From contig JAFVCE010000003.1 in the NCBI GenBank assembly GCA_017479385.1, positions 1 to 64,000 of the forward strand: 64,000 nt of DNA. Direction: 5' to 3'. Every line of letters starts with the position of its first letter. Within the stretch, counting starts at the first letter, position 1. Made by a program: the position numbers and the translations under genes. This DNA is from Bacteroidales bacterium. Lineage in GTDB: Bacteria; Bacteroidota; Bacteroidia; Bacteroidales; P3. Of the stretch, positions 1 through 64,000 are shown piece after piece. The notes under the pieces are model-generated. The model did not search any database and was not told where the DNA came from. It saw nothing but the letters and a program-made list of their open reading frames with translations.

Positions 1-3000
1 AACGTTCAGGCTGCCAAGAATATTGACAGGTATCGGGTTGATGACCGACGGGTATTTTCCCCACTTCTTCAATATCGGGTAGGGCGCAATATCAGGGTCG
101 AGCACCCATTTGGCCACAAGGGCGGTGTCGGCAGCGGTCTGCTCAGAGCCCTGTTTGTTTGTAATCCAGAAAGTGCACAGGTGGCGGTTGCTGTTCAGAA
201 TGGAGCGGTAATATTCGAAGCGCGTCAGGTATTTCTCTTCTGCGGGCCACGAACGGTTGTAGTTTTTGATGTCGGTGTAAGCGTCGTCGAACTCGGCGTC
301 GCTGCGGAAATAGTTGTAGTTGTTTATGGCGTCGGTCCCTGCATTATCTATCAGGTTGCCGCCATAGACTGGATATTTGGGGTTACCGCCTGTTATCTCG
401 CCATAGAACATACAGTTCATGACGATGGTCTTAATGTTCGACATGGTCGATACCTGGTTGTTGTAGCCCACGATGCCGGCAACGGTTGTTCCGCCGGTAA
501 TGGTGGCATAGCTGTAGCAGTTTATAACACGTGCCACACCGTCGAGCAAGCCAACAACGCTGCCGCAATAGCCGTCGGTGCTGCCTATGCTGCCGCTCAG
601 CACACCTATGTTATATATCTTTGCGCCGTCGTCTGCCGTGGCTGCCACGGCACCCACGTTCCCGCTGGTCGAGATAGCGGCATTGGTAAACGTGATGTTG
701 CGCACTATGCCAGCCCCAGTTACAGTGCCAAAGAGAGGTTCTGTCGCACCGTCGATGGTTTTCCAGTTGCCATCCAAGCAGCCGCTGAAGTTTGTTACGC
801 TTGGCCTGTCGCCAGCCTCGATGTCGGCCGTAAGCCTGTAGTTGCCATTCTCTGATGTTATCTCCGAAAGCGTGGCAATCTCTGTAAATGTCGCAGGTTC
901 GGTGCTCAGAGGGTAGATGTTGAAGATAGTGGTATTGCTGGCGGTCACCGCTTTCGTCTGATTAGCATAGGAGCCTGCCGGAACCTGTGCCACTGCCTTT
1001 ACTTCGCCCAGAGTGTTCATAATAGGCATCGTATGGACCGTGACGGTAAACTTACCAGTTCTGGCAGCACTATTGACCGTGGTAGAAGTGTAGCTGGGAT
1101 TGGCAGCATCGCCAGACAGTGTCCAGGTGTATGTCACTTTTTTGTTGTCCCAAGTACCGTTAATCTCCAAGTCTCTGTTGTTTTCGGGCGATTCTACTAT
1201 GTTGCGAGAATAGTTGGCAGTGGCCGTAAAAACATTGTCGCCAGTGGTCGATGTGCTGTTAGCGCCGGCAATGGTCCAGTTGTCGGTCAACCGGTCTTCT
1301 ATTTCGTATGCGTAGATGCGCCATCTGGAGCTGCCGGGCTTGTTTAGGCTGATGACTTTCGGAGTGGTGTAGACATTGAAGCCGCAATAGATGTCGTTGG
1401 CTATTCCGTCGCTCTTATATACCACGTGTTGCATATCGTACGGGATGATGGCCGCCACGTTGCCATAGGTAGGGTGGGTTGTTTTGTAGAGGCGGAACTT
1501 GTAACGGTTGTCGGCAGAGGGGAGGGTTGTTGCCCCAAATTTCACCGTTCCGTAGTCGCTTGTGTAGCCATAGTCGGTGGCGTCGTAGTAAAGGTAGCGG
1601 CCTGTCGTGACGTTCTTGAAGGAATAGAAACCCTGCTCGTCTACCTCAATCTTCCAACTGATGTCATTGTTAGTGGGCTCGGTCAGCTTAGCCTTGGTGG
1701 CATTGGTCTTGACAGTAGTGCCCTCGCTGCTCTCGCCATCGCCATAAGGAAATCTGTAGTCCCCGCTTTCTGTATAGAACAGTAGGTAGTTTTTCTCTGC
1801 GTCGGGAGTGAAGTATTTTGGTTGCAGAGTGAACTTCCTGCTAACAGTGACGGGGGTGGGATGATTTTCGAGGGCAATCGGGTCGTAGGGCAGTACACTG
1901 AAAGTGGCTGTTACAGACACATTGCCACTTGCCTGCTTATTATAGATGATGCCTTCGGCGCTGATGTCCCAGGTTGTCCCTTTGTTGTCGCCACCACTCT
2001 CATAGGTGTAGGTGGCGTAGACATAGCGGTCCTCGTTGGAGGCGGTCTTTGTTGTACCACCATCGTCCACAAAACTATAGGTGATTTTTTGGGTAAAGTA
2101 CGGGCGAAGGTATTTGATGAGTTGAGGCGACTGGAGGGTGCGGTCATCCGTCGTGGGGCCACTCCACCCTGTCTCCGTTATCTCGACGGGACAGGCATTG
2201 TAATATTTGGAGGGAGACTCTACCACCTTTATGCCACCATCGTAACACAAGTAGAGGTCTTTCGACCCGTCGTTCATCTTGATGTGCTTCTTGCCATTGG
2301 CATCGCCCATATCTTCTAACAGCCACTGGGTGGAGGGTGTGTCGGAGAGAACCAGCGTCTTGCCGTTGACAACATTCAGATAGTAGTAGCCATTGAGCAG
2401 ATAGCCAGCTGTGGTCAGCACCCATATCGAGCTGCCATTGTTGTAAATATTTGTATAGCGTAAAGTGTTTTCATTGGATAGAGTGACGTTGGCGCTGTTC
2501 ACTTTCAGATAGCCTGTCCCGTTTTGGTGCAGGATATAATACTGTGCATGTTCATAGATAATATTGGCTATTTCGAAAGTGGCAGAACCATTGGCAATAA
2601 TGTAGTCTCCGCCTTCCTTATTGGTGATATGGACTGTTGCGGTGCCCACGGCATTATTGTTGCTATAGCTTACGGTATATTCCGTCGAGGGTATAACAAC
2701 ATCGCCATCCTTCACTGTCACCTCTGGTTCTATGGCTACGCCCTTGTAAATATACCTGTCGTGTTCTAATAAGATTGTTGGGCTGCTAACCGTCTTGAGT
2801 GGTATTGGCTCGCTGGTGGTTATGTTCGATGAGATGGACCCCTCCTTGACGGCAATGGCCTTGATGGTCATGGAGTGCGTGGCGTTTGTGATAGTAAGGG
2901 GCGAGGCGCCAAATGCCGGCGACGAGGTGCTGGGGGCGTCGCCATTGGTTGTGTAGTAGATAGTGGCACCAGCCGACGATGTCATAGTCAGTTCCCATAA

Positions 3001-4275
3001 AACTTCGTCGAAACTGTAAGTTACATCGTCGAGTTTCGTAATGGTCTGTTCTGTGACTTCCGAGTCGTCCAACCCAGGTCTGACGGCAATAGCCTTAAAG
3101 GTGGTTGTCGTTGTTACGCTGGTAATCGTCAAAGGCGAAGAACCAGTGCCGTCGTGGGCTAATTGGGTGGGGTCGCTCGGTGGTGTGGCCGTGTTCGATG
3201 AGGTGTAATAGATGGTGGCCCCAGGAGTTGGGCTTTCTATTGTCACTTCGTTGGTTGCGTTGTCGAACGTGATGGTAGGGGTGGCACAAGTGGCAATGAA
3301 CTCCGCTGTATGAGCGTCGTCGTCTGCCACGAAGCGTGTCCACGGATTGCTGTATGCATTAGAGTTATTACTGTTCATTAAATAGCCATAATGGCCACTA
3401 CCATCAGGTTGGTTGGCTGGTGTGGCAGCCATGAGTGTATAACCCGTGCCAGAACTATGCTTCAGCAGTATAAACGAAGCAAGATTGGTCCCATATAGAT
3501 TATCATTCCCCAAAGTGCCTGTTACTGGCTTCAGATAATGGTTGCCGGTTGTGCCAGTGGCTGTCCATTGAGCCCAAAGCTTACGGGTAGTAGAGCCGTT
3601 GTAGTTGTCGATGAGCGCTATGTCGTAAGGGTCGTTTCCATATAATTTCCAAATAAAATGATAGCCGTCGCCGTTTATAGTAGTCAGACTTGCAGACTTT
3701 AATGCCTCTTCTGTTACGCTGAGGGGGTCTATCGTCTCTGGACGTTCGCGCCTGTTGTTTAAGGCAAGATAACGCCCACCAATCTCAATGTTATACTCAA
3801 TGCTGCCGCTGAGGTCAACGACACTCGTCGAAGGGTCGTAGTAGTAGCGCACAAAGATGGTTTTGTCATTGTTGACGTCAATATCGGAAACTGACGATGA
3901 GCCGTTTCCGCCGCCCGAAGTGAGGCCCGTTGCTGTCTCGGCGGCCTCCTCGGTGTCGTAGAAGTAATAGTCATCATCGCTTAATATCAGTGGCGACATT
4001 ACCGAAGTGGTGGTGGCCTTGAAGGCCGCTATCACCGTTGTGGTCGACTCAACGGTGGCCATTGCTTTCACTGACTGCCGTCCTCCGTTGTTGATTACAT
4101 AAAACGTATATGTCTCACCTTCCTCTCCTGCCATTGTCGTTGCAGGTGCATAGGATTTCGATAGCGACTCCGCCCAGTAGGCGCTCGTCGACGCCATGAT
4201 GGCAGGCTTTGCCCACGCGCCAGTTACACCTGTTGCAAAAAGCAAAGCTACGAGTAGGAACTTTAGTCGAAGCAT
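1..4275 (-). CDS. Giant secreted multidomain surface protein (C-terminus outside window)
   Basis: The minus-strand frame opened by the ATG at 4275 has no stop down to the window edge, giving at least 1425 residues. Residues 1-22 are a signal peptide (core LLVALLFATGVTGAWA). Roughly residues 330-405 and 410-485 hold two chitobiase/hexosaminidase C-terminal-like beta-sandwich modules, each with the pattern GATIYYT followed by PLTIT and then FKAIAV or IKAIAV. Residues about 1170-1300 are glycine-rich with GLUG-like motifs (AGIVGYNN, GSVVGLLD). Such architectures are typical of T9SS-exported or surface-anchored Bacteroidales proteins, but the sorting domain would lie outside the window. In-frame ATGs at 4335, 4374 and 4386 would add 20, 33 or 37 residues before the signal peptide; 4275 is preferred because it places the hydrophobic segment at the N-terminus. 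Molecular function is unknown. Confidence 0.85.
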   Translation of the reverse strand, partial: MLRLKFLLVALLFATGVTGAWAKPAIMASTSAYWAESLSKSYAPATTMAGEEGETYTFYVINNGGRQSVKAMATVESTTTVIAAFKATTTSVMSPLILSDDDYYFYDTEEAAETATGLTSGGGNGSSSVSDIDVNNDKTIFVRYYYDPSTSVVDLSGSIEYNIEIGGRYLALNNRRERPETIDPLSVTEEALKSASLTTINGDGYHFIWKLYGNDPYDIALIDNYNGSTTRKLWAQWTATGTTGNHYLKPVTGTLGNDNLYGTNLASFILLKHSSGTGYTLMAATPANQPDGSGHYGYLMNSNNSNAYSNPWTRFVADDDAHTAEFIATCATPTITFDNATNEVTIESPTPGATIYYTSSNTATPPSDPTQLAHDGTGSSPLTITSVTTTTTFKAIAVRPGLDDSEVTEQTITKLDDVTYSFDEVLWELTMTSSAGATIYYTTNGDAPSTSSPAFGASPLTITNATHSMTIKAIAVKEGSISSNITTSEPIPLKTVSSPTILLEHDRYIYKGVAIEPEVTVKDGDVVIPSTEYTVSYSNNNAVGTATVHITNKEGGDYIIANGSATFEIANIIYEHAQYYILHQNGTGYLKVNSANVTLSNENTLRYTNIYNNGSSIWVLTTAGYLLNGYYYLNVVNGKTLVLSDTPSTQWLLEDMGDANGKKHIKMNDGSKDLYLCYDGGIKVVESPSKYYNACPVEITETGWSGPTTDDRTLQSPQLIKYLRPYFTQKITYSFVDDGGTTKTASNEDRYVYATYTYESGGDNKGTTWDISAEGIIYNKQASGNVSVTATFSVLPYDPIALENHPTPVTVSRKFTLQPKYFTPDAEKNYLLFYTESGDYRFPYGDGESSEGTTVKTNATKAKLTEPTNNDISWKIEVDEQGFYSFKNVTTGRYLYYDATDYGYTSDYGTVKFGATTLPSADNRYKFRLYKTTHPTYGNVAAIIPYDMQHVVYKSDGIANDIYCGFNVYTTPKVISLNKPGSSRWRIYAYEIEDRLTDNWTIAGANSTSTTGDNVFTATANYSRNIVESPENNRDLEINGTWDNKKVTYTWTLSGDAANPSYTSTTVNSAARTGKFTVTVHTMPIMNTLGEVKAVAQVPAGSYANQTKAVTASNTTIFNIYPLSTEPATFTEIATLSEITSENGNYRLTADIEAGDRPSVTNFSGCLDGNWKTIDGATEPLFGTVTGAGIVRNITFTNAAISTSGNVGAVAATADDGAKIYNIGVLSGSIGSTDGYCGSVVGLLDGVARVINCYSYATITGGTTVAGIVGYNNQVSTMSNIKTIVMNCMFYGEITGGNPKYPVYGGNLIDNAGTDAINNYNYFRSDAEFDDAYTDIKNYNRSWPAEEKYLTRFEYYRSILNSNRHLCTFWITNKQGSEQTAADTALVAKWVLDPDIAPYPILKKWGKYPSVINPIPVNILGSLNV

Positions 4276-4666
4276 AGCGCCCTTGTCTTCGGTGCGACTT
4301 TTGCGACTATATGAAGCAAGTACTCCACGTGCCATATTGTGTTGAGGAGGCTTGTTAGCTAATGTGGGTGTCATATCGTGTTGCATATCTTTATGTTATA
4401 GTGTTAATGAGGTATATTCGGTTGCTTAGATGTTGTCGATAGGTTGTTTGTGTTTCTTTTTTGGCTTTTTGCGAATAATTTATTATAATATAACGTCGAC
4501 TTCGCTTTTTTATTGTGCAAAAAATCTCTAAGAGCGTATTTTTTATTTTGGCCGGAATTTCATAAAGCCGAGCATTGCCGTAGAGCCTCCAATTCAATGC
4601 TGTTTTAATTGTTGGCAACGGCTTCCCACCAAAATTTGATACGTTTCTATTTGCAGATGAGCTGTC
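4276..4666. other. Intergenic region upstream of the giant surface protein
   Basis: This is 391 bp between two minus-strand genes, AT-rich towards 4440-4560. It holds the bipartite motif at 4490-4515 and no convincing TAnnTTTG promoter. A 75-codon minus-strand frame at 4391-4618 has no recognisable domain or signal peptide and is not called. Confidence 0.5.
4490..4515 (-). promoter_or_regulatory. Bipartite motif, copy 1 (CAATAAAAA-N10-ACGTTAT)
   Basis: On the minus strand CAATAAAAA (4515-4507) and ACGTTAT (4496-4490) are separated by exactly 10 nt. It lies about 215 nt before the ATG of the giant surface protein. The same spacing recurs at five other sites in the window. Confidence 0.45.
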
Positions 4667-6151
4667 CTATTTGCGTTCTGTATCTCCGATGATAATCACT
4701 CTGACCTTTTCGTTTTTGAAGTCTGGCATCGCTTCGCCGACGCTGGCTCCAATATATGTCGGGTCGCATACGGTGTATCGCTTACCATCGACAAGTACAT
4801 AATCGCCCTGCTCGCTTGCGCCAAGATTGACGGCTGTGGCCAAATGCCCGGGATAGTGAAGCAGTACGACATCAAGGCCCATCAGTTCGCGCACTAAGAT
4901 AGAGAATAGGATGCTGCGGTCTTCGCAGTCGTTGTATGGATAGAAGAAACTTTCGTCGCCAAATAGTGGCCGCTCATAGCCAAACTGCTCTTGGTCGGTC
5001 TTATAGCCGAAAGCGTGCTGCACAAAGTCGAGCAGCATGTCGGTGGCCACCCATTTGCTTTTGCCTTGTATGCTGCGGCGAAGTGCAGGATAGAGACTCG
5101 CCTTTGTGGCTTCGCTCAACGAGGCTTTCGAGTAACTGCTCCACGCATCGCTGATGGGATACTGCGAGTAGAAATTCATCAAATTCTTGTTTACTCCGAG
5201 CGACACTTTCATGGTTGGGTATCGCCCACTGCCTCCGAATGTCTTTGTCGGTGTAGCACGCATGGCTAATTGCGGTTGACGGGGGATAGAGATACTGGCT
5301 GTGTATTCACGTGGAAACGAGGCTTGGCAAACACGGTAGATGCCACTCTTCTTGCCGTCGATTACATAGTATTTCAGTCCATCGATAGTGATATAAGCAT
5401 AGTTATATATAGTATGGTCGAAAGGCATTAAAAGGAATAGTTTGCCTTCGCTTTCGGCCATACGCACACGATAGCCCGACTGCGTTAGCAGGAAAGCCTG
5501 CAGCAGCACAGCCTCGTTGCTTTTTTTACCGAATACGCGTTCTGCCACTGTGCCACAGAACTGGATGTAGGCCCAGTCGCACAGCTTCATGGCGTTGTGT
5601 TGCCGCAGGCAGTCTCCGAGCAAGCCGTCGTAGTTGCCTTTCGACATTTGGCGCCACGCTTTGGCTACCTCTTTCTCGGCCAGGGATGTTAGTTGTATAA
5701 GAACCATTTTCTTCACCGCTCTGACCACCACCTTCGTGGCGAAGAAATCCACCTCCTCCTGTTCATCTTCTGAGGCTGCGGTGTATGGAATTTGTGGCAT
5801 CTCGATGTCCACCGGTGCCATGGGCATGGGCACAATGCTGTCGTAGGGTATACTAATAGGCATCCTGTCAGGCGCGGACTCTTGTTGGTGTTGTGGGCGG
5901 AGTGGCTTTGGCGGTGCGGGTGGCTTAATGCCGGCCAGGGCATACATCTCTGTCCACGCCTGTTCCACAAAGGCGGCGTATTCGGCGTTGGCCTTGTCCC
6001 TGTAATTGGCGTATTCGCGTTCTGTGTTGGTCGTGTACGTGTTGAATTCTGCCGTGGCCTGTTTCTTAAAGGCCTCGTATTCGTCGTCGTTCTGTGCCAT
6101 GCTGGTGGTACAGAACGCCAGCAGCCCCCATAGCGCCAGGAGTCTCTTCAT
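4667..6151 (-). CDS. Secreted transglutaminase-fold (papain-like) protein
   Basis: This 494-residue protein has a signal peptide (residues 1-19, cleavage after TTSMA) and an acidic, coiled-coil-like stretch at 20-70, then a Pro-rich linker. The C-terminal part has the Cys-His-Asp arrangement of transglutaminase-like hydrolases: C409 in NDCEDRS, H436 in YPGHLATAV and D463 in CDPTY. The family includes peptidases and amide-bond-rearranging enzymes, so whether this is a protease or a cross-linker is open. It is the last gene of the tightly packed envelope operon, 5 bp after the barrel gene, and probably acts in the periplasm or at the cell surface. No T9SS tail is visible. A catalytically active enzyme is likely because all three residues are retained. 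Confidence 0.8.
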   Translation of the reverse strand: MKRLLALWGLLAFCTTSMAQNDDEYEAFKKQATAEFNTYTTNTEREYANYRDKANAEYAAFVEQAWTEMYALAGIKPPAPPKPLRPQHQQESAPDRMPISIPYDSIVPMPMAPVDIEMPQIPYTAASEDEQEEVDFFATKVVVRAVKKMVLIQLTSLAEKEVAKAWRQMSKGNYDGLLGDCLRQHNAMKLCDWAYIQFCGTVAERVFGKKSNEAVLLQAFLLTQSGYRVRMAESEGKLFLLMPFDHTIYNYAYITIDGLKYYVIDGKKSGIYRVCQASFPREYTASISIPRQPQLAMRATPTKTFGGSGRYPTMKVSLGVNKNLMNFYSQYPISDAWSSYSKASLSEATKASLYPALRRSIQGKSKWVATDMLLDFVQHAFGYKTDQEQFGYERPLFGDESFFYPYNDCEDRSILFSILVRELMGLDVVLLHYPGHLATAVNLGASEQGDYVLVDGKRYTVCDPTYIGASVGEAMPDFKNEKVRVIIIGDTERK

Positions 6152-6156
6152 AGTTG

Positions 6157-6717
6157 TCAGTCGTTGATGGGTATCTTGAATTCGAGGAATAGGCTAATAC
6201 CATAGCCGGAATTCACAGGCAGGTATCCTGTGGGAACGTATAGCAGTGTCTTTGAACCGAACAGGTGTAACATATCCACCGTTGCTCCGATGGCTATGTT
6301 GTCTGACCCTATGCCTGCGCCTATGCTTGCAAACCATCCTGTAATGTAGCCAAGTCCGCTGCTGTTGAGTGGCATATTGTATCCTATGCGGCCTTCAATG
6401 AACAGCTCCTCCCCCCATTTAACGCCCACGAAGACGGGAACGTATGTTATATTGCCTGCTTCAAGGCTGTCGGAGCAACTGTGGTACCTCAACCCGATAC
6501 CGCCGTCAAAGGCCAGTGCCTCTTTTATATTGTACCGTGCCAGCACGTCCAGCCCTGCGAATATGCCGCTGCCGCTCTCGTACTTGTATGGGTTTGGCGC
6601 CTTGTAACTGTAGTTCAGGCTGCCAAGCGAGACCTGTGGCAGTATGGACCATTGTGCCATACTTTTGCCACTTCCTATACAGAAGAGAATGGTAACCAAC
6701 AGGAGTGTGCGTTTCAT
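6157..6717 (-). CDS. Small outer-membrane beta-barrel-like protein
   Basis: The 186-residue product has a signal peptide (residues 1-21, ending KSMA) followed by alternating hydrophobic/aromatic strands such as VDMLHLFG and a C-terminal strand GISLFLEFKIPIND. This is the pattern of Bacteroidota OmpA/Opa-like 8-10-strand barrels. It lies 5 bp upstream of the transglutaminase-fold gene and 6 bp downstream of a lipoprotein gene in the same operon. It may be the membrane-embedded partner of the operon's secreted products; that role is inferred only from context. Confidence 0.75.
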   Translation of the reverse strand: MKRTLLLVTILFCIGSGKSMAQWSILPQVSLGSLNYSYKAPNPYKYESGSGIFAGLDVLARYNIKEALAFDGGIGLRYHSCSDSLEAGNITYVPVFVGVKWGEELFIEGRIGYNMPLNSSGLGYITGWFASIGAGIGSDNIAIGATVDMLHLFGSKTLLYVPTGYLPVNSGYGISLFLEFKIPIND

Positions 6718-6723
6718 TTCTTC

Positions 6724-7059
6724 CTATTCTGTGATTAGTGTTAGAGGTATGGTTATCGTCACGGTCTCTCCTGCCACACCTGTTACCTGTGTGCGGTTGG
6801 CTGTGTAACCGTCTTTCTGGGCTGTGATGGTGTATTGCTGTGCGTCCATGTTTGTGAACTCAAAGTTCCCGTTGCTGCCAGTAACGCTACTCTTGCCCGA
6901 CGGGCTTATGGTGACGGTAGCTCCGCTGACTGGGTTGGAACTGCTCGCTTCCACCACCGAGCCGGCCACTGTGGTGTACATATCGTATTCATTCCTGTTG
7001 CAGGAGGCAAGGCCGAGGACTATCAGACTCGCTGCCACCAATGCTGTCGTTTTCTTCAT
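6724..7059 (-). CDS. Small lipoprotein with carboxypeptidase regulatory-like domain
   Basis: The 111-residue product has a lipoprotein signal with lipobox LASC (Cys at residue 20) and one carboxypeptidase-D regulatory-like beta-sandwich: GSVVEASSSNPVSGATVT, then GNFEFTNMDAQQYTITAQKDGYT. These domains are common non-catalytic modules of Bacteroidota surface proteins. It sits in mid-operon. The same domain type opens the first gene of the operon (N-terminal part of the protein at 9255-10841), so two family members are encoded together. Confidence 0.8.
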   Translation of the reverse strand: MKKTTALVAASLIVLGLASCNRNEYDMYTTVAGSVVEASSSNPVSGATVTISPSGKSSVTGSNGNFEFTNMDAQQYTITAQKDGYTANRTQVTGVAGETVTITIPLTLITE

Positions 7060-7083
7060 TGTTTTGTCGTCGTTAGTGTATGG

Positions 7084-7878
7084 TTAAAAGTTAAGTCTCA
7101 TGGCAAGGCCTCCACCGTCTGTTGTGGCATACGGAGCAACCGTCACCCCCGCCTCGCCAATGTATACCTTTCGCGGACCCTTGGCCACAAGAGCGTCGAT
7201 GATATTCCACGCATATATCGCCACTGCACCGACAATGCAGATGTTACGCATATCGGCGCATAGGTCCATGTTGTCTATGTAGGACGCTTTCAGCTTTGCG
7301 TTGTGCGTGTTGTTCACTTTGTTGCTATACGAGGCCCTTGCCCCCTCGAGGGCTATGATGCCTCCTATCATGGCCACTTCGCCCCCGATTATGGCCATGG
7401 TTTTCCCTTTCTGTCCGCGGTCAAGTTGCACCATGCCGGGCACGAAGGTGAGCCATGTCATCGGGTGCCGGTCGCTGACGCTGACGGCGTCATAGTCGTT
7501 CTGTGGGTTCTTGCAGGTCTGCACCAGCAGGTACACCGTCCAGTTGCCATCGCCACGGTGTTCGACGTATTCGTCGAGTATGCGAGCTTTGACGGTCAAC
7601 TCTTCGTTTGTACCCACGTTGCTGCTTTCTCCGGCCATCTGCACAGTGTATCGTCCGCCGGAGGCCAAGTTGCGTTTGGTCACAATGTTGCTTATGGCTT
7701 TCCCTCGGGCAAGGCTGTAGTCTGTGCCGTTGCCGGTAGCCACTTCTATATATGACCCCTGCAGTTCACGGAAGTACCCGTCTGCCCAGTCGGGTCGCAA
7801 GCCGCCAGCCTGCTGGGCTGTGGCTTGCCACAACCCCAGCCCCAGCAGGTACAGCAACATTGTTATTGCTCTTCTCAT
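7084..7878 (-). CDS. Secreted LPP20-like plus DUF5683-like membrane protein
   Basis: The 264-residue protein has a signal peptide (1-21, TAQQ boundary). Residues 25-130 resemble the LPP20/FlgT N-terminal fold: an N-terminal helix with ALARGK-like spacing (DYSLARGKAISNIV) followed by strands ending NWTVYLLVQTC. Residues 145-235 resemble the DUF5683 region (PGMVQLDRGQKGK, then a hydrophobic segment GGEVAMIGGIIALEGA and a second one IVGAVAIYAWNIIDAL). It is separated by 2 bp from the LPP20-like lipoprotein gene, so the two are probably co-translated. I propose an envelope scaffold role; the exact function is unknown. Confidence 0.6.
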   Translation of the reverse strand: MRRAITMLLYLLGLGLWQATAQQAGGLRPDWADGYFRELQGSYIEVATGNGTDYSLARGKAISNIVTKRNLASGGRYTVQMAGESSNVGTNEELTVKARILDEYVEHRGDGNWTVYLLVQTCKNPQNDYDAVSVSDRHPMTWLTFVPGMVQLDRGQKGKTMAIIGGEVAMIGGIIALEGARASYSNKVNNTHNAKLKASYIDNMDLCADMRNICIVGAVAIYAWNIIDALVAKGPRKVYIGEAGVTVAPYATTDGGGLAMRLNF

Positions 7879-7880
7879 TG

Positions 7881-8477
7881 TCAGTTGTTGTCTTTGAAGT
7901 TCTTAAAGCGGGCTTCCATATCTTCGCGGTACTTATTTTCCTTGAAGTCTATGCGCATCTTCTCGTCCTGAGACAAGGCGTTGCTCACGCGCTCGGTGAT
8001 TTTCTTGGCCAGCATCTCTTTGCTGATGCGTATGCCTACATAGCACTCTATGTTGCCGCGGTCGTCGACCTCGCTGAAGCGCACGCATGTGGCGCGGGTG
8101 TCGTTTATGACGGCATTGATTACCTGGTCGCCAGCGGCGGTGATTTTGCTCTGGATGTCATTACCAGCGTTGTTGCCGTAGCTGTTCGTATAGTCGCTCA
8201 CCATCCCCTTGTAGGCGTGCTGCATTTTCATGCGCACAATCTGCTGGGCGTTTTGCAGAGCAAACATCTGGGCGTTGCCTTTCTGTGCGGCACTGCATTT
8301 GTAGATGCCAGTGGCGCCGAACTCGCTGTTGCTGTCATATTCGGCGCAGGGCATCTCGTATGTTTCCCCGAACGGGCTGTTACCTCCTTTGTTACTTTGG
8401 GTGCTGCTCTTGCTGCTGCCGCAGGAAGCCAATGTCAGCGTCGCGATGCCAACGCAAATGATTAATGTTTTTTTCAT
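7881..8477 (-). CDS. LPP20-like lipoprotein
   Basis: The 198-residue product has a lipobox LASCGSS (Cys 19) and an LPP20-family-like body: a Cys/Gly stretch GATGIYKCSAAQ, a long amphipathic helix with ALQNAQQIVRMKM, a strand block (CVRFSEVDDRGNIECYVGIRIS) and a charged C-terminal tail. LPP20/FlgT-type domains are outer-membrane lipoprotein modules. The gene lies 2 bp upstream of another LPP20-like gene, and 28 bp after a LamG lipoprotein gene. Assignment to LPP20 is by pattern and moderately secure. Confidence 0.6.
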   Translation of the reverse strand: MKKTLIICVGIATLTLASCGSSKSSTQSNKGGNSPFGETYEMPCAEYDSNSEFGATGIYKCSAAQKGNAQMFALQNAQQIVRMKMQHAYKGMVSDYTNSYGNNAGNDIQSKITAAGDQVINAVINDTRATCVRFSEVDDRGNIECYVGIRISKEMLAKKITERVSNALSQDEKMRIDFKENKYREDMEARFKNFKDNN

Positions 8478-8505
8478 GGTTGTTGTGTTTTATTGGTGAA
8501 TACTG

Positions 8506-9258
8506 TTATTTCTCTGAATTGTACAGAATCATGACATCCTTGTTTGTCAGTGCACGGTTGTAGAAGCGGATGTTGTCGAGTTTCATACTTGGGGTTATGC
8601 CATAAGAACCGTTCTTGTTTCCCCCAAAGATAATTTTTGTACCGTCGGTTGCGTACGATGGCACACTGAGATTGTCCGTCAGAACACCGTCCACATAGAA
8701 TTTCACTGGAACATTGTTCCCCGTCGTGCCACCGTTGCGGACTATCGTGTAATGGTGCCATGCGCTGCTGTTGTTTGCATAGTTGTACGATATATCGCAG
8801 TGATGGTATGCATCTCTCAAATATACAATTAGTTGCCCACCCTGGTCGGCCCATAAACATGGGCTGTCATATCCGTTGTCGTTGCTGCTGTTCACTGCGG
8901 CAAACACACAGCCTGCAGTCAGGTCCTTCACCCAGAAACTAACTGTCCAGTAGCTGTAGCCACTGAAGAAATTATAAGGTATATTCAAATACTCAGCATT
9001 GACGGAGCTCAACTTCAGGCACGAGTGGCCATTGTCGTTGACAAACGAACCTCCACTGGGTGTCGAAGCATGGGCATCTTGCCCTGATTGGTCGTAGGCT
9101 GTTCCGTCATCGAAAGTATAGTAAGCTTGCAGCCCGGAGTTAAAATCGGATATTGGATTGGTGGGGTTGCTCGACGAATCAAGATTTTCCAGTTCCTTGA
9201 AACAGGCGGTTAGTGACAGGCATCCTGCCAAAAAAAACAGTGCTGTATATTTTTTCAT
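8506..9258 (-). CDS. LamG-domain lipoprotein
   Basis: The 250-residue protein has lipobox LTAC (Cys 19) and a single LamG/concanavalin-like jelly-roll from about residue 45 to the end (QAYYTFDDGTAYDQSG, YWTVSFWVKD, WHHYTIVRNGG, VKFYVDGVLTDNLSVP, DNIRFYNRAL). LamG folds bind carbohydrates or proteins at the cell surface. Its start codon overlaps the TGA of the preceding gene (ATGA, 9255-9258), implying translational coupling. About 150 residues are almost identical to the LamG domain of that preceding gene, so one arose by recent tandem duplication. Confidence 0.85.
   Translation of the reverse strand: MKKYTALFFLAGCLSLTACFKELENLDSSSNPTNPISDFNSGLQAYYTFDDGTAYDQSGQDAHASTPSGGSFVNDNGHSCLKLSSVNAEYLNIPYNFFSGYSYWTVSFWVKDLTAGCVFAAVNSSNDNGYDSPCLWADQGGQLIVYLRDAYHHCDISYNYANNSSAWHHYTIVRNGGTTGNNVPVKFYVDGVLTDNLSVPSYATDGTKIIFGGNKNGSYGITPSMKLDNIRFYNRALTNKDVMILYNSEK
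8550..8990 (-). repeat. Direct repeat, LamG copy A
   Basis: About 440 bp closely match 9299-9739 at an offset of about 749-750 bp. Differences are mainly scattered single-base changes. It covers the LamG coding part of two adjacent lipoprotein genes. Confidence 0.85.
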
Positions 9259-10841
9259 AGTTCGTTATTATATATGGTTTGTATCTCATTATTGGACAAA
9301 GCACGTCCATAGAAACGGATATTGTCAACCTTCATACTCGGTGCTATTCCATAAGAACCGTTCTTGTCTCCCCCAAAGATAATCTTGGTGCCGTTGGTTG
9401 CGGACGATGGCACACTGAGATTGTCCATCAGAGCCCCGTCCACATAGAATTTCACTGGAACATTGTTCCCCGTCGACCCCCCGGCGCGGACTATCGTGTA
9501 ATGGTGCCATGCACTGCTATTGTTTACATAGTTGTACGATATATCACTGTGGTGGTATGCATCTCTCAGATAGACAATCAGTTGCCCACCCTGGTCGGCC
9601 CATAGACAGGGTCTGTCATATCCGTTGTTGTTGCTGCTGTTTACTGCGGCAAATACACAGCCTGCAGTTAGGTCCTTCACCCAGAAACTAACAGTCCAGT
9701 AACTGTAGCCACTGAAGAAATTGTAAGGAATATTTAAGTAAGATGCCTGTGTGGACGAAATTTTCAGGTACTTTCGCCCGCCAGACTCAGTTGCCGTCGT
9801 CGCTCCGTCCATCATCTGCGCGTGAGCTCCGTTGTCGGTAAGGTCGTTGGCAGTGCCGTCGTCGAAGGTGTAGTAGGCCATCAGTCCGCTGCTCACTACT
9901 ATGTCGTCTGTGCCATTGTCTTCATTGTTGGCTACGACGCGCACGCTGACGGTGCTGCCGTCGTTGGTGTTGCGCACGGTGATGATTGTCTCGGCGTTGC
10001 CGTTGAAGGCATTCCTGTCGAGCGAGAGAGCAATCCCAGCAGTTCCGCCAACCGTTAGGTATCCCGTCGTCGGGCTCACCGTGAGCCATACGCAGTTGTA
10101 GCTAATCTCGTAGTTCAACGCTGTTGAACCACTGTTGCCTAACGTGATGGTACGCGACGCTGACGTTGTGCCAAAGTCTACTACCGTAGGTGACACGGTC
10201 AATGTGCCACTGTTGTAGTCCACGCTCACTGGCAGGCTGATGCTGTTGCCACTGGTGTTGTTGGTTACTATCAGGTTCACTGTAGACGACGTGGTCACTG
10301 CGGCGCGGTTTACTGTTAACGTCACCGGCGACTGCTCTCCGGCTCCAGTGCTGCCACTGGTGGGGTAAACGGTGAGCCAGTCGGCAGGGCTCAGCTTGTC
10401 GATGCTCCAGCTGAAGCTTCCGTTTGCTCCGTTGTTGACGATGTTGAACGTTTGCACGTTGATGCCAGTGCCGAAGTCTATGCGCGTCACGCTGAGGCTC
10501 ATCTCCCCACTGCTGGGGGAGAGCATGATGTCTGCCGTTGTAGTTAGCCCGCTGCTCACTACTACATTCTTGGTGTTGCTCAGGTAGCCCGCCTTTGAGG
10601 CCTGCAACGTGTATCTGCCTGCGTCGATGTCGTCAAACTCATATCGCCCGTCGCTACCCGACACAGTGGAAAGCCCCAGTGGGCTGAGGATGACATTGGC
10701 ATTGCGCAGCGGTTGGCCGCTATTGGCATCGCTCACAAAGCCGGCAATAGCGCCGGGCGCCACCTCGTCGCGGCAGGCCGTCGTCAGGGTCAACAGTGCG
10801 ACGGCAATAACCCAGTGCGCAATGTGTTTTAGATGTTTCAT
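9255..10841 (-). CDS. Lipoprotein: carboxypeptidase-regulatory, BACON-like and LamG domains
   Basis: A longer frame opens at 10958, but the ATG at 10841 is chosen because it begins a lipoprotein signal (lipobox LTTAC, Cys 23) and lies downstream of the promoter and leader RNA. The product is 528 residues. Domains in order: carboxypeptidase regulatory-like (about 28-105), two BACON or immunoglobulin-like repeats (about 110-310, e.g. DWLTVYPTSGSTG and VWLTVSPTTGYLT), and a LamG domain (about 320-528). BACON modules are typical of Bacteroidota glycan-binding proteins. It is the first gene of the seven-gene envelope operon and follows a 5' leader (10906-11149) that ends in an intrinsic terminator, so expression may depend on read-through. 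Confidence 0.85.
   Translation of the reverse strand: MKHLKHIAHWVIAVALLTLTTACRDEVAPGAIAGFVSDANSGQPLRNANVILSPLGLSTVSGSDGRYEFDDIDAGRYTLQASKAGYLSNTKNVVVSSGLTTTADIMLSPSSGEMSLSVTRIDFGTGINVQTFNIVNNGANGSFSWSIDKLSPADWLTVYPTSGSTGAGEQSPVTLTVNRAAVTTSSTVNLIVTNNTSGNSISLPVSVDYNSGTLTVSPTVVDFGTTSASRTITLGNSGSTALNYEISYNCVWLTVSPTTGYLTVGGTAGIALSLDRNAFNGNAETIITVRNTNDGSTVSVRVVANNEDNGTDDIVVSSGLMAYYTFDDGTANDLTDNGAHAQMMDGATTATESGGRKYLKISSTQASYLNIPYNFFSGYSYWTVSFWVKDLTAGCVFAAVNSSNNNGYDRPCLWADQGGQLIVYLRDAYHHSDISYNYVNNSSAWHHYTIVRAGGSTGNNVPVKFYVDGALMDNLSVPSSATNGTKIIFGGDKNGSYGIAPSMKVDNIRFYGRALSNNEIQTIYNNEL
9299..9739 (-). repeat. Direct repeat, LamG copy B
   Basis: Partner of the repeat at 8550-8990. This copy encodes the C-terminal LamG domain of the 528-residue lipoprotein. 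Confidence 0.85.
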
Positions 10842-10905
10842 GTTTTTTTTTCTTTGTTTTATTTCATATCGTAGCACACGGTGGGCGCTGTAGTTTGGCA
10901 AATAC

Positions 10906-10940
10906 AAAAAAGCATAGAACTCGTGTTGCGCAGTCCTATG
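10906..10940 (-). terminator. Intrinsic terminator of left RNA
   Basis: On the minus strand CATAGGACT (10940-10932) pairs with AGTTCTATG (10921-10913), with one G-U pair, followed within 1 nt by six T (10911-10906). It sits 65 nt before the first operon ATG. Confidence 0.7.
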
Positions 10941-10994
10941 AAACTGAGGCATCGCCAAACGCCTTTTCGGAATAAAACTGTCTTGAACCTTATC

Positions 10995-11051
10995 CTATGC
11001 TCCAATATGCAGTGGCACAAAGGCCAATACATAAGCAGAAGCAAAAGGCAT
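10995..11051 (-). CDS. Conserved 18-codon ORF in left RNA
   Basis: This ORF encodes MPFASAYVLAFVPLHIGA. Its paralogue in the right RNA encodes MSFASAYVLAFVPLHIGA; between them there is one amino-acid change and one synonymous change (GCT/GCC). The peptide is hydrophobic. Conservation may reflect RNA structure rather than protein, so coding status is uncertain. The longer upstream ATG frame used in the right copy is out of register here by 2 nt. Confidence 0.35.
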   Translation of the reverse strand: MPFASAYVLAFVPLHIGA

Positions 11052-11153
11052 CAGTATCACAGTCCTCCGATTTGAATATTGGCGATATTTCAGTTTCGGA
11101 CCTATACAAATGCTTTCTTCGCATCGCACGACTACTCGCGTCGATTTCGGCTG

Positions 11154-11161
11154 CAAATATA
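11154..11161 (-). promoter_or_regulatory. TAnnTTTG promoter of left RNA and envelope operon
   Basis: TATATTTG on the minus strand, in a context matching the right arm (GTATCGAAAAAATT upstream). It drives the left RNA and, by read-through, the operon from 10841 to 4667. Confidence 0.75.
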
Positions 11162-11226
11162 CGCAATTTTTTCGATACTAATGCCAAAAAAATAAGGTTC
11201 GCCGTAAAGATACAGAAAATCAAACG

Positions 11227-11693
11227 ATTGCACGTGTATTTTCTTTTTGCAAATGCTTCACATGAGCCTCAGGCAGTGCTGTGTTTCATTGATTTTCATC
11301 GTAATTTTACCAAAGCATGGTCGACACGCAATAAATTCGGGCAAACGTCGTTAATGATATGTGTTACACACGGCTGAAAATACTTTCGAGTTGGAGCGCG
11401 AAGAGACAGTTGGCGGCATCCACACATAGTGCAGTCAAGGTGTTGTTAAGGTGCTATTAAGGTGCTGTTAAGGTGCAGTGATGGCCTGGTAGTTAATACA
11501 GGTAATCCCCAAATAATAAAGGGCACCCGTGTGGGCACCCTTGCTGTTTGTTGTTTTGCTCGTCGGAAATCGGAGGCCTGGTATCTATATTGAGACAGAG
11601 GCCATTGCATGACTATACGGGCGAATTTCTGTAATCCCTGCTCATAACCAGTGTCATAGGTTAGCCGTTGTGGCCAGTTTTTTGTTTTGTATA
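11227..11693. other. Spacer between the inverted arms
   Basis: The spacer is about 470 bp without a convincing gene. It holds a four-unit 11-bp tandem repeat (11437-11480) and an imperfect hairpin (11519-11542, AAGGG paired with CCCTT, inner CCC with GGG) that may be a weak terminator. Confidence 0.5.
11437..11480 (-). repeat. 11-bp tandem repeat, four units (opposite orientation)
   Basis: Units AAGGTGTTGTT, AAGGTGCTATT, AAGGTGCTGTT and AAGGTGCAGTG follow one another without gaps. Their complements (e.g. AATAGCACCTT) match the ACCT(T/C)AA core and 11-bp period of the dispersed family found elsewhere on the plus strand. Confidence 0.8.
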
Positions 11694-11759
11694 TCGTTGA
11701 TTTTTAGTATTTTTACAACGAACCTTATTTTTTTTTGCATTAGTATCGAAAAAATTGTG

Positions 11760-11767
11760 TATATTTG
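11760..11767 (+). promoter_or_regulatory. TAnnTTTG promoter of right RNA
   Basis: TATATTTG, with a TTTG at 11734-11737 (22 nt upstream) as possible -33 element. Confidence 0.75.
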
Positions 11768-11796
11768 CAGCCGAAATCGACGCGAGTAGTCGTGCG

Positions 11797-11928
11797 ATGC
11801 GAAGAAAGCATTTGTTAAAGAGTCCGCATATTAAAGTTCGCCAAATTTTAAACCAAAGGACTACGATACTGATGTCTTTTGCTTCTGCCTATGTATTGGC
11901 CTTTGTGCCACTGCATATTGGAGCATAG
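11797..11928 (+). CDS. 43-codon ORF in right RNA
   Basis: It starts MRRKHLLKSP and ends in the conserved 18 residues MSFASAYVLAFVPLHIGA (internal ATG at 11872). The N-terminus is basic and the C-terminus hydrophobic, a layout seen in small membrane peptides and in type I toxins, but also possible by chance. The left RNA lacks the full frame and keeps only the last 18 codons. Coding is unproven. Confidence 0.35.
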   Translation: MRRKHLLKSPHIKVRQILNQRTTILMSFASAYVLAFVPLHIGA

Positions 11929-11982
11929 GATAAGGTTCAAAGTTGGTTTTATTTTGGAAAGGTGTTTGGCGATACCTAATAT

Positions 11983-12017
11983 GCGTAGAACTAACAACGC
12001 GAGTTCTATGCTTTTTT
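11983..12017 (+). terminator. Intrinsic terminator of right RNA
   Basis: GCGTAGAACT (11983-11992) pairs with AGTTCTATGC (12002-12011), loop of 9 nt, followed by six T. Confidence 0.75.
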
Positions 12018-12095
12018 GTATGTAGCAATAACGCCAACCGCAGGGAACTCAGGAAGGCAAAAAAGTTGTGCCCGACACGGATTTAGGGTTTGTCT

Positions 12096-12334
12096 ATGAC
12101 TGAACTAAGGAAAGTGAAGTTCTCCCTATCCCAACCAGGATTGAGTCTGATGGATTATGACATCGACGACCCAATGTTTGGTTACGAGAAAACAAGAGAA
12201 AGGAACGGACTCTTCCATACCTTTGGGAAGGAATCATCATGGGATTCAGAGAAGCCCTGTTGCGACAAGGGATATATCGATATGCCGACACAACCTGCAA
12301 ACTCTCTCCGTTTATGACGATAGACGAAAACTAA
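12096..12334 (+). pseudogene. Small ORF, probably frameshifted
   Basis: The frame from ATG 12096 encodes a hydrophilic start with DYDIDDPMFGYEKTRER and GLFHTFGKE, and stops at 12317. After about 12230 another plus frame reads GFREALLRQGIYRYADTT and runs to a TAA at 12332-12334, which looks like a better continuation. I suspect a single frameshift in a small soluble protein gene. No family is recognised, and a short intact gene ending at 12317 remains possible. Confidence 0.3.
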
Positions 12335-12374
12335 CTTTCTACTTTTTGTGCAAATAGATTGCACTTGGTAATTG

Positions 12375-12382
12375 TATTTTTG
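12375..12382 (+). promoter_or_regulatory. TAnnTTTG promoter for the gene at 12441
   Basis: TATTTTTG followed by C, about 59 nt before the ATG at 12441. Confidence 0.6.
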
Positions 12383-12440
12383 CAATTCATATTAATGATT
12401 TTGACCAGAAGAGCCGACTGGATAAAAGGGCACAAAGAAA

Positions 12441-12965
12441 ATGAAAAAAAAAGTATTATTGATTGCCTCAGCAATGCTGATGGTGGCCAACGTAAAAGCA
12501 CAAACAACCGGTGAAATGCTGGCTGAAAACGTTGAAAATACGACGTTATCCAGTATATCTTATTGTGAAACTGATGGTTTGGAAACATATAGTTTGATGC
12601 CTGCCAGAGGCTACAACTCATTCACGCGAGGGCAAGGGTTCGTCATTCGGCCAGAACTATATCGAGGATTTTTTGCCTCTTTCGGATATCAGATTAACAC
12701 ATACGTGCAAACATTTTTGAGCGTTGGTTATGGCGATGGCTTGGAAAGTGCATTAGGTGTCCGTTCCTATACGGGTGATGCCAACTGGGTGGCTATGTTT
12801 GATTTGAGATTTAGCCTTACTAATTTTGTACTCCCTGGTGTTTCTTTGGTTGCAGGAGCCAGCTACAAAGATTTGGACTTCGGTGCAGGATTGAAATACT
12901 ATACTGATGGCTACTACTACCTCATAATGCCAGTTGTTTCGGTGGGTTGGAATATCCGTTTATGA
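12441..12965 (+). CDS. Small outer-membrane barrel-like protein
   Basis: The 174-residue product has a signal peptide (1-20, ANVKAQ) and then alternating aromatic strands: QGFVIRPELYRGFFASFGYQ, FLSVGYGDGLESALGVRS and a C-terminal strand VVSVGWNIRL. The closing strand ending in a hydrophobic residue suits a barrel inserted by the BAM complex. It follows the right-arm RNA and its own promoter, and gene remnants lie downstream. No specific family is identified. Confidence 0.75.
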   Translation: MKKKVLLIASAMLMVANVKAQTTGEMLAENVENTTLSSISYCETDGLETYSLMPARGYNSFTRGQGFVIRPELYRGFFASFGYQINTYVQTFLSVGYGDGLESALGVRSYTGDANWVAMFDLRFSLTNFVLPGVSLVAGASYKDLDFGAGLKYYTDGYYYLIMPVVSVGWNIRL

Positions 12966-13027
12966 TCATAGATAGTTATTGATGTCTGACGGATGCAATT
13001 GCTCGGCATCCGTCAGCTATCTAAAAC

Positions 13028-13156
13028 AATAAAGGGGATAATATAAGTGTGTTCGACATAACAGGACGTAAAGTCCGCAACAAATCATTGGCAGCCGGTG
13101 TGTATTTGGTAAAAGTGGACAACTTTGCAACCCAAAAGGTAATAGTTACGAAATAA
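13028..13156 (+). pseudogene. Orphan T9SS type A sorting-domain remnant
   Basis: An open stretch after a stop at 13022-13024 has no usable ATG. It encodes VFDITGRKVRNKSLAAGVYL then VKVDNFATQKVIVTK and stop. This matches the end of T9SS type A sorting domains (D-x-x-GR, GxYLVK, KxxVxK). The passenger part of the protein is gone, so this is the 3' scar of a deleted cargo gene. Confidence 0.8.
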
Positions 13157-13188
13157 AATAATGAATATAAAAACAAACATTATAATCA

Positions 13189-13455
13189 ATGCTGAAATCC
13201 TTGAAAAAGGCTTTGTTTATTTGTACACTCATTCTGACATCCTTTCTCTAAAAGGGGTGTACAGGCTCCACTGAACTGAATGATACTATGCCCCCCCCCC
13301 TGGACGGCCAAACCCAGGCCTTTTATTCGTTTTCAAGGCAGGAATTCACTTTCTTGTTATATTCTGATAAATTGGAATTCTTCTGTGGATACGATATGTC
13401 GCCAGTTTATATCAGTACATCATTAATCGTATTAACGTATCACGGTAACGAATAA
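13189..13455 (+). pseudogene. Lipoprotein gene with internal stop
   Basis: The frame from ATG 13189 encodes a lipoprotein signal (MLKSLKKALFICTLILTSFL), then TAA at 13249-13251, then KGCTGSTELNDTMPPPLDG and about 50 further residues to TAA 13453-13455. The stop falls just before the would-be lipobox Cys. A run of ten C (13291-13300) lies in frame. Restart at ATG 13288 would lack the signal. The gene is probably dead; a sequencing error is the alternative. Confidence 0.55.
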
Positions 13456-13700
13456 TCAAATATTGTATGCAGCACACATTCAAATGATATCCTAACTTTC
13501 CTATGACCTTGAACTACGTTATATTGACAATCGCTTTATGACAAAGATGAAGGTGGTAATAGGGGAAAGCCTCGGAGTGTATGTGTTATATGAATTTGAG
13601 CGGACTTATGGGACTGCCTGACAGTATCTTGTCAATGACCCAGAAGAGATGCGGGGAGATGCGGTCGGTATATGCGTGTGCGGTCTGTCGTTTTTATTTC
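13456..13700 (+). pseudogene. Decayed coding remnant downstream of the lipoprotein pseudogene
   Basis: Protein-like segments appear in a shifted frame: from 13514 LRYIDNRFMTKMKVVIGESL and GVYVLYEFERTYG to a TGA, and beyond it QYLVNDPEEMRGDAVGIC. They look like the continuation of the upstream lipoprotein gene, broken by several stops and shifts. No family is assigned. Confidence 0.35.
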
Positions 13701-13707
13701 AAATGGA

Positions 13708-13737
13708 AACCGGAAGTTCCGAGAGGGGCTTCCGGTT
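13708..13737. terminator. Inverted repeat, possible terminator
   Basis: AACCGGAAG (13708-13716) pairs with CTTCCGGTT (13729-13737). There is no strong T-tract on either side. Confidence 0.4.
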
Positions 13738-13751
13738 TGTAAGGGTTGATG

Positions 13752-13778
13752 TACGGGCGTGCACGGGGTACGCCCGTA
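13752..13778 (-). terminator. Hairpin downstream of the EF-G2-like gene
   Basis: TACGGGCGT pairs with ACGCCCGTA over a 9-nt loop, 25 bp after the stop of the EF-G2-like gene. It lacks a T-tract, so termination is only presumed. Confidence 0.4.
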
Positions 13779-13802
13779 TGAATTGCTGGTGAGAGCAGAC
13801 GA

Positions 13803-15935
13803 TTACTCTTCCTCGGCGGCGGCTTCCTCGTAGGCTTTGAGGAGGGCCTGCTGGACGTCGGCGGGGACGAGCTCGTAGCTGCTGAAGGTCATGGTGAATG
13901 TGCCACGGCCACTGGTGAGCGAACTCAGGGCGGTGCAGTAGCGGTTCATCTCGGCCAGAGGGGCTTTGGCGCGGAGGGTGGTGTACTTGCCCTCGGCATC
14001 CATACCCATAACGATGGCGCGACGGCCTTGCAGGTCGGTCATGACGCCACCCTGGCTTTCGGTGGGCACGGTGACGGCTACGTCGTAGATGGGCTCTTTA
14101 ATCTTCGGAGCAGCCTGCTTGAAGGCCTCACGGAAGGCGGTGCGGCCGGCAATCTTGAAGGCGGTTTCGTTACTGTCGACGGGGTGCATTTTACCGTCGT
14201 AGATGTTGACCACGATGTCGCGGGCGTAGGAGCCAGTGAGTGGGCCTTGCTCCATCTTCTCCATGATACCTTTGAGGATGGCGGGCATGAAGCGGGCGTC
14301 GATAGAACCGCCCACAATGCAGTTGTTGAATACCAACTTGCCGCCCCACTCGAGGGGATACTCCTGGGTGTCGCGGATGGGGTATTTGGTCTGGTTAGGC
14401 ATACCGTCGAAGTAGGGCTCGATGAGCATATGGACTTCGCCGAACTGGCCGCTACCACCAGATTGTTTTTTGTGGCGATACATGGCTTCGGCGCTCTTGG
14501 TGATGGTTTCGCGGTAGGGGACGTTGGGGGCGGTGAAGTTGACAGCCAGTTTGTACTGGTTTTCGAAGTACCACTTTACGGTGTTGAGGTGAAGTTCGCC
14601 TTGGCAGCCGAGGATGACTTGGCGCAGTTCGCGGCTGTTTTCGAGGGTGAGGGAGCGGTCGTAGGTGGAAAGGTCTTTCAGAGCGGCGCCGACTTTCTCG
14701 TCGTCGTTGCTGTTGGCGGCCTTGACGGCGACCATATAAACGGGCACTGGGAAGACGATTTCTTCGACAGCGTCGTCGGTATTCTTGGCGGTGGTGAGGG
14801 TGTGGTTAATCTTCACATCCTTGAGTTTGATGGTGCAGACAATGTCGCCGGCGCAGGCTTTCTCGACGCGTTGACGGTCTTTGCCGCTGCACACGAGCAC
14901 CTGGCTCACACGTTCTTTGCTCTGGTTGCAGGCGTTGACAACGTCTTGGGCTTCGGCCAGTTCGCCGTCGTAGATGCGGAGGTAGGTCAGTTCGCCCAGG
15001 TTTTTGTCTTTGGCGCTCTTGAAGGCAAAAGCCACGGTGGGGTTCTGTATGTTGTTTTTAAGCTCTTTGCCAGATTTGGTTTTCTTGGGTTCGGCCACCT
15101 CGCAGGGGGCGGGTACGTTCTGGCAGATGAATTCGAGCACGCGGCCTACACCCATGTTCTCTTTGGCGCTGCTGCAGAGGATGGGGAAGAGGTCGCGCTT
15201 GTCGATGGCGAGTTTGAGGGCTTGGGTGAGTTCTTCGGGCGTGAGGTCGCCATTTTCGAAGTATTTCTCCATGAGGGCGTCGTCGGCAGCGGCGGCTTCT
15301 TCAACGAGGGCCATGCGCATTTCTTCGGCGCGGTCGGCGTATTCGGCTGGGATGTCGCTGGCTTCGGCTTTGCCGTCTTTGAAGGTGAACATTTTGTTGG
15401 CCACGATGTCGACCACTTGGTTGAAGCCGAGGCCGGCGTTGGTGGGGAATTGGAGGACGGTGCACTTGGGGCCGAAGAAGTCGCGCAGTTGGTTGACACT
15501 GTCGTCGAAGTTGGCCTTTTCGGCGTCGAGGTGGTTGACGACGAAAATCATCGGGGTGCCAGTTTTGGCGGCGTAGCGGTTGGCTATTTCGGTGCCTACT
15601 TCGACGCCGCTTTGGGCGTTGACGACGACGATGGCGGCCTCGACTACGTTGAGGGCGCTTACGAGCTCGCCTTGGTAGTCGGCGAAGCCGGGCACGTCGA
15701 GGATGTTGATTTTTTTGCCACCAAATTCGGTGTACATGAGCGAGGTTTCGACGCTGTATTTGCGGTCGAGTTCGATGTCGCGATAGTCGCTGATGGTGTT
15801 CTTGGTGTCAACGCTGCCGCGGCGGTTGATGAGGCCGCCACAGAAGGCCATGGCTTCGGCCATGGTGGTCTTACCACTTTTGGCACCGCCTACGAGGGCG
15901 ATGTTGCGGATGTCCTGGGTCTGGTAAATTTTCAT
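13803..15935 (-). CDS. fusA2: Elongation factor G paralogue (EF-G2 type)
   Basis: The 710-residue protein has all EF-G domains: a G domain (1-270), domain II (~300-390), and domains III-V ending with the EF-G C-terminal region (GRGTFTMTF at ~680). The P-loop is GGAKSGKTT (16-24). The G3 motif reads DVPGF (80-84) where canonical EF-G has DTPGH, so the catalytic histidine is Phe. G4 reads NHLD (134-137) instead of NKxD. Bacteroides EF-G2 is published as a translocation factor lacking GTPase activity and important in starvation and gut colonisation; the N-terminus (MKIYQTQDIRNIALVG) and these substitutions place this protein with that paralogue. Canonical fusA is not in the window. A TATCTTTG promoter lies about 95 nt upstream. 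Confidence 0.88.
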   Translation of the reverse strand: MKIYQTQDIRNIALVGGAKSGKTTMAEAMAFCGGLINRRGSVDTKNTISDYRDIELDRKYSVETSLMYTEFGGKKINILDVPGFADYQGELVSALNVVEAAIVVVNAQSGVEVGTEIANRYAAKTGTPMIFVVNHLDAEKANFDDSVNQLRDFFGPKCTVLQFPTNAGLGFNQVVDIVANKMFTFKDGKAEASDIPAEYADRAEEMRMALVEEAAAADDALMEKYFENGDLTPEELTQALKLAIDKRDLFPILCSSAKENMGVGRVLEFICQNVPAPCEVAEPKKTKSGKELKNNIQNPTVAFAFKSAKDKNLGELTYLRIYDGELAEAQDVVNACNQSKERVSQVLVCSGKDRQRVEKACAGDIVCTIKLKDVKINHTLTTAKNTDDAVEEIVFPVPVYMVAVKAANSNDDEKVGAALKDLSTYDRSLTLENSRELRQVILGCQGELHLNTVKWYFENQYKLAVNFTAPNVPYRETITKSAEAMYRHKKQSGGSGQFGEVHMLIEPYFDGMPNQTKYPIRDTQEYPLEWGGKLVFNNCIVGGSIDARFMPAILKGIMEKMEQGPLTGSYARDIVVNIYDGKMHPVDSNETAFKIAGRTAFREAFKQAAPKIKEPIYDVAVTVPTESQGGVMTDLQGRRAIVMGMDAEGKYTTLRAKAPLAEMNRYCTALSSLTSGRGTFTMTFSSYELVPADVQQALLKAYEEAAAEEE

Positions 15936-16028
15936 TGGTTTGAGGTATCTTTAATTATTTTGTATCGTTCTGAATGTCAGTAGTATAATGGTGTTTTGCC
16001 GTGTTGGGGTTGGTATAGTATTGGTTGG

Positions 16029-16036
16029 CAAAGATA
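16029..16036 (-). promoter_or_regulatory. TAnnTTTG promoter of the EF-G2-like gene
   Basis: TATCTTTG on the minus strand, 94 nt before the ATG at 15935. Confidence 0.7.
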
Positions 16037-16120
16037 CAAAATTTATTGTAAATGCAAAAAAAAAAGTGATTTCGGACTGTTTTTTTATATTTATGCGTGT
16101 TCCGAAATGGTTTTGTAGAG

Positions 16121-16174
16121 GGCTGATTATCAGGCCTTGTTCGACCTCAATACGACCTTAACCCGACTTTAACA
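16121..16174 (+). repeat. Dispersed 11-bp-period repeat, copy at 16.1 kb
   Basis: Three contiguous units CGACCTCAATA, CGACCTTAACC and CGACTTTAACA (16142-16174), preceded by GATTATCAGGCCTTGTT. It lies between the EF-G2-like promoter and the end of the DUF4159 gene. Confidence 0.85.
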
Positions 16175-16236
16175 GGTGTTAAGGGTTGTGGTTTAGTGAG
16201 TTAGGGGCTGCTTGGGGGGGGCAGTGTTGGTTTTGT

Positions 16237-16890
16237 TTAGGGCTGTTGGGTGAAGACGTAGCTGAGGATGTTGGAACCCATTCGGAGGGCGCGGATGTGG
16301 GTGGCTTGGCTGTCGCGGTGGACGTCGGTGTCTTCCCACCCGTCGCCGAGGTCGCACTCCCAGCTGAAGAAGCATACAAGTCGCCCCTCCCATACCAGGC
16401 CGTAGCCGCGTGGTGGCAGGTTGTCGTGCTCGTGGATTTTGGGCAGGCCGTTGGGGAAGTCGTATTTTTGGTGGTAGATGGGGTGGTTGTAGGGGAGTTC
16501 GACGAAGTCGAGTTCGGGGAATACTTTTTTCATCTCGGGGACGATGAATTGGCGCAGGCCGTAGTTGTCGTCGATGTGGAGGAAGCCACCGCCGATGAGG
16601 TAGGTGCGCAGGTTTTGGGCTTCTTGTGGGGTGAAGACTACGTTGCCGTGGCCGGTCATGTGGAGGAAGGGGTAGTTGAATATTTCGATGCTGCCCACGT
16701 CGACTGTGGCTGGCTGGGGGTCGAGGTTCATGTTTTGGTCGCTGTTGCAGAAGGCCACGAGGTTGGGTAGCGAGGTGGGGTTGGCGTACCAGTCGCCTCC
16801 GCCGCCGTATTTGAGCAGGGCTATGGGTGTTTGGGCTGCGAGTGTGCAGTGTAGGGCGAGGAGGAGCAGGAGGGGCGCTGTTTTTTTCAT
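16237..16890 (-). CDS. Secreted DUF4159-domain protein
   Basis: This 217-residue protein has a signal peptide (1-19, HCTLAAQ). The rest matches the DUF4159 pattern: LLKYGGGGDWYANPTSLPNL near the start, PFLHMTGHGNVVF at ~90, GGGFLHIDDNYGL at ~115 and a C-terminal helix MGSNILSYVF. DUF4159 proteins have a class I glutamine-amidotransferase-like fold with unknown role. The ATG lies 15 bp after the rsmE stop, so the pair is co-transcribed. Confidence 0.85.
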   Translation of the reverse strand: MKKTAPLLLLLALHCTLAAQTPIALLKYGGGGDWYANPTSLPNLVAFCNSDQNMNLDPQPATVDVGSIEIFNYPFLHMTGHGNVVFTPQEAQNLRTYLIGGGFLHIDDNYGLRQFIVPEMKKVFPELDFVELPYNHPIYHQKYDFPNGLPKIHEHDNLPPRGYGLVWEGRLVCFFSWECDLGDGWEDTDVHRDSQATHIRALRMGSNILSYVFTQQP

Positions 16891-16905
16891 GGCTGGATGG
16901 TGGGG

Positions 16906-17625
16906 TTAGAGTTGGCTGTCGTTGGCGATGTTGAAGGCGCAGGCGGCGTAGAGGGCTGCTGTCTCGGTGCGCAGGCGGGCGTGGCCGAGGCTGACGGGTT
17001 GAAATCCGGCGCCGAGTGCGGCCTCGATTTCTGTGGTGCTGAAGTCGCCTTCGGGGCCTATGAGGATGGTGGCATCGAGGCCTGGGGCGAGGGCGGTGGC
17101 TATCGGGCGACGTGGTGTTTGGCTGTCGCAGTGGGCTATGAGGCGCAGGTGGTGCGGCTCTTGTGGCGGCAGGGTGGCGAGCCATTGGCCGAAGGGTAGG
17201 GGACCCTCGATGAGGGGCAGTTGGGTGTGGAGGCTTTGCTTCATGGCGCTGAGGGCTATGCGGCCCAGACGGTCGGTTTTGGCCGAGGTGCGTTCGGAGT
17301 GGTCGCATTGCAGCAGGACGAGGGCGGCGAGGCCGGTTTCGACTGTTTTTTCGACCATCCACTCCATACGCGATGGGTTTTTGGTGGGTGCTACGGCGAG
17401 GGTGAGCGCAGGGCGTGGCTGTTGTGGCAGTGTTTGGTCGATGGTGATGAGGCAGGCTGTGGGGTCGGCGGCGGCAATTGTGGCGCGGCACAGGGTGCCG
17501 CGCCCATCGGCTACCCATATCTCGCTGCCTACGCTCATGCGCAGCACCCGAACCGCGTGGCGCGATTCTTCGCTGTCGAGCGTGGCGCTGGGGCCTTCCA
17601 GGTTGGGGCAGTAGAATAGTTGCAT
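16906..17625 (-). CDS. rsmE: 16S rRNA (uracil(1498)-N3)-methyltransferase
   Basis: The 239-residue product is full length for RsmE, the SAM-dependent SPOUT enzyme that methylates U1498 of 16S rRNA in the 30S subunit. Key features: N-terminal PUA-like domain with HAVRVLRMSVGSEI (24-37), the central block KNPSRMEWMVEKTVETG, and the C-terminal knot region ILIGPEGDFSTTEIE then LGHARLRTETAALYA. A TAATTTTG promoter ends 9 nt before the ATG, so the transcript has almost no leader. Confidence 0.95.
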   Translation of the reverse strand: MQLFYCPNLEGPSATLDSEESRHAVRVLRMSVGSEIWVADGRGTLCRATIAAADPTACLITIDQTLPQQPRPALTLAVAPTKNPSRMEWMVEKTVETGLAALVLLQCDHSERTSAKTDRLGRIALSAMKQSLHTQLPLIEGPLPFGQWLATLPPQEPHHLRLIAHCDSQTPRRPIATALAPGLDATILIGPEGDFSTTEIEAALGAGFQPVSLGHARLRTETAALYAACAFNIANDSQL

Positions 17626-17633
17626 AGCGACTG

Positions 17634-17641
17634 CAAAATTA
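17634..17641 (-). promoter_or_regulatory. TAnnTTTG promoter of rsmE
   Basis: TAATTTTG on the minus strand with only 8 nt between the G and the ATG; a very short or absent leader is expected. Confidence 0.65.
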
Positions 17642-17694
17642 CTAAAAAAAGTCGTACCCGTGGTTTTGGCGACGCTTTTTTAACATTATTTTTG

Positions 17695-18117
17695 TTATTG
17701 TTCTTTTTTCGGCTTGCTGAAACGGGTGGTGTGGTGGCTGGTTCGGCGGCCGTTGCTATAGGTGTTTATGGTGTGGGTGCGCAGGTTGCCGCGGCGGTCG
17801 TAGCGCGAGCGCTCGTCGCTCAATAGTTCGTCGTCGGCCGTGTAGACCGAGCGGCGCACGGCGTGGCCGGCGCGGTCGTAGCGCGTAAGGGTGCGACTTT
17901 GCACCACGCCAGCGCTGTCGTAGGTGTATTTCACGCTCCATCCCATTTGCCCCTGGTCGTTGCTTATGGGGTGCAGCGACGAGACGAGGCGCCCATCGTC
18001 GGTGCGCGTCAGGACCTCTTGGGCGGCGAGGGGCGAACTGGCAGACGCTATGGCAATGGCGACCACGAGGACAAGGACTTTTGCCGCCAACGGGCAGCTG
18101 CGGTGGGTGGCAGACAT
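17695..18117 (-). CDS. Small secreted protein with YD-like repeats
   Basis: This 140-residue protein has a signal peptide (to about residue 32, SSPLAAQ). The body repeats a Tyr-Asp/Arg pattern (YTYDSAGVVQSRTLTRYDR, RYDRRGNLRTHTINTYSNG) like RHS/YD repeats or hypothetical Bacteroidota beta-strand repeat proteins. It is 14 bp downstream of ettA and probably co-transcribed, though functionally unrelated. Function unknown. Confidence 0.65.
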   Translation of the reverse strand: MSATHRSCPLAAKVLVLVVAIAIASASSPLAAQEVLTRTDDGRLVSSLHPISNDQGQMGWSVKYTYDSAGVVQSRTLTRYDRAGHAVRRSVYTADDELLSDERSRYDRRGNLRTHTINTYSNGRRTSHHTTRFSKPKKEQ

Positions 18118-18131
18118 GAGCGAGGACTGTT

Positions 18132-19802
<1,671 letters not shown>

Positions 19803-19845
19803 TGCTGTATTCCTGTTTTTTTGTTTTCGGTTCGGTGTTTTTAGT

Positions 19846-19871
19846 ATAACGTCAGCGAGGCGTTTTTATTG
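19846..19871 (-). promoter_or_regulatory. Bipartite motif, copy 2, upstream of ettA
   Basis: CAATAAAAA (19871-19863), 10 nt, ACGTTAT (19852-19846) followed by ACTA, 43 nt before the ettA ATG. Confidence 0.5.
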
Positions 19872-19946
19872 TGTGTGTGGCGTCAAAAAAAGTAGTTGCA
19901 TTGGTGGCCGAAGCATATTTTTTTTCAGCAATACAGATATTTTTAG

Positions 19947-19954
19947 TATATTTG
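19947..19954 (+). promoter_or_regulatory. TAnnTTTG promoter of nadB
   Basis: TATATTTG followed by CA, 24 nt before the chosen ATG. This supports the 19979 start over the longer frame from 19871. Confidence 0.7.
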
Positions 19955-19978
19955 CACCCTCTAAACAACAAGAAAACC

Positions 19979-21565
19979 ATGCGATACGAAGTTGATTTCT
20001 TAATAGTTGGTTCGGGCATAGCCGGTTTGAGTTATGCCCTCAAAGTAGCCCCATACGGCAAAGTATGCATATTGACCAAAGGCGAAGCCTCTGAAGGTTC
20101 CACGCGCTATGCCCAAGGCGGCATAGCCGCTGTGATGTACGACAGCGACTCGTTCGACAAGCACATACACGACACCCTCGTGGCTGGCGACGGTATATGC
20201 GACCGCGAAGTGGTAGAGATGACCATTCGCGAGGCTCCCGAGCGCATACGCGAACTTATTAAATATGGTGTCAATTTCGACCTCGACCAGACTGGTGGGC
20301 GCTACGACCTGCACCGCGAGGGCGGCCACTCAGAGTTCCGTATACTTCATCACAAAGACAATACCGGTGCCGAAATCGAGCGCGGTCTGCTCGAAGCCGT
20401 TCGCAGTCACCCCAATATCGAGCTCAAAGAGCGCCAGTTTGCAATCGACATCATTACCCAACACCATCTTGGTCAGCGTGTTACCAAACACACACCCGAC
20501 ATCGAGTGCTACGGTGTCTATGCTCTGGATTGCGACACCAACCGAGTCGATACCTATCTGGCCCGAACCACACTGCTCGCCACAGGTGGCATGGGCAACG
20601 TCTACAGCACAACAACCACCCCGTTAATATCGACAGGCGACGGTGTGGCCATGGTTCATCGCGCCCGCGGAGTGCTTAAAGATATGGAGTTCATGCAGTT
20701 CCACCCCACTTCGCTCTACAACCCAGCCGAGAAGCCAGCCTTCCTCATAACCGAGGCTATGCGCGGCGCAGGCGCTATACTTAAAGATACTAAAGGTCGT
20801 GAATTTATGCAAAAATACGACCCCAGGCTGTCGTTAGCTCCGCGCGACATTGTGGCTCGCGCCATCGACAACGAAATGAAACTTTCTGGCGCCGACCACC
20901 TCTATCTCGACGCCAGAGGCATTGGTCGCGACGAACTCATCGGCGGTTTTCCGACCATCTATGCCAAATGCCTTGAAATTGGTCTCAATATTACCAAAGA
21001 CATGATTCCCATTCGTCCGGCGGCTCACTACCAGTGTGGTGGCATAGCGGTCAATATGCAGGGCGAAAGTTCTATACATAATCTATATGCGGCTGGCGAA
21101 TGTTCATGCACAGGCCTGCACGGTGGTAACCGCCTGGCCAGCAACTCGTTGCTCGAGGCTGTGGTCTATGCGCACAATGCGGCCATGAACGCCATTACCA
21201 GGGTTAAGAACGCGTCCAACAACGAGCCTTGGTGCCGCGTTCCAGATTGGAATGCCGACGGATTGGTGCTCAACGAAGAGCAAATTCTCATCACGCAGAC
21301 CAAGAAAGAGTTGCAAGAAATAATGTGGAACTATGTGGGCATAGTGCGCAGCGATTTGAGGTTGCGTCGCGCTTTCGACCGCCTCAACCTCATCTACCGC
21401 GAGACCGAAGATTTATATAACCGTTCGGTGCTCACCGAGCCCCTCTGCGAATTGCGAAATCTCATAGCCTGCTCCTATCTTACTATAAAAATGGCCATGG
21501 CGCGGCGCAAAAATGTTGGTTTGCACTACAGTCTCGACCTCCTCGACAACTCGGTAAAAGCCTGA
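19979..21565 (+). CDS. nadB: L-aspartate oxidase
   Basis: The product (528 residues from ATG 19979) is a flavoprotein that oxidises L-aspartate to iminoaspartate, first step of NAD synthesis with quinolinate synthase NadA. Features: FAD-binding GSGIAGLSYALKV (~10-22), substrate-site EGSTRYAQGGIAA, RTTLLATGGMGNVY, the HPTSLY loop, HYQCGGIAV and SLLEAVVYAHNA. A frame extending upstream to 19871 is rejected because it crosses the promoter. nadA and nadC are not adjacent. ettA is divergent; atpE follows with its own promoter. Confidence 0.95.
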   Translation: MRYEVDFLIVGSGIAGLSYALKVAPYGKVCILTKGEASEGSTRYAQGGIAAVMYDSDSFDKHIHDTLVAGDGICDREVVEMTIREAPERIRELIKYGVNFDLDQTGGRYDLHREGGHSEFRILHHKDNTGAEIERGLLEAVRSHPNIELKERQFAIDIITQHHLGQRVTKHTPDIECYGVYALDCDTNRVDTYLARTTLLATGGMGNVYSTTTTPLISTGDGVAMVHRARGVLKDMEFMQFHPTSLYNPAEKPAFLITEAMRGAGAILKDTKGREFMQKYDPRLSLAPRDIVARAIDNEMKLSGADHLYLDARGIGRDELIGGFPTIYAKCLEIGLNITKDMIPIRPAAHYQCGGIAVNMQGESSIHNLYAAGECSCTGLHGGNRLASNSLLEAVVYAHNAAMNAITRVKNASNNEPWCRVPDWNADGLVLNEEQILITQTKKELQEIMWNYVGIVRSDLRLRRAFDRLNLIYRETEDLYNRSVLTEPLCELRNLIACSYLTIKMAMARRKNVGLHYSLDLLDNSVKA

Positions 21566-21635
21566 ATATCTATCGTATAGCGCAGATGTGTAAAAAATTA
21601 ACATAAAAAAGTTGCAATAATCAAAAAAAAATGTA

Positions 21636-21643
21636 TATCTTTG
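21636..21643 (+). promoter_or_regulatory. TAnnTTTG promoter of the atp operon
   Basis: TATCTTTG, with TTG at 21612-21614 (21 nt upstream). It lies 46 nt before the atpE ATG and shows that atpE begins a transcription unit. Confidence 0.8.
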
Positions 21644-21680
21644 CGGTCTGAATTAGAAAAACGTTTTAATAACTAAATAA

Positions 21681-21947
<267 letters not shown>

Positions 21948-22071
21948 GGCCGTAGCAGAACTCCAAAACAAAAACAAACACAATGCGTCGCGATGAGGGT
22001 CGCGGCGATTGGCCGCGACCCTCGAAAGACGCCCCCTGTTACAGACCAGAAACAAACCGAACTAACCGTAT

Positions 22072-22572
22072 ATGAACAACCCTCTAATCAATCCTGGTAT
22101 AGGTGTCATTGTGTGGCAGTTGGTGTCATTCGGCATCTTGGTGTTCATCCTCGCCAAATGGGGGTGGCCTATGCTCCTCAAATCGCTCAAAAAGCGTGAG
22201 GATGCCATCAACGAGTCGCTCTCGGCCGCAGAGCGTGCCCGCGAAGAGATGAAGGCCCTCAAGGCCGACAACGAAGACTTGCTTCGTCAAGCCAAGCAGG
22301 AGCGCGATGCCATGCTCAGCAACGCCCGTATGACCAGCGAGAAGATTGTCGAAGAGGCTCGCATCAAAGCCACCGAAGAGGCCGACCGCATTGTCGAGAA
22401 CGCTCGCGAGAACATCAATTACGAGAAGCTCAAAGCGATGCACGACCTCAAAAACCAAATAGCCAACCTCTCGATAGAAATTGCCGAGAAACTTATCAAG
22501 ATGGAACTCGCCGATAGGCAAAAGGCTGACGCCCTCATCAAGAAAGAACTCGAAAACGCCCATATTGATTAA
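22072..22572 (+). CDS. atpF: ATP synthase F0 subunit b
   Basis: The 166-residue product has one N-terminal membrane helix (VIVWQLVSFGILVFILAKWG) followed by a long charged coiled coil, the peripheral stalk of F1F0. It follows atpE after 124 bp, an unusually long gap for this operon. Its stop overlaps the atpH start by one base (TAATG at 22570-22574), indicating translational coupling. Confidence 0.95.
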   Translation: MNNPLINPGIGVIVWQLVSFGILVFILAKWGWPMLLKSLKKREDAINESLSAAERAREEMKALKADNEDLLRQAKQERDAMLSNARMTSEKIVEEARIKATEEADRIVENARENINYEKLKAMHDLKNQIANLSIEIAEKLIKMELADRQKADALIKKELENAHID

Positions 22573-23129
22573 TGAATAATTACAGAATCAATACCAACTA
22601 TGCCAAAGCGCTCTTCATTCTTGCCGACGAATTGTCTCAGCAAGAAGTAGTGGCCGACGATATGAGGCTGGTTTCCCAAGTGTGTACCGACAGCCGCGAG
22701 CTCAACGTCATACTTGCCAACCCCACGGTTAAAGAAAGCAAGAAGGTGGCCGTTGTCGAAGCTCTTTTCGAAGGAAAGGTATCGCAAACCACTATGCTCT
22801 TCCTTTCGTTCGTCGTCAAGAAGAATCGCTCTGTCAACCTCAAAGGCATTGGCACTGCCTACCTCGACATCTATCGCGAAAGTCGTGGCATTGTCAAGAC
22901 AGATTTTGTGACATCTACCGAGGTGCAGCCTGAGGTCGAGCAAATGGTGAGGGAATTGGTAGAGCGTCACACTGGCAAGTCGGTAGAACTCGATACCAAA
23001 GTCAACGCCAGCATGATTGGCGGTTTCACCATGGCCTTCAATAACAATATGTACGACGCGCGCATTAGTACCAAAATCCAGAAGCTGCGCAAAGAGTACT
23101 CGAAAAACATCTACAAGAGCAAGCTGTAG
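22572..23129 (+). CDS. atpH: ATP synthase F1 subunit delta
   Basis: The 185-residue product links F1 to the b-subunit stalk. It shows the OSCP/delta pattern: NYAKALFILADE (9-20) with a helical N-domain, then the conserved SKKVAVVEALFEGKVS and C-terminal MIGGFTMAFNNNMYDARIS. Length and position between atpF and atpA are standard. Confidence 0.95.
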   Translation: MNNYRINTNYAKALFILADELSQQEVVADDMRLVSQVCTDSRELNVILANPTVKESKKVAVVEALFEGKVSQTTMLFLSFVVKKNRSVNLKGIGTAYLDIYRESRGIVKTDFVTSTEVQPEVEQMVRELVERHTGKSVELDTKVNASMIGGFTMAFNNNMYDARISTKIQKLRKEYSKNIYKSKL

Positions 23130-23156
23130 TTTTAACCAACCGAAAACCATTTATTT

Positions 23157-24734
23157 ATGTCAGAAATAAAACCTGCCGAAGTATCGGCAATCTTAAAGCA
23201 GCAACTGGCCAACGTCGACCTCGAGGTTGAACTCGAAGAGGTCGGTACCGTCCTCACTATGGGCGACGGCATTGCTCGCATCTATGGCCTCAACAACGCC
23301 CAGAGCGGCGAGCTGGTCGAGTTCGCCACAGGCGAGCAGGGTATTGTTCAGAACCTCGAGGAGGACAACGTTGGTGTTGTTATGCTTTCCGAAAGCAATA
23401 CCATCAACGAGGGCGACACCGTGAAGCGCACACGCCGCATCGCTTCGGTTAAGGTGGGCGAAGGTCTCATTGGTCGCGTAATCAATACCATAGGCGAACC
23501 TATCGACGGTAAGGGTGCCATCGAAGGGGAGCTGTTCGATATGCCTATCGAGCGCAAAGCCCCTGGCGTAATCTACCGCCAACCCGTCGAGCAACCGCTG
23601 CAAACCGGTATCAAGGCCATCGACTCTATGATACCCATCGGTCGAGGTCAGCGCGAACTCATCATTGGCGACCGCCAAACCGGTAAGACTGCCATCGCTA
23701 TCGATACCATTATTAATCAGAAACATAACTTCGACGCGGGCGACCCCGTCTACTGCATCTACGTGGCTTGTGGCCAAAAAGGCTCCACCGTTGCCAACCT
23801 CGTGAAGAATCTCGAAGAGAAAGGTGCTATGGACTACACAATCGTCGTTGCCGCCACTGCTTCAGATGCTGCAGCTATGCAGTTCTATGCACCGTTTGCA
23901 GGTGCCGCCATCGGTGAATATTTCCGCGACACAGGTCGCAACGCCCTTGTCATATACGACGACCTTTCAAAGCAGGCCGTGGCCTACCGCGAGGTTTCGC
24001 TGCTCCTCCGTCGTCCGCCCGGACGCGAGGCTTACCCTGGCGACGTCTTCTATCTGCATAGCCGTTTGCTCGAGCGTGCAGCACGCATAATACAGAGCGA
24101 CGAAATTGCAGCCCAGATGAACGACCTCCCACAATCGCTCAAAGGCAAAGTAAAAGGTGGTGGTTCGCTCACCGCTTTGCCCATCATCGAGACCCAGGCT
24201 GGCGATGTCTCTGCCTACATCCCCACCAACGTCATCTCTATCACCGACGGGCAGATATTCCTCGAAACCAACCTCTTCAACTCGGGTGTGCGCCCGGCCA
24301 TCAACGTTGGTATCTCTGTCTCGCGTGTGGGTGGTAAGGCACAAATCAAGTCGATGAAGAAAATTGCCGGTACCCTCAAACTCGACCAGGCTCAATATCG
24401 CGAATTGGAGGCTTTCTCCAAGTTCGGCTCCGACCTCGACGCTGCCACCAAGGCCGTGCTCGACAAAGGTGCCCGCAACGTCGAAATTCTCAAGCAGCCG
24501 CAATATTCGCCCATGCCGGTCGAAGAGCAGGTGGCCATCATATTCTGCGGAACCAATGGCCTGTTGCAGAAAGTACCGGTCGACAAAATTCACAATTTCG
24601 AGAAAGAGTACCTATTCTTCCTCCATCAGAACCACCAGTCGGTGCTCGACAACCTGCGTCAGGGCAAACTTCTCGACGACGACTTGAAGGTCCTTCGCAC
24701 TGTTGCTACCGATATGGTTCAGAAATATAAATAA
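23157..24734 (+). CDS. atpA: ATP synthase F1 subunit alpha
   Basis: The 525-residue regulatory nucleotide-binding subunit has an N-terminal beta-barrel, P-loop GDRQTGKT (~175), and the [16 protein letters not shown] signature region ahead of the C-terminal helical domain. It forms the hexamer with beta, whose gene (atpD) is not nearby. Confidence 0.97.
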
Positions 24735-24748
24735 CACCACGTTACGAT

Positions 24749-25618
24749 ATGGCAAATTTGAAAGAAGTAAGAACGCGCATCGCCTCTGTCAGTTCCACAC
24801 AGCAGATAACGTCGGCCATGAAAATGGTTTCGGCCGCCAAGTTCCGCCGTGCACAAAATGCCATTATCGGTATGCGCCCCTATTCTGCACAGCTCGACGA
24901 GATTGTGGCCGACATCAATGTCGAAGATGGCGTCAGTACCCCCTACCACGTGGTGCGCAAAGCCGACAAGGTGCTACTCGTAGTGGTGACGTCCAACAAA
25001 GGTCTCTGTGGCGCGTTCAATTCTAACGTTATCAAACTCGCCTCGTCGCGCATTGCCGAACTACGGCAACAGCCAGCCACCCAGGTTCAACTCATCACTA
25101 TCGGCAAGCGCTGCACCGAGTTCTTTGGCAAACAAAAAGGCCTCATAGTGGCTAGCTACGACGACCTGCTCGATACCCCTTCGTTCGACGCCGTTGCCGA
25201 CATTGCCGACGGCATCATGCAAAATTTCTGCGACAAGGTTTACGACAGAGTAGAGGTTATTTATAACCAGTTCAAGAATTCGCTTTCGCAGATATTGTGC
25301 GACGACCAGTTCCTGCCCGTAAAACCAGTCGCACGTACCGCCGACAGCCGCACTTCGAACGACTATATATTCGAACCCGGCAAAGAAGAAATCCTCCGCC
25401 AGATGGTTCCGCTCATGTTGAGGTCGTATTTATATCGAGTAGTCCTCGACTCGCTGGCTGCCGAACATGGTGCCCGCATGACTGCCATGCAGAAGGCAAC
25501 CGATAACGCCACCGAACTCCTCAAAGACCTCAAACTCAGCTACAACAAAGCCCGTCAGGCTGCTATTACCAATGAAATTATCGAGATTGTTAGCGGCTCA
25601 GAAGCCCTGAAAAGTTGA
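24749..25618 (+). CDS. atpG: ATP synthase F1 subunit gamma
   Basis: The 289-residue central stalk subunit has N-terminal MANLKEVRTRIASVSSTQQI and C-terminal ARQAAITNEIIEIVSGSEAL helices that form the rotor coiled coil, plus the conserved TSNKGLCGAFN. It closes the operon 14 bp after atpA and is followed by a strong intrinsic terminator. Confidence 0.97.
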   Translation: MANLKEVRTRIASVSSTQQITSAMKMVSAAKFRRAQNAIIGMRPYSAQLDEIVADINVEDGVSTPYHVVRKADKVLLVVVTSNKGLCGAFNSNVIKLASSRIAELRQQPATQVQLITIGKRCTEFFGKQKGLIVASYDDLLDTPSFDAVADIADGIMQNFCDKVYDRVEVIYNQFKNSLSQILCDDQFLPVKPVARTADSRTSNDYIFEPGKEEILRQMVPLMLRSYLYRVVLDSLAAEHGARMTAMQKATDNATELLKDLKLSYNKARQAAITNEIIEIVSGSEALKS

Positions 25619-25640
25619 TAATGAATGTGTTCTGTCTCAG

Positions 25641-25675
25641 AAATCCGCTACATTTTTTGTGGCGGATTTTTTTTT
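25641..25675 (+). terminator. Terminator of the atp operon
   Basis: AAATCCGCTACA (25641-25652) pairs with TGTGGCGGATTT (25658-25669, one U-G), then a run of T to 25675. Confidence 0.9.
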
Positions 25676-25695
25676 GTATATTTCTAAAAAAAGTG

Positions 25696-25703
25696 TATAT
25701 TTG
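25696..25703 (+). promoter_or_regulatory. TAnnTTTG promoter upstream of 25746
   Basis: TATATTTG followed by CAG; the first downstream ATG with a signal-like sequence is 25746, and the first full gene is 25950. Confidence 0.7.
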
Positions 25704-25745
25704 CAGAGTGATTCTTTGTCGCACATAGTATATAAAACAAAGAGT

Positions 25746-25856
25746 ATGAAAAAGTTAAGCCTCTTATTAACCCTCACAGTAGCAATCCTGCTGCCGACGG
25801 CATGGGACTACTCTAAAATTTGCCAGAACTCAGACCAATACTATAAGGGGAACTAA
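25746..25856 (+). CDS. Small ORF with signal-peptide-like start, possible remnant
   Basis: This 36-codon ORF starts MKKLSLLLTLTVAILLPTA and then has 17 residues without recognisable features. Its promoter is well placed. It could be a truncated secreted-protein gene, or the 5' portion of the leader for the gene at 25950. No function is proposed. Confidence 0.35.
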   Translation: MKKLSLLLTLTVAILLPTAWDYSKICQNSDQYYKGN

Positions 25857-25949
25857 TACCCACAACACAGAGGCGTTTGTTACAACAATACGAATACTAC
25901 AATACAGTAAATACCATTTGCCAATAACCCAACAAGAAAACATAAAGCC

Positions 25950-26960
25950 ATGAAAAAAATCATAGTTGTATCTCTCTTATTTACTCTGATTCAAAGTGCC
26001 TATTCGCTCTCCACAAGCGACTCTGCAATATTTAACATTCCCGATAAATACTATACCCATATACCGCATATTGTCAATACAAGTCATATCAGTGTATATC
26101 TACGCTATCGCCATATGTACTTTGGAATTATTGGCCTCGGACGCGCATATGTAGCTGCAGACGGCATCCGCATCAAAGGCATTGCGGTCGGAGCGGAATG
26201 GTCTAAGATTTTAGGTTTCAGTGAAGTTGTTATTCCCGATACTCCGGTAGACGTCGATTTCAATGTGTCGATTTTAAAGTATATTAACGATAGTACTGCA
26301 GAATATCTCGCACAAGCACCGTTCAACACTACAAGATATACGAACTCTGACACAGTTTTTGTGCAAAAGGACTCGACCACTGTGGACACATTGCCACTGT
26401 ATGAGGTTTTTTTTAACAATCCCATCACCGTGACCGATACGTTCTATAGTTTTATAAACGCTGCGAGCGACAAAGACGAGGCTGTGATAACAGCCTACCA
26501 CTCGCCATATTTTTCTGTTAGTTATTTTGACTTATTATCGCACTACCCTTACCACGACACTGTAGACATATATTTTCCTAAAGGGTACACTCTCGAACAA
26601 CACATGACGACAAACGGCGAAAAATACTTTCGGTGGGCTCTTTATGACAGCAACAATCGCATGGTGTATAATCTCTTCCCGATACTGGATATACCCGAGA
26701 GCGCTGGCGTTGAGCCGACCGACGCCATTGGGAGCAACGCGGGGCTGTGGCCCAACCCTGCGCAGGACGAGTGCACCGTGGCGTCGGGCTACGGGCTGCG
26801 CAACGTGGAGGTATACGACATCGGTGGTCGACTCGTGATGAAACAAGCCGCCTCGGGCCTCGCAACACGAATAGACACCTCGCAACTCCCACGTGGCACC
26901 TACCTCGTAAAAATCGAAACCCTACTCGGCTCCACCACCAAAAAACTGGTCGTGGAATAG
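25950..26960 (+). CDS. Secreted protein with T9SS type A sorting domain
   Basis: This 336-residue product has a signal peptide (1-19, QSAYS). Residues ~30-255 form a beta-rich region with no identified family. A C-terminal sorting domain of about 75 residues follows: GLWPNPAQDECTV, VEVYDIGGRLVMKQ, LPRGTYLVKIET and KKLVVE. Proteins with this tail cross the outer membrane through the type IX system and are usually anchored to the surface. A Gly-rich, GC-richer stretch marks the tail. Confidence 0.85.
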   Translation: MKKIIVVSLLFTLIQSAYSLSTSDSAIFNIPDKYYTHIPHIVNTSHISVYLRYRHMYFGIIGLGRAYVAADGIRIKGIAVGAEWSKILGFSEVVIPDTPVDVDFNVSILKYINDSTAEYLAQAPFNTTRYTNSDTVFVQKDSTTVDTLPLYEVFFNNPITVTDTFYSFINAASDKDEAVITAYHSPYFSVSYFDLLSHYPYHDTVDIYFPKGYTLEQHMTTNGEKYFRWALYDSNNRMVYNLFPILDIPESAGVEPTDAIGSNAGLWPNPAQDECTVASGYGLRNVEVYDIGGRLVMKQAASGLATRIDTSQLPRGTYLVKIETLLGSTTKKLVVE

Positions 26961-27087
26961 GCCCAATGGGCGTGAGCCGACAAGACACTAAGCCCATAAT
27001 GCCACCACAGTTTGAGCGTTTGCGATAGCCATTTGTGCACTTTCTTGCAGCAGGTTTGAAAAAATGTGTTGTGTAAGGTGGATTTTT

Positions 27088-27118
27088 TTTGCATTTTGAC
27101 AAAAAAAGTGTAAATTTG
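27088..27118 (+). promoter_or_regulatory. Complete -33/-7 promoter of the C10 protease gene
   Basis: TTTG (27088-27091), 19 nt, TAAATTTG (27111-27118): the best match in the window to the Bacteroidota consensus. The ATG is 41 nt downstream. Confidence 0.85.
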
Positions 27119-27159
27119 CATTCAGCAATAATTGTATAATTAAGCGTAATGGACAGAAA

Positions 27160-29646
27160 ATGAAACGATTTGCACTTTTTATAATCTCGCTCGCAATGTT
27201 TTTAGTCGTTGTGCCCACTCGTGCCGAGCATGTGCCGGTGAGCCTGGCCCGACAGGTTGCTGCTAATATGCTCGAAGTCGATAGCACAGAACTAACCCTC
27301 GCCAAGCTGCAACAAGGTTGGGCAAATTTCTACATCTTCAACGCCGATGGCGCTTTTGTTATCGTGGCTGCCGACGACTGTGTGCCACCAGTGTTGGCCT
27401 ACTCTCACGACGGGGCATTCACGCTCCGGCCCGACATGGTGAGCGTGGTGGAATGGCTCGACGACTATGAGGCCGAAATTGCCGCACTCGTGGCCTACGG
27501 CGCGCGCCCTACCGAGCCAATTCGCCGTCAGTGGGCAGAGCTTACCTCGTCGCACCGCGACCAGCGCCCCGACCGTGTTGGTGCAACAGCGGTCCACCCA
27601 TTGGTGCAAACCACGTGGGACCAAACACGCTACTATAACGACCTCTGCCCCTACGACTCTGCCTCCTCGACCCGCGCCGTCACCGGTTGCGTGGCAACCG
27701 CCATGGCCCAAGTGATGAAATATTGGAACCACCCCGACGTGGGGCGCCAACGAGCCTCCTACTACGACCAGAACTACGGTTACCAATCGGCACGCTTCGA
27801 TACCACTCACTACGATTGGGACAGTATGCCCAATAGCTTGAATTATAGGAGTACGGACCGCCAGGTCGACGCCGTAGCAACCCTCATGCAACACTGCGGA
27901 GTGGCTGTCGAGATGGCCTACGGCACCTCTACCGTAGGCGGCAGCAGCTCGGCAACCTACACCTTTTATGATTGGAGCTACCATAGTTGCGAATATGCAC
28001 TGAAACGCTACTTCCGCTATTCGTCGACGCTGGTTCCGCTTGCTATGGAAGACTACACTCCCGCTGAGTGGCAGGCTATCCTGCGCCGCGAACTCGACGC
28101 TGGCCGCCCAATGCTCTACACCGGTCGCGACACCACCACCGGCCACGCCTTTGTGTGCGACGGCTACGACACCGCCTCGCTCTTCCACTTCAATTGGGGT
28201 TGGGGCGGATGGTGCGACGGCTACTATCGCATTGGGGCCCTTAACCCAGCCCCTGGCGGCACTGGTGGCAACGCAACCTACACCTTCAACCTCGCCAACT
28301 CGGCCATAATTGGCATTCGGCCAGCTGCCGACAACCAGCCGCAAGTGCACGTAGAAGCATCCACCAACAACGCCGCATACGGCAATGTTATCGGAGCCGG
28401 AACCTATGCTCGCTATGTCGATACTGTTACACTACTTGCCACAGCCACAGATAGTTGCAGGTTTTTGCAGTGGAGCGATGGCGCAAAAATCAACCCGCGT
28501 TGCTTCCTCGCCTCCGACTCTGTTAGCCTCACTGCCATCTTCGCCCCCCTACGGGCCGACACAGTTGGCTACGCCTCGGGCTCGCACATAACCTCATACG
28601 GTGGCAACGGCCAGGTGTGGTGGGCAACACGCCTTCCGGCCGTGGCCATGAACCCCAGTCGCACTCTCACCCAGGTCCACGTCTACCTCCCCACAGCTGG
28701 GCAGTATGAGGTCAAGGTTCACCGTGGCGGTTCGGCCGCCCCTGGCGGAATGGCCCTCACTCAAACCTATATCACCACGCTCGACAACTCGTGGCACACC
28801 ATCACTCTTAGTTACCCCATCGCTCTCGACTACAATATGCCTATCTGGATTGTGCTCGGCTCGTCGCAAGTGCCATACCCTGCGGCCTGCACCCACTATG
28901 CCGGCAACCCCGATGGCCTATGGGCCAGCTTTGGCTCTAACTCTAACTGGCAGAAACTCAGCACCCACTACTCGTGGATGATAGAGGCCTACCTCTCCGA
29001 CACCACCGCCGACTACACCCTCGAGGCTCGCTCGGCCAACGACCAACAGGGCACTGTTGCCGGTGGCGGAACCTACCACTACAACACCGCCACCACCATC
29101 ACTGCCACGCCTGCACCGGGGTTCCGCTTCGTGCAGTGGAACGACGGGGCTGCCCAAAATCCACGCACCCTCACCGTTTTGGCCAACGCCGAGTACGTAG
29201 CCACCTTCGACCGCAGGCCGTTTGGTGTCGAGGCTTCGCCTGCCATCAGTGGGCAGGGTTCGGTTAGCGGCAGCGGCAACTACTATTATGGCGACATGGC
29301 CACACTCGTAGCCACCCCAGCCGAAGGCTACACCTTTAGCCACTGGAGCAACGGCTCGACCGACAATCCTTACCGTTTTGCAGTGACCGATGACGTAGTG
29401 CTCAGAGCCTATTTCGAATCGCAAAACGCCATAGCCCAACCATGGCCGGATGACGTCGGTGTAACGGTCAACGGCCTTGAAGTCAGCGTTGTAGGCACGG
29501 CGCAGGCAACTTTGACCGACGTGTGCGGACGCCAAATTGCGCCCTCGGCTGCAGGCGCGAACCAGGCCCGTTTTGCGCTGCCAAGCGCAGGCATCTACCT
29601 GCTGCGCCTCGCCACTGGCCAAGTGCGAAAAATTGTGGCCATATAA
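27160..29646 (+). CDS. Secreted C10-family (streptopain-like) cysteine protease with T9SS tail
   Basis: This 828-residue protein has: signal peptide (1-22); a Spi-like inhibitory prodomain (~25-140); the C10 catalytic domain with Cys177 (VTGCVATAMAQVMKYW), His329 (TGHAFVCDGYD) and the Trp-rich FNWGWGGWCDGYY loop; three InlB-B-like beta repeats, each with a QW or HW motif before a DGA or NGS turn (~380-450, 625-695, 697-765); and a C-terminal T9SS sorting domain (LTDVCGRQIAP, AGIYLLRLATG, VRKIVAI). The family cleaves host and bacterial proteins (SpeB, interpain, periodontain). The beta repeats and sorting domain predict surface display or release. Confidence 0.92.
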   Translation: MKRFALFIISLAMFLVVVPTRAEHVPVSLARQVAANMLEVDSTELTLAKLQQGWANFYIFNADGAFVIVAADDCVPPVLAYSHDGAFTLRPDMVSVVEWLDDYEAEIAALVAYGARPTEPIRRQWAELTSSHRDQRPDRVGATAVHPLVQTTWDQTRYYNDLCPYDSASSTRAVTGCVATAMAQVMKYWNHPDVGRQRASYYDQNYGYQSARFDTTHYDWDSMPNSLNYRSTDRQVDAVATLMQHCGVAVEMAYGTSTVGGSSSATYTFYDWSYHSCEYALKRYFRYSSTLVPLAMEDYTPAEWQAILRRELDAGRPMLYTGRDTTTGHAFVCDGYDTASLFHFNWGWGGWCDGYYRIGALNPAPGGTGGNATYTFNLANSAIIGIRPAADNQPQVHVEASTNNAAYGNVIGAGTYARYVDTVTLLATATDSCRFLQWSDGAKINPRCFLASDSVSLTAIFAPLRADTVGYASGSHITSYGGNGQVWWATRLPAVAMNPSRTLTQVHVYLPTAGQYEVKVHRGGSAAPGGMALTQTYITTLDNSWHTITLSYPIALDYNMPIWIVLGSSQVPYPAACTHYAGNPDGLWASFGSNSNWQKLSTHYSWMIEAYLSDTTADYTLEARSANDQQGTVAGGGTYHYNTATTITATPAPGFRFVQWNDGAAQNPRTLTVLANAEYVATFDRRPFGVEASPAISGQGSVSGSGNYYYGDMATLVATPAEGYTFSHWSNGSTDNPYRFAVTDDVVLRAYFESQNAIAQPWPDDVGVTVNGLEVSVVGTAQATLTDVCGRQIAPSAAGANQARFALPSAGIYLLRLATGQVRKIVAI

Positions 29647-29693
29647 CAGTATAACATCATTATTCGGAGTAACATAAAACCCTATAAACCAAT

Positions 29694-30965
29694 ATGAAAC
29701 AAAATTACACACTGCCCATCATCGTAATGATTCTGCTCTTCGGCATGATATCGTTCGTCACCAACCTCGCCTCGCCCATGGGCGACATACTGCGCAACCA
29801 ATTCACCATACCCAACTGGCAAGGCACGCTGGGCGTTTTTGCCAACTTTATAGCCTACGCCATTATGGGTGTGCCAGCAGGCAACCTACTGCAACGTCGT
29901 GGCTACAAGCAGACCACCCTCATTGCCATTGCCGTGGGTTTTGTGGGCGTCGGCATACAGCTGTGCTCGGGCTGGGCTGGCAGTTTCGGTATATATCTGG
30001 CTGGTGCCTTCGTGGCAGGATTCTCGATGTGCCTGCTCAACACGGTGGTCAACCCCATGCTCAACCGCTTGGGCGGTGGAGGCAACCGTGGCAACCAGCT
30101 CATACAGTTTGGCGGAACGTTCAACTCGCTGTGTGGCACAGCCGTAATCGTCGTCACTGGCCTGCTCATCCCCAACATCACCCAGGCCCGTATTAGCGAC
30201 ACCTTCCCCCTCATGTATACCGCTTTGGCCGTCTTTGCGCTCGCCTTTGTAGTAATACTCCTCACCAAGCTACCCGAGAACGAAGAGTCGCGCCAGGCTG
30301 CCACAGCCGCCCTCCCGCTGCGCGGCCTGTTGCAGTATCGCCACTTTGTGCTCGGCGCGGTGGCCATATTTATCTATGTCGGTGTCGAGGTCGGAGTGCC
30401 TAATGTGCTCAACAAATGGCTACAAAATCCTGATAGCCACTTCTTTGCCGAAGGCGTGAGCGCCGAAGCTGTGGCTGGCTCGGTTGCGGCGTTCTACTGG
30501 CTGCTCATGCTCGTGGGGCGCCTTGTGGGCGGACTTGTGGGCAGCCGCGTATCGGCACGCTCAATGCTCACCGTGGTGGCTTCGGTGGCCATAGTGCTCG
30601 TTGTGGCAGCCATGCTGGCGCCGACTTCGATAATGGTGCGCTTCCCAGGTTTCGACGGTGCCAATGGCCTCGCATTCAACAGCATACCTCTCAGTGCTGC
30701 CCTGCTGGCCAGTGTGGGACTTTGCACCTCGGTCATGTGGGGCGGAATATTCAACCTCGCCGTCGAGGGTCTGGGACGCTACACCGAGCGCGCGTCGGGG
30801 CTGTTTATGGCCCTCGTGTGTGGCGGCGGAGTGCTGCCACTGCTCATGAACGTAGTGGTCGATGTGGCCGACTATCTGCCCAGCTACATCGTGGTGGTGG
30901 CCGGCTTTGCCTACCTGCTCTACTATGCCCTCAGCGGTTCCAAACCCAAACCGGTAGCCGAATAG
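29694..30965 (+). CDS. MFS sugar permease (fucose/glucose-galactose:H+ symporter type)
   Basis: The 423-residue protein has 12 predicted membrane helices. FHS-family features include FGMISFVTNLASPMGDIL in helix 1, FANFIAYAIMGVPAGNLLQRRGYK (helix 2-loop 2-3) and NTVVNPMLNRLGG. The family takes up fucose, glucose or galactose with protons; the substrate cannot be deduced. It begins 47 bp after the protease gene, with no evident promoter between them, so it may be read from the protease promoter. Confidence 0.88.
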   Translation: MKQNYTLPIIVMILLFGMISFVTNLASPMGDILRNQFTIPNWQGTLGVFANFIAYAIMGVPAGNLLQRRGYKQTTLIAIAVGFVGVGIQLCSGWAGSFGIYLAGAFVAGFSMCLLNTVVNPMLNRLGGGGNRGNQLIQFGGTFNSLCGTAVIVVTGLLIPNITQARISDTFPLMYTALAVFALAFVVILLTKLPENEESRQAATAALPLRGLLQYRHFVLGAVAIFIYVGVEVGVPNVLNKWLQNPDSHFFAEGVSAEAVAGSVAAFYWLLMLVGRLVGGLVGSRVSARSMLTVVASVAIVLVVAAMLAPTSIMVRFPGFDGANGLAFNSIPLSAALLASVGLCTSVMWGGIFNLAVEGLGRYTERASGLFMALVCGGGVLPLLMNVVVDVADYLPSYIVVVAGFAYLLYYALSGSKPKPVAE

Positions 30966-31307
30966 CACATAGAAATTGGTCGTTGTATGGGCGCGGCGTG
31001 CCAAGGGCACGCCGCGCTGCACGGCCGTTTGAGCTGGCGAAGAGGGGTGAAAGACCTATTTTGTAGTGATATAAATCGTGCCGAGCAGGGGCCGGAAATG
31101 GCCAAAAAAAGGTGGCTAAGTGCTTGATTGATAAGGCTTGTTCGACCTCAATACGACCTTAACCCCTCTTTAACCCCTCCTTGACCCTGAAAATAAGGCA
31201 GTTGCGAGAACTGAATTTTTGCAACTTGCAGGGGGGTGGAATATTGACGTTTTGGAGCGGACCCGGTGGCGGTACAAAATATTTTTTTGCATATAAAAAA
31301 AAATGTG
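30966..31307. other. Intergenic region between the permease and the rpsA promoter
   Basis: This ~340-bp gap has no gene. A near-palindrome GGCGTGCC...GGCACGCC at about 30993-31015 could end the permease transcript. The dispersed repeat occupies 31119-31186. Confidence 0.5.
31119..31186 (+). repeat. Dispersed 11-bp-period repeat, copy at 31.1 kb
   Basis: Units CGACCTCAATA, CGACCTTAACC, CCTCTTTAACC and CCTCCTTGACC (31143-31186), preceded by TTGATTGATAAGGCTTGTT. Confidence 0.85.
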
Positions 31308-31315
31308 TATCTTTG
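31308..31315 (+). promoter_or_regulatory. TAnnTTTG promoter of rpsA
   Basis: TATCTTTG followed by CACGG; gives a leader of about 108 nt before the rpsA ATG. Confidence 0.8.
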
Positions 31316-31340
31316 CACGGTCTACACTGACGGGTCCATA

Positions 31341-31396
31341 CCTGCCAATGGGTTGCCTCTCAGCGTGTTAGTTATGTTTAACCCGACCGTGGCAGG
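31341..31396 (+). promoter_or_regulatory. Structured rpsA leader (candidate autoregulatory element)
   Basis: In the rpsA leader CCTGCCA (31341-31347) pairs with TGGCAGG (31390-31396), and inside it GGGTT (31350-31354) pairs with AACCC (31380-31384). S1 is known to autoregulate its mRNA in Escherichia coli by another structure; a similar role here is inference. Confidence 0.4.
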
Positions 31397-31428
31397 CGGT
31401 CAATAGAAAAACCAAACCAACCCAAACA

Positions 31429-33225
31429 ATGGATTACAAGAATGTGCAACCGCTGGCCGATTTCGATTGGAGCGCCATCGACAACAAAACCGAGAAAGCC
31501 GACAAGTCGCGCGATGAGCAGCAGGCAGCAGCCTACGAAAAGACTTTCAACGCTTTCACCGAGCAAGAGGTAATCGAGGGCACCATCGTGTCGCTCAACG
31601 ACCGCGAAGCCGTCGTCAACATCGGATTCAAATCCGACGGCGTCATCCCCGCTTCCGAACTGCGTTACAACCCCGACTTCAAAGCCGGCGACAAAATCGA
31701 AGTCTACGTCGAAAGCCAGGAAGACAGCAACGGTCAGCTTCTTCTTTCGCACAAAAAAGCACGCATCCTCAAATCGTGGGAGCGCGTCAACCAGGCATAC
31801 GAGAGCCAGGAAATCATTACCGGTTACGTCAAAAGCCGCACCAAAGGCGGCCTGATTGTCACCGTGTTCGACAACATCGAGGCTTTCCTCCCCGGCTCGC
31901 AAATCGATGTCAAACCCATTCGCGACTACGACGTCTATGTCGACAAGACCATGGAGTTCAAAGTCGTCAAAATCAACCACGAGTATAAGAACGTCGTTGT
32001 TAGCCACAAGGCTCTTATCGAAGACGAAATCGAGGCCCAGAAAGCCGAGATTATCAGCCACCTCGAGAAGGGTCAGGTGCTCGAAGGCGTAGTTAAGAAC
32101 ATTACCTCTTACGGTGTGTTCGTCGACCTGGGCGGTGTGGATGGTCTTATCCACATCACCGACCTCAGCTGGGGCCGCATCAACCATCCCGAAGAGGTGG
32201 TCCAGCTCGACCAGAAAATCAACGTCGTTATCCTCGATTTCGATGAGGCCAAGCGTCGCATTGCCCTCGGTCTCAAACAACTCACTCCTCACCCGTGGGA
32301 TGCTCTCGACCCCAACCTCAAAGAGGGCGACCACGTCAAGGGCAAAGTCGTTGTCCTGGCCGACTATGGTGCATTTGTCGAAGTGGTGCCCGGCGTCGAG
32401 GGCTTGATTCACGTCAGCGAGATGTCGTGGAGCCAGCACCTGCGCAGCGCCCAAGATTTCCTCAAAGTGGGCGACGAGGTGGAAGCTGTTATCCTCACCC
32501 TCGACCGCGAAACTCGCAAGATGTCGCTCGGCATCAAGCAGCTCATGCCCGACCCCTGGCTTGCCATTGCCGAAAAATACCCCGTTGGCAGCAAACACGC
32601 CGCTACCGTGCGCAACTTCACCAACTTCGGCATCTTTGTCGAACTTGAAGAGGGCGTGGACGGCCTTATCCACATCAGCGACCTCTCGTGGAGCAAGAAG
32701 ATTAAACACCCCGCCGAGTTCACCAAGATTGGCGACAAGATTGATGTCGTCGTCCTCGAAGTCGATGCCGAAAACCGTCGTCTCTCGCTCGGCCACAAAC
32801 AGCTCGAAGAGAACCCCTGGGATGTCTACGAAAGCATCTTTGCCGTTGGTAGCGTTCACCAAGGCACCATCACCAGCCTCAACGACAAGGGCGCCACTGT
32901 GGCTCTGCCTTACGACGTCGAGGCCTTCGCCCCGATGCGCCACCTCGAGAAAGCCGACAAGTCGAAAGCCCACCAGGGCGATGTGCTCGACTTCAAGGTC
33001 ATAGAGTTCTCGAAAGAAGGTAAGAAAATTCTCGTTTCGCACACCCGCACCTTCCAAGACAACGTCGAGGGCGGCCGCGAAGCCGACGAGAAGAAAGCTC
33101 GCACCACCCAGAAGACCGTCAAGAAGATTAACGAGACCCTCGAGAAGACCACTCTTGGCGACCTCGACGTGCTGGCTAACCTCAAAGCCGACCTCGAAAA
33201 AGAGAGCGGCAGCAGCGCTGAATAA
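31429..33225 (+). CDS. rpsA: 30S ribosomal protein S1
   Basis: The 598-residue product has six S1/OB repeats, each starting with an (E/G)xxxxGxV pattern: EGTIVSL (~50), GYVKSR (~130), GVVKNITSYGVFVDLGG (~220), GKVVVLADYGAFVEV (~305), ATVRNFTNFGIFVELEEG (~390) and GTITSLNDKGATVAL (~480). S1 brings mRNA to the 30S platform. The N-terminal 45 residues are Lys/Asp-rich, as in Bacteroidota S1. It is a single-gene unit with leader and terminator. Confidence 0.96.
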   Translation: MDYKNVQPLADFDWSAIDNKTEKADKSRDEQQAAAYEKTFNAFTEQEVIEGTIVSLNDREAVVNIGFKSDGVIPASELRYNPDFKAGDKIEVYVESQEDSNGQLLLSHKKARILKSWERVNQAYESQEIITGYVKSRTKGGLIVTVFDNIEAFLPGSQIDVKPIRDYDVYVDKTMEFKVVKINHEYKNVVVSHKALIEDEIEAQKAEIISHLEKGQVLEGVVKNITSYGVFVDLGGVDGLIHITDLSWGRINHPEEVVQLDQKINVVILDFDEAKRRIALGLKQLTPHPWDALDPNLKEGDHVKGKVVVLADYGAFVEVVPGVEGLIHVSEMSWSQHLRSAQDFLKVGDEVEAVILTLDRETRKMSLGIKQLMPDPWLAIAEKYPVGSKHAATVRNFTNFGIFVELEEGVDGLIHISDLSWSKKIKHPAEFTKIGDKIDVVVLEVDAENRRLSLGHKQLEENPWDVYESIFAVGSVHQGTITSLNDKGATVALPYDVEAFAPMRHLEKADKSKAHQGDVLDFKVIEFSKEGKKILVSHTRTFQDNVEGGREADEKKARTTQKTVKKINETLEKTTLGDLDVLANLKADLEKESGSSAE

Positions 33226-33274
33226 TCTAAAAAAGACGTTAGTTTCCATACAAGCGTCATTTTTCTTATCAATA

Positions 33275-33314
33275 TTGTGGCAATACTCGCAGGAGTGTTG
33301 CCACAACTTTTTTT
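33275..33314 (+). terminator. Terminator of rpsA
   Basis: TTGTGGCAATACTC (33275-33288) pairs with GAGTGTTGCCACAA (33293-33306) around GCAG, then seven T. Confidence 0.9.
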
Positions 33315-33626
33315 CGGTTCGTTAGTGTTTTTTTTGTTTTAGTTATTGCGCGCGGCCGGTTGCTGTTTGTCTTGCCTTGTGCGACGAGAGTTTGTTTGTA
33401 GCGGTTGGTCTGTATGGTTCAGACGGTGGGGGCACTCATGGCCTCCTGCAGTGAGGTTTGGTTTGCACCAGGGGTGGGTAGCGATTGCTGCTGCGGGCAA
33501 TAGTTTCTGTTTTTTTTGTAATAGATAACGCGGGGAGATGAATTTTATTGTGCCACTATTTTGCGCCCGAGGTGCTGCCGTGGACCCAAGTTGGTGGCAT
33601 CCAGCGCGTAGGCCTGTTGATAAAAA
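33315..33626. other. Gap between rpsA and tRNA-Phe
   Basis: About 310 bp without a supported gene. It contains copy 6 of the bipartite motif at 33525-33550. A 118-codon minus-strand frame here runs through the tRNA and is rejected. Confidence 0.5.
33525..33550 (-). promoter_or_regulatory. Bipartite motif, copy 6 (no gene downstream)
   Basis: CAATAAAAT (33550-33542), 10 nt, GCGTTAT (33531-33525) on the minus strand. No open reading frame follows for about 300 bp, so if it is a promoter it would make an untranslated RNA. Confidence 0.35.
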
Positions 33627-33652
33627 AACTCTTCCCGACGTGGGGAAGAGTT
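33622..33652 (-). terminator. Terminator of tRNA-Phe
   Basis: On the minus strand AACTCTTCCC (33652-33643) pairs with GGGAAGAGTT (33636-33627), then further T. It lies 10 nt after the tRNA 3' end. Confidence 0.85.
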
Positions 33653-33662
33653 TTTCTTTGCT

Positions 33663-33738
<76 letters not shown>

Positions 33739-33802
33739 ATCATTTTCCTTTCGAAAGCGAGTGCAAAATTACGAAGAATTTTTCAATTAGCAAAATTTTT
33801 TT

Positions 33803-34435
33803 TTAATTTTCTTCTGAAGTGTCTGATTCTAAGGGTTTTGAAATTGCAATAAGTTGGTCTATGATGAGCCAAAACACCCCAATCGTGATTGCTGCATCGG
33901 CAATATTGAATATCGCGTTGAAGAAGATGAAGTGTCTGCCGGTGCTCAGTGTGGTGTCGATTATAGGGCAGTAGAACATATCGACCACGCGGCCTTGCAA
34001 CAGCGGTGCGTAGCCTCCCTGTGGTGGGAAGAGTTGGGCTATGTTGTAGTAGCTCTCGTTGAATATAAGGCCATAGAAGCAGCTATCTACCAAGTTGCCC
34101 ACTGCGCCCACGAAGATGAGCGTTATGCAGGCCACGAGCGAGGTGCGCATACCGCGGCGAATGCTGTGCAAGAGGTACCACAGAATGGAGCCAGAGGCTA
34201 TGAGTCGCAGCAGGGTGAGCACAATCTTGCCCTTGGTGCCGCCAAAAGCCATACCAAAAGCCATCCCCTCGTTTTCGACGAAGTGAAGCCGGCACCAGCT
34301 GCCAATGAGGTTGATTTCTTCGCCTATCTGGAAGTGGGTTTTGACGTAGATTTTTAGTGCTTGGTCTGCAATGAGCACTACGCCCACGATGAGGGCGAAA
34401 AGTCGGTATTGCTGTTTTGTTTTCTGGGTCGGCAT
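33803..34435 (-). CDS. lspA: Lipoprotein signal peptidase (signal peptidase II)
   Basis: A longer frame starts at 34672, but ATG 34435 gives 210 residues and follows the bipartite motif. The inner-membrane aspartyl protease removes signal peptides from prolipoproteins. Visible: four hydrophobic segments, HFVENEGMAFG (conserved NxGxAF-like), GNLVDSC with the first catalytic Asp and FNIADAAITIG with the second. The usual Arg after the first Asp (GNxxDR) is Ser. It needs lipid-modified substrates such as the many lipoproteins in this window. Confidence 0.92.
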   Translation of the reverse strand: MPTQKTKQQYRLFALIVGVVLIADQALKIYVKTHFQIGEEINLIGSWCRLHFVENEGMAFGMAFGGTKGKIVLTLLRLIASGSILWYLLHSIRRGMRTSLVACITLIFVGAVGNLVDSCFYGLIFNESYYNIAQLFPPQGGYAPLLQGRVVDMFYCPIIDTTLSTGRHFIFFNAIFNIADAAITIGVFWLIIDQLIAISKPLESDTSEEN

Positions 34436-34464
34436 GGGGTTGTGTGGTTCTGTTTTCGAAAAGA

Positions 34465-34490
34465 ATAACGTTTGGAGTGTTTTTTTATTG
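34465..34490 (-). promoter_or_regulatory. Bipartite motif, copy 3, upstream of lspA
   Basis: CAATAAAAA (34490-34482), 10 nt, ACGTTAT (34471-34465) followed by TCT, 29 nt before the lspA ATG. It overlaps the last codons of the DUF3109 gene. Confidence 0.5.
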
Positions 34491-35066
34491 TGTTGCGCCG
34501 TTTTTTTTGCGGGCGAGGTATTCGTCAACTTGGTCGAGTAGTTCGTCGTACCATTCCTGTCCGAAGCGCCTAATGAGCGGCTCTTTGAGGTAGCGGTAGA
34601 GCGGTTGGCCGTGGCCGGCGGCGCTGCGGCACACTTCCCAGCGGTGGTAGTTGATAGAGATAAACTGGCCAAAGTCGTCGAGCCGCAGGGGGTAGAGGTG
34701 GCACGAGATGGGTTTCAGAAACGAGCACTTGCCGTCGCGGCAGGCGGCTTCGATGGCGCAGAGGGCGGTGCCGTTGGTGCCGTGGCAGATGTAGGCACAT
34801 TCGCGCCCGTCGATGAGCGGCGTGGTGGGCTCGTTGTCGTTGTCGGGCACGCTCACTCCCTGTTTGGTAATGGCTTTGCGCCCTTCGGGGGTCATGTAGG
34901 GCTCGATTTGTGGTAGGATGTTGGTTATGGTTTCGGTTTCGTCGGAGGTGAGTGGGGCGCCATAGTCGCCTTCGATGCAGCAACGGCCGTGGCACTGGGC
35001 GAGGTTGCAGTCAAAGCGTTGGTCGACAATGTCGTCGGTCAGAATGCAGTTTTGTACGATTAGCAT
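34485..35066 (-). CDS. DUF3109 cysteine-rich protein
   Basis: Start ATG 35066 gives 193 residues (MLIVQNCILTDD). The protein has clustered cysteines (FDCNLAQCHGRCCIEGDYG, ECAYICHG, ALCAIEAACRDGKCSF, SCHLYPLR) as in the YkgJ/DUF3109 group, which probably binds a metal or Fe-S cluster; cellular role unknown. The start overlaps the stop of the 2-hydroxyacid dehydrogenase gene by 7 nt, so the pair is coupled. Confidence 0.88.
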   Translation of the reverse strand: MLIVQNCILTDDIVDQRFDCNLAQCHGRCCIEGDYGAPLTSDETETITNILPQIEPYMTPEGRKAITKQGVSVPDNDNEPTTPLIDGRECAYICHGTNGTALCAIEAACRDGKCSFLKPISCHLYPLRLDDFGQFISINYHRWEVCRSAAGHGQPLYRYLKEPLIRRFGQEWYDELLDQVDEYLARKKNGATQ

Positions 35067-36007
35067 AGGGTGTCGATTATTTTGTTGGCCAGCACTTCGG
35101 CCAGTTTGTAGCGCGATTCTACGGTCCATCCAGCCACGTGGGGTGTGAGCAGCGTGCGTGGCGACTGGCGCAGGTAGGCCAAAGGCTCGGGCTCAGAGCT
35201 GGTCGAGTCGAGGCCGTCGCGGCTCATGTCCTCGTATTCTATTACGTCGAGGGCGGCGCCGAGCACTTGGCCTCTCTTCATGGCTTCGACGAGGGCGGCG
35301 GTGTCTACCACTCTGCCGCGCGCGGTGTTGACCAGGAAGATGGGGCGAGCAAACGAGGCGAGGAAGGCGTGGTTAACCATGTGGTCGGTCTCGTCGGTCA
35401 GCGGCACGTGCAGGCTCACTATGTCGGCCTGTTGTTGCAGTTGTGTCAAAGAGCACTCGGTTACGTAGCTCGGGGCGTAGTTATATTTGTACTTGTCGTA
35501 TGCCAAAATATTGCACCCAAAGCCAGAAATTTTTTTTGCAAACGAGGAGCCCATATTTCCGAAGCCGATTATGCCCACTGTGCGCGAGCCCAGCTCGAGT
35601 CCACGGTTGGCCTCACGTTGCCATAGGCCACGGCGCACTTCGTCGTCGGCCGTGTTGAGGTGACACAACAGCGAGAGCAACATTCCCACGGCTTGCTCGC
35701 CAACGGCGTCGCGGTTGCCTTCGGGCGAGTTGAGGCATTTTATGCCACGACTTTCGGCGTAGGCAACGTCTATGGTCTCCATCCCTGCGCCAACGCGTCC
35801 AATGCAGCGCAATGCTGGCAGAGCATCGATAAGTTGCCGGTCGACAGTGATTTTGCTCCTCACCACAATGCCGTCGGCCTCCTGGGCGGCTTTGATTAGT
35901 CCCTCGCGGTCGAGGCTAGGCAGCTCCACAACATCAACACCTGCTTCGCGCAGGCGTTGAGGGAGGATGGGGTGTGTGCTGTCGGTTATGATTACTCGTG
36001 AGCCCAT
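35060..36007 (-). CDS. D-isomer 2-hydroxyacid dehydrogenase (phosphoglycerate dehydrogenase-like)
   Basis: The 315-residue NAD-dependent enzyme has the Rossmann motif TVGIIGFGNMGSSFA (~142-156), a conserved VNTARGRVVDTAAL, and catalytic residues: Arg in VNTARG, Glu around EYEDM and His in LLTPHVAGWT. Substrate is probably a 2-hydroxy acid such as 3-phosphoglycerate or erythronate-4-phosphate. A C-terminal ACT domain is missing, as in short PGDH forms. It lies 13 bp after the DUF4249 gene. Confidence 0.85.
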   Translation of the reverse strand: MGSRVIITDSTHPILPQRLREAGVDVVELPSLDREGLIKAAQEADGIVVRSKITVDRQLIDALPALRCIGRVGAGMETIDVAYAESRGIKCLNSPEGNRDAVGEQAVGMLLSLLCHLNTADDEVRRGLWQREANRGLELGSRTVGIIGFGNMGSSFAKKISGFGCNILAYDKYKYNYAPSYVTECSLTQLQQQADIVSLHVPLTDETDHMVNHAFLASFARPIFLVNTARGRVVDTAALVEAMKRGQVLGAALDVIEYEDMSRDGLDSTSSEPEPLAYLRQSPRTLLTPHVAGWTVESRYKLAEVLANKIIDTLC

Positions 36008-36020
36008 TTGCTTAGAGTGT

Positions 36021-37127
36021 TTACTCGTTGGTGGTAGGTGAGATGGCTAAAGGTGTGAATGTCTTTGTTGTCGACGATTTGGCAGCGAATATGCCAATTC
36101 CGCCCTCGATGTTTGAGTGGAACTGGGCAGGTTCGGAAAAGATGGAGCCCAGCTCGTTTTCGAGGCTTGCCACAGACAACTCGTAGAGGTAAAGGTCGCG
36201 CGAGTATGAGTAGATAGCCATATATATTTTCAGCGTTGAGGGTATGTGTTGGGTGCGGATTGTCTTTTTGCCATAATAATCATAGTACTGGTAATTATAG
36301 TTTATGTAGTAGTCATCTAAAGAGAGTAAGAAAGGAATATCGTGGCTTTGGCCGTTGAATTTGTTGTCGTCGAAGAACAGTTCGTTGCCATCTAATTCGT
36401 CGATAAGCGAGAGCATAGAGCTTGTACCGTCTGTAATGAGGTAGTCGTTGCAAGTGACGTCGGGCCACATATTATAGAGAGAGGTGTCTCTCGTGATGGT
36501 GGTATCGTAAACGGTGCGTTGTCCAATATGGAAGGTACCATCTTGGAAAATGGTGTCTGGAACAGTGCGTTCGGTGATTTCGGTTTCGGTTCTGATTTCG
36601 TCTATCGTGGCCCAGAAATCGATTCGATAGTAGTTTTCTTCGTTTGCTGGGTCGTTAAGTCGAATGTTGCACGTAAATTGCTGTACTGAGTATTCGTTGT
36701 CGAAATTGCCCATACTGAGGTCGGCTGAAGTGATGTTAGGCTTGGTCGGGACGACAGTTTTGGCCGACACTGGGTCGTGGCCAGGAATGTTGGCCGTTAT
36801 TTCGATGGCGTCGCCAGCTTGAGGAATGTAGTCGAAGTAGTAGCATAGGTCGTCATCGTCATATTCGCCTTGGTCCGAGCTGAGTAGCGTGCCGTTTACC
36901 TTTAGCGAGAAAGTGGCGTTCTTCTCGATTTTGAACGGCGATGTGTCGAGGAAGAAGCGAGAGTAGCTCATCCTAACACTGAGGTTCTCGTCGGTTTCGA
37001 TTTTCGATTGCATGACGGCCTGCTGCTTGCTCACGTCGCCGTTGAATCCGATAGGCGTTTCTAAGTCGTCGCACGCGCTGGCAAGCAGAGCTATGGTTGC
37101 TGAGAGTATCAGTATTCGGTTTTTCAT
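36021..37127 (-). CDS. DUF4249 lipoprotein
   Basis: The 368-residue product has a lipobox LASACDD (Cys 19) and a DUF4249 body: beta-rich, with YDDDDLCYYFDYIPQAGDAI, the motif DPVSAKTVVPTKP and a C-terminal LYLYELSVASLENELGSIF. DUF4249 lipoproteins commonly sit next to TonB-dependent receptors, and here the TonB receptor gene is 24 bp upstream. A joint role in outer-membrane uptake is inferred from this arrangement. Confidence 0.85.
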   Translation of the reverse strand: MKNRILILSATIALLASACDDLETPIGFNGDVSKQQAVMQSKIETDENLSVRMSYSRFFLDTSPFKIEKNATFSLKVNGTLLSSDQGEYDDDDLCYYFDYIPQAGDAIEITANIPGHDPVSAKTVVPTKPNITSADLSMGNFDNEYSVQQFTCNIRLNDPANEENYYRIDFWATIDEIRTETEITERTVPDTIFQDGTFHIGQRTVYDTTITRDTSLYNMWPDVTCNDYLITDGTSSMLSLIDELDGNELFFDDNKFNGQSHDIPFLLSLDDYYINYNYQYYDYYGKKTIRTQHIPSTLKIYMAIYSYSRDLYLYELSVASLENELGSIFSEPAQFHSNIEGGIGIFAAKSSTTKTFTPLAISPTTNE

Positions 37128-37151
37128 TGTTGTTATGATTTTGGGCGTGAA

Positions 37152-39647
37152 CTAAAATTTATATATGTAAGATACCGATGGCATTATTGGGAAAATGGAG
37201 AGTTGCACCAGCGAGCTGCCGTAGGAGGTTTTGTCGATGGTGGTGTGATAGCGGTATGATTTATATATGGTGTAGGGGTTCTTGCGGTTGTAGAGGTTGT
37301 AAACGCTGATAGACCATGTGCGAATGCCGTGTTTTTTCTGTTTGTGGAAGTTGACGCTCAGGTCCATGCGGTGGTAGGCCGGCAGGCGGTAGTTGTTGCG
37401 CGACTCGACGTATGGCAGGTATGTGCCGTCGTTGAACAGGCCACTGAGTGGGCTGAAGTCGAAGTAGGTGTCGGATGGGTCGTAGTCGTCGGCAGGTATT
37501 TCCTGTGTGGCGAGGGTGGCGGTGTTGCCGGTCGAGTAGACCCATGTGGCGCTGATGTCGAACTGTTTGCTGGGCTTGTAGGTGAGCACGATAGAGATGT
37601 CGTGACGGCGGTCGTATTTGGCTGGGAAGGGGAGCCCGTTGTTGAGTTCTTGGCCGGGTTTGTCGAACTGGCGTGTGGTTTTGCTCCATGTGTATCCAAT
37701 CCAACCCGTTATGTCGCCGACGCTCTTTTGGGCTAAGACTTCGAAGCCGTAGGCCCAGCCTCGGCCGAGGCAAACCTTGTCTTCCCACCCCACCGAGCCG
37801 CCCCAGAACGAGCTACCGTTGCGATATTCCATGAGGTTGTTCATCCATTTGTAGTAGCCTTCGATAGAAAAGTCGATGATGCTGCGCCAACTGTAGAACA
37901 GGCCTGCTGCCACTTGGTGCGAGTGCATGGGCGAGATGCGTTTGGTTACGGGTACCCATAGGTCGGTGGGGAGGCTGATGTTGCTGCTCGATAGCAGGTG
38001 GAGGTACTGCGTCATGTAGGCGTAGCCAGCCTTGAGCGAAAGGTCGTCGGTGAGCATATAGCGGCCCGATAGGCGCGGTTGGGGGTTGAAGTAGGGTTTG
38101 CCCTGAACCAAGAAGCCGCTTATGGCCATGCCAGCGTTGAGTTTGATGGCGTCGGTGATGGAGTAGTCGTCTTCGGCGTATATCATAAATTCTTGGGCTC
38201 CGATTCTACTTTGGCCCACAATGGTGTCGTAGTGCTCGTTGAGGCTGTCGAGTGTTCCGGTGATGTCCATCTTTACGCCCGACACTTCGGGTTGGAAGAG
38301 GTGCTGGGTGAACGAGCCTCCAAAGCGGATGTTATGTTCTGGCAGAGGGGTGTAGTCGAAGTCGGCCCTCGCTGTGAGGTCTGATATACCCGAATTGTAG
38401 TCCATCGAGGCGTCGGTGGTGGAGCGCATGGTGCCGTAGGTGGCGTCGGGCCAGGTGTTGTCGGAAGTCAATCCGAAGTCGAGTCTGTTGCGGTAGCGTG
38501 TATACGACGCCGTGATGTTCATGAATAGTTGAGGGTTGATTACGTAGTTCCAGCGTAGGGCTGAGGTTAGGTTGCCCCAGTTGTAGCCCATGTTCAAGCT
38601 TTCGCTGTAGGAGTAGTCTGAGAACATACCGTCGCCGATGTTGATGTTGGCATAGAGGCGGTCGTCGCCCATATAGATGGAAGCGTAGAGGTGGCTGCGG
38701 TCGTTGAATTTGTGGCTTATCTTGCCGTTGAGGTCGTAGAAGTAGTAGCCAAAATCGACTTTCCCACCGCCAGTGCCAATCGTGATGGCGCCGAGGATGG
38801 GCTTCATAAGGATGTCGAAGTAGGTGCGCCGCGCCGAGAAACTGAATGTGGTGCGCTCTTTGATTATGGGGCCTTCGATGCTTATTTTCGAGGCTATGGC
38901 GCCTATGTTGATGCTGCCGTGGATGGCTTTGTCGTTGCCGTTGTTGGTGGTTATGTCGAGCACGCTCGATATGCGGCCACTGAAGTGGGCTGGAAATGAG
39001 CCTTTGTAGAGGGTGACGGTCTTGATGGCGTCGGAGTTGAAGGCGCTGAAGAAGCCGCCGAGGTGGTTGACGTTGTAGAGCGGCACGCCGTCGAGCAGGA
39101 AGAGGTTCTCGTCTGGGCCTCCGCCGCGCACATACATACCGTTCATGCCTTCCGAGCCGCTCTGCACGCCGGGGAGCAGTTGAAGGACTTTGAGGACGTC
39201 GGTTTCGCCAAAGATTGTGGGCACCATCTTGATGTGTTCGACCGGCACTTCGATGGCGCTCATCTGGCTCACTTTGGGGCTGGTTATGCGTTCGGCGGTG
39301 ATGACCACTTCTTGGAGGTCGATGTTGGCGTCGAGGGCCACGTTGAGCACGCGGTTAGAGTCGAGTGCAAGGCTGTGGTGCTGGCTTTTGTAGCCGGTAT
39401 AGGTTATGCGGAGGTCGGCAGAGTCGGCTTTGAGGGTCAGGGTGTAGCGCCCGTAGGCGTTGGTGACGGCGCCTTTGCCGCTGGGCACGTCGACCACGGT
39501 GGCTCCAATTAGGGTTTCGCCTGTTTGATGGTCGGTTATGGTGCCGCTCACTGTGTGCTGGGCCAGGGCCGTGGTGGTAGCGAATAGGAAAGCGGCGATG
39601 GCGAGTAGGACCTTGCTATATGGTCGGGGCGTAGGCTGGCTTTTCAT
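37152..39647 (-). CDS. TonB-dependent outer-membrane receptor with N-terminal regulatory domain
   Basis: ATG 39647 gives 831 residues with signal peptide (~1-30, TTALAQ). Order: carboxypeptidase-regulatory-like domain (TVSGTITDHQTGETLIGATVVD, ~32-110), plug (VRGGGPDENLFLLDGVPLYN, ~165-190) and a 22-strand barrel ending SVSYIYKF. It transports an unidentified substrate using TonB energy; it is of the DUF4249-linked type rather than a SusC. Start of a four-gene unit with DUF4249, dehydrogenase and DUF3109 genes. The dispersed repeat lies just upstream. Confidence 0.93.
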   Translation of the reverse strand: MKSQPTPRPYSKVLLAIAAFLFATTTALAQHTVSGTITDHQTGETLIGATVVDVPSGKGAVTNAYGRYTLTLKADSADLRITYTGYKSQHHSLALDSNRVLNVALDANIDLQEVVITAERITSPKVSQMSAIEVPVEHIKMVPTIFGETDVLKVLQLLPGVQSGSEGMNGMYVRGGGPDENLFLLDGVPLYNVNHLGGFFSAFNSDAIKTVTLYKGSFPAHFSGRISSVLDITTNNGNDKAIHGSINIGAIASKISIEGPIIKERTTFSFSARRTYFDILMKPILGAITIGTGGGKVDFGYYFYDLNGKISHKFNDRSHLYASIYMGDDRLYANINIGDGMFSDYSYSESLNMGYNWGNLTSALRWNYVINPQLFMNITASYTRYRNRLDFGLTSDNTWPDATYGTMRSTTDASMDYNSGISDLTARADFDYTPLPEHNIRFGGSFTQHLFQPEVSGVKMDITGTLDSLNEHYDTIVGQSRIGAQEFMIYAEDDYSITDAIKLNAGMAISGFLVQGKPYFNPQPRLSGRYMLTDDLSLKAGYAYMTQYLHLLSSSNISLPTDLWVPVTKRISPMHSHQVAAGLFYSWRSIIDFSIEGYYKWMNNLMEYRNGSSFWGGSVGWEDKVCLGRGWAYGFEVLAQKSVGDITGWIGYTWSKTTRQFDKPGQELNNGLPFPAKYDRRHDISIVLTYKPSKQFDISATWVYSTGNTATLATQEIPADDYDPSDTYFDFSPLSGLFNDGTYLPYVESRNNYRLPAYHRMDLSVNFHKQKKHGIRTWSISVYNLYNRKNPYTIYKSYRYHTTIDKTSYGSSLVQLSIFPIMPSVSYIYKF

Positions 39648-39659
39648 TGGTTGTAAAGG

Positions 39660-39712
39660 TTTGAATGTCAAGGCCAAGCCGACCTCAATACGACCCTAAC
39701 CCCTCTTTAACA
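39660..39712 (+). repeat. Dispersed 11-bp-period repeat, copy at 39.7 kb
   Basis: Units CGACCTCAATA, CGACCCTAACC and CCTCTTTAACA (39680-39712), preceded by TTGAATGTCAAGGCCAAGC, in the 128-bp gap upstream of the TonB receptor gene. Confidence 0.85.
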
Positions 39713-39775
39713 CGATGTTGGTGTTGGTTTTCAGGTGGTTAGAAGCGGTGTCGGCTTGGCTCGAAGAGGTTTTTT

Positions 39776-40183
39776 TTAGTAGGTGATGATGGTGTCGAGC
39801 TCTTTGGCTTGGGCTATCATTTTTTCGAGTTCGGACACTGATGGGACGCGGTTGCAGAGGTTTTTTTGGTCGTTGACTTCGACCAGGCGGGGCTGGAGGT
39901 TGGCTGGCACGCGGTGGCGAAATTCTTTGACGGTGTCGACGCCGGCGGCTTCGAGCAGTTCGGCAAATTGGCCGGCAATGCCGTTAATGCGGAAGAGGTC
40001 GGCGTGGTTGGTCCAGCGCAGGATGAGTTTTTCGCTTATGCCAGTGGTTTCGGCCAGTTTGGCGCGGCCACTTTTTTTGGCGCATTGGGCAAGTAGGTCG
40101 TCGGTGGTTTTGATGCCTGCGGCGTTGAGTTTGGCGGCGTAGACTTCGCCGATACCTTCGATTTGTTCAATTTTGTAACTCAT
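39776..40183 (-). CDS. DUF4332 helix-hairpin-helix protein
   Basis: The 135-residue product starts MSYKIEQIEGIGEVYAAKL and contains two helix-hairpin-helix-like units (IEGIGEVYAAKLNAAGI and INGIAGQFAELLEAAGV) as in DUF4332. These folds bind nucleic acid non-specifically in other families; no role is known here. The transcript leader holds a 7-bp hairpin (40236-40254). Confidence 0.85.
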   Translation of the reverse strand: MSYKIEQIEGIGEVYAAKLNAAGIKTTDDLLAQCAKKSGRAKLAETTGISEKLILRWTNHADLFRINGIAGQFAELLEAAGVDTVKEFRHRVPANLQPRLVEVNDQKNLCNRVPSVSELEKMIAQAKELDTIITY

Positions 40184-40279
40184 TAGTTTTTTGTGTTTGT
40201 TGGTTGGTGCCTACTCTGGTCAGGGCTTTTCGGCTTGCTCCCTGTCGGGGACGACCCCCGACTGTGTCGTTTTATGGTG

Positions 40280-40287
40280 CAAATTTA
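40280..40287 (-). promoter_or_regulatory. TAnnTTTG promoter of the DUF4332 gene
   Basis: TAAATTTG on the minus strand, about 97 nt before the ATG at 40183. Confidence 0.65.
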
Positions 40288-40356
40288 CGTTTTTTTTTCG
40301 GATTTATGGACTTGCGGTAAAAAAAATATTGTGGTCTTGTTCTATCTTTCGCTGTA

Positions 40357-40836
40357 TTAGGATGTTAGGTCGGTGGTTTGGGCGTTGGCTGCGGCCACGA
40401 GGTTGGCTGGCGAGGCTTTGATTTGCAGGCCGCGCAGGCCGGCGCTGACGTAGATGTGGCTGTGTTGCAGGCAGCTGCTGTCGAAGAGTGTTGGCAGCGG
40501 TTTTTTCATGCCCAGAGGGCTGCAGCCGCCGCGTATGTAGCCGGTGAGTGGTTGCAGCTGGCGCAGTGGGATGAGGTCGCACTTTTTGTTGCCTGTGGCG
40601 TGGGCGGCTTTTTTGAGGTCCACTTCGCGGTCGGCCGGCACTACGCACACAAAGTGTCCCGTGTGGTCGCCGCTGAGTACGAGGGTTTTATAAACCTGGC
40701 CGAGGGGTTCGCCCAGTTGGGCGGCCACGTGCTCGGCCCCGAGGTCGTTTTCGTCAACCTCGTAGGCTATCAGTTCGTAGGCCATACCGAGGCGGTCGAG
40801 CAGCCGGGCGGCGTTGGTTTTGGCAATTTTTTTCAC
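40357..40836 (-). CDS. ybaK: Cys-tRNA(Pro) deacylase, YbaK/EbsC family
   Basis: The GTG at 40836 (VKKIAKTNAARLLDRLG) gives 159 residues, the usual family length; the ATG at 40893 adds 19 hydrophobic residues with no family match. YbaK hydrolyses cysteine wrongly attached to tRNA-Pro. Landmarks are the conserved Lys in VYKTLVLSG, the GCSPLGMKKPLPTLFD block and the C-terminal AGLRGLQIKASPANL. It is divergent from a lipoprotein gene. If GTG is not the start, the ATG at 40893 would be. Confidence 0.88.
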   Translation of the reverse strand: MKKIAKTNAARLLDRLGMAYELIAYEVDENDLGAEHVAAQLGEPLGQVYKTLVLSGDHTGHFVCVVPADREVDLKKAAHATGNKKCDLIPLRQLQPLTGYIRGGCSPLGMKKPLPTLFDSSCLQHSHIYVSAGLRGLQIKASPANLVAAANAQTTDLTS

Positions 40837-40910
40837 ATTAATATAACGTCGAAAATGAAAAAAAATTACAAATAAAATGTTAAATTTTTTCACATTTCGA
40901 AAAAAGTGTG

Positions 40911-40918
40911 TATCTTTG
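40911..40918 (+). promoter_or_regulatory. TAnnTTTG promoter of the lipoprotein gene at 40945
   Basis: TATCTTTG followed by CATTG, 26 nt before the ATG. Confidence 0.75.
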
Positions 40919-40944
40919 CATTGTAAACCATAAAATACAGGCCT

Positions 40945-41619
40945 ATGAAAAATCTGTATAAGTTATTGATTGCTACTGTATTGACGCTTCTTTGCACGAT
41001 AATGGTTTCGTGCTCCGAAAAGGAAGAGGTGTATGCCGATAGGGCTCAAGATGCCGATTCGCCCGCCTATGCCGTCTTCTCGTCGAGTTGGCTGACTTTT
41101 TCTAATCTTTATAACCTGCGTGGGCTCAATGCCGACGAGGTGACTGCGGCCATGGAGGCTGCTGGTTTCTGGCTCATCGGCTCTCAAACTGTCGAGGGCG
41201 CGGGTAGCCACATGGTGTTTTCCAAAACGGTCGACGAGCATTGGCAGTATCTGGTCAGTGTCAATCCAGCTACTGGCGTTCAGGTGTTGCCGCTGTGGGA
41301 CAATAGTGGCAACTATCCTTGTGCTCACGACACCGAGTTGGCCGTTTCGCTCATCAACGAGGAGCAACTCCTCTTCCGCGGTAGCGAGCTTGCCGAGTTT
41401 GTCGGTGTCATTTCCGACACGGCTGGCACCGACCTCACGAGTTATACCGACAAGTCGCTTTTTGCCACCGACCTGCTGTCGGCCATCCAGCAATCGACCC
41501 AGTCGTACACGCTGGTGGCTATGAGTCGCTATGCCGACGGTATTACCACCACGGTCATGGCCAACTACCAACTGGCTGGCGCTTTCTCGTCGCTCTACTC
41601 GATAGAGTGGGGCGAGTAG
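40945..41619 (+). CDS. Hypothetical lipoprotein
   Basis: The 224-residue product has a lipobox MVSCSEKEE (Cys 23) followed by acidic residues, consistent with an outer-membrane lipoprotein. The body is alpha/beta with no recognised family (FGVISD-like FVGVISDTAGTDLTSYTD, and a hydrophobic C-terminus). It is a single-gene unit between ybaK and rluD. Confidence 0.75.
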   Translation: MKNLYKLLIATVLTLLCTIMVSCSEKEEVYADRAQDADSPAYAVFSSSWLTFSNLYNLRGLNADEVTAAMEAAGFWLIGSQTVEGAGSHMVFSKTVDEHWQYLVSVNPATGVQVLPLWDNSGNYPCAHDTELAVSLINEEQLLFRGSELAEFVGVISDTAGTDLTSYTDKSLFATDLLSAIQQSTQSYTLVAMSRYADGITTTVMANYQLAGAFSSLYSIEWGE

Positions 41620-41628
41620 GCCAGAGCG

Positions 41629-42684
41629 CTACTCTTTGCGGCTTTGGGCCGCATAGGTGCGCCATTTGGCGAGCACTGCCTCGAAGTCGGCCGACAGTGG
41701 GCTTTCGAAGTGTGTGGTGGTGTGGGTTGTAGGGTGCTCGAAGCCAAGAATCATGGCGTGTAGAGCTTGGCGTGGCATGAGGGCAAAGCAGTTTTCGACA
41801 AATTGGCGATATTTAGAGAAGGTGGTTCCTTTTAGTATTTCGTTGCCACCATAGGCTGCGTCGCTAAAAAGCGGGTGCCCGATGTGTGTTAGGTGGGCGC
41901 GGATTTGGTGGGTGCGTCCGGTTTCGAGCACGCACTCTATAAGTGTCACGTAACCAAAGCGTTCCACGACGTTGTAGTGCGTCACGGCGTGCTTGCCGCG
42001 CTGCTGGTCGTCGGGCAGGGAGGGGTCGGTTGGGTAAACACACATCACGCGGCGGTCTTTGGCCGAGCGGCCAATATTGCCCACAATGGTGCCGTGGTCC
42101 TCGTCGAAATCGCCCCACACCAAGGCGCGATATTTGCGTTCGGAGCTGTGTTCGAAGAACTGGCGCGCGAGCGAGGCCTGGGCCTCCTCGGTCTTGGCCA
42201 CCACCAGCAGGCCCGAGGTGTCTTTATCTATACGGTGCACAAGGCGTGGCACCACGGGTTGCCCCTCGGCGTCGGTCTGGTCAGCGCAGTGGTAGAGCAG
42301 GCCGTTCATCATCGTTCCGGTGTAGTTGCCCACGCCGGGGTGGACCACCAGGCCGGCCTGTTTGTCGACCACCAGCACTTGGTCGTCTTCATATATTATA
42401 TTCAGTGGCACGGGTTCGGGCAGCAGTTCGAAGTTGTGGGGCGGTTCGGGCAGCAGTATGCTTATAACGTCGAGCGGTTTAACCTTGTAGTTAGACTTTT
42501 CGGTGCGGCCGTTTACGACAATGCAGCCCGCCTTGGCAGCAGCTTGAATTTTGTTGCGCGAAACTCCTTCGAGCCTCATTTGCAGGTATTTATCAATTCG
42601 CAACTGCTCCTGTCCGCGGTCTACAGTAATTCGGTGGTGTTCGTAGAGACCGCTTTCTTCTTGTAGTTCTTCGATGTCTTCCAT
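41629..42684 (-). CDS. rluD: RluD-family pseudouridine synthase
   Basis: The 351-residue enzyme has an N-terminal S4 RNA-binding domain (RIDKYLQMRLEGVSRNKIQ, ~30-50) and a catalytic domain with the conserved HRIDKDTSGLLVVAKT (Asp nucleophile) and GRTHQIRAHLTHIGHPLFSD. RluD modifies U1911, U1915 and U1917 of 23S rRNA. It is last in miaB-PASTA-T9SS cargo-rluD; a copy of the bipartite motif lies directly upstream and may give it a promoter of its own. Confidence 0.92.
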   Translation of the reverse strand: MEDIEELQEESGLYEHHRITVDRGQEQLRIDKYLQMRLEGVSRNKIQAAAKAGCIVVNGRTEKSNYKVKPLDVISILLPEPPHNFELLPEPVPLNIIYEDDQVLVVDKQAGLVVHPGVGNYTGTMMNGLLYHCADQTDAEGQPVVPRLVHRIDKDTSGLLVVAKTEEAQASLARQFFEHSSERKYRALVWGDFDEDHGTIVGNIGRSAKDRRVMCVYPTDPSLPDDQQRGKHAVTHYNVVERFGYVTLIECVLETGRTHQIRAHLTHIGHPLFSDAAYGGNEILKGTTFSKYRQFVENCFALMPRQALHAMILGFEHPTTHTTTHFESPLSADFEAVLAKWRTYAAQSRKE

Positions 42685-42692
42685 ACAAAAGA

Positions 42693-42718
42693 TTAACGCA
42701 CAATGGCGATTTTTATTG
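42693..42718 (-). promoter_or_regulatory. Bipartite motif, copy 5, upstream of rluD
   Basis: CAATAAAAA (42718-42710), 10 nt, GCGTTAA (42699-42693). It overlaps the last codons and stop of the upstream gene, 8 nt before the rluD ATG; the overlap with coding sequence makes it less certain. Confidence 0.3.
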
Positions 42719-44585
42719 TGCCAACCACGACATTATTATTGTCGTTTATCAGCAGCATATAGAGTCCCTGACGCAGGTGGCTGACGTCGAGCGTGTTGCT
42801 GCGTGTGGTGGCCACTTGGTGGCCGGTCATGTCGAGCAGTTTGGCCATACCGCCGGTTGGCATTCCCTCGATGTTTACCACGTTGCTGGCCAGCGTTGGG
42901 TAGGCTCGTGGTGCGGTTGTGGCAGCCGCTTGGTTGGTGCCGAGCAGGGCACTCTGCCCGAAGCAGGGGCGAATCATGAGCGAACCCGCGAGGAAGCTGG
43001 GCTCCCACTCCGACCCGTAGAGGCAATATATGCGGTCCGAAGTGTTCAGGCTGCGGTCGAATCCGAGGTTTATGAAGTTGGGACTCAGTTGTTCAAAACC
43101 AACAAAAATCCTCCCATCCACCACGACCGGACTCTCGAGGCGGTAGCGACAAAAGGTGTTCAAACTGTCGAACTTGGGGAATCGTCGCTGCGTATCGCGA
43201 TAGAGTCTGGTGCCCGGGGTGCCGTCGTCGTTGGCTTGCCACACGTTGATGCGGAATGGAACCGAGAGGTTTTCGTTGTTGTGGGTGCTGTTAAAATAGA
43301 AGTCTACGGCCGTCAAGGTGTCGCGCACGTTCAAGTCGAAGCGGTAGGCTACGTTGCCGTTGGCCGAAAGGCCGTAGCCGTTCTCGGGGGTGCCGTCGTC
43401 GTAGGCGTAATAGTTGTCGAATATTTGGTGGTAGACAATAGTGTCGTTTTGCGTGTGTATGTCGCCCGAGCCTTCGCTCACCACGTGGGTTATGGTGTAT
43501 GTGCGTGGCGTATTGCCTTCGTCAAAATGGTAGGTCACCGCCGGCGAGGCGTGGGCAGGAGCCTGCTGGTAGTGTCTGCCGGGGTTGAATGGGGGCGCGT
43601 TGTTGTTGCCGCCCGAGTAGGTGTCGAGCGTGTTGCCATCGCTGTCGGCCACGGTGTAGGCATAGCTGGTGGCGATGGGGCTGTGGTAGAGGTTGGTGAT
43701 GGTTATGGCGAGCGATGTTGCCATGTCAGAGGTGCGGTATTGCCGTGCTGGCATGGCGCGGTAGTGGGCGAGCATGGTGGGTGCGGGGTCGACGAAAGCA
43801 ATGTCGTCTACCGTCGTGTCGAGCACCGAGCGCGAGTGGTCGAGCATCACGTAGTCAATGTTCCATTGGTCGCAGTTTGCGGCGCGGCCTGGCTTCGAAC
43901 TGGTTGGCAGCGAGCAGTAGTTGCGAAAACGAAAGCGGAATTCGGCGTTGAAAAAAGCAGTGTCGGTCACGGCAATGGCCACATACTGCCACGTGTGGCC
44001 GGTCTGTGCAACGAGTGTGTCGACCGAAATGCCGCCGCGTTGCCAAGCGGTAGTCCAGCTGCTGTCGGCCGCGCGGTAGAATTCGAGAATGAGCGAATCC
44101 TGCTCCTGTGGGGTGTCGCCCACTATTTGCCACATCTGGTTGCCTCCGCCACCAGGCAGGTAGTAGAAGCTGAAGACAATCGAGTCGGCCGGGCCGAGGG
44201 CGCGCGTGGTGTCGGCAAAAAGAGTGTCGAGTCGTATTGGAAGCGATGTGAGGGTGTCGGCGCCAAAGATGCTGGTCGAGGCTCCGGCATGGAGACTCCC
44301 ATGTTCGTCGATGGCGTCGAGGGTGACCATACCCACGGTTGGTGGTTTGGGGCCGTAGTCGTGGCCCACGTAGGCTTGGTGGTCGGCCCAAAGGGTGGTG
44401 GAGGGGGCACCGGTGTAGTTGGAAAAGTCGTCGAAGAAGGGTAGGACCAAGGGGGCGTTTGGGGCCTTGTTATTCGATGTTGATACGACCTTAACCCGTC
44501 TATGTCCCGATGGAACAAGCACTTCCTGCGCTGCAACGCTCGCTGATAGTGCTAAGAGTATGATTATGAGCAGTTGGCGACGCAT
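42693..44585 (-). CDS. Secreted T9SS cargo protein
   Basis: Start at ATG 44585 (MRRQLLIIILLAL) gives 630 residues; ATG 44597 adds MVTS and would overlap the PASTA gene stop. It has a signal peptide (to SVAAQ), beta-rich N-terminal domain with a DDFSNYTG motif, typical of MAM/jelly-roll regions, and a C-terminal T9SS type A sorting domain (MAKLLDMTGHQVATT, LRQGLYMLLIND). Residues about 26-41 are encoded by a copy of the dispersed 11-bp repeat. It sits between PASTA and rluD genes, an arrangement I believe is common in Bacteroidota. Confidence 0.85.
   Translation of the reverse strand: MRRQLLIIILLALSASVAAQEVLVPSGHRRVKVVSTSNNKAPNAPLVLPFFDDFSNYTGAPSTTLWADHQAYVGHDYGPKPPTVGMVTLDAIDEHGSLHAGASTSIFGADTLTSLPIRLDTLFADTTRALGPADSIVFSFYYLPGGGGNQMWQIVGDTPQEQDSLILEFYRAADSSWTTAWQRGGISVDTLVAQTGHTWQYVAIAVTDTAFFNAEFRFRFRNYCSLPTSSKPGRAANCDQWNIDYVMLDHSRSVLDTTVDDIAFVDPAPTMLAHYRAMPARQYRTSDMATSLAITITNLYHSPIATSYAYTVADSDGNTLDTYSGGNNNAPPFNPGRHYQQAPAHASPAVTYHFDEGNTPRTYTITHVVSEGSGDIHTQNDTIVYHQIFDNYYAYDDGTPENGYGLSANGNVAYRFDLNVRDTLTAVDFYFNSTHNNENLSVPFRINVWQANDDGTPGTRLYRDTQRRFPKFDSLNTFCRYRLESPVVVDGRIFVGFEQLSPNFINLGFDRSLNTSDRIYCLYGSEWEPSFLAGSLMIRPCFGQSALLGTNQAAATTAPRAYPTLASNVVNIEGMPTGGMAKLLDMTGHQVATTRSNTLDVSHLRQGLYMLLINDNNNVVVGTIKIAIVR
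44463..44507 (+). repeat. Dispersed 11-bp-period repeat inside a coding sequence
   Basis: GCCTTGTTATT followed by CGATGTTGATA, CGACCTTAACC and CGTCTATGTCC (44475-44507), aligning with the 16.1-kb copy except for a 3-nt insertion. It keeps the reading frame of the host gene. Confidence 0.75.
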
Positions 44586-44590
44586 GGATG

Positions 44591-45460
44591 TTACCATTGG
44601 TAGCCCTCGTCGTCGCCCATGGAGGGTTGCTCTGTGGCGGCGGGGAGGATGATTTGTGACGAGTCTACACGAAATTCTTTTATCATGCGGTCAATCTCTT
44701 CGGCGTCGGCTTCGCGATACCAGAGCTCGATTTCGGTCCCGTAGGGGTATTGGGAGACACCGGTGTAGTCGGGGCGCTGGCGATAGACCACGGCTTTTTG
44801 TTTGTCCTTAACGCCTTTGAAGTGTTCGCGCCCAACGTTGAGCGAGAGGGATATGATGTCGCGTCTTGCGCGGTCCGAAGTTTTGCCAATGACGAATGGC
44901 ACCACGGCTTGGCCTGTGCCGTCGCCGCGGCCCACGGTTAGGTCTATGCGCGAACCACGAGGCACTTGCTGGCCGGCATAGACGTTCTTGCCGTTCATGG
45001 TTTGTCCAATGACGGCGTTCTTGTATGGGTCGTCGATAAATTTGAGGCTACCTACTTGCAAACCAGCACTTTCGAGGTGCGACACGGCTTGGCGCACAGT
45101 GCTTCCCGAGAGTTCGGGCATAACGGCGTCCTCGGCCGTGTAGGAGGTCATGGTGATGTAGATTTTGCGACCTTTCTTGATTTGCGTGCCAGGTTTGGGC
45201 TCTTGGCTGAGGATGATGCCGCCCTCGACCCCGGGTTTGTATATGGAGTCCATCACGACAAAGCGCAGGGCGAGCGAGTCGTTCTCGGTCACAGTGCTGA
45301 AGTTTTCGCCCACGATGTCGGGCAGCGCGTATTCCTGGCCCTGACGGGCGTAGATTTTGATGAGGATGAAGGTGATGATGATTATCACGACCGAAACGCC
45401 GAGCATGAGCAGTAGGTGTTTGACTACGGGGTATCGTTGCAGGAAGTTGTTGGATTTCAT
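44591..45460 (-). CDS. PASTA-domain membrane protein
   Basis: The 289-residue protein has one N-terminal membrane helix (HLLLMLGVSVVIIIITFILIK) and three PASTA repeats in the periplasm, starting at ALPDIVGENFSTV, VMPELSGSTVRQAV and AVVPFVIGKTSDRA. PASTA domains bind peptidoglycan fragments or beta-lactams in other phyla; here there is no kinase or transpeptidase domain. It lies 12 bp after miaB. Confidence 0.92.
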   Translation of the reverse strand: MKSNNFLQRYPVVKHLLLMLGVSVVIIIITFILIKIYARQGQEYALPDIVGENFSTVTENDSLALRFVVMDSIYKPGVEGGIILSQEPKPGTQIKKGRKIYITMTSYTAEDAVMPELSGSTVRQAVSHLESAGLQVGSLKFIDDPYKNAVIGQTMNGKNVYAGQQVPRGSRIDLTVGRGDGTGQAVVPFVIGKTSDRARRDIISLSLNVGREHFKGVKDKQKAVVYRQRPDYTGVSQYPYGTEIELWYREADAEEIDRMIKEFRVDSSQIILPAATEQPSMGDDEGYQW

Positions 45461-45472
45461 GACTTTGGATGA

Positions 45473-46798
45473 TTAATGGTTCGTTTCGATTAACTCGCCT
45501 TTGAGGGTGGCAGCAGTGCAGTCGGTTACGCGCACTTGTACGTACTGGCCGGGCTGGGTGTCGCGGCGGTCGAAGACGAGGACTTTGTTCTGGCTGTTGC
45601 GCCCGAAGTGCTGGGCGGGGCTGCGGTGCGATGGGCCTTCAACGAGCACTTCGAACTCCTTGCCCACCTCGCGACGGTTGTTTTCGAGGGCAATTTGGCC
45701 TTGAAGTGCAATGATTTCTTCGAGGCGGCGGGTTTTTACGTCGTCGGGCACATCGTCGGATAGGTGTCGTTCGGCGTAAGTGCCTGGGCGCATGGAGTAT
45801 TTGAACATATAGGCGTAGTCGTAACCCACCTGGCGGAAGAGGTCGAGCGTTAGCTGGTGGTCCTCCTCGGTCTCGGAGCAGAAGCCGGCAATGACGTCGG
45901 TGGTTATGGAGCAATCGGGCATAGCGCGACGAATGGCGGCTATGCGGTCGAGGTACCATTCTACCGTGTAGTGGCGGTTCATGAGTTTGAGCACACGGTT
46001 GCTGCCACTTTGCACTGGCAGGTGTATGCAGCGGCAGATGTTGGGGTGAGAGGCCATGGTCTGAATCAGGTCGTCGCCCAGGTCTTTGGGGTGCGAGGTG
46101 GCGAACCTTACCCGCAGTTGTGGCGAGACGGCGGCTACTTTCGCCATGAGTTGGGCGAATGTGAAACCGTTGGCGTTGTAGGAGTTGACGTTTTGCCCAA
46201 GGAGAGTAACTTCCTTGTAGCCACTTTCGTAGAGTTTGGTGGCTTCGGCCACTATGGTCTCGGGGTCGCGGCTGCGTTCGCGGCCGCGTGTGTAGGGCAC
46301 CACGCAGTATGAGCAGTAGTTTTGGCAACCACGCATGATAGAGATGTAGGCCGATATGCCATTGGCGCCGAGGCGCACGGGCTCGATGTCGGCATAGGTT
46401 TCGGTGGTGCTGAGTTCGGTGGCGGCTGCTTTTTGGCCACGAGCCACCTCGTCGAGGATGGCCGGCAGTTTGCGATACGAGTCGGGCCCGGCCACGAAGC
46501 TGACGTTCTCTTCTTCGACCATGAGTTGCGACTGCAAGCGCTCGGCCATGCAGCCCAGAATGCCTATGCGCAACTGCGGCCGACGGCTTTGCTGCGCTTT
46601 GAGTTCGCGCACACGTTTGCGGATGCGCTGCTCGGCGTTGTCGCGAATGGCGCAGGTGTTGATAAGTATGAAATCGGCCTCGCCGGCGTTGGGGGCAAGG
46701 CGGTAGCCAGCTTTGCTCAAAATGGAGCTAACTACTTCGCTGTCAGCAAAATTCATCTGGCAGCCATAGGTTTCGATATAGACTGTTCGGTCGGCCAT
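45473..46798 (-). CDS. miaB: tRNA-2-methylthio-N6-dimethylallyladenosine synthase
   Basis: The ATG at 46798 (MADRTVYIETYGCQMNFADSE) is preferred; 46810 lies within the promoter. This radical-SAM methylthiotransferase (441 residues) makes ms2i6A37 in tRNAs reading UNN codons. Seen: the N-terminal UPF0004 cluster cysteines (GCQMN, NTCAIRD, GCMAE), the radical-SAM CxxxCxxC in GCQNYCSYCVVPYTRG, and a C-terminal TRAM domain with GQYVQVRV. It is the first gene of a four-gene operon. Confidence 0.96.
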   Translation of the reverse strand: MADRTVYIETYGCQMNFADSEVVSSILSKAGYRLAPNAGEADFILINTCAIRDNAEQRIRKRVRELKAQQSRRPQLRIGILGCMAERLQSQLMVEEENVSFVAGPDSYRKLPAILDEVARGQKAAATELSTTETYADIEPVRLGANGISAYISIMRGCQNYCSYCVVPYTRGRERSRDPETIVAEATKLYESGYKEVTLLGQNVNSYNANGFTFAQLMAKVAAVSPQLRVRFATSHPKDLGDDLIQTMASHPNICRCIHLPVQSGSNRVLKLMNRHYTVEWYLDRIAAIRRAMPDCSITTDVIAGFCSETEEDHQLTLDLFRQVGYDYAYMFKYSMRPGTYAERHLSDDVPDDVKTRRLEEIIALQGQIALENNRREVGKEFEVLVEGPSHRSPAQHFGRNSQNKVLVFDRRDTQPGQYVQVRVTDCTAATLKGELIETNH

Positions 46799-46807
46799 AA
46801 CAATTTG

Positions 46808-46823
46808 CAAATTTACAAATTTA
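46808..46823 (-). promoter_or_regulatory. Tandem TAnnTTTG promoters of miaB
   Basis: Two adjacent copies of TAAATTTG on the minus strand (46823-46816 and 46815-46808). The proximal one leaves only 9 nt before the ATG. Confidence 0.6.
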
Positions 46824-46939
46824 TTTTGAATTTTCGGAAAATATACGCACGCTTGATGTTATGTTTTTGAAAATCAATGTGATATTGTTTTGCGCTAAAG
46901 AAATTTTGAGTAACCTGGCCGTAATTCAAAAATTCTGCG

Positions 46940-46947
46940 TAACTTTG
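46940..46947 (+). promoter_or_regulatory. TAnnTTTG promoter of the T9SS plug gene
   Basis: TAACTTTG with only 4 nt (CGGC) between it and the ATG at 46952; transcription would begin at or within the start codon region, a leaderless arrangement. Confidence 0.7.
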
Positions 46948-46951
46948 CGGC

Positions 46952-48175
46952 ATGAAAAAATGTGTTGCATTGGTTTTAGTGGTTGTGAGTCTGAATGTTG
47001 CGGCGCAACGCGTGTCTGACTCGGTTTGGCGTAGCGAGGTGCGCACCGTCAGCCTCACTCGCGACGGCATCGAGGGCGAGCCGCCGGTGCTCACTATTGG
47101 CGACGGTGGCAAGTTGGTGTTGCGGTTCGACCTAATGCAGGCTTCGCCGCGCGACCTGCGTTGCCGCATTGCCCACTGCAATCGCGACTGGCAGCCCGAC
47201 AGCCTCTTGCCCGAAGAGTTTATGCTGGGTTTCGACGACGAGTCGATAGACAATATGCAGTTCTCGTTTACTACCAACGTCGATTACATAAACTATTGGC
47301 ACACAGTGCCCCCGACCTATGGCTCGTTTGTGGCTTCGGGCAACTATTCGCTCACCGTATACCTGCGCAACAATCCCGACAGTGTGTTCCTTACGCGCCG
47401 TTTCTACGTCAGCGAGGGGGCAGCGCGCGTTGCCACCACCCTCGACCGTGCCACTGCCACCGGCGGCCTTATGCAGAACCAAGAGGTGAACGTGACGGTG
47501 CAACCCGACCAGATGTGCCAACCGCAGTTTTTGACAGTGCGTGTGCAGCAAAACGGCCGAACCGACAACCTGCGAACCCTAACTTTCAGCGGCTACGACC
47601 GCGGCGCATTGGCCTTCAGCCATAGACCCGAAAACGTGTTTGCGGGCGGCAATATGTTCCGCTTTTTTGACATCAGCAACATCCATTCGCCCATGTACAA
47701 TGTGCAGCAGATAGAGCGCTATGGTGGCCAAACATTCGCTATGCTCCGTCCGCTCGAAGACCGTTCGCGCAAGCCTTTCTCGTCGGACCGTGCGCTAATG
47801 GGGGGCATGAAAGTGAACGTCTATAATCGCACCAACGACGCCACCGAGGCCGACTACGTTTGGGTCAACTTCAGCCTCCCTATGGAACGCCCACTGCTGG
47901 GTGGCTCGCTCCACATTGTGGGCGCCCTTACCGACTGGGCGCTCGACGACCGCAACCTCATGGAGTGGAACCCACGCTACAAGGCCTACACAGCACGCCT
48001 CTTCTTGAAGCAGGGCTACTACTCGTATCAGCTTCTCTATAAGCCAGTTGGCGAAACCGAGGGGCAGACCGCCACCCTCGAAGGCGACCACTTCGAAACA
48101 CCAAATCGCTACACGGTGTTCGTCTACCTGCGCCTACCCTCAGACCGCTACGACCGGTTAATAATGGTTAAATAA
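46952..48175 (+). CDS. Type IX secretion system plug protein (DUF5103)
   Basis: The 407-residue product has a signal peptide (1-18, LNVAAQ). It matches DUF5103, now described as the T9SS plug domain from the SprA translocon structure: RTVSLTRDGIEGEPPVLTIG near the N-terminus, RIAHCNRDWQPDSLLPEEFM (~70-90), TVPPTYGSFVASGNYSL, and GALTDWALDDRNLMEW with a C-terminal beta region. The protein closes the SprA pore in the absence of cargo; three T9SS-tailed genes plus one remnant lie in this window. Confidence 0.9.
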   Translation: MKKCVALVLVVVSLNVAAQRVSDSVWRSEVRTVSLTRDGIEGEPPVLTIGDGGKLVLRFDLMQASPRDLRCRIAHCNRDWQPDSLLPEEFMLGFDDESIDNMQFSFTTNVDYINYWHTVPPTYGSFVASGNYSLTVYLRNNPDSVFLTRRFYVSEGAARVATTLDRATATGGLMQNQEVNVTVQPDQMCQPQFLTVRVQQNGRTDNLRTLTFSGYDRGALAFSHRPENVFAGGNMFRFFDISNIHSPMYNVQQIERYGGQTFAMLRPLEDRSRKPFSSDRALMGGMKVNVYNRTNDATEADYVWVNFSLPMERPLLGGSLHIVGALTDWALDDRNLMEWNPRYKAYTARLFLKQGYYSYQLLYKPVGETEGQTATLEGDHFETPNRYTVFVYLRLPSDRYDRLIMVK

Positions 48176-48199
48176 TTTGGTAGTTTGAAAAATTATTCG

Positions 48200-48207
48200 T
48201 AAATTTG
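48200..48207 (+). promoter_or_regulatory. TAnnTTTG promoter of the M16 peptidase gene
   Basis: TAAATTTG followed by CAGG, 94 nt before the ATG at 48302. Confidence 0.7.
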
Positions 48208-48301
48208 CAGGGTCGATACAGCGCTACTTTGGCCGCAAACAACTGATTGTTAGTCACCAACGAGCAACCTACCGGCACTCAAAAACCATTAGGCCACCAT
48301 C

Positions 48302-49540
48302 ATGATTGAATATAGCGAATACTCTCTACCCTCGGGGCTGACCCTCTTGGCCCACAACGATGCCACCACGCCGATGGTTACCGTCAACGTGCTCTACGCC
48401 GCCGGCGCCCGCGACGAGGACCCCTCCCACACTGGCTTTGCCCATCTGCTTGAGCACCTGCTTTTTAGCGGCACCGAACGCTACCCAGACTACGACCTTG
48501 TGGTGAACCGCATGGGGGGCGAAAACAACGCTTTTACCAACAACGACTACACCAACTATTACCTCACTGTGCCGGCCGAAGCGCTGGAACAGGCCATAGA
48601 CCTGGAGGTGGACCGCATACTCAACTTCGACGTCACCCCACGTGCTCTCGAAGTGCAACGCCAGGTGGTGACCGAAGAGTATAAGCAACGCTACTTGGGC
48701 CAGCCTTATGGCGACGTGTGGCTCGAACTGCGCCGCCTGTGCTACACCACCCACCCCTACCGCTGGGCTGCCATTGGTGCCGACATTGCCCATGTGCAGC
48801 AGGCCACGGTCGACGAGGTGCGCCGCTTCCACCGCCGTCTCTATACCCCCGCCAACGCCATCATGGCCGTTTGTGGCAACATTGGCAGCCCCGACCGAGT
48901 GGCCGAGATGGTGGCTCGCCGTCTGCCTGCTACGGCCGCCTGCCCCGAGCCGCGATGCCTGCCGGCCGAGCCCACTCAAGTTGAGCGACGCGTGTTGGAA
49001 CTGAGCCGCGAAGTGCCCACACCAGCCATTTACAAAGCTTACCATATCGGTCCACGTTTGAGTCGCGACTACTATGTGGGCGACCGCCTGACCGACGTGC
49101 TGGCCAACGGCCAGTCGGCACGCCTCTACGACGCGCTGGTGCGCCAGGAGTGGCTGATGATTGAGCCCAACGCCTACATCACTGGCGACCTCGACCCCGG
49201 CCTGCTTGTGGTTTGTGGCAAGCTGCGCCCAGGCGTAACCCAGGCCCAAGCCGAGCAAGCCATCGACGCCGTTCTGCATCGCCTATCGACCGAAGGCCCA
49301 ACCGAATACGAGCTGCAAAAGGCGCAAAACAACTACGAGGCTAACTTCCTGTTTTCGCAATACAAGCCAGCCGACCGCGCTTTTGGTCTTTGCTACTACC
49401 GCCTGTTGGGCCACCCTGAGTGGGTCAACACCGAGCCCGACAACTACCGCGACCTTTCGGCCGACGAGTTGCGCCTCATGGCTAACCGCCTCTTTGTGCC
49501 CGAGGCCGAAAGTGTAATCTACTACAACATAGTTAGTTAA
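48302..49540 (+). CDS. M16-family zinc metallopeptidase
   Basis: The 412-residue product has the inverted zinc motif HLLEH (48-52) and the third-ligand region VVTEEYKQR (~122-130), so it is the active half of the M16 fold; the C-terminal half is the substrate-binding lobe. No signal peptide is seen, so it is cytoplasmic, probably degrading small peptides. Length fits the single-domain-pair M16B subfamily. The K+ channel gene starts 12 bp later in the same unit. Confidence 0.9.
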   Translation: MIEYSEYSLPSGLTLLAHNDATTPMVTVNVLYAAGARDEDPSHTGFAHLLEHLLFSGTERYPDYDLVVNRMGGENNAFTNNDYTNYYLTVPAEALEQAIDLEVDRILNFDVTPRALEVQRQVVTEEYKQRYLGQPYGDVWLELRRLCYTTHPYRWAAIGADIAHVQQATVDEVRRFHRRLYTPANAIMAVCGNIGSPDRVAEMVARRLPATAACPEPRCLPAEPTQVERRVLELSREVPTPAIYKAYHIGPRLSRDYYVGDRLTDVLANGQSARLYDALVRQEWLMIEPNAYITGDLDPGLLVVCGKLRPGVTQAQAEQAIDAVLHRLSTEGPTEYELQKAQNNYEANFLFSQYKPADRAFGLCYYRLLGHPEWVNTEPDNYRDLSADELRLMANRLFVPEAESVIYYNIVS

Positions 49541-49552
49541 AGCAAGAAAAAC

Positions 49553-50515
49553 ATGAAACGTCTTTGGAATAATCTGGCAGACCGTCTGTGGGTACTCTGG
49601 GGCAAAGTGCGCGAGGCCGACTATCGTGCCATGGGTAGCCGTGTGCTGAACGCCATAGGCAAGGTGATGCACAAAATATTCTTCGACTGGCTGCTGCCCA
49701 AGAAATACCGCGGCATAACCAAGCGCGAAATCTACGAAATAATATTCAAGGCCGATACCCCTGCCGGCAAGCGCTTCGACGTGTGGCTCCTAATACTCAT
49801 AGCGCTCAACATCGTGCTGCTAATGGTAGACAGCATGGTCATGGGCCGCGCCACCACGCTGGGCCTCAACTCGCCGGCCCTGCACTGGGTGCTCGTGGTG
49901 ATTGAGTGGGGCTTCACGCTGGCTTTCACCTTCGAGTATTACCTGCGAATTTATTGCCTCAAGCACCCGTGGCGCTATGTGCTTTCGCTGTGGGGGTTTA
50001 TAGACTTCTTGTCAATCTTTCCAGCCTACCTCAGCCTCTTCATACCAGCCACACAGGCCCTCACGGCGTTGCGCCTGCTGCGCGTGCTGCGCATATTCCG
50101 CATATTCAAGCTCGAGCGCTTTCAGGACGAGGCAGCGCGCCTGTTAGATGCCCTGCGTCGCAGTGCCATCAAGGTAATGGTCTTTATGCTCTTTGTGCTG
50201 GTGGCAGCCATCATTCTCGGCACCATAATCTACGCCATCGAGAACGAAAAGAACCCCGCCATACGCAGCATTCCGCAAGGCATTTACTGGGCTGTGGTGA
50301 CCATGACCACGGTGGGCTACGGCGACGTGGTGCCTGTCACCGCCGGTGGCCGATTTCTGTCGGTTATTGTCATGCTGCTGGGCTACTCGATAATAGCCGT
50401 CCCCACAGGCATTGTGGCCGGCGAAACCATCAACGCCCACAAGCGCAAAGCGCCCAAGCGTCGCCGCAGCGCGGTCGAGTCTGAATATGACGACGAGGCC
50501 GACGCCCGCGTTTAG
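49553..50515 (+). CDS. Voltage-gated potassium channel
   Basis: The 320-residue protein has six membrane segments with an S4-like helix carrying Arg every third position (R174, R177, R180, R183 in TALRLLRVLRIFRIF), the pore helix IYWAVVTMTTVGYGDVV with selectivity filter TVGYGD (253-258), and a basic C-terminus. It belongs to the six-helix Kv superfamily and probably conducts K+ across the inner membrane. The last 4 bp overlap the convergent thioesterase gene. Confidence 0.93.
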   Translation: MKRLWNNLADRLWVLWGKVREADYRAMGSRVLNAIGKVMHKIFFDWLLPKKYRGITKREIYEIIFKADTPAGKRFDVWLLILIALNIVLLMVDSMVMGRATTLGLNSPALHWVLVVIEWGFTLAFTFEYYLRIYCLKHPWRYVLSLWGFIDFLSIFPAYLSLFIPATQALTALRLLRVLRIFRIFKLERFQDEAARLLDALRRSAIKVMVFMLFVLVAAIILGTIIYAIENEKNPAIRSIPQGIYWAVVTMTTVGYGDVVPVTAGGRFLSVIVMLLGYSIIAVPTGIVAGETINAHKRKAPKRRRSAVESEYDDEADARV

Positions 50516-50898
50516 TCTTGCAGCCGCTGGCGAACCTCGTCGGGGATGGCGGCGCTGCGCTTTTCGGACCTCAAGTAGCCACTCATCACGGTGGTGCATT
50601 TGGCGCAGACCTGGCGGCTGTCTGACAAGACCACCTGCTGCTCGACGGTGAGGCTCTTGGTGCCGAAACGAACCACGTGGGTGAGCACCTCGATGCGGTC
50701 GTGGTAGTGGATTTGGGCCACGAAGTCGACCTCGAGGTGGACTATCATGACGGTGAAGTCGCCCTCCTCGGGCGGAAGACCGGCGGCGGCAAAGAAGGTC
50801 GATTTGCCGAGGTCGAAATACTCCATGATGACGGCGTTGTTGACGTGCCCCATCTGGTCCACGTCGTTAAATCGTATCTGTATCGGTAGCGAGTGCAT
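50512..50898 (-). CDS. Acyl-CoA thioesterase (4HBT fold)
   Basis: The 128-residue hotdog-fold protein has the conserved N-terminal RFNDVDQMGHVNNAVIMEYF with the Asp/Glu region of the 4-hydroxybenzoyl-CoA-type thioesterases, followed by VDFVAQIHYHDRIEV. It hydrolyses an unidentified acyl-CoA. It is convergent with the K+ channel and divergent from mrp; upstream is copy 4 of the bipartite motif. Confidence 0.9.
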   Translation of the reverse strand: MHSLPIQIRFNDVDQMGHVNNAVIMEYFDLGKSTFFAAAGLPPEEGDFTVMIVHLEVDFVAQIHYHDRIEVLTHVVRFGTKSLTVEQQVVLSDSRQVCAKCTTVMSGYLRSEKRSAAIPDEVRQRLQD

Positions 50899-50926
50899 AG
50901 TCGGTTGTGTTGTTTCTACAGGTAGA

Positions 50927-50952
50927 ATAACGTCCCGAAGGGGTTTTTATTG
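50927..50952 (-). promoter_or_regulatory. Bipartite motif, copy 4, upstream of the thioesterase
   Basis: CAATAAAAA (50952-50944), 10 nt, ACGTTAT (50933-50927) followed by TCTA, 28 nt before the ATG at 50898. Confidence 0.5.
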
Positions 50953-50982
50953 CCCTGCGGTCTGCCCCCGCAGCCAAAAGTT

Positions 50983-51048
50983 ATCAACAGCTTCGAGCCT
51001 TGTCCGACCTTAATACGACCTCAATACGACCTTAACCCCTCTTTAACC
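50983..51048 (+). repeat. Dispersed 11-bp-period repeat, copy at 51.0 kb
   Basis: Four perfect-period units CGACCTTAATA, CGACCTCAATA, CGACCTTAACC and CCTCTTTAACC (51005-51048). It lies between the divergent thioesterase and mrp genes, with two copies of GATTTTCA further downstream. Confidence 0.9.
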
Positions 51049-51114
51049 CTGATTTTCACTGTTTTATGTAAGTTGCTGATTTTCAGACAGTTAATGTTGC
51101 TATGTGGCGGTTTT

Positions 51115-51142
51115 GAGGCCCGCGGCTAAAGCCGCGGGCCTC
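51115..51142. other. Perfect 12-bp palindrome
   Basis: GAGGCCCGCGGC, loop TAAA, GCCGCGGGCCTC. There is no T-tract, so it is not a classic terminator; it may be a protein site or a repeat. It lies 42 nt upstream of the mrp promoter. Confidence 0.5.
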
Positions 51143-51183
51143 ATTTGTTGATAAATATTTTTCTATGTTTCGAAATTATTATG

Positions 51184-51191
51184 TAACTTTG
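51184..51191 (+). promoter_or_regulatory. TAnnTTTG promoter of mrp
   Basis: TAACTTTG followed by CA, 30 nt before the chosen ATG at 51222; excludes the longer start at 51165. Confidence 0.75.
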
Positions 51192-51221
51192 CAAAATTTA
51201 TGGCATAAGCCTCTTTGTACC

Positions 51222-52283
51222 ATGATAACAAAAACACAAATAGAGATGGCTCTCGGCCAGGTCAACGACCCAGACCTCGGTCAAAGCCTCACCCAATTGG
51301 GAATGATAGAAAACATCGAAGTCGACGGCCTCAAGGTTGCTTTCGACCTCGTGCTGACCACCCCCGCCTGCCCTATGAAAAACAAGATGAAAGACGACTG
51401 TGTGCGCGCCATCCACGAGTTGGTAGACCGCAATGCCGAGGTCGAGGTCCGCCTCACCTCGCGCCCCGTGGCCCAGCCCGACCCCCACGAGCTGCTGCCA
51501 GGCGTCAAACACACCATCCTCGTGGCCTCTGGCAAGGGTGGCGTTGGCAAGAGCACCGTGGCCGCAAACCTGGCCGTGGCTTTGGCCGCCAAAGGCGCCA
51601 AGGTAGGTCTGCTCGATGCCGACATCTATGGCCCCTCGGTGCCGATGATGTTTGGGGTTAGCGACGACGATGTCTATGGCGAAAAGCACGACGGCAAGCA
51701 GTATATGCTCCCCATCGAGCGCTACGGCATAAAACTAATGTCGGTCGGCTTCTTGGTCGACCCCTCCAAGGCACTCGCTTGGCGTGGCCCGATGGCCAGC
51801 GGCGCGCTCAAGCAGCTGGTGGGCGATACCTGGTGGGGCGAACTCGACTACTTGGTTTGCGATATGCCCCCGGGAACGGGCGATATTCAACTCACTGTGG
51901 CCCAGTCGCTCCCAGTCTCGGGCGCCGTCATCGTCAGCACCCCACAGCAGGTGGCTTTGGCCGACGTGGTGCGTGGTGTCGAGATGTTTCGCAACGAGAA
52001 CATAAACATACCCGTACTCGGTGTTGTAGAAAACATGGCATGGTTCACCCCCGCCGAGTTGCCGCAAAACCGCTACTACATCTTCGGCCGCGAAGGTTGC
52101 CGCCGCATGGCCGAGCAGATGGGCCTTCCGCTCTTGGGGCAAATACCTATCGTTCAGAGTATTGCCGAGAGTGGCGACAGCGGCAGGCCAGCCGCCCTCT
52201 GGAGCCCCAACCCCTCGCCCGAAAGTCAAGCCTTTGCTCAGTTGGCCGACAATGTTGTCAAAGAACTCTGCAAAATTTCATAA
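51222..52283 (+). CDS. mrp: Mrp/NBP35-type Fe-S carrier P-loop ATPase
   Basis: Start 51222 gives 353 residues. The N-terminal domain (1-85) is a MIP18/DUF59 module; the P-loop is GKGGVGKS (104-111) with the Mrp signature LLDADIYGPSVPMMFG and PPGTGDIQLT. ApbC/Mrp proteins bind and transfer [4Fe-4S] clusters. The Bacteroidota variant of the C-terminal region (ENMAWFTPAELPQ) lacks the CxxC found in E. coli ApbC. NifU-like, cobalamin-related and other genes follow. Confidence 0.93.
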   Translation: MITKTQIEMALGQVNDPDLGQSLTQLGMIENIEVDGLKVAFDLVLTTPACPMKNKMKDDCVRAIHELVDRNAEVEVRLTSRPVAQPDPHELLPGVKHTILVASGKGGVGKSTVAANLAVALAAKGAKVGLLDADIYGPSVPMMFGVSDDDVYGEKHDGKQYMLPIERYGIKLMSVGFLVDPSKALAWRGPMASGALKQLVGDTWWGELDYLVCDMPPGTGDIQLTVAQSLPVSGAVIVSTPQQVALADVVRGVEMFRNENINIPVLGVVENMAWFTPAELPQNRYYIFGREGCRRMAEQMGLPLLGQIPIVQSIAESGDSGRPAALWSPNPSPESQAFAQLADNVVKELCKIS

Positions 52284-52311
52284 ATAATAACGCCAAAAAG
52301 CCAAAAATATT

Positions 52312-52557
52312 ATGACCGAACAAGAAAAAATTGTCGTCGAACAGAAAGTTAAAAACGCCATCGACCAAATCCGCCCCTACCTGCAGCAAGACGGCGGCGA
52401 CGTCGAGTATGTCGACATGACGGCCGAAGGCGTCGTCATAGTACGTCTGCAAGGCCACTGCGGCTCGTGCCCCCACGCTCAACAAACCCTCAAACAGGGC
52501 ATCGAGCAGGCTCTCTGCAAAGCTATACCAGAAGTTAAACGCGTCGAAAAAATCTGA
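52312..52557 (+). CDS. NifU-like C-terminal domain Fe-S protein
   Basis: The 81-residue product has the conserved QDGGDVEYVDM and CGSCPHA motif (two cysteines), the Nfu scaffold that binds a bridging Fe-S cluster. It follows the Mrp gene after 28 bp, so it is likely co-transcribed and hands clusters to or from Mrp. Confidence 0.93.
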   Translation: MTEQEKIVVEQKVKNAIDQIRPYLQQDGGDVEYVDMTAEGVVIVRLQGHCGSCPHAQQTLKQGIEQALCKAIPEVKRVEKI

Positions 52558-52565
52558 CTGTCAGT

Positions 52566-53129
52566 ATGATATACACCAAAACTGGCGACGGCGGCACAAC
52601 CTCGCTCGTGGGAGGCAGCCGAGTTAATAAAGACGACGTCCGTGTCGAGGCCTACGGCACCGTCGACGAACTCAACTCGCACATCGGCCTTTTGGCCGAG
52701 ATGTTCAAGTCTGTGCCTGGCGGCTACACCGACGAGCTGAAGGCGGTTCAGAACACGCTCTTCACCATCCAAACCCTCCTCGCCACCGAGAGCGACGAGT
52801 GGCTCGACCGCCTGCCTCAGGTGGCCGACGACGATGTGGAACTCATTGAGCGCCAAATCGATGTCATTACAGCCTCGCTCCCACAGCTGCGCTCTTTTGT
52901 GGTAGCCGGCGGCACACAGCTTGGTGCCCAGTGCCACGTGGCTCGCTGCGTATGCCGCAGGGCCGAACGCCGTGTGGTGACCCTCGCGCGCGAGGTCAAG
53001 GTCGACCCCACACTGCTCCGCTACCTCAACAGATTGTCCGACTACCTCTTCGTTCTCTCGCGCAAAGCGGTGGTAGCGGCCGGTGCCGACGAGGTGTTCT
53101 ACACTGTCAATCAAGCAGATAAAAAATAA
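52566..53129 (+). CDS. ATP:cob(I)alamin adenosyltransferase (PduO type)
   Basis: The 187-residue enzyme has MIYTKTGDGGTTSLVGG at the N-terminus, RVEAYGTVDELNSHIG, and the C-terminal RCVCRRAERRVV and LNRLSDYLFVLSR, which are all PduO hallmarks. It transfers the adenosyl group of ATP to cobalamin for B12-dependent mutases. It starts 8 bp after the NifU-like gene. Confidence 0.95.
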   Translation: MIYTKTGDGGTTSLVGGSRVNKDDVRVEAYGTVDELNSHIGLLAEMFKSVPGGYTDELKAVQNTLFTIQTLLATESDEWLDRLPQVADDDVELIERQIDVITASLPQLRSFVVAGGTQLGAQCHVARCVCRRAERRVVTLAREVKVDPTLLRYLNRLSDYLFVLSRKAVVAAGADEVFYTVNQADKK

Positions 53130-53164
53130 TCTCAATAAATTTCGCGTATTATCGTAAAAAGCCG

Positions 53165-53172
53165 TATATTTG
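53165..53172 (+). promoter_or_regulatory. TAnnTTTG promoter of the DUF2795 gene
   Basis: TATATTTG followed by CA, 25 nt before the ATG at 53198. Confidence 0.75.
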
Positions 53173-53197
53173 CAAAATTTTTTTAGAACCATAAGAT

Positions 53198-53419
53198 ATG
53201 TATTGGACACTTGAATTAGCATCGAAATTAGAAGACGCCCCGTGGCCCGCAACGAAGGAGGAACTGATAGATTACGCGCAACGCACAGGTGCTCCGATGG
53301 AAGTGATAGAAAACCTGCAAGAGATTGAGGATGAGGGCGACCAGTACGACTGTATTGAGGACATTTGGCCCGACTACCCCACCAAGGATGACTTTTTCTT
53401 TCAGGAGGACGAGTATTAA
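53198..53419 (+). CDS. DUF2795-family small acidic protein
   Basis: The 73-residue acidic product reads MYWTLELASKLEDAPWPATK, has the DUF2795 pattern ATKEELIDYAQRTGAP and ends in a very acidic tail (FFFQEDEY). It is conserved in Bacteroidota with unknown role. Its last codons contain an AGGAGG that could be the ribosome-binding site of the next gene. Confidence 0.85.
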   Translation: MYWTLELASKLEDAPWPATKEELIDYAQRTGAPMEVIENLQEIEDEGDQYDCIEDIWPDYPTKDDFFFQEDEY

Positions 53420-54182
53420 AATTGCACTTATCGGGACCGGAAATGTGGCGTGGCACATGGCCACAGCTTTCGTGGCGCAAGGCGCCGAGGTGGCTTGTGT
53501 GTGGTCGCGCAACGCGGCTCATGCGGCTCGCTTTGCTGCCCAGTTTGCTTCTCGTTGCGTTCCCAGTTTGGCCAGCCTCGACCCCAGTTGCGACCTTTAT
53601 ATTATAGCCGTGAGCGACGACGCCATTGCCCACGTCGCCTCGCAGTTGCCGGCGGTGGGTGGTTTGGTGGTTCACACCTCGGGTGCTACACCACTCGGTG
53701 CCATCGTGGCCACAGGGCGAAAGGGGGCTGTGGTTTGGTCGCCACAAACGTTTGTGGCAGGAGTGCCGGTGGTCTACAGCGACCTCTTTTTCTGTATCGA
53801 AGCCTGCTCCGAACCCGTTGCGGCCGAGGCCGAGCGGCTGTTCGGTTTGTTGTCGGCCCACCTGGTCAGAATCAGCGGCGAGGTGCGTGCTCGTTGCCAC
53901 CTGGCAGCTGTCATGGTGAGCAATTTCGGCAACGCTCTCAACGCCATGGCCGAGCAATTGCTGCAGGCCGACGGGCTCGACATACGGCTGCTGCTGCCCA
54001 TCATAGAGCAAACGGCCGGCAAAGCCTCGCGTGGCAACCTCTGGAGCCTGCAAACAGGGCCGGCTGCCCGCGGCGATAGCGGCACGGTGGCAGCCCACCG
54101 CCAGATTTTGGCAGCCTGCAACCCACAGTGGGCAGAACTCTATGACCTTTTTACCGATATTATTCATCATGCAACTCATTGA
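53415..54182 (+). CDS. Rossmann-like plus DUF2520 protein (start uncertain)
   Basis: The protein reads IKIALIGTGNVAWHMATAF at the N-terminus (NAD(P)-binding Gly motif), then a DUF2520 helical domain (ARCHLAAVMVSNFGNALNAM, IIEQTAGKA). About 255 residues from the proposed ATT at 53415, preceded by AGGAGG at 53403-53408 (6-nt spacing). The alternative ATG at 53388 would overlap the DUF2795 gene by 32 nt and add nine residues before the ATT. Neighbours in the DUF2520 family usually start MKI. Fused dehydrogenase-like proteins of this type have unknown substrate. Confidence 0.8.
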   Translation: MKIALIGTGNVAWHMATAFVAQGAEVACVWSRNAAHAARFAAQFASRCVPSLASLDPSCDLYIIAVSDDAIAHVASQLPAVGGLVVHTSGATPLGAIVATGRKGAVVWSPQTFVAGVPVVYSDLFFCIEACSEPVAAEAERLFGLLSAHLVRISGEVRARCHLAAVMVSNFGNALNAMAEQLLQADGLDIRLLLPIIEQTAGKASRGNLWSLQTGPAARGDSGTVAAHRQILAACNPQWAELYDLFTDIIHHATH

Positions 54183-54942
54183 TACTCATTGTCATCTCTA
54201 CGACGAGGCTTTCGATTCGGACCGTGCCGAAGCCGTGGCCCGCGCCGAAGCGGCTGGGGTGGTCCTGATGTTACTACCCGATATCGATGCCACGAGCGTG
54301 GCACGCCAGGAGCAGTTGGCCGAGAGTCGTCCGTCGCTTTTTCGCGAGATGGTGGGCCTGCATCCTACCTCGGTGGGCGACGATTTCGAGGCGGCTCTCG
54401 ATGTTGTCGAACGCCGGTTGCGTTCGTGTCCACAGCGCTATGTGGCTGTGGGTGAGGTCGGTATGGACCTCTATTGGGACCGCACTTTCGCCGAACAGCA
54501 GCGTGAGGCTCTTCGCAGGCAAATGCTTTTGGCCGAAGAGTTTGGCCTGCCGGTAGCGTTGCATATCCGCAAGGCTCACAACGAGGTGTTTGGCCTCTTG
54601 CGCGACCTTGGGCGAGGGGCTTATCAGGGTGTTATGCACTGTTTCGGTGGCAGTGTTCAAGAGGCCCAAAAGGCGGTGGAGATGGGTTTTCATCTAGGTA
54701 TCGGCGGAGTGGTGACCTTCAAGAACGCCACCATGGCCGATGTTGTCCGCGCCATCCCCCTTGAACGCCTGCTGCTCGAAACCGATGCTCCATACCTCGC
54801 GCCGGTCCCATTTAGAGGTAAACGCAACGAGAGCGCTTTTATTGTGCAAGTGGCAAAAAAAATTGCCGAAATCAAGTCCCTTTCTCTCGACGAGGTGGCC
54901 GAGCAAACAACCATTAATGCTCGCAACCTCTTCTGTCTTTGA
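54169..54942 (+). CDS. tatD: TatD-family metal-dependent hydrolase
   Basis: Start 54169 (MQLIDTHCHLYDEAF, 257 residues) overlaps the preceding stop by 14 nt; the longer frame from 54031 is in the upstream gene. The HxH metal motif (H7 and H9) and LETDAPYLAPVPFRGKRNE with the distal ligands are conserved. TatD enzymes are 3'-5' exonucleases or related amidohydrolases used in DNA repair and cell death; exact substrate here is unproven. Confidence 0.93.
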   Translation: MQLIDTHCHLYDEAFDSDRAEAVARAEAAGVVLMLLPDIDATSVARQEQLAESRPSLFREMVGLHPTSVGDDFEAALDVVERRLRSCPQRYVAVGEVGMDLYWDRTFAEQQREALRRQMLLAEEFGLPVALHIRKAHNEVFGLLRDLGRGAYQGVMHCFGGSVQEAQKAVEMGFHLGIGGVVTFKNATMADVVRAIPLERLLLETDAPYLAPVPFRGKRNESAFIVQVAKKIAEIKSLSLDEVAEQTTINARNLFCL

Positions 54943-54945
54943 CAG

Positions 54946-55695
54946 TTAATAAACTATGCGGCAGCGACAAACGTCGGTCTCTTCGCCGTCGGCGGTGGTG
55001 CTTTTGCTCACCCTCACTCCAATGGCGTCGGCAGTTTGGTCGAGGTAGAGGTGAAGCAGGTCGCCGCAGTGGCTTTCGGCCATATACGACATATCGATTC
55101 GCTTAATGTAGTGCTCGCGGTGCCAGTCGGGCTCAAAGAGATTGAGTATGTGCTCAATGTAGCGCATAGAATTGATGTGGCCATTGATGTCGGCATCGCT
55201 AAATAGGGTTTGTATCGTTCTTATTTTCTGCTCGTTACCACCAAAGCGGAACTTGGCTGGTGGCGCAATCGGGCATGGGGTATCGGTGTCGACCCAATAG
55301 TTCATCTCGCCATCGCGTACTGCAAGTATGTTGGCTGGTTGGCGACTTTGGGTGTTTATCATAGCCCAGACCGAGCGTCCGTAGCCGAGAATTTTGTCGC
55401 CCGACGTTACGCGGAAGTTACGCGAGGTGAAGAGTTTGAGGGTGCTTTCGACCCAAGTCTCGATGGTGAAAGGCTGTGCCGGACGTGGCATATCGGTCAT
55501 TTCGAGCGAGAAGCGCGATAGCACCCAAGCCAAGTGGCGCGGCATGAGGTATGTCATCCCAAAGTCGCGCTCGTTGGCGTGCAGGTCGGCGGCGTCGAGC
55601 ATATAGTTGCCCATTTGCTGGTAAGGCAAATAGCCGAGCATATTGCAACGAAAGGCTTCGGCTTTGAACTGGTATTGTCCGATTTTTGGGAGCAT
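54946..55695 (-). CDS. Acyl-ACP thioesterase
   Basis: Start 55695 (MLPKIGQYQFKAEAFRCNML) gives 249 residues with two hotdog domains (~1-130 and ~150-249), as in bacterial PF01643 enzymes. It hydrolyses acyl-ACP to release free fatty acids and is typical of Bacteroidota and Firmicutes. Landmarks: SRFSLEMTDMPR, DADINGHINSMRYIEHILNL, IKRIDMSYMAESHCGD. Third gene of DUF308-nitroreductase-thioesterase. Confidence 0.9.
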   Translation of the reverse strand: MLPKIGQYQFKAEAFRCNMLGYLPYQQMGNYMLDAADLHANERDFGMTYLMPRHLAWVLSRFSLEMTDMPRPAQPFTIETWVESTLKLFTSRNFRVTSGDKILGYGRSVWAMINTQSRQPANILAVRDGEMNYWVDTDTPCPIAPPAKFRFGGNEQKIRTIQTLFSDADINGHINSMRYIEHILNLFEPDWHREHYIKRIDMSYMAESHCGDLLHLYLDQTADAIGVRVSKSTTADGEETDVCRCRIVY

Positions 55696-55711
55696 AGTGG
55701 CTGATTTCGTG

Positions 55712-56248
55712 TTATTTAACAACGCGGTAGTAGTTCTCTTTGCGGGGCTTGTTTGGCTTTGGCCCTTTTGCAATGTGGCCCAGCGACAGGGCTCCCACTC
55801 CGACGAGGCCTTCGGGCAGGCCCATCTCGGCCATGAGGGCGCGGCCTTCGTCGGTGTCGAACATTTCGCGTTCGCGGTTAATCCAGCAGGTGCCGAGGCC
55901 GATGGCGTGGGCGGCGAGCATCATGGTGCCGAGCACAAGGGCGCCGTCGGCTTGGCCTGTTTTGCATTTTTCGGGGGACGAGCAGAAGACGAGCACCACG
56001 GTCGGTGCACCATAGTAGGGGTCATAGTCGGGTCGGGGCTCGATGAAGCTGGCGTTGAGTTGGCTCAGGCGTCGACGGAGGTCGGGGTTCTGCACAGCCA
56101 CAATCCAGGGGTCTTGTAGGCCGTGGCCGGTCGGGGCATAGGTGCCGGCGTCGAGCACGGTGGCAAGTTCGTCGTCGCCAATTTGTTCGGGTTGGTAGAA
56201 GCGTATGCTGCGCCTGGTGCGTATCAGGTCGAGAAAAGCGTTGTTCAT
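55712..56248 (-). CDS. Nitroreductase-family flavoenzyme
   Basis: The 178-residue FMN-dependent protein has TRRSIRFYQPEQI (11-23, FMN phosphate loop), TYAPTGHGLQDPWIVAV and LAAHAIGLGTCWINRERE. The family reduces nitroaromatics or quinones with NAD(P)H. It is in the middle of an operon with a DUF308 membrane protein and acyl-ACP thioesterase, which suggests fatty-acid or envelope stress work, without proof. Confidence 0.9.
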   Translation of the reverse strand: MNNAFLDLIRTRRSIRFYQPEQIGDDELATVLDAGTYAPTGHGLQDPWIVAVQNPDLRRRLSQLNASFIEPRPDYDPYYGAPTVVLVFCSSPEKCKTGQADGALVLGTMMLAAHAIGLGTCWINREREMFDTDEGRALMAEMGLPEGLVGVGALSLGHIAKGPKPNKPRKENYYRVVK

Positions 56249-56261
56249 GGTTGCTTTTTGT

Positions 56262-56861
56262 TTATTCTACAACGTTGGCCTCTTCGAAGCCGTTGTTTCT
56301 GTTGATTTTGTTTTTCACTTCGTTGATGTAGCGTTCTACGCGGGCTACGCCCACGGCGGCAAGCAGGTTGCCAATGCTGATGAGTAGGCAGCCAATGCCG
56401 ATGATTACGCTGATGGTTATGGCTCCGGCCACTGGTTTAATCATAGCGCATACGCCTATTACGGCGGCGCCGATGCCGATGGCCAACATCCACACTCCGC
56501 CTCGCGAGCCAGCTCGGCGGTAGTTGATGGAGCGCACTATGTTGCTCACCCCTTCGCTGAGCATGAATATGCCAACCAGTATGGCCATGCTTTCGGGTTT
56601 GATGAAAAAAGTTACGCCGATGGCCACTTCGGCAATGGCAGCTATGAGTTGTATGGTGTTAGCAGGGAGCAGTTGTGCGGCTCGCAGCCATGTGATGAAG
56701 GTGAAGATTCCGATAATGATTAGTATTGCCCCCGCCACTATGGATAGGATGTTTAGGGTGAGGTTGGGGGTGAAGAGGCACACCACGCCAGTTATGGCGA
56801 AAGCTACGGCCCGCAGCGTGAAGGTGCGTTTCTTGTTGGGTTGATGTTTCCGTTGTTGCAT
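56262..56861 (-). CDS. DUF308 (HdeD-like) membrane protein
   Basis: Start 56861 (MQQRKHQPNKKRTF, 199 residues); the longer frame from 56909 crosses the promoter. Six hydrophobic segments in three pairs (e.g. VAFAITGVVCLFT, IAAIAEVAIGVTFF, GVCAMIKPVAGAITISVIIG) match DUF308/HdeD. Such proteins are integral membrane proteins of acid or stress response in enterobacteria; function in Bacteroidota is unknown. First gene of the operon; divergent from NUDIX. Confidence 0.85.
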   Translation of the reverse strand: MQQRKHQPNKKRTFTLRAVAFAITGVVCLFTPNLTLNILSIVAGAILIIIGIFTFITWLRAAQLLPANTIQLIAAIAEVAIGVTFFIKPESMAILVGIFMLSEGVSNIVRSINYRRAGSRGGVWMLAIGIGAAVIGVCAMIKPVAGAITISVIIGIGCLLISIGNLLAAVGVARVERYINEVKNKINRNNGFEEANVVE

Positions 56862-56881
56862 ACTCGTTATGATATTTTTTG

Positions 56882-56889
56882 CAAAATTA
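56882..56889 (-). promoter_or_regulatory. TAnnTTTG promoter of the DUF308 operon
   Basis: TAATTTTG on the minus strand, 20 nt before the ATG at 56861. Confidence 0.7.
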
Positions 56890-56943
56890 CGAAAAAAAGT
56901 TGTATTCAATAAAATATTTTCGGCGAAACGGCGTTTTTTTTGT

Positions 56944-57435
56944 ATGAAGCAGACAACTTTGTGTTATCTCGACAATGGGACGCAGTATCTGATGCTCCAC
57001 CGTGTGAAGAAAGCCAACGACGCTTCGCACGACAAGTGGATTGGTGTTGGCGGCAAGTGCGAGGGCGATGAGAGCCCCGACGAGTGTATGGTGCGCGAGG
57101 TTCGCGAAGAGACCGGCCTCGAGGTTACCCGCTGGCGCTACAGGGGAATAGTGACCTTTGTGTCAGACACTTGGCCGTCGGAGTATATGCACCTCTTCAC
57201 GGCCACGACATGGCGTGGAATTTTGGCCGACGACTGCCGCGAGGGCGACCTGGCTTGGATTGACAAGTCGCGCCTCGGCTCGCTCGAACTTTGGGAAGGC
57301 GACCGCCTGTTTCTGCGTCTGTTGCTCGACGAGGGGGCGCCATTCTTCTCGATGAAGCTCGTCTACAGAGCCGACACCCTGGTCGAGGCCCGAATCGACG
57401 GCCGCGAGCTCTCTTTTCAGAGCCAAGAATGTTAA
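56944..57435 (+). CDS. NUDIX hydrolase (MutT type)
   Basis: Start 56944 (MKQTTLCYLDNGTQYLML) gives 163 residues. The Nudix box is GGKCEGDESPDECMVREV and continues REETGL, with the REUXEEXGU consensus kept. The 8-oxo-dGTP hydrolase (MTH1-like) type often starts with this pattern, so sanitising oxidised dNTPs is likely. No clear TAnnTTTG was seen; the leader region 56890-56943 is AT-rich. Confidence 0.9.
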   Translation: MKQTTLCYLDNGTQYLMLHRVKKANDASHDKWIGVGGKCEGDESPDECMVREVREETGLEVTRWRYRGIVTFVSDTWPSEYMHLFTATTWRGILADDCREGDLAWIDKSRLGSLELWEGDRLFLRLLLDEGAPFFSMKLVYRADTLVEARIDGRELSFQSQEC

Positions 57436-57462
57436 AATTTTTGCCGAATGAATATTTTTGCG

Positions 57463-57470
57463 TAACTTTG
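57463..57470 (+). promoter_or_regulatory. TAnnTTTG promoter of the LysE-family gene
   Basis: TAACTTTG followed by CA, 29 nt before the ATG at 57500. Confidence 0.75.
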
Positions 57471-57499
57471 CAAATTCAAACTGTACGCAACCGTAAGCC

Positions 57500-58249
57500 A
57501 TGTTAGAACTCTTGCTCGGCATATTGTGCGGCGTTGTGCTCTCGCTGTTCTTCAGTTTTGGACCGGCATTCTTCTCGCTGATTCAGAACAGCTTGCACTA
57601 TGGCTACCGCCGCGCTGTGCACTTTGCTTTTGGCGTAAGTATGAGCGATGTGCTCATCGTGGGACTTATGCTGACGGTGCTGCGAAGGGTCGATATGTTC
57701 GAACTTTTGCACAACGTGGTGGTGGCTCTTGTGGCCTCGGCGGTGATGATTGTGATGGGTGTGTTCACTTTTCTTAAAAAACAGCAAGCCACAACTGCCG
57801 AGCAGGGACGTACCCCGATGCCAACCGATACGACCAACAGCTTCACCATCTTCGGCCGCGGCTTTTTGCTCAACATTATCAACCCCTCGATTTGGCTCTA
57901 TTGGGTATCGGTCATCGCCCTCATTTCGGGCGAGTTCGACATCCCGACCAACCAGATGTACATCTTCTTTGGCGGCGTGCTGCTTACCACCCTGTTGCTG
58001 GATATTGCCAAGTGTCGCCTCGCCGCCTCGCTCCACAATGTCATCACCCCACGCCTGCAGGCTGTCTTCAATCGCGTGGTTGGTGCCATACTGGTTGGTT
58101 TCGGCGTTTACCTGCTGGTGTCGATGATAGTCTATCGGGTCGACCCCTCGGTGCGCGAGCGCGAACAGAACTCTACCCCGCAGAGCACAGAAGTTATTAA
58201 ACGCATTCATAACGACGCCCTTCAGCACAACAAAACCATCGAGCCATGA
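57500..58249 (+). CDS. LysE-family transporter
   Basis: The 249-residue protein has six membrane helices. It shows the LysE/RhtB pattern FSFGPAFFSLIQNSLHYGYRRA near the N-terminus (GPxFFxLIQ) and NPSIWLYWVSV in the middle. Family members export amino acids or related metabolites; substrate unknown. The last 40 residues are hydrophilic. Convergent with an MFS transporter gene (11-bp gap). Confidence 0.88.
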   Translation: MLELLLGILCGVVLSLFFSFGPAFFSLIQNSLHYGYRRAVHFAFGVSMSDVLIVGLMLTVLRRVDMFELLHNVVVALVASAVMIVMGVFTFLKKQQATTAEQGRTPMPTDTTNSFTIFGRGFLLNIINPSIWLYWVSVIALISGEFDIPTNQMYIFFGGVLLTTLLLDIAKCRLAASLHNVITPRLQAVFNRVVGAILVGFGVYLLVSMIVYRVDPSVREREQNSTPQSTEVIKRIHNDALQHNKTIEP

Positions 58250-58260
58250 ACCCCACCACC

Positions 58261-59406
58261 CTATGCGGGCGGCAGGGCGTGGTGCCGACGGGTAACCACA
58301 GTCTGAACCAGGAACAACACGCTCAGCCCCACAGCCACCAACCAAGCCGACGCGCTTCCGCCCACCATCTCGGCCAGCGGCCTCACCACGATGGGCGAGA
58401 GGAATTGGCCTGCGTAGAGTGCTGCCGAAACGAGTGGCATGACGGTCGTAGCGGCGTCGCGCCCACCTTTGATGCCGGCAATGGTGTTGATGTAGGGCAC
58501 ACCGCAGCCGTTGGCCAACCCTATCAGTACAGAGCCTACAATCATGGTCCACACGCCGCCACCGATGGCCAGCACGCCGTAGCCGGCGGCGAACAGCAGC
58601 GGTGCGGCATACTTCATTGCGACGCGGCCCACCTTCATCAGTTTGGCAAAGAGCAGCCCCACGCCGAATGCCACCAGGTCAAGTCCCACCATGATGATGG
58701 TTGTGGCCACGGTGCCCACGCCAGCCTCTTGCGCCGCCAGAGCGAAGTTGGTGGGGTAGACAAAGAATATCATCATCAACAACAGCATGGCCGTTACCGA
58801 GGGGTAGAACCGCAGCAAGGTCTTGATTTTGAACCCCTCGCCACGCCCCACGAGGCGCACATTGGGCAGTTTGGCCGCCACCAGAGCCGCCACGGGCAGT
58901 CCGGCGGCGTAGACCAAGAAGGCGTAGTTCCAAGCCACGGTGGCCAGCAGTCCGGCCAGCAGCGTGGCCACCACGCCGCCCATTTGGTTCATTGCGGCCG
59001 AGAGGCCCATCAGTCGGCTTTGCTCCTCGGGCGCGAAGTAGTAGGCCAACAGCCCGGTCGAGAGGGGCATAATCATGCCTACGCTCACACCCAGCAGGGC
59101 TCGCAGGCCGAGCAGCACCGCTATGTTGTTGGCCAAGAAGCAGCCTGCGCCGGCCACCACGTAGAGCGCCAGCCCCACCAGGGCCAGGGTGCGGGTGCGC
59201 ATGAGTTTGCACAATTGTCTGAACATCAAGTTGGTAACTATTATGAACAGCGCTGGCAGGCTCACGATGAGTTGAATGGTCATGCGACTTTGGTCGGCAA
59301 AGTGTGCGCTCACCGCGCCCAGAGCGGGGGCCATGGCGGCGCCGGCCATGACGGTGAGCAGGCTAATAGAGAGAATGGCGCGCAACAATCCGTTGTTGTT
59401 TTTCAT
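58261..59406 (-). CDS. MFS transporter (drug-resistance/efflux type)
   Basis: The 381-residue protein has about 11-12 membrane helices, with a DHA1-like start (ILSISLLTVMAGAAMAPALGAVSAHF) and a signature helix 5 region GVSVGMIMPLSTGLLAYYF. This family exports drugs or metabolites. Its promoter is TACCTTTG at 59514-59507, giving a leader of ~95 nt. The dispersed repeat lies further upstream. Confidence 0.86.
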   Translation of the reverse strand: MKNNNGLLRAILSISLLTVMAGAAMAPALGAVSAHFADQSRMTIQLIVSLPALFIIVTNLMFRQLCKLMRTRTLALVGLALYVVAGAGCFLANNIAVLLGLRALLGVSVGMIMPLSTGLLAYYFAPEEQSRLMGLSAAMNQMGGVVATLLAGLLATVAWNYAFLVYAAGLPVAALVAAKLPNVRLVGRGEGFKIKTLLRFYPSVTAMLLLMMIFFVYPTNFALAAQEAGVGTVATTIIMVGLDLVAFGVGLLFAKLMKVGRVAMKYAAPLLFAAGYGVLAIGGGVWTMIVGSVLIGLANGCGVPYINTIAGIKGGRDAATTVMPLVSAALYAGQFLSPIVVRPLAEMVGGSASAWLVAVGLSVLFLVQTVVTRRHHALPPA

Positions 59407-59506
59407 TGCAGTTGGTTAAAGTTAAACAATTTTAAAGTGGAGCTCACCGTTCTACCAAGCGGAAACCCAAGCTGTTAGCACCGTGGTGCGGTCGGGTTTC
59501 GAGGTG

Positions 59507-59514
59507 CAAAGGTA
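59507..59514 (-). promoter_or_regulatory. TAnnTTTG promoter of the MFS gene
   Basis: TACCTTTG on the minus strand, about 100 nt before the ATG at 59406. Confidence 0.7.
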
Positions 59515-59601
59515 CGAAAAAAAATTGGATTGGCAATATTTTTTCTTCGCTTTGGGGTCGAGGTGGAGGGGGTGTGAAATGGGGTTTTTCTCGAGTGGTA
59601 A

Positions 59602-59657
59602 GTGCTTGATTGTCAAGCCTTGTTCGACCTCAACACGACCTTAACCCCTCTTTAACC
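59602..59657 (+). repeat. Dispersed 11-bp-period repeat, copy at 59.6 kb
   Basis: Units CGACCTCAACA, CGACCTTAACC and CCTCTTTAACC (59625-59657), preceded by TTGATTGTCAAGCCTTGTT, followed by a CTGAAAATCAG palindrome. Confidence 0.85.
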
Positions 59658-59844
59658 CCTCTGTGGTGGGTCTTAGGTGCTGAAAATCAGTGGGGTATTT
59701 GGTCTTCGCCAGTGGGCGATTTGGGGGTAGGGGGCGGTGTGGTTGGCTCCATAACCGGAAATCGACCGTTAAGGTTTTGTGTCAGATGGTTTTTCTGCCC
59801 ATGCGTTGCCTGCTCTGTTTGGGCGGCCGATGGGGGGCTAAATG

Positions 59845-59879
59845 CTGCGAGCAACTGGTTTTTGGGCAGTCGCTCGCAG
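59845..59879 (-). terminator. Hairpin downstream of the OadA-like gene
   Basis: CTGCGAGC-GACTG pairs with CAGTT-GCTCGCAG on the minus strand (stem of 13 bp, loop of 9). It lacks a T-tract. Confidence 0.5.
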
Positions 59880-59911
59880 CTGGTTATGGAGATTTAGTGT
59901 CGGTTTGGGTC

Positions 59912-61684
59912 TTATTCTATCCAGCCCAGGGTGTCGCCTTTTTTGACTCGTCCGCCCTGTGGCACGCAGGTGTCGACCAGCCGGCCGGCGCGTTGTGTGG
60001 TTACTGGCACGAGGGCGTAGCTGGCTTGTATGGTGCAGAAGGTTTCGCCTTCGCGGTATTGGCGGCCTGGGGTGGGGGGTACGGAGCGCGAGTCGAAGTC
60101 GAGCTCCCAGATTATTTGGCCGTCGGCCGTGGCCACGAGTGGTTCGGACTTGGGGTGGCTCTGGTTCAGGTAGTTGGGCGCGAAGGTTTGTCCGGCAGGA
60201 GCCGAGGCGGTGGGTGCGGTTTTTTCGGCGCGCAGTTGGGCCACCTCTTTGTTGAAGCGCTCTTTGGCTATGCCGCTTTTGTAGTCGCGATATTGGCGGT
60301 CGTGCATGGCCAGTTCGAAGAGCTCTTCGTCGTCTTGGCCGCGGTCCCAGCCGTTTTGTTCCATCTCTTTGATGTATTCTGGCAGGGCGTTGGGGTAGGC
60401 GTCTTGTGGCACTCCGTCGTAGAATTCCATGCCTTGTTTTTTGGCCAGTTCGACTATTTCGGGTGCCAGTTGGCCCGGCAGGCGGCCAGCGCGGCCCAAA
60501 ATCATGCTCCAACTGTCTTTGTCAATCTGGCTGAAGCGGGGTTTGCCTTGGGCCATGGCGAGGAGGTTCATGACGGCAATGTTTTTGGTGTACTGGCTGA
60601 ATGGGGTTACCAGTGGGGGGTAGCCGAGCATGGGCCAGATGTATTCCACTTCTTGGAAGAGTTGTACGGTGAGTTCTTCGAAGCTCACCTCGGGCTTGCC
60701 GGCTTTTTTGAGGGCCATGTTGATGGCGCCGTGTACGCCGCGGAGGTCGGTCATCATGCTGCCCATCATGCCGCCAGGCAGGCCACAGCCCACGAGGAGC
60801 GAGGTGCTGATGCGGTTGCTGGGGTTGATGTAGAGGCCGAGGAAGTCGTCCATAAACTCTTGTGTCAAGCGGCGGGCAGCCATATAGGCCTCCATGTTGA
60901 TGTCTTTTACGAGGAAGCCGGCGTCTTTGAGCATGGCTTGAACGCTGATAACGTCGGGGTGGACCATGCCCCACGAGAGGGGTTCGATGGCGCAGTCAAT
61001 TACGTCGGCGCCGGCCTGGGCCACCATCAGGGTCGAGGCCATAGAGAGGCCCGGACCGGTGTGGCCGTGGTATTGCACCACGATGTGGGGGTATTTGGTT
61101 TTGATTTGGTTCACCAAACGGCCCAGCGTGGCGGGGCGGCCCACGCCGGCCATGTCTTTGAGGCAAATTTCGTCGGCGCCAAACTCCACCAGCTTGTCCA
61201 CGATGCCCATATAGTATTCCACCGTGTGGACGGGCGAGTGGGTAATGCTGAGGGCGGCTTGGCTAATCATGCCGGCTTCTTTAGCATACTTGACGCTCAG
61301 TTCGAGGTTGCGCGGGTCGTTGAGGCCACAAAACGAGCGCATGATGTCAACCCCCTGGGCTTTCTTCACCTTGGGCATAAGGTGGCGCACATCTTTGGGC
61401 ACGCCATACATACGCAGGCCGTTGAGTGCGCGCTCGAGCATATGGGTCTGAATACCAGCGCGATTGAAAGGGGCGGTCCAGGCGCGGACGGCGCGATTGG
61501 GGTTCTCGCCATACATGAGGTTTACCTGCTCGAAAGCGCCGCCGTTGGTCTCAATGCGGTCAAAGCAACCCATGTCTATAATCACCGGCGCAATTTTTTC
61601 TAATTGGTCGACGCGTGGCTGATATTTTCCGCTGCTCTGCCACATATCGCGGTACACTAAACTGAATTTAACCTCTTTTGCCAT
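59912..61684 (-). CDS. oadA: Pyruvate carboxylase/oxaloacetate decarboxylase alpha-like carboxyltransferase
   Basis: The 590-residue protein has a carboxyltransferase TIM barrel (~1-300) with YRDMWQSSGKY at the first metal site (the usual RDAHQ reads RDMWQ), the catalytic Lys in EICLKDMAGV and the metal-binding HGH in QYHGHTGPG, then the PYC/OadA conserved region, and a C-terminal lipoyl/biotinyl-type domain. In that domain the usual EAMKM is replaced by QASYA (Tyr556 in the Lys position), so it cannot carry biotin. It may work with a separate biotin-carrier protein, or have another role. Promoter is TATATTTG at 61750-61743. Confidence 0.82.
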   Translation of the reverse strand: MAKEVKFSLVYRDMWQSSGKYQPRVDQLEKIAPVIIDMGCFDRIETNGGAFEQVNLMYGENPNRAVRAWTAPFNRAGIQTHMLERALNGLRMYGVPKDVRHLMPKVKKAQGVDIMRSFCGLNDPRNLELSVKYAKEAGMISQAALSITHSPVHTVEYYMGIVDKLVEFGADEICLKDMAGVGRPATLGRLVNQIKTKYPHIVVQYHGHTGPGLSMASTLMVAQAGADVIDCAIEPLSWGMVHPDVISVQAMLKDAGFLVKDINMEAYMAARRLTQEFMDDFLGLYINPSNRISTSLLVGCGLPGGMMGSMMTDLRGVHGAINMALKKAGKPEVSFEELTVQLFQEVEYIWPMLGYPPLVTPFSQYTKNIAVMNLLAMAQGKPRFSQIDKDSWSMILGRAGRLPGQLAPEIVELAKKQGMEFYDGVPQDAYPNALPEYIKEMEQNGWDRGQDDEELFELAMHDRQYRDYKSGIAKERFNKEVAQLRAEKTAPTASAPAGQTFAPNYLNQSHPKSEPLVATADGQIIWELDFDSRSVPPTPGRQYREGETFCTIQASYALVPVTTQRAGRLVDTCVPQGGRVKKGDTLGWIE

Positions 61685-61742
61685 TTTCTAACTATCTGGT
61701 TTAAAAAACACTACCCCAATTTTTCAAAAAATCAGGACAATG

Positions 61743-61750
61743 CAAATATA
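61743..61750 (-). promoter_or_regulatory. TAnnTTTG promoter of the OadA-like gene
   Basis: TATATTTG on the minus strand, 58 nt before the ATG at 61684. Confidence 0.75.
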
Positions 61751-61833
61751 CAATTATTTTTTTAAAGTGCAAATTTTTTTTGTTTTTTTCGACAGTGGCC
61801 TAAAATTTTTTGCTCCAATCCAAAAAAAAGGCG

Positions 61834-61841
61834 TAACTTTG
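61834..61841 (+). promoter_or_regulatory. TAnnTTTG promoter of the HerA-like gene
   Basis: TAACTTTG followed by CA, 31 nt before the ATG at 61873. Confidence 0.75.
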
Positions 61842-61872
61842 CAAAAAGTTAACCAAGACCCTAACCACTGCA

Positions 61873-63477
61873 ATGTACGACAAAGAACACGGGCTCTACG
61901 TGGCCCACTGCGCCGACGGGGCGCTCGCAATCGAAGGCAAAATGGCCAACCGCCACGGACTCATAGCCGGTGCTACGGGCACCGGCAAAACGGTCACCCT
62001 GCAGGTGTTGGCCGAAACTTTCTCCCAGGCAGGCGTGCCCTGCTTCATGGCCGACATGAAGGGCGACCTGAGCGGCATTAGTCAACCTGGCCGCATGAGC
62101 GGATTTATCGAGAAACGCCTACCCGAGTTCGGCCTCGGCCAGCCCCAATTCCAAGCTTGTCCGGTGCGCTTCTTCGACGTCTTTGGCGAGCAAGGTCACC
62201 CCATCCGCGCCACCATCAGCCAAATGGGTCCGCAACTACTGAGCCGCCTGCTTGGCCTCAACGAGACCCAGGACGGGGTGCTCAACATCGTCTTCCGCAT
62301 TGCCGACGAGCGTGGCCTGCTCATCCTCGATATGAAGGACCTCCGCTCTATGCTCGACTACGTCTCCAACCATGCCAAAGAGTATACCACCCGCTACGGC
62401 AACATCTCGGCGGCAACGGTCGGAGCCATCCAACGCTCGCTCCTGCAACTCGAAAACCAGGGCGCCGACCGCTTCTTTGGCGAGCCCAGTTTCGACATAT
62501 ACGACCTGCTCCAAACCGAGGGCGGCAAGGGGGTGATGAACGTCTTGGCAGCCGACAAACTCATGCTTCAGCCCAAGCTTTACAGTACATTCCTCCTCTG
62601 GATGCTCAGCGAGCTCTATTCCACCCTGCCCGAAGTGGGCGACATGGACCTCCCCAAGCTGGTCTTCTTCTTCGACGAGGCCCACACCCTTTTCGACGAC
62701 ACCCCAAAGGCTTTGGTCGACAAGATTGAGCAGGTCATCCGCCTCATCCGCTCCAAAGGCGTGGGTATCTATTTCGTCACCCAAAGCCCGACCGATATTC
62801 CCGAGAGTATCCTCGGTCAGCTGGGCAACCGAGTTCAGCACGCGCTGCGTGCCTACACGCCTAAGGACCAGAAGGCTGTGCGCACCGCTGCCGACACCTT
62901 CCGCCCCAATCCCGCCTTCAAGACCGACGAGGCTATCATGAACCTCGAAACTGGCGAGGCGCTGGTTAGTTTTCTCGACGCCAAAGGCGCTCCCAACATC
63001 GTGCAACGTGCCAAAATCCTTTTCCCACTTAGCCAGATTGGTGCCATTACCGAGCAGCAGCGTGCCGACCTGATTCGCCAGAGCCGTCTTGCTGGCAAAT
63101 ACGACACGATGATTGACCGCGAAAGTGCTTTCGAAGTTCTGCTTCGCGAGGCCGAGGAGCAGGCCGTCATCGTGGCCGAAGAGTCAAAGCCTGCCCCGAC
63201 AGCCAAGGCTGCAAAGGCCACCAAGAGCGCCGAACCAAAGGCTGCTTCGAAACAGGCTAAAGGTATGGGCTCCAAGATTTTGAGTGCCGTTATCACCGCC
63301 GCCACTGCCACCGTGGCTACCGCTGTCGGCACTGCCGTGAGCGATAAGGTTACGGGCAAGAAAACCAAGTCGAACACCTCGACAGGGCAAAAAATCGTTA
63401 AAAACACCACCTCGGCCGTGACCCGAACCCTCACTCGCGAACTTTCGCGAGGCATACTCGGCAACCTGCTCAAGTAG
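61873..63477 (+). CDS. DUF853 HerA-like ATPase
   Basis: The 534-residue product has a Walker A GATGTGKT (~33-40) and Walker [15 protein letters not shown] (~270), with a C-terminal Lys/Ala-rich segment. It matches YjgR/DUF853 proteins, HerA/FtsK-superfamily ATPases of unknown role, sometimes with a helicase-like function. Convergent overlap of 8 bp with comEC. Confidence 0.88.
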
Positions 63478-64000
63478 CCAGCCGTCGCCGACCAGTCATG
63501 TTGGCCACAACCAACAAGGCCACAACCGCCATGGCGAGGGTCGCTGCTGCCCAAAGAGGAAAGTTGTCGACCGTCAGCACAGCGTGTGGCCATGAGCCTA
63601 CGACCGAAAGCAAGGTATCGACAGCCGTGAGTAGTGTTTGTAAGACCCACTGACACAGCGACCCAACAACCATCCAATCGCCAGCCACAAGCACCGCCAG
63701 CGCGGCCACCAGCAGTACGCTGGCCAGTGGCACAACAGTCATGTTGGCCACAAGAAAGTAGGTCGGGAATTGGTGAAAATGGTAAAGGGTGAACGGCAGT
63801 GTCGCCAACTGGGCCGATGTGGTGACCACAAAGAGTTGTACTACTCTGTACAACAGTGCATTACGAATTGTTGTAACTTGCTTCAAAGCCGAAGTGCCAG
63901 CCACAATGCCAGCTACGGCAGCGAACGAGAGTTGAAAACCAATGTCGAAAAGCAGCAATGGCTTGGCAATCAGCATACAAAGTGCTGCGAACGATAGGGT
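63470..64000 (-). CDS. comEC: ComEC/Rec2-family DNA uptake channel (N-terminal part outside window)
   Basis: The frame enters from the right edge of the window without a start and ends at 63470. It has the ComEC motif [17 protein letters not shown], then several membrane helices ([33 protein letters not shown]) as in the central/C-terminal Competence domain. The C-terminal metallo-beta-lactamase domain is absent, which some Bacteroidota forms lack. Transport of single-stranded DNA is its known role. Confidence 0.85.

Follow-up and report, generated by a model that had tools for sequence, protein, structure and literature searches.

The window, the whole 64,000-nucleotide stretch of Bacteroidales DNA that was analysed, contains two copies of a structured RNA gene, A on the plus and B on the minus strand, which lie in opposite orientation and are 86% identical across ~320 nt. 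Both have a TATATTTG box (copy A, 11760..11767, +; copy B, 11154..11161, −), which we take to be a Bacteroidota-type promoter −7 box; similar boxes precede most copies of sequence class I (see below). In copy A, a hairpin (CGACGCGAG...GUCG; 11776..11798, +) folds by the predicted transcript start and, judged by eye, its stem varies in sequence among relatives with pairing kept. The structured core corresponds to positions 1–214 of covariance model R1, built from alignment A2 of 28 copies (L056, L059, and L062 were excluded as partial, and L052 was omitted at an earlier step). It spans 11802..12017 (+; 217.9 bits, E = 9e-40) in copy A and 10906..11119 (−; 218.7 bits) in copy B, scores that are high by construction because both copies are training members of R1. 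Both have a purine-rich 5′ strand, and folding of each beats 200 of 200 dinucleotide shuffles (z of −4.4 and −5.7). Identity, promoter boxes, and folds thus bear out the inverted pair of structured RNAs with promoters described in the initial annotation.

Genes follow both copies. Copy A leads a small ORF of 73 aa (12096..12317, +) with a further ORF behind it (12441-12965, +), neither of which had a match in a Pfam search. The first gene led by copy B (9255..10841, −) encodes 528 aa from an ATG at 10841, has CarboxypepD_reg and BACON_2 domains, and heads an envelope operon. The same genome has a third full copy of class I (C14:173686-173896), a class II copy (C10:37565-37776), and an apparent decayed copy (L278; G000:C7:6110-6265; E = 2e-4 with model R2, described below) that keeps the 5′ half and has a short reading frame behind it. 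Between the copy A leader and its start codon is an element, GUUGYRCCCGACACG..UWAGGG (window 12065-12088), that resembles DUF805b RNA by eye and is also present at L064, L069, L070, L071, and L087; a lax Rfam scan of the window stretch did not report it at 12065-12088.

The family had not been recognised in the initial annotation, nor does Rfam 15 contain one that reaches gathering threshold over a window copy or any locus scanned. A lax Rfam scan of 10700-12200 gave four sub-threshold matches, the best with 16 bits versus 70 needed, and lax scans of seven loci gave only sub-threshold matches at chance level. Bacteroidales-1 (RF01693), Bacteroides-1 (RF01694), and 6S-flavo (RF01685) are structured RNAs of Bacteroidetes (PMC2864571) and thus alike in host group, but none matches the copies scanned at gathering or lax thresholds. 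A match to DUF805b RNA (RF02914) lies right behind one copy (L041:5442-5476); this RNA is a separate element of 35 nt that adjoins the start codon. A study of human microbiomes proposed thousands of candidate RNAs, 15 of which precede HTH_XRE genes (PMC8040213), and fragments of the family described here could be among them. The literature searched for this analysis offers no account of such an RNA. The known kind to which it belongs is that of structured leader RNAs; within it the RNA forms a new class, unusual in its fold and, as far as copies were scanned, missing from Rfam 15.

A search at the DNA level gave matches in 34 of 61 genomes, all belonging to the same genus, and many of these matches cover only the promoter or a short piece. 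Covariance models, proposed as a check in the initial annotation, found homologues more widely. R1 matches 96 of 120 genomes of the genus and, in a sample of the order, 26 of 295. Model R2, built from alignment A6 of 51 of the 66 class III copies, matches 93 of the 295 sampled Bacteroidales genomes, about a third, and 67 of 184 genera (E ≤ 1e-4; calibration was brief and E-values are rough), with up to 24 matches per genome. In a phylum sample it matches 10 of 296 genomes, that of the window counted (E ≤ 1e-3, again rough). The pair in the window is real, but to call it an isolated inverted pair would be an understatement, as both copies belong to a family of putative leaders found across many genera. 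Matches to R2 (E ≤ 0.001) number four in Bacteroides fragilis Q1F2, 11 in B. acidifaciens, 12 in B. timonensis, three in B. cutis, 24 (some partial) in Parabacteroides An277, three in Xylanibacter rodentium, two in Coprobacter secundus, and two in Duncaniella muris. Since the RNA occurs in B. fragilis and other cultured Bacteroides, its function can be tested now.

A core-pattern scan of species genomes yielded at least 120 stretches; among those listed, 115 of 120 are labelled Bacteroidales, its genera, Bacteroidetes, or Bacteroidia, and R1 gives 77 matches (E ≤ 0.01) on the first 80 of these loci. In control genomes labelled Thalassovita and Thalassobius, the best E-values were only 0.012 and 0.119. 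Metagenome-assembled genomes labelled Lachnoclostridium and Paenibacillus have strong matches and are probably misnamed; one Lachnoclostridium copy (L148) was among those used to train R2. A metagenome-assembled genome labelled Lentisphaerae has matches with E of 1.4e-10 and 1.9e-6. At the Lentisphaerae locus L183 (R1 E = 0.053), none of four ATGs 20–200 nt downstream opens a 50-codon frame, which counts against the leader reading. The core pattern also matches 11 viral contigs, nine of which are also matched by R1 (E ≤ 0.01). At a tenth, viral-contig locus L244 (R1 E = 0.03), every part of the plan can be seen by eye, and the gene that it leads has an N-methylation motif and is weakly similar to DUF1559; the host of L244 is likely a member of Lentisphaerota. 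Besides outliers elsewhere in Bacteroidota, two Lentisphaerota-like loci carry the RNA.

The copies fall into three sequence classes that share one plan, an RNA of ~215 nt plus a downstream pseudoknot, with a 3′ strand of ...CUAUGC in class I, ...CUCAUGCC in class II, and ...CCCACGC in class III. There are two local hairpins, P3 (strands a:b; GGUCC/GGACU in copy B and AGUCC/GGACU in copy A) and P6 (c:d), and their loops are joined by rodL, core, and rodR, helices that cross P3 and P6 and make the RNA pseudoknotted. The core duplex UCGCCAA/UUUGGCGA is flanked by arms that are hypervariable yet complementary. In copy A, the rodL strand GCAUAUUA (11826..11833, +; identified by the swap test below) pairs with UAAUAUGC (11977..11984, +; identified from sequence and duplex count), and the core strand UCGCCAAA (11838..11845, +; supported by two-sided changes in distant copies) pairs with UUUGGCGA (11965..11972, +), itself the loop of a small hairpin with an AGGU/ACCU stem. 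UCGCCAA, previously taken for an unchanged loop, is actually a helix strand that pairs with the downstream UUUGGCGA. No linkers separate a, rodL, c, and rodR, so these segments could meet in a four-way junction that the core helix would close into a ring; this is the geometry that we infer. Alternatively, P3/P6 and the rod could be two alternative states instead of one fold.

Two further helices close the element, PT, which joins mid2 to the 3′ strand, and P1, which joins the purine-rich 5′ strand to the U-rich 3′ strand. In copy A, the 3′ strand (CUAUGC followed by a U-run; 12006..12017, +) can pair with GCAUAG (11923-11928) to form PT or, via GCUUU, with the 5′ strand to form P1. Pairing in P1 also looks good in single copies that lose the Us (GGAAAGC/GCUUUCC and AGGAAG/CUUCCU). 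The pseudoknot strand of copy A, GAGUUCU (12001..12007, +; supported by within-class swaps), pairs with GGAACUC (12044-12050), the loop of a hairpin past the U-run (12033..12058, +; seen in the sequence and aligned in relatives), and overlaps PT by ~3 nt. Copy B is without the usual pseudoknot loop and has only a 5-bp alternative.

Covariation was examined by comparing native pairing with the median of swapped partners. A total of 197 copies yielded 191 distinct copies, 179 with anchors and flanks, and 138 that are non-redundant; 119 of the latter have end anchors and 115 belong to classes I, II, or III (34, 15, and 66 copies, respectively). Across the 138 copies, native pairing was better for rodL in 138, rodR in 136, P3 in 135, the pseudoknot in 122, P6 in 111, PT in 105, and P1 and Pm in 100 each; controls scored 72 and 76. 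Pairing a:d instead of a:b was weak (89/138, z of −4.6), and the windows of b:c (107/138) overlap rodR and P6, so a:b was kept. The core scored only 4/138 because it is nearly invariant. In distant copies, both of its sides change (UCGGCAAA/UUUGCCGA, UCUGGAC/GUCCAGA, UUCUCGCA/UGCGAGAA, and UCUGACAA/UUGUCAGA), and 37 of 40 such copies have a Watson-Crick core of at least 6, measured as the longest duplex in wide windows, which is permissive and favours success. These 40 are 35 copies from cultured Bacteroidales and five from elsewhere in the phylum, with L360, L367, L368, L371, and L384 omitted. At least seven contiguous pairs form in rodL in 133 of 138 copies (8% when swapped) and in the pseudoknot in 71 of 138 (20% when swapped). 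The centre that had been called divergent thus does vary with its arms still complementary, but its supposed loop is part of the loop-loop duplex.

The same comparison was made within classes. Counts of better/worse copies in classes I, II, and III were 34/0, 15/0, and 66/0 for rodL; 33/1, 15/0, and 66/0 for rodR; 24/7, 9/6, and 64/2 for P3; 27/5, 7/8, and 49/16 for P6; and 18/8, 15/0, and 56/10 for the pseudoknot. Within classes there was no covariation of PT (4/3, 8/7, and 26/32) or Pm (16/17, 4/11, and 41/21); PT covaries only between classes. The pseudoknot strand minus its overlap with PT, when tested alone, gave no signal (19/11, 7/8, and 34/29), so the pseudoknot signal stems from that overlap together with adjacent bases. 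Under the structure with pseudoknots, 88.6% of cells in the class I alignment are paired, compared to 79.3% ± 0.5% when shuffled and 39–48% when slid, and 24 of 54 pairs have two-sided changes, compared to 18.1 when shuffled; the first row of this alignment served to draw the structure, to which the alignment itself was not fitted. All of these pairing tests use no phylogenetic null.

For P1 with GC included, better/worse counts were 12/1 of 34, 7/8 of 15, and 45/9 of 66 in the three classes; for the arm beyond GC, they were 18/10, 2/2, and 32/25, with the class III swapped mean corrupted by a no-duplex value. In a strict registered test, permutations equalled or exceeded the observed pairing in 4 of 2000 cases in class I, which is clear, in 193 of 2000 in class III, which is not significant, and in 2000 of 2000 in class II, in which the helix is invariant. 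We therefore lowered the claim for P1 and shifted a little confidence from a leader to attenuation. P3, P6, the loop-loop pairing of rodL, core, and rodR, and the pseudoknot beyond the U-run are shown by covariation; closing helix P1 is weaker, with clear covariation in class I only. Swap tests and the class I alignment agree with the selection on RNA pairing proposed from the two window copies. Because rodL arms are hypervariable, we also asked whether copies within one genome are orthogonal in trans. Among 99 copies, cross-pairing was not avoided beyond the between-genome level, with cross-pairing fractions as low as or lower than that observed in 361 of 1000 label permutations for class I and 307 of 1000 for class II.

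Location relative to genes is steady. An ATG-initiated ORF of at least 40 aa starts within 250 nt downstream of 174 of 180 copies, compared to 97 of 174 on the divergent upstream side; for ORFs of at least 100 aa or open-ended, the numbers are 143 of 180 versus 35 of 174. The distance to the ATG has a median of 57 nt (IQR 50–72; 171 ORFs), and that from the end of the pseudoknot partner to the ATG has a median of 25 nt (IQR 21–33; 88 copies with at least six pairs and an ORF of at least 60 aa). The last 20 nt ahead of the ATG are 43% A. Stems of at least 4 bp around the downstream partner loop are not in excess (80/88 versus 104/116 for a control stretch). As first noted for the two window copies, the RNAs lead genes, with ORFs consistently close downstream on the same strand. 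A steady same-strand position 5′ of ORFs and a conserved structure with covariation are features expected of a cis-regulatory leader RNA, and the family has both.

On balance, comparison of sequences leads us to favor the family being cis-acting pseudoknotted mRNA leaders that have their own promoter, lie ahead of genes, and probably control them. Since the U-run precedes the pseudoknot partner, polymerase has to pass the U-run before that pairing can form; conservation of the pairing means that selection acts on the longer RNA, which favors an mRNA leader over a terminated small RNA. The fold would act in full-length mRNA, setting either how freely ribosomes reach the A-rich start region or how stable the mRNA is, and regulation is probably at translation initiation. 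Because PT and the pseudoknot share ~3 nt, a signal could favor either one, and a candidate ligand, protein, or RNA may tip the balance between them. In copies that retain the U-run, PT plus the U-run could also end transcription. Lack of a standard pseudoknot loop in copy B and lack of a single downstream function both count against a leader.

The terminator and possible attenuator proposed in the initial annotation may hold for part of the family. The 3′ strand has five Ts within nine bases in 61 of 115 classed copies (25/34 in class I, 1/15 in class II, and 35/66 in class III), and the class III PT helix, GCGUGGG/CCCACGC, is GC-rich, consistent with a transcription attenuator in which PT plus the U-run would be the default terminator and another fold would allow polymerase to continue. 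But the feature is not general, as the run is missing in 31 of 66 class III copies and nearly all of class II, and the conserved pseudoknot partner pairs only once polymerase is through. Attenuation as the general mode is possible but we consider it unlikely.

Among 148 of 171 downstream proteins scanned with Pfam, PADLOC, and NCBIfam, the commonest domain is LRR_5 (BspA type; 17 proteins), and TerD, N6_Mtase, Tubulin_2, and Band_7_1 (SPFH) occur once each. No function dominates (77 Pfam, 70 PADLOC, and 77 NCBIfam families, of which the first 25 of each were examined). Genes encoding AbiGi and a REase-ARP protein are behind later copies L365 and L381. Poly_export is present in three of the 148; one is led by B. 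fragilis copy L178, and similar proteins behind L132 (B. timonensis) and L229 (B. cutis) presumably account for the remaining pair. JUMPstart and processive antitermination elements are shorter leaders ahead of surface-polysaccharide operons, and the RNA described here differs in its greater length and in how few of its genes encode polysaccharide export. By a crude rule, N-terminal signal-like segments occur in 87 of 168 downstream proteins versus 146 of 681 neighbouring ORFs, for which minimum length is longer (Fisher p = 5e-14). The RNA may mark a regulon in common gut and rumen bacteria that takes in adhesins (BspA-type LRR), polysaccharide export, and some genes for restriction or abortive infection.

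This enrichment of exported-like proteins, the compact fold with multiple pseudoknots, and the many unrelated genes in single genomes (24 R2 matches, some partial, in Parabacteroides An277) would fit a riboswitch that senses a metabolite or second messenger and governs surface and conflict genes as a regulon. The best conserved positions, however, those of the core, are engaged in base pairs, and distant copies differ there on both strands, which leaves no evident binding pocket; we regard a riboswitch as doubtful. Orphan riboswitch candidates and other cis-regulatory leaders are alike in being structured 5′ leaders of protein genes in which a terminator is possible and a pseudoknot lies close to the start codon. 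The RNA described here differs in its very diverse genes and in a long loop-loop duplex that covaries and probably sits on a four-way junction. c-di-GMP riboswitches elsewhere couple one signal to a whole regulon. Extending our preferred reading of a cis-acting leader, we tentatively speculate that the family might be an RNA sensor across Bacteroidota, reaching Lentisphaerota, with a ring-closed four-way junction, that reads one common cell signal and controls genes for surface adhesins, exopolysaccharide export, and phage defence as one regulon.

A free trans-acting small RNA with incidental read-through would have its own promoter, high structure, and a U-run, the last found in about half of copies, but steady spacing to ORFs and the conserved partner beyond the U-run make this very improbable. 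That the RNAs are ends of a mobile element or an inverted-repeat artefact, as the inverted pair and several copies per genome might suggest, is hardly credible given base-pair covariation and placement ahead of ORFs.

Several variants and associations recur at individual loci. A helix-turn-helix-like short protein (MHIG..IK..F...WFA.QLNC.R.NVYDIF, by eye) is found directly behind the leader at L138, L149, L173, L116, L141, L156, L188, L167, L165, and L212; by regular expression, 12 of 168 downstream proteins resemble one small helix-turn-helix family, and the protein of L138, the sole member scanned alone, had no Pfam match. On viral contigs, L235, L236, L237, and L242 have a shorter variant of the RNA, and ORFs behind L236, L237, and L113, the last on a contig equal in length to that of L235, start like those of exported proteins. 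Lastly, L059:290-347 and L062:771-811 consist of the 5′ hairpin and AGAGAGCAUUUGUUGAUGUCU with the rest of the RNA absent, and are perhaps a different element with a common 5′ domain.
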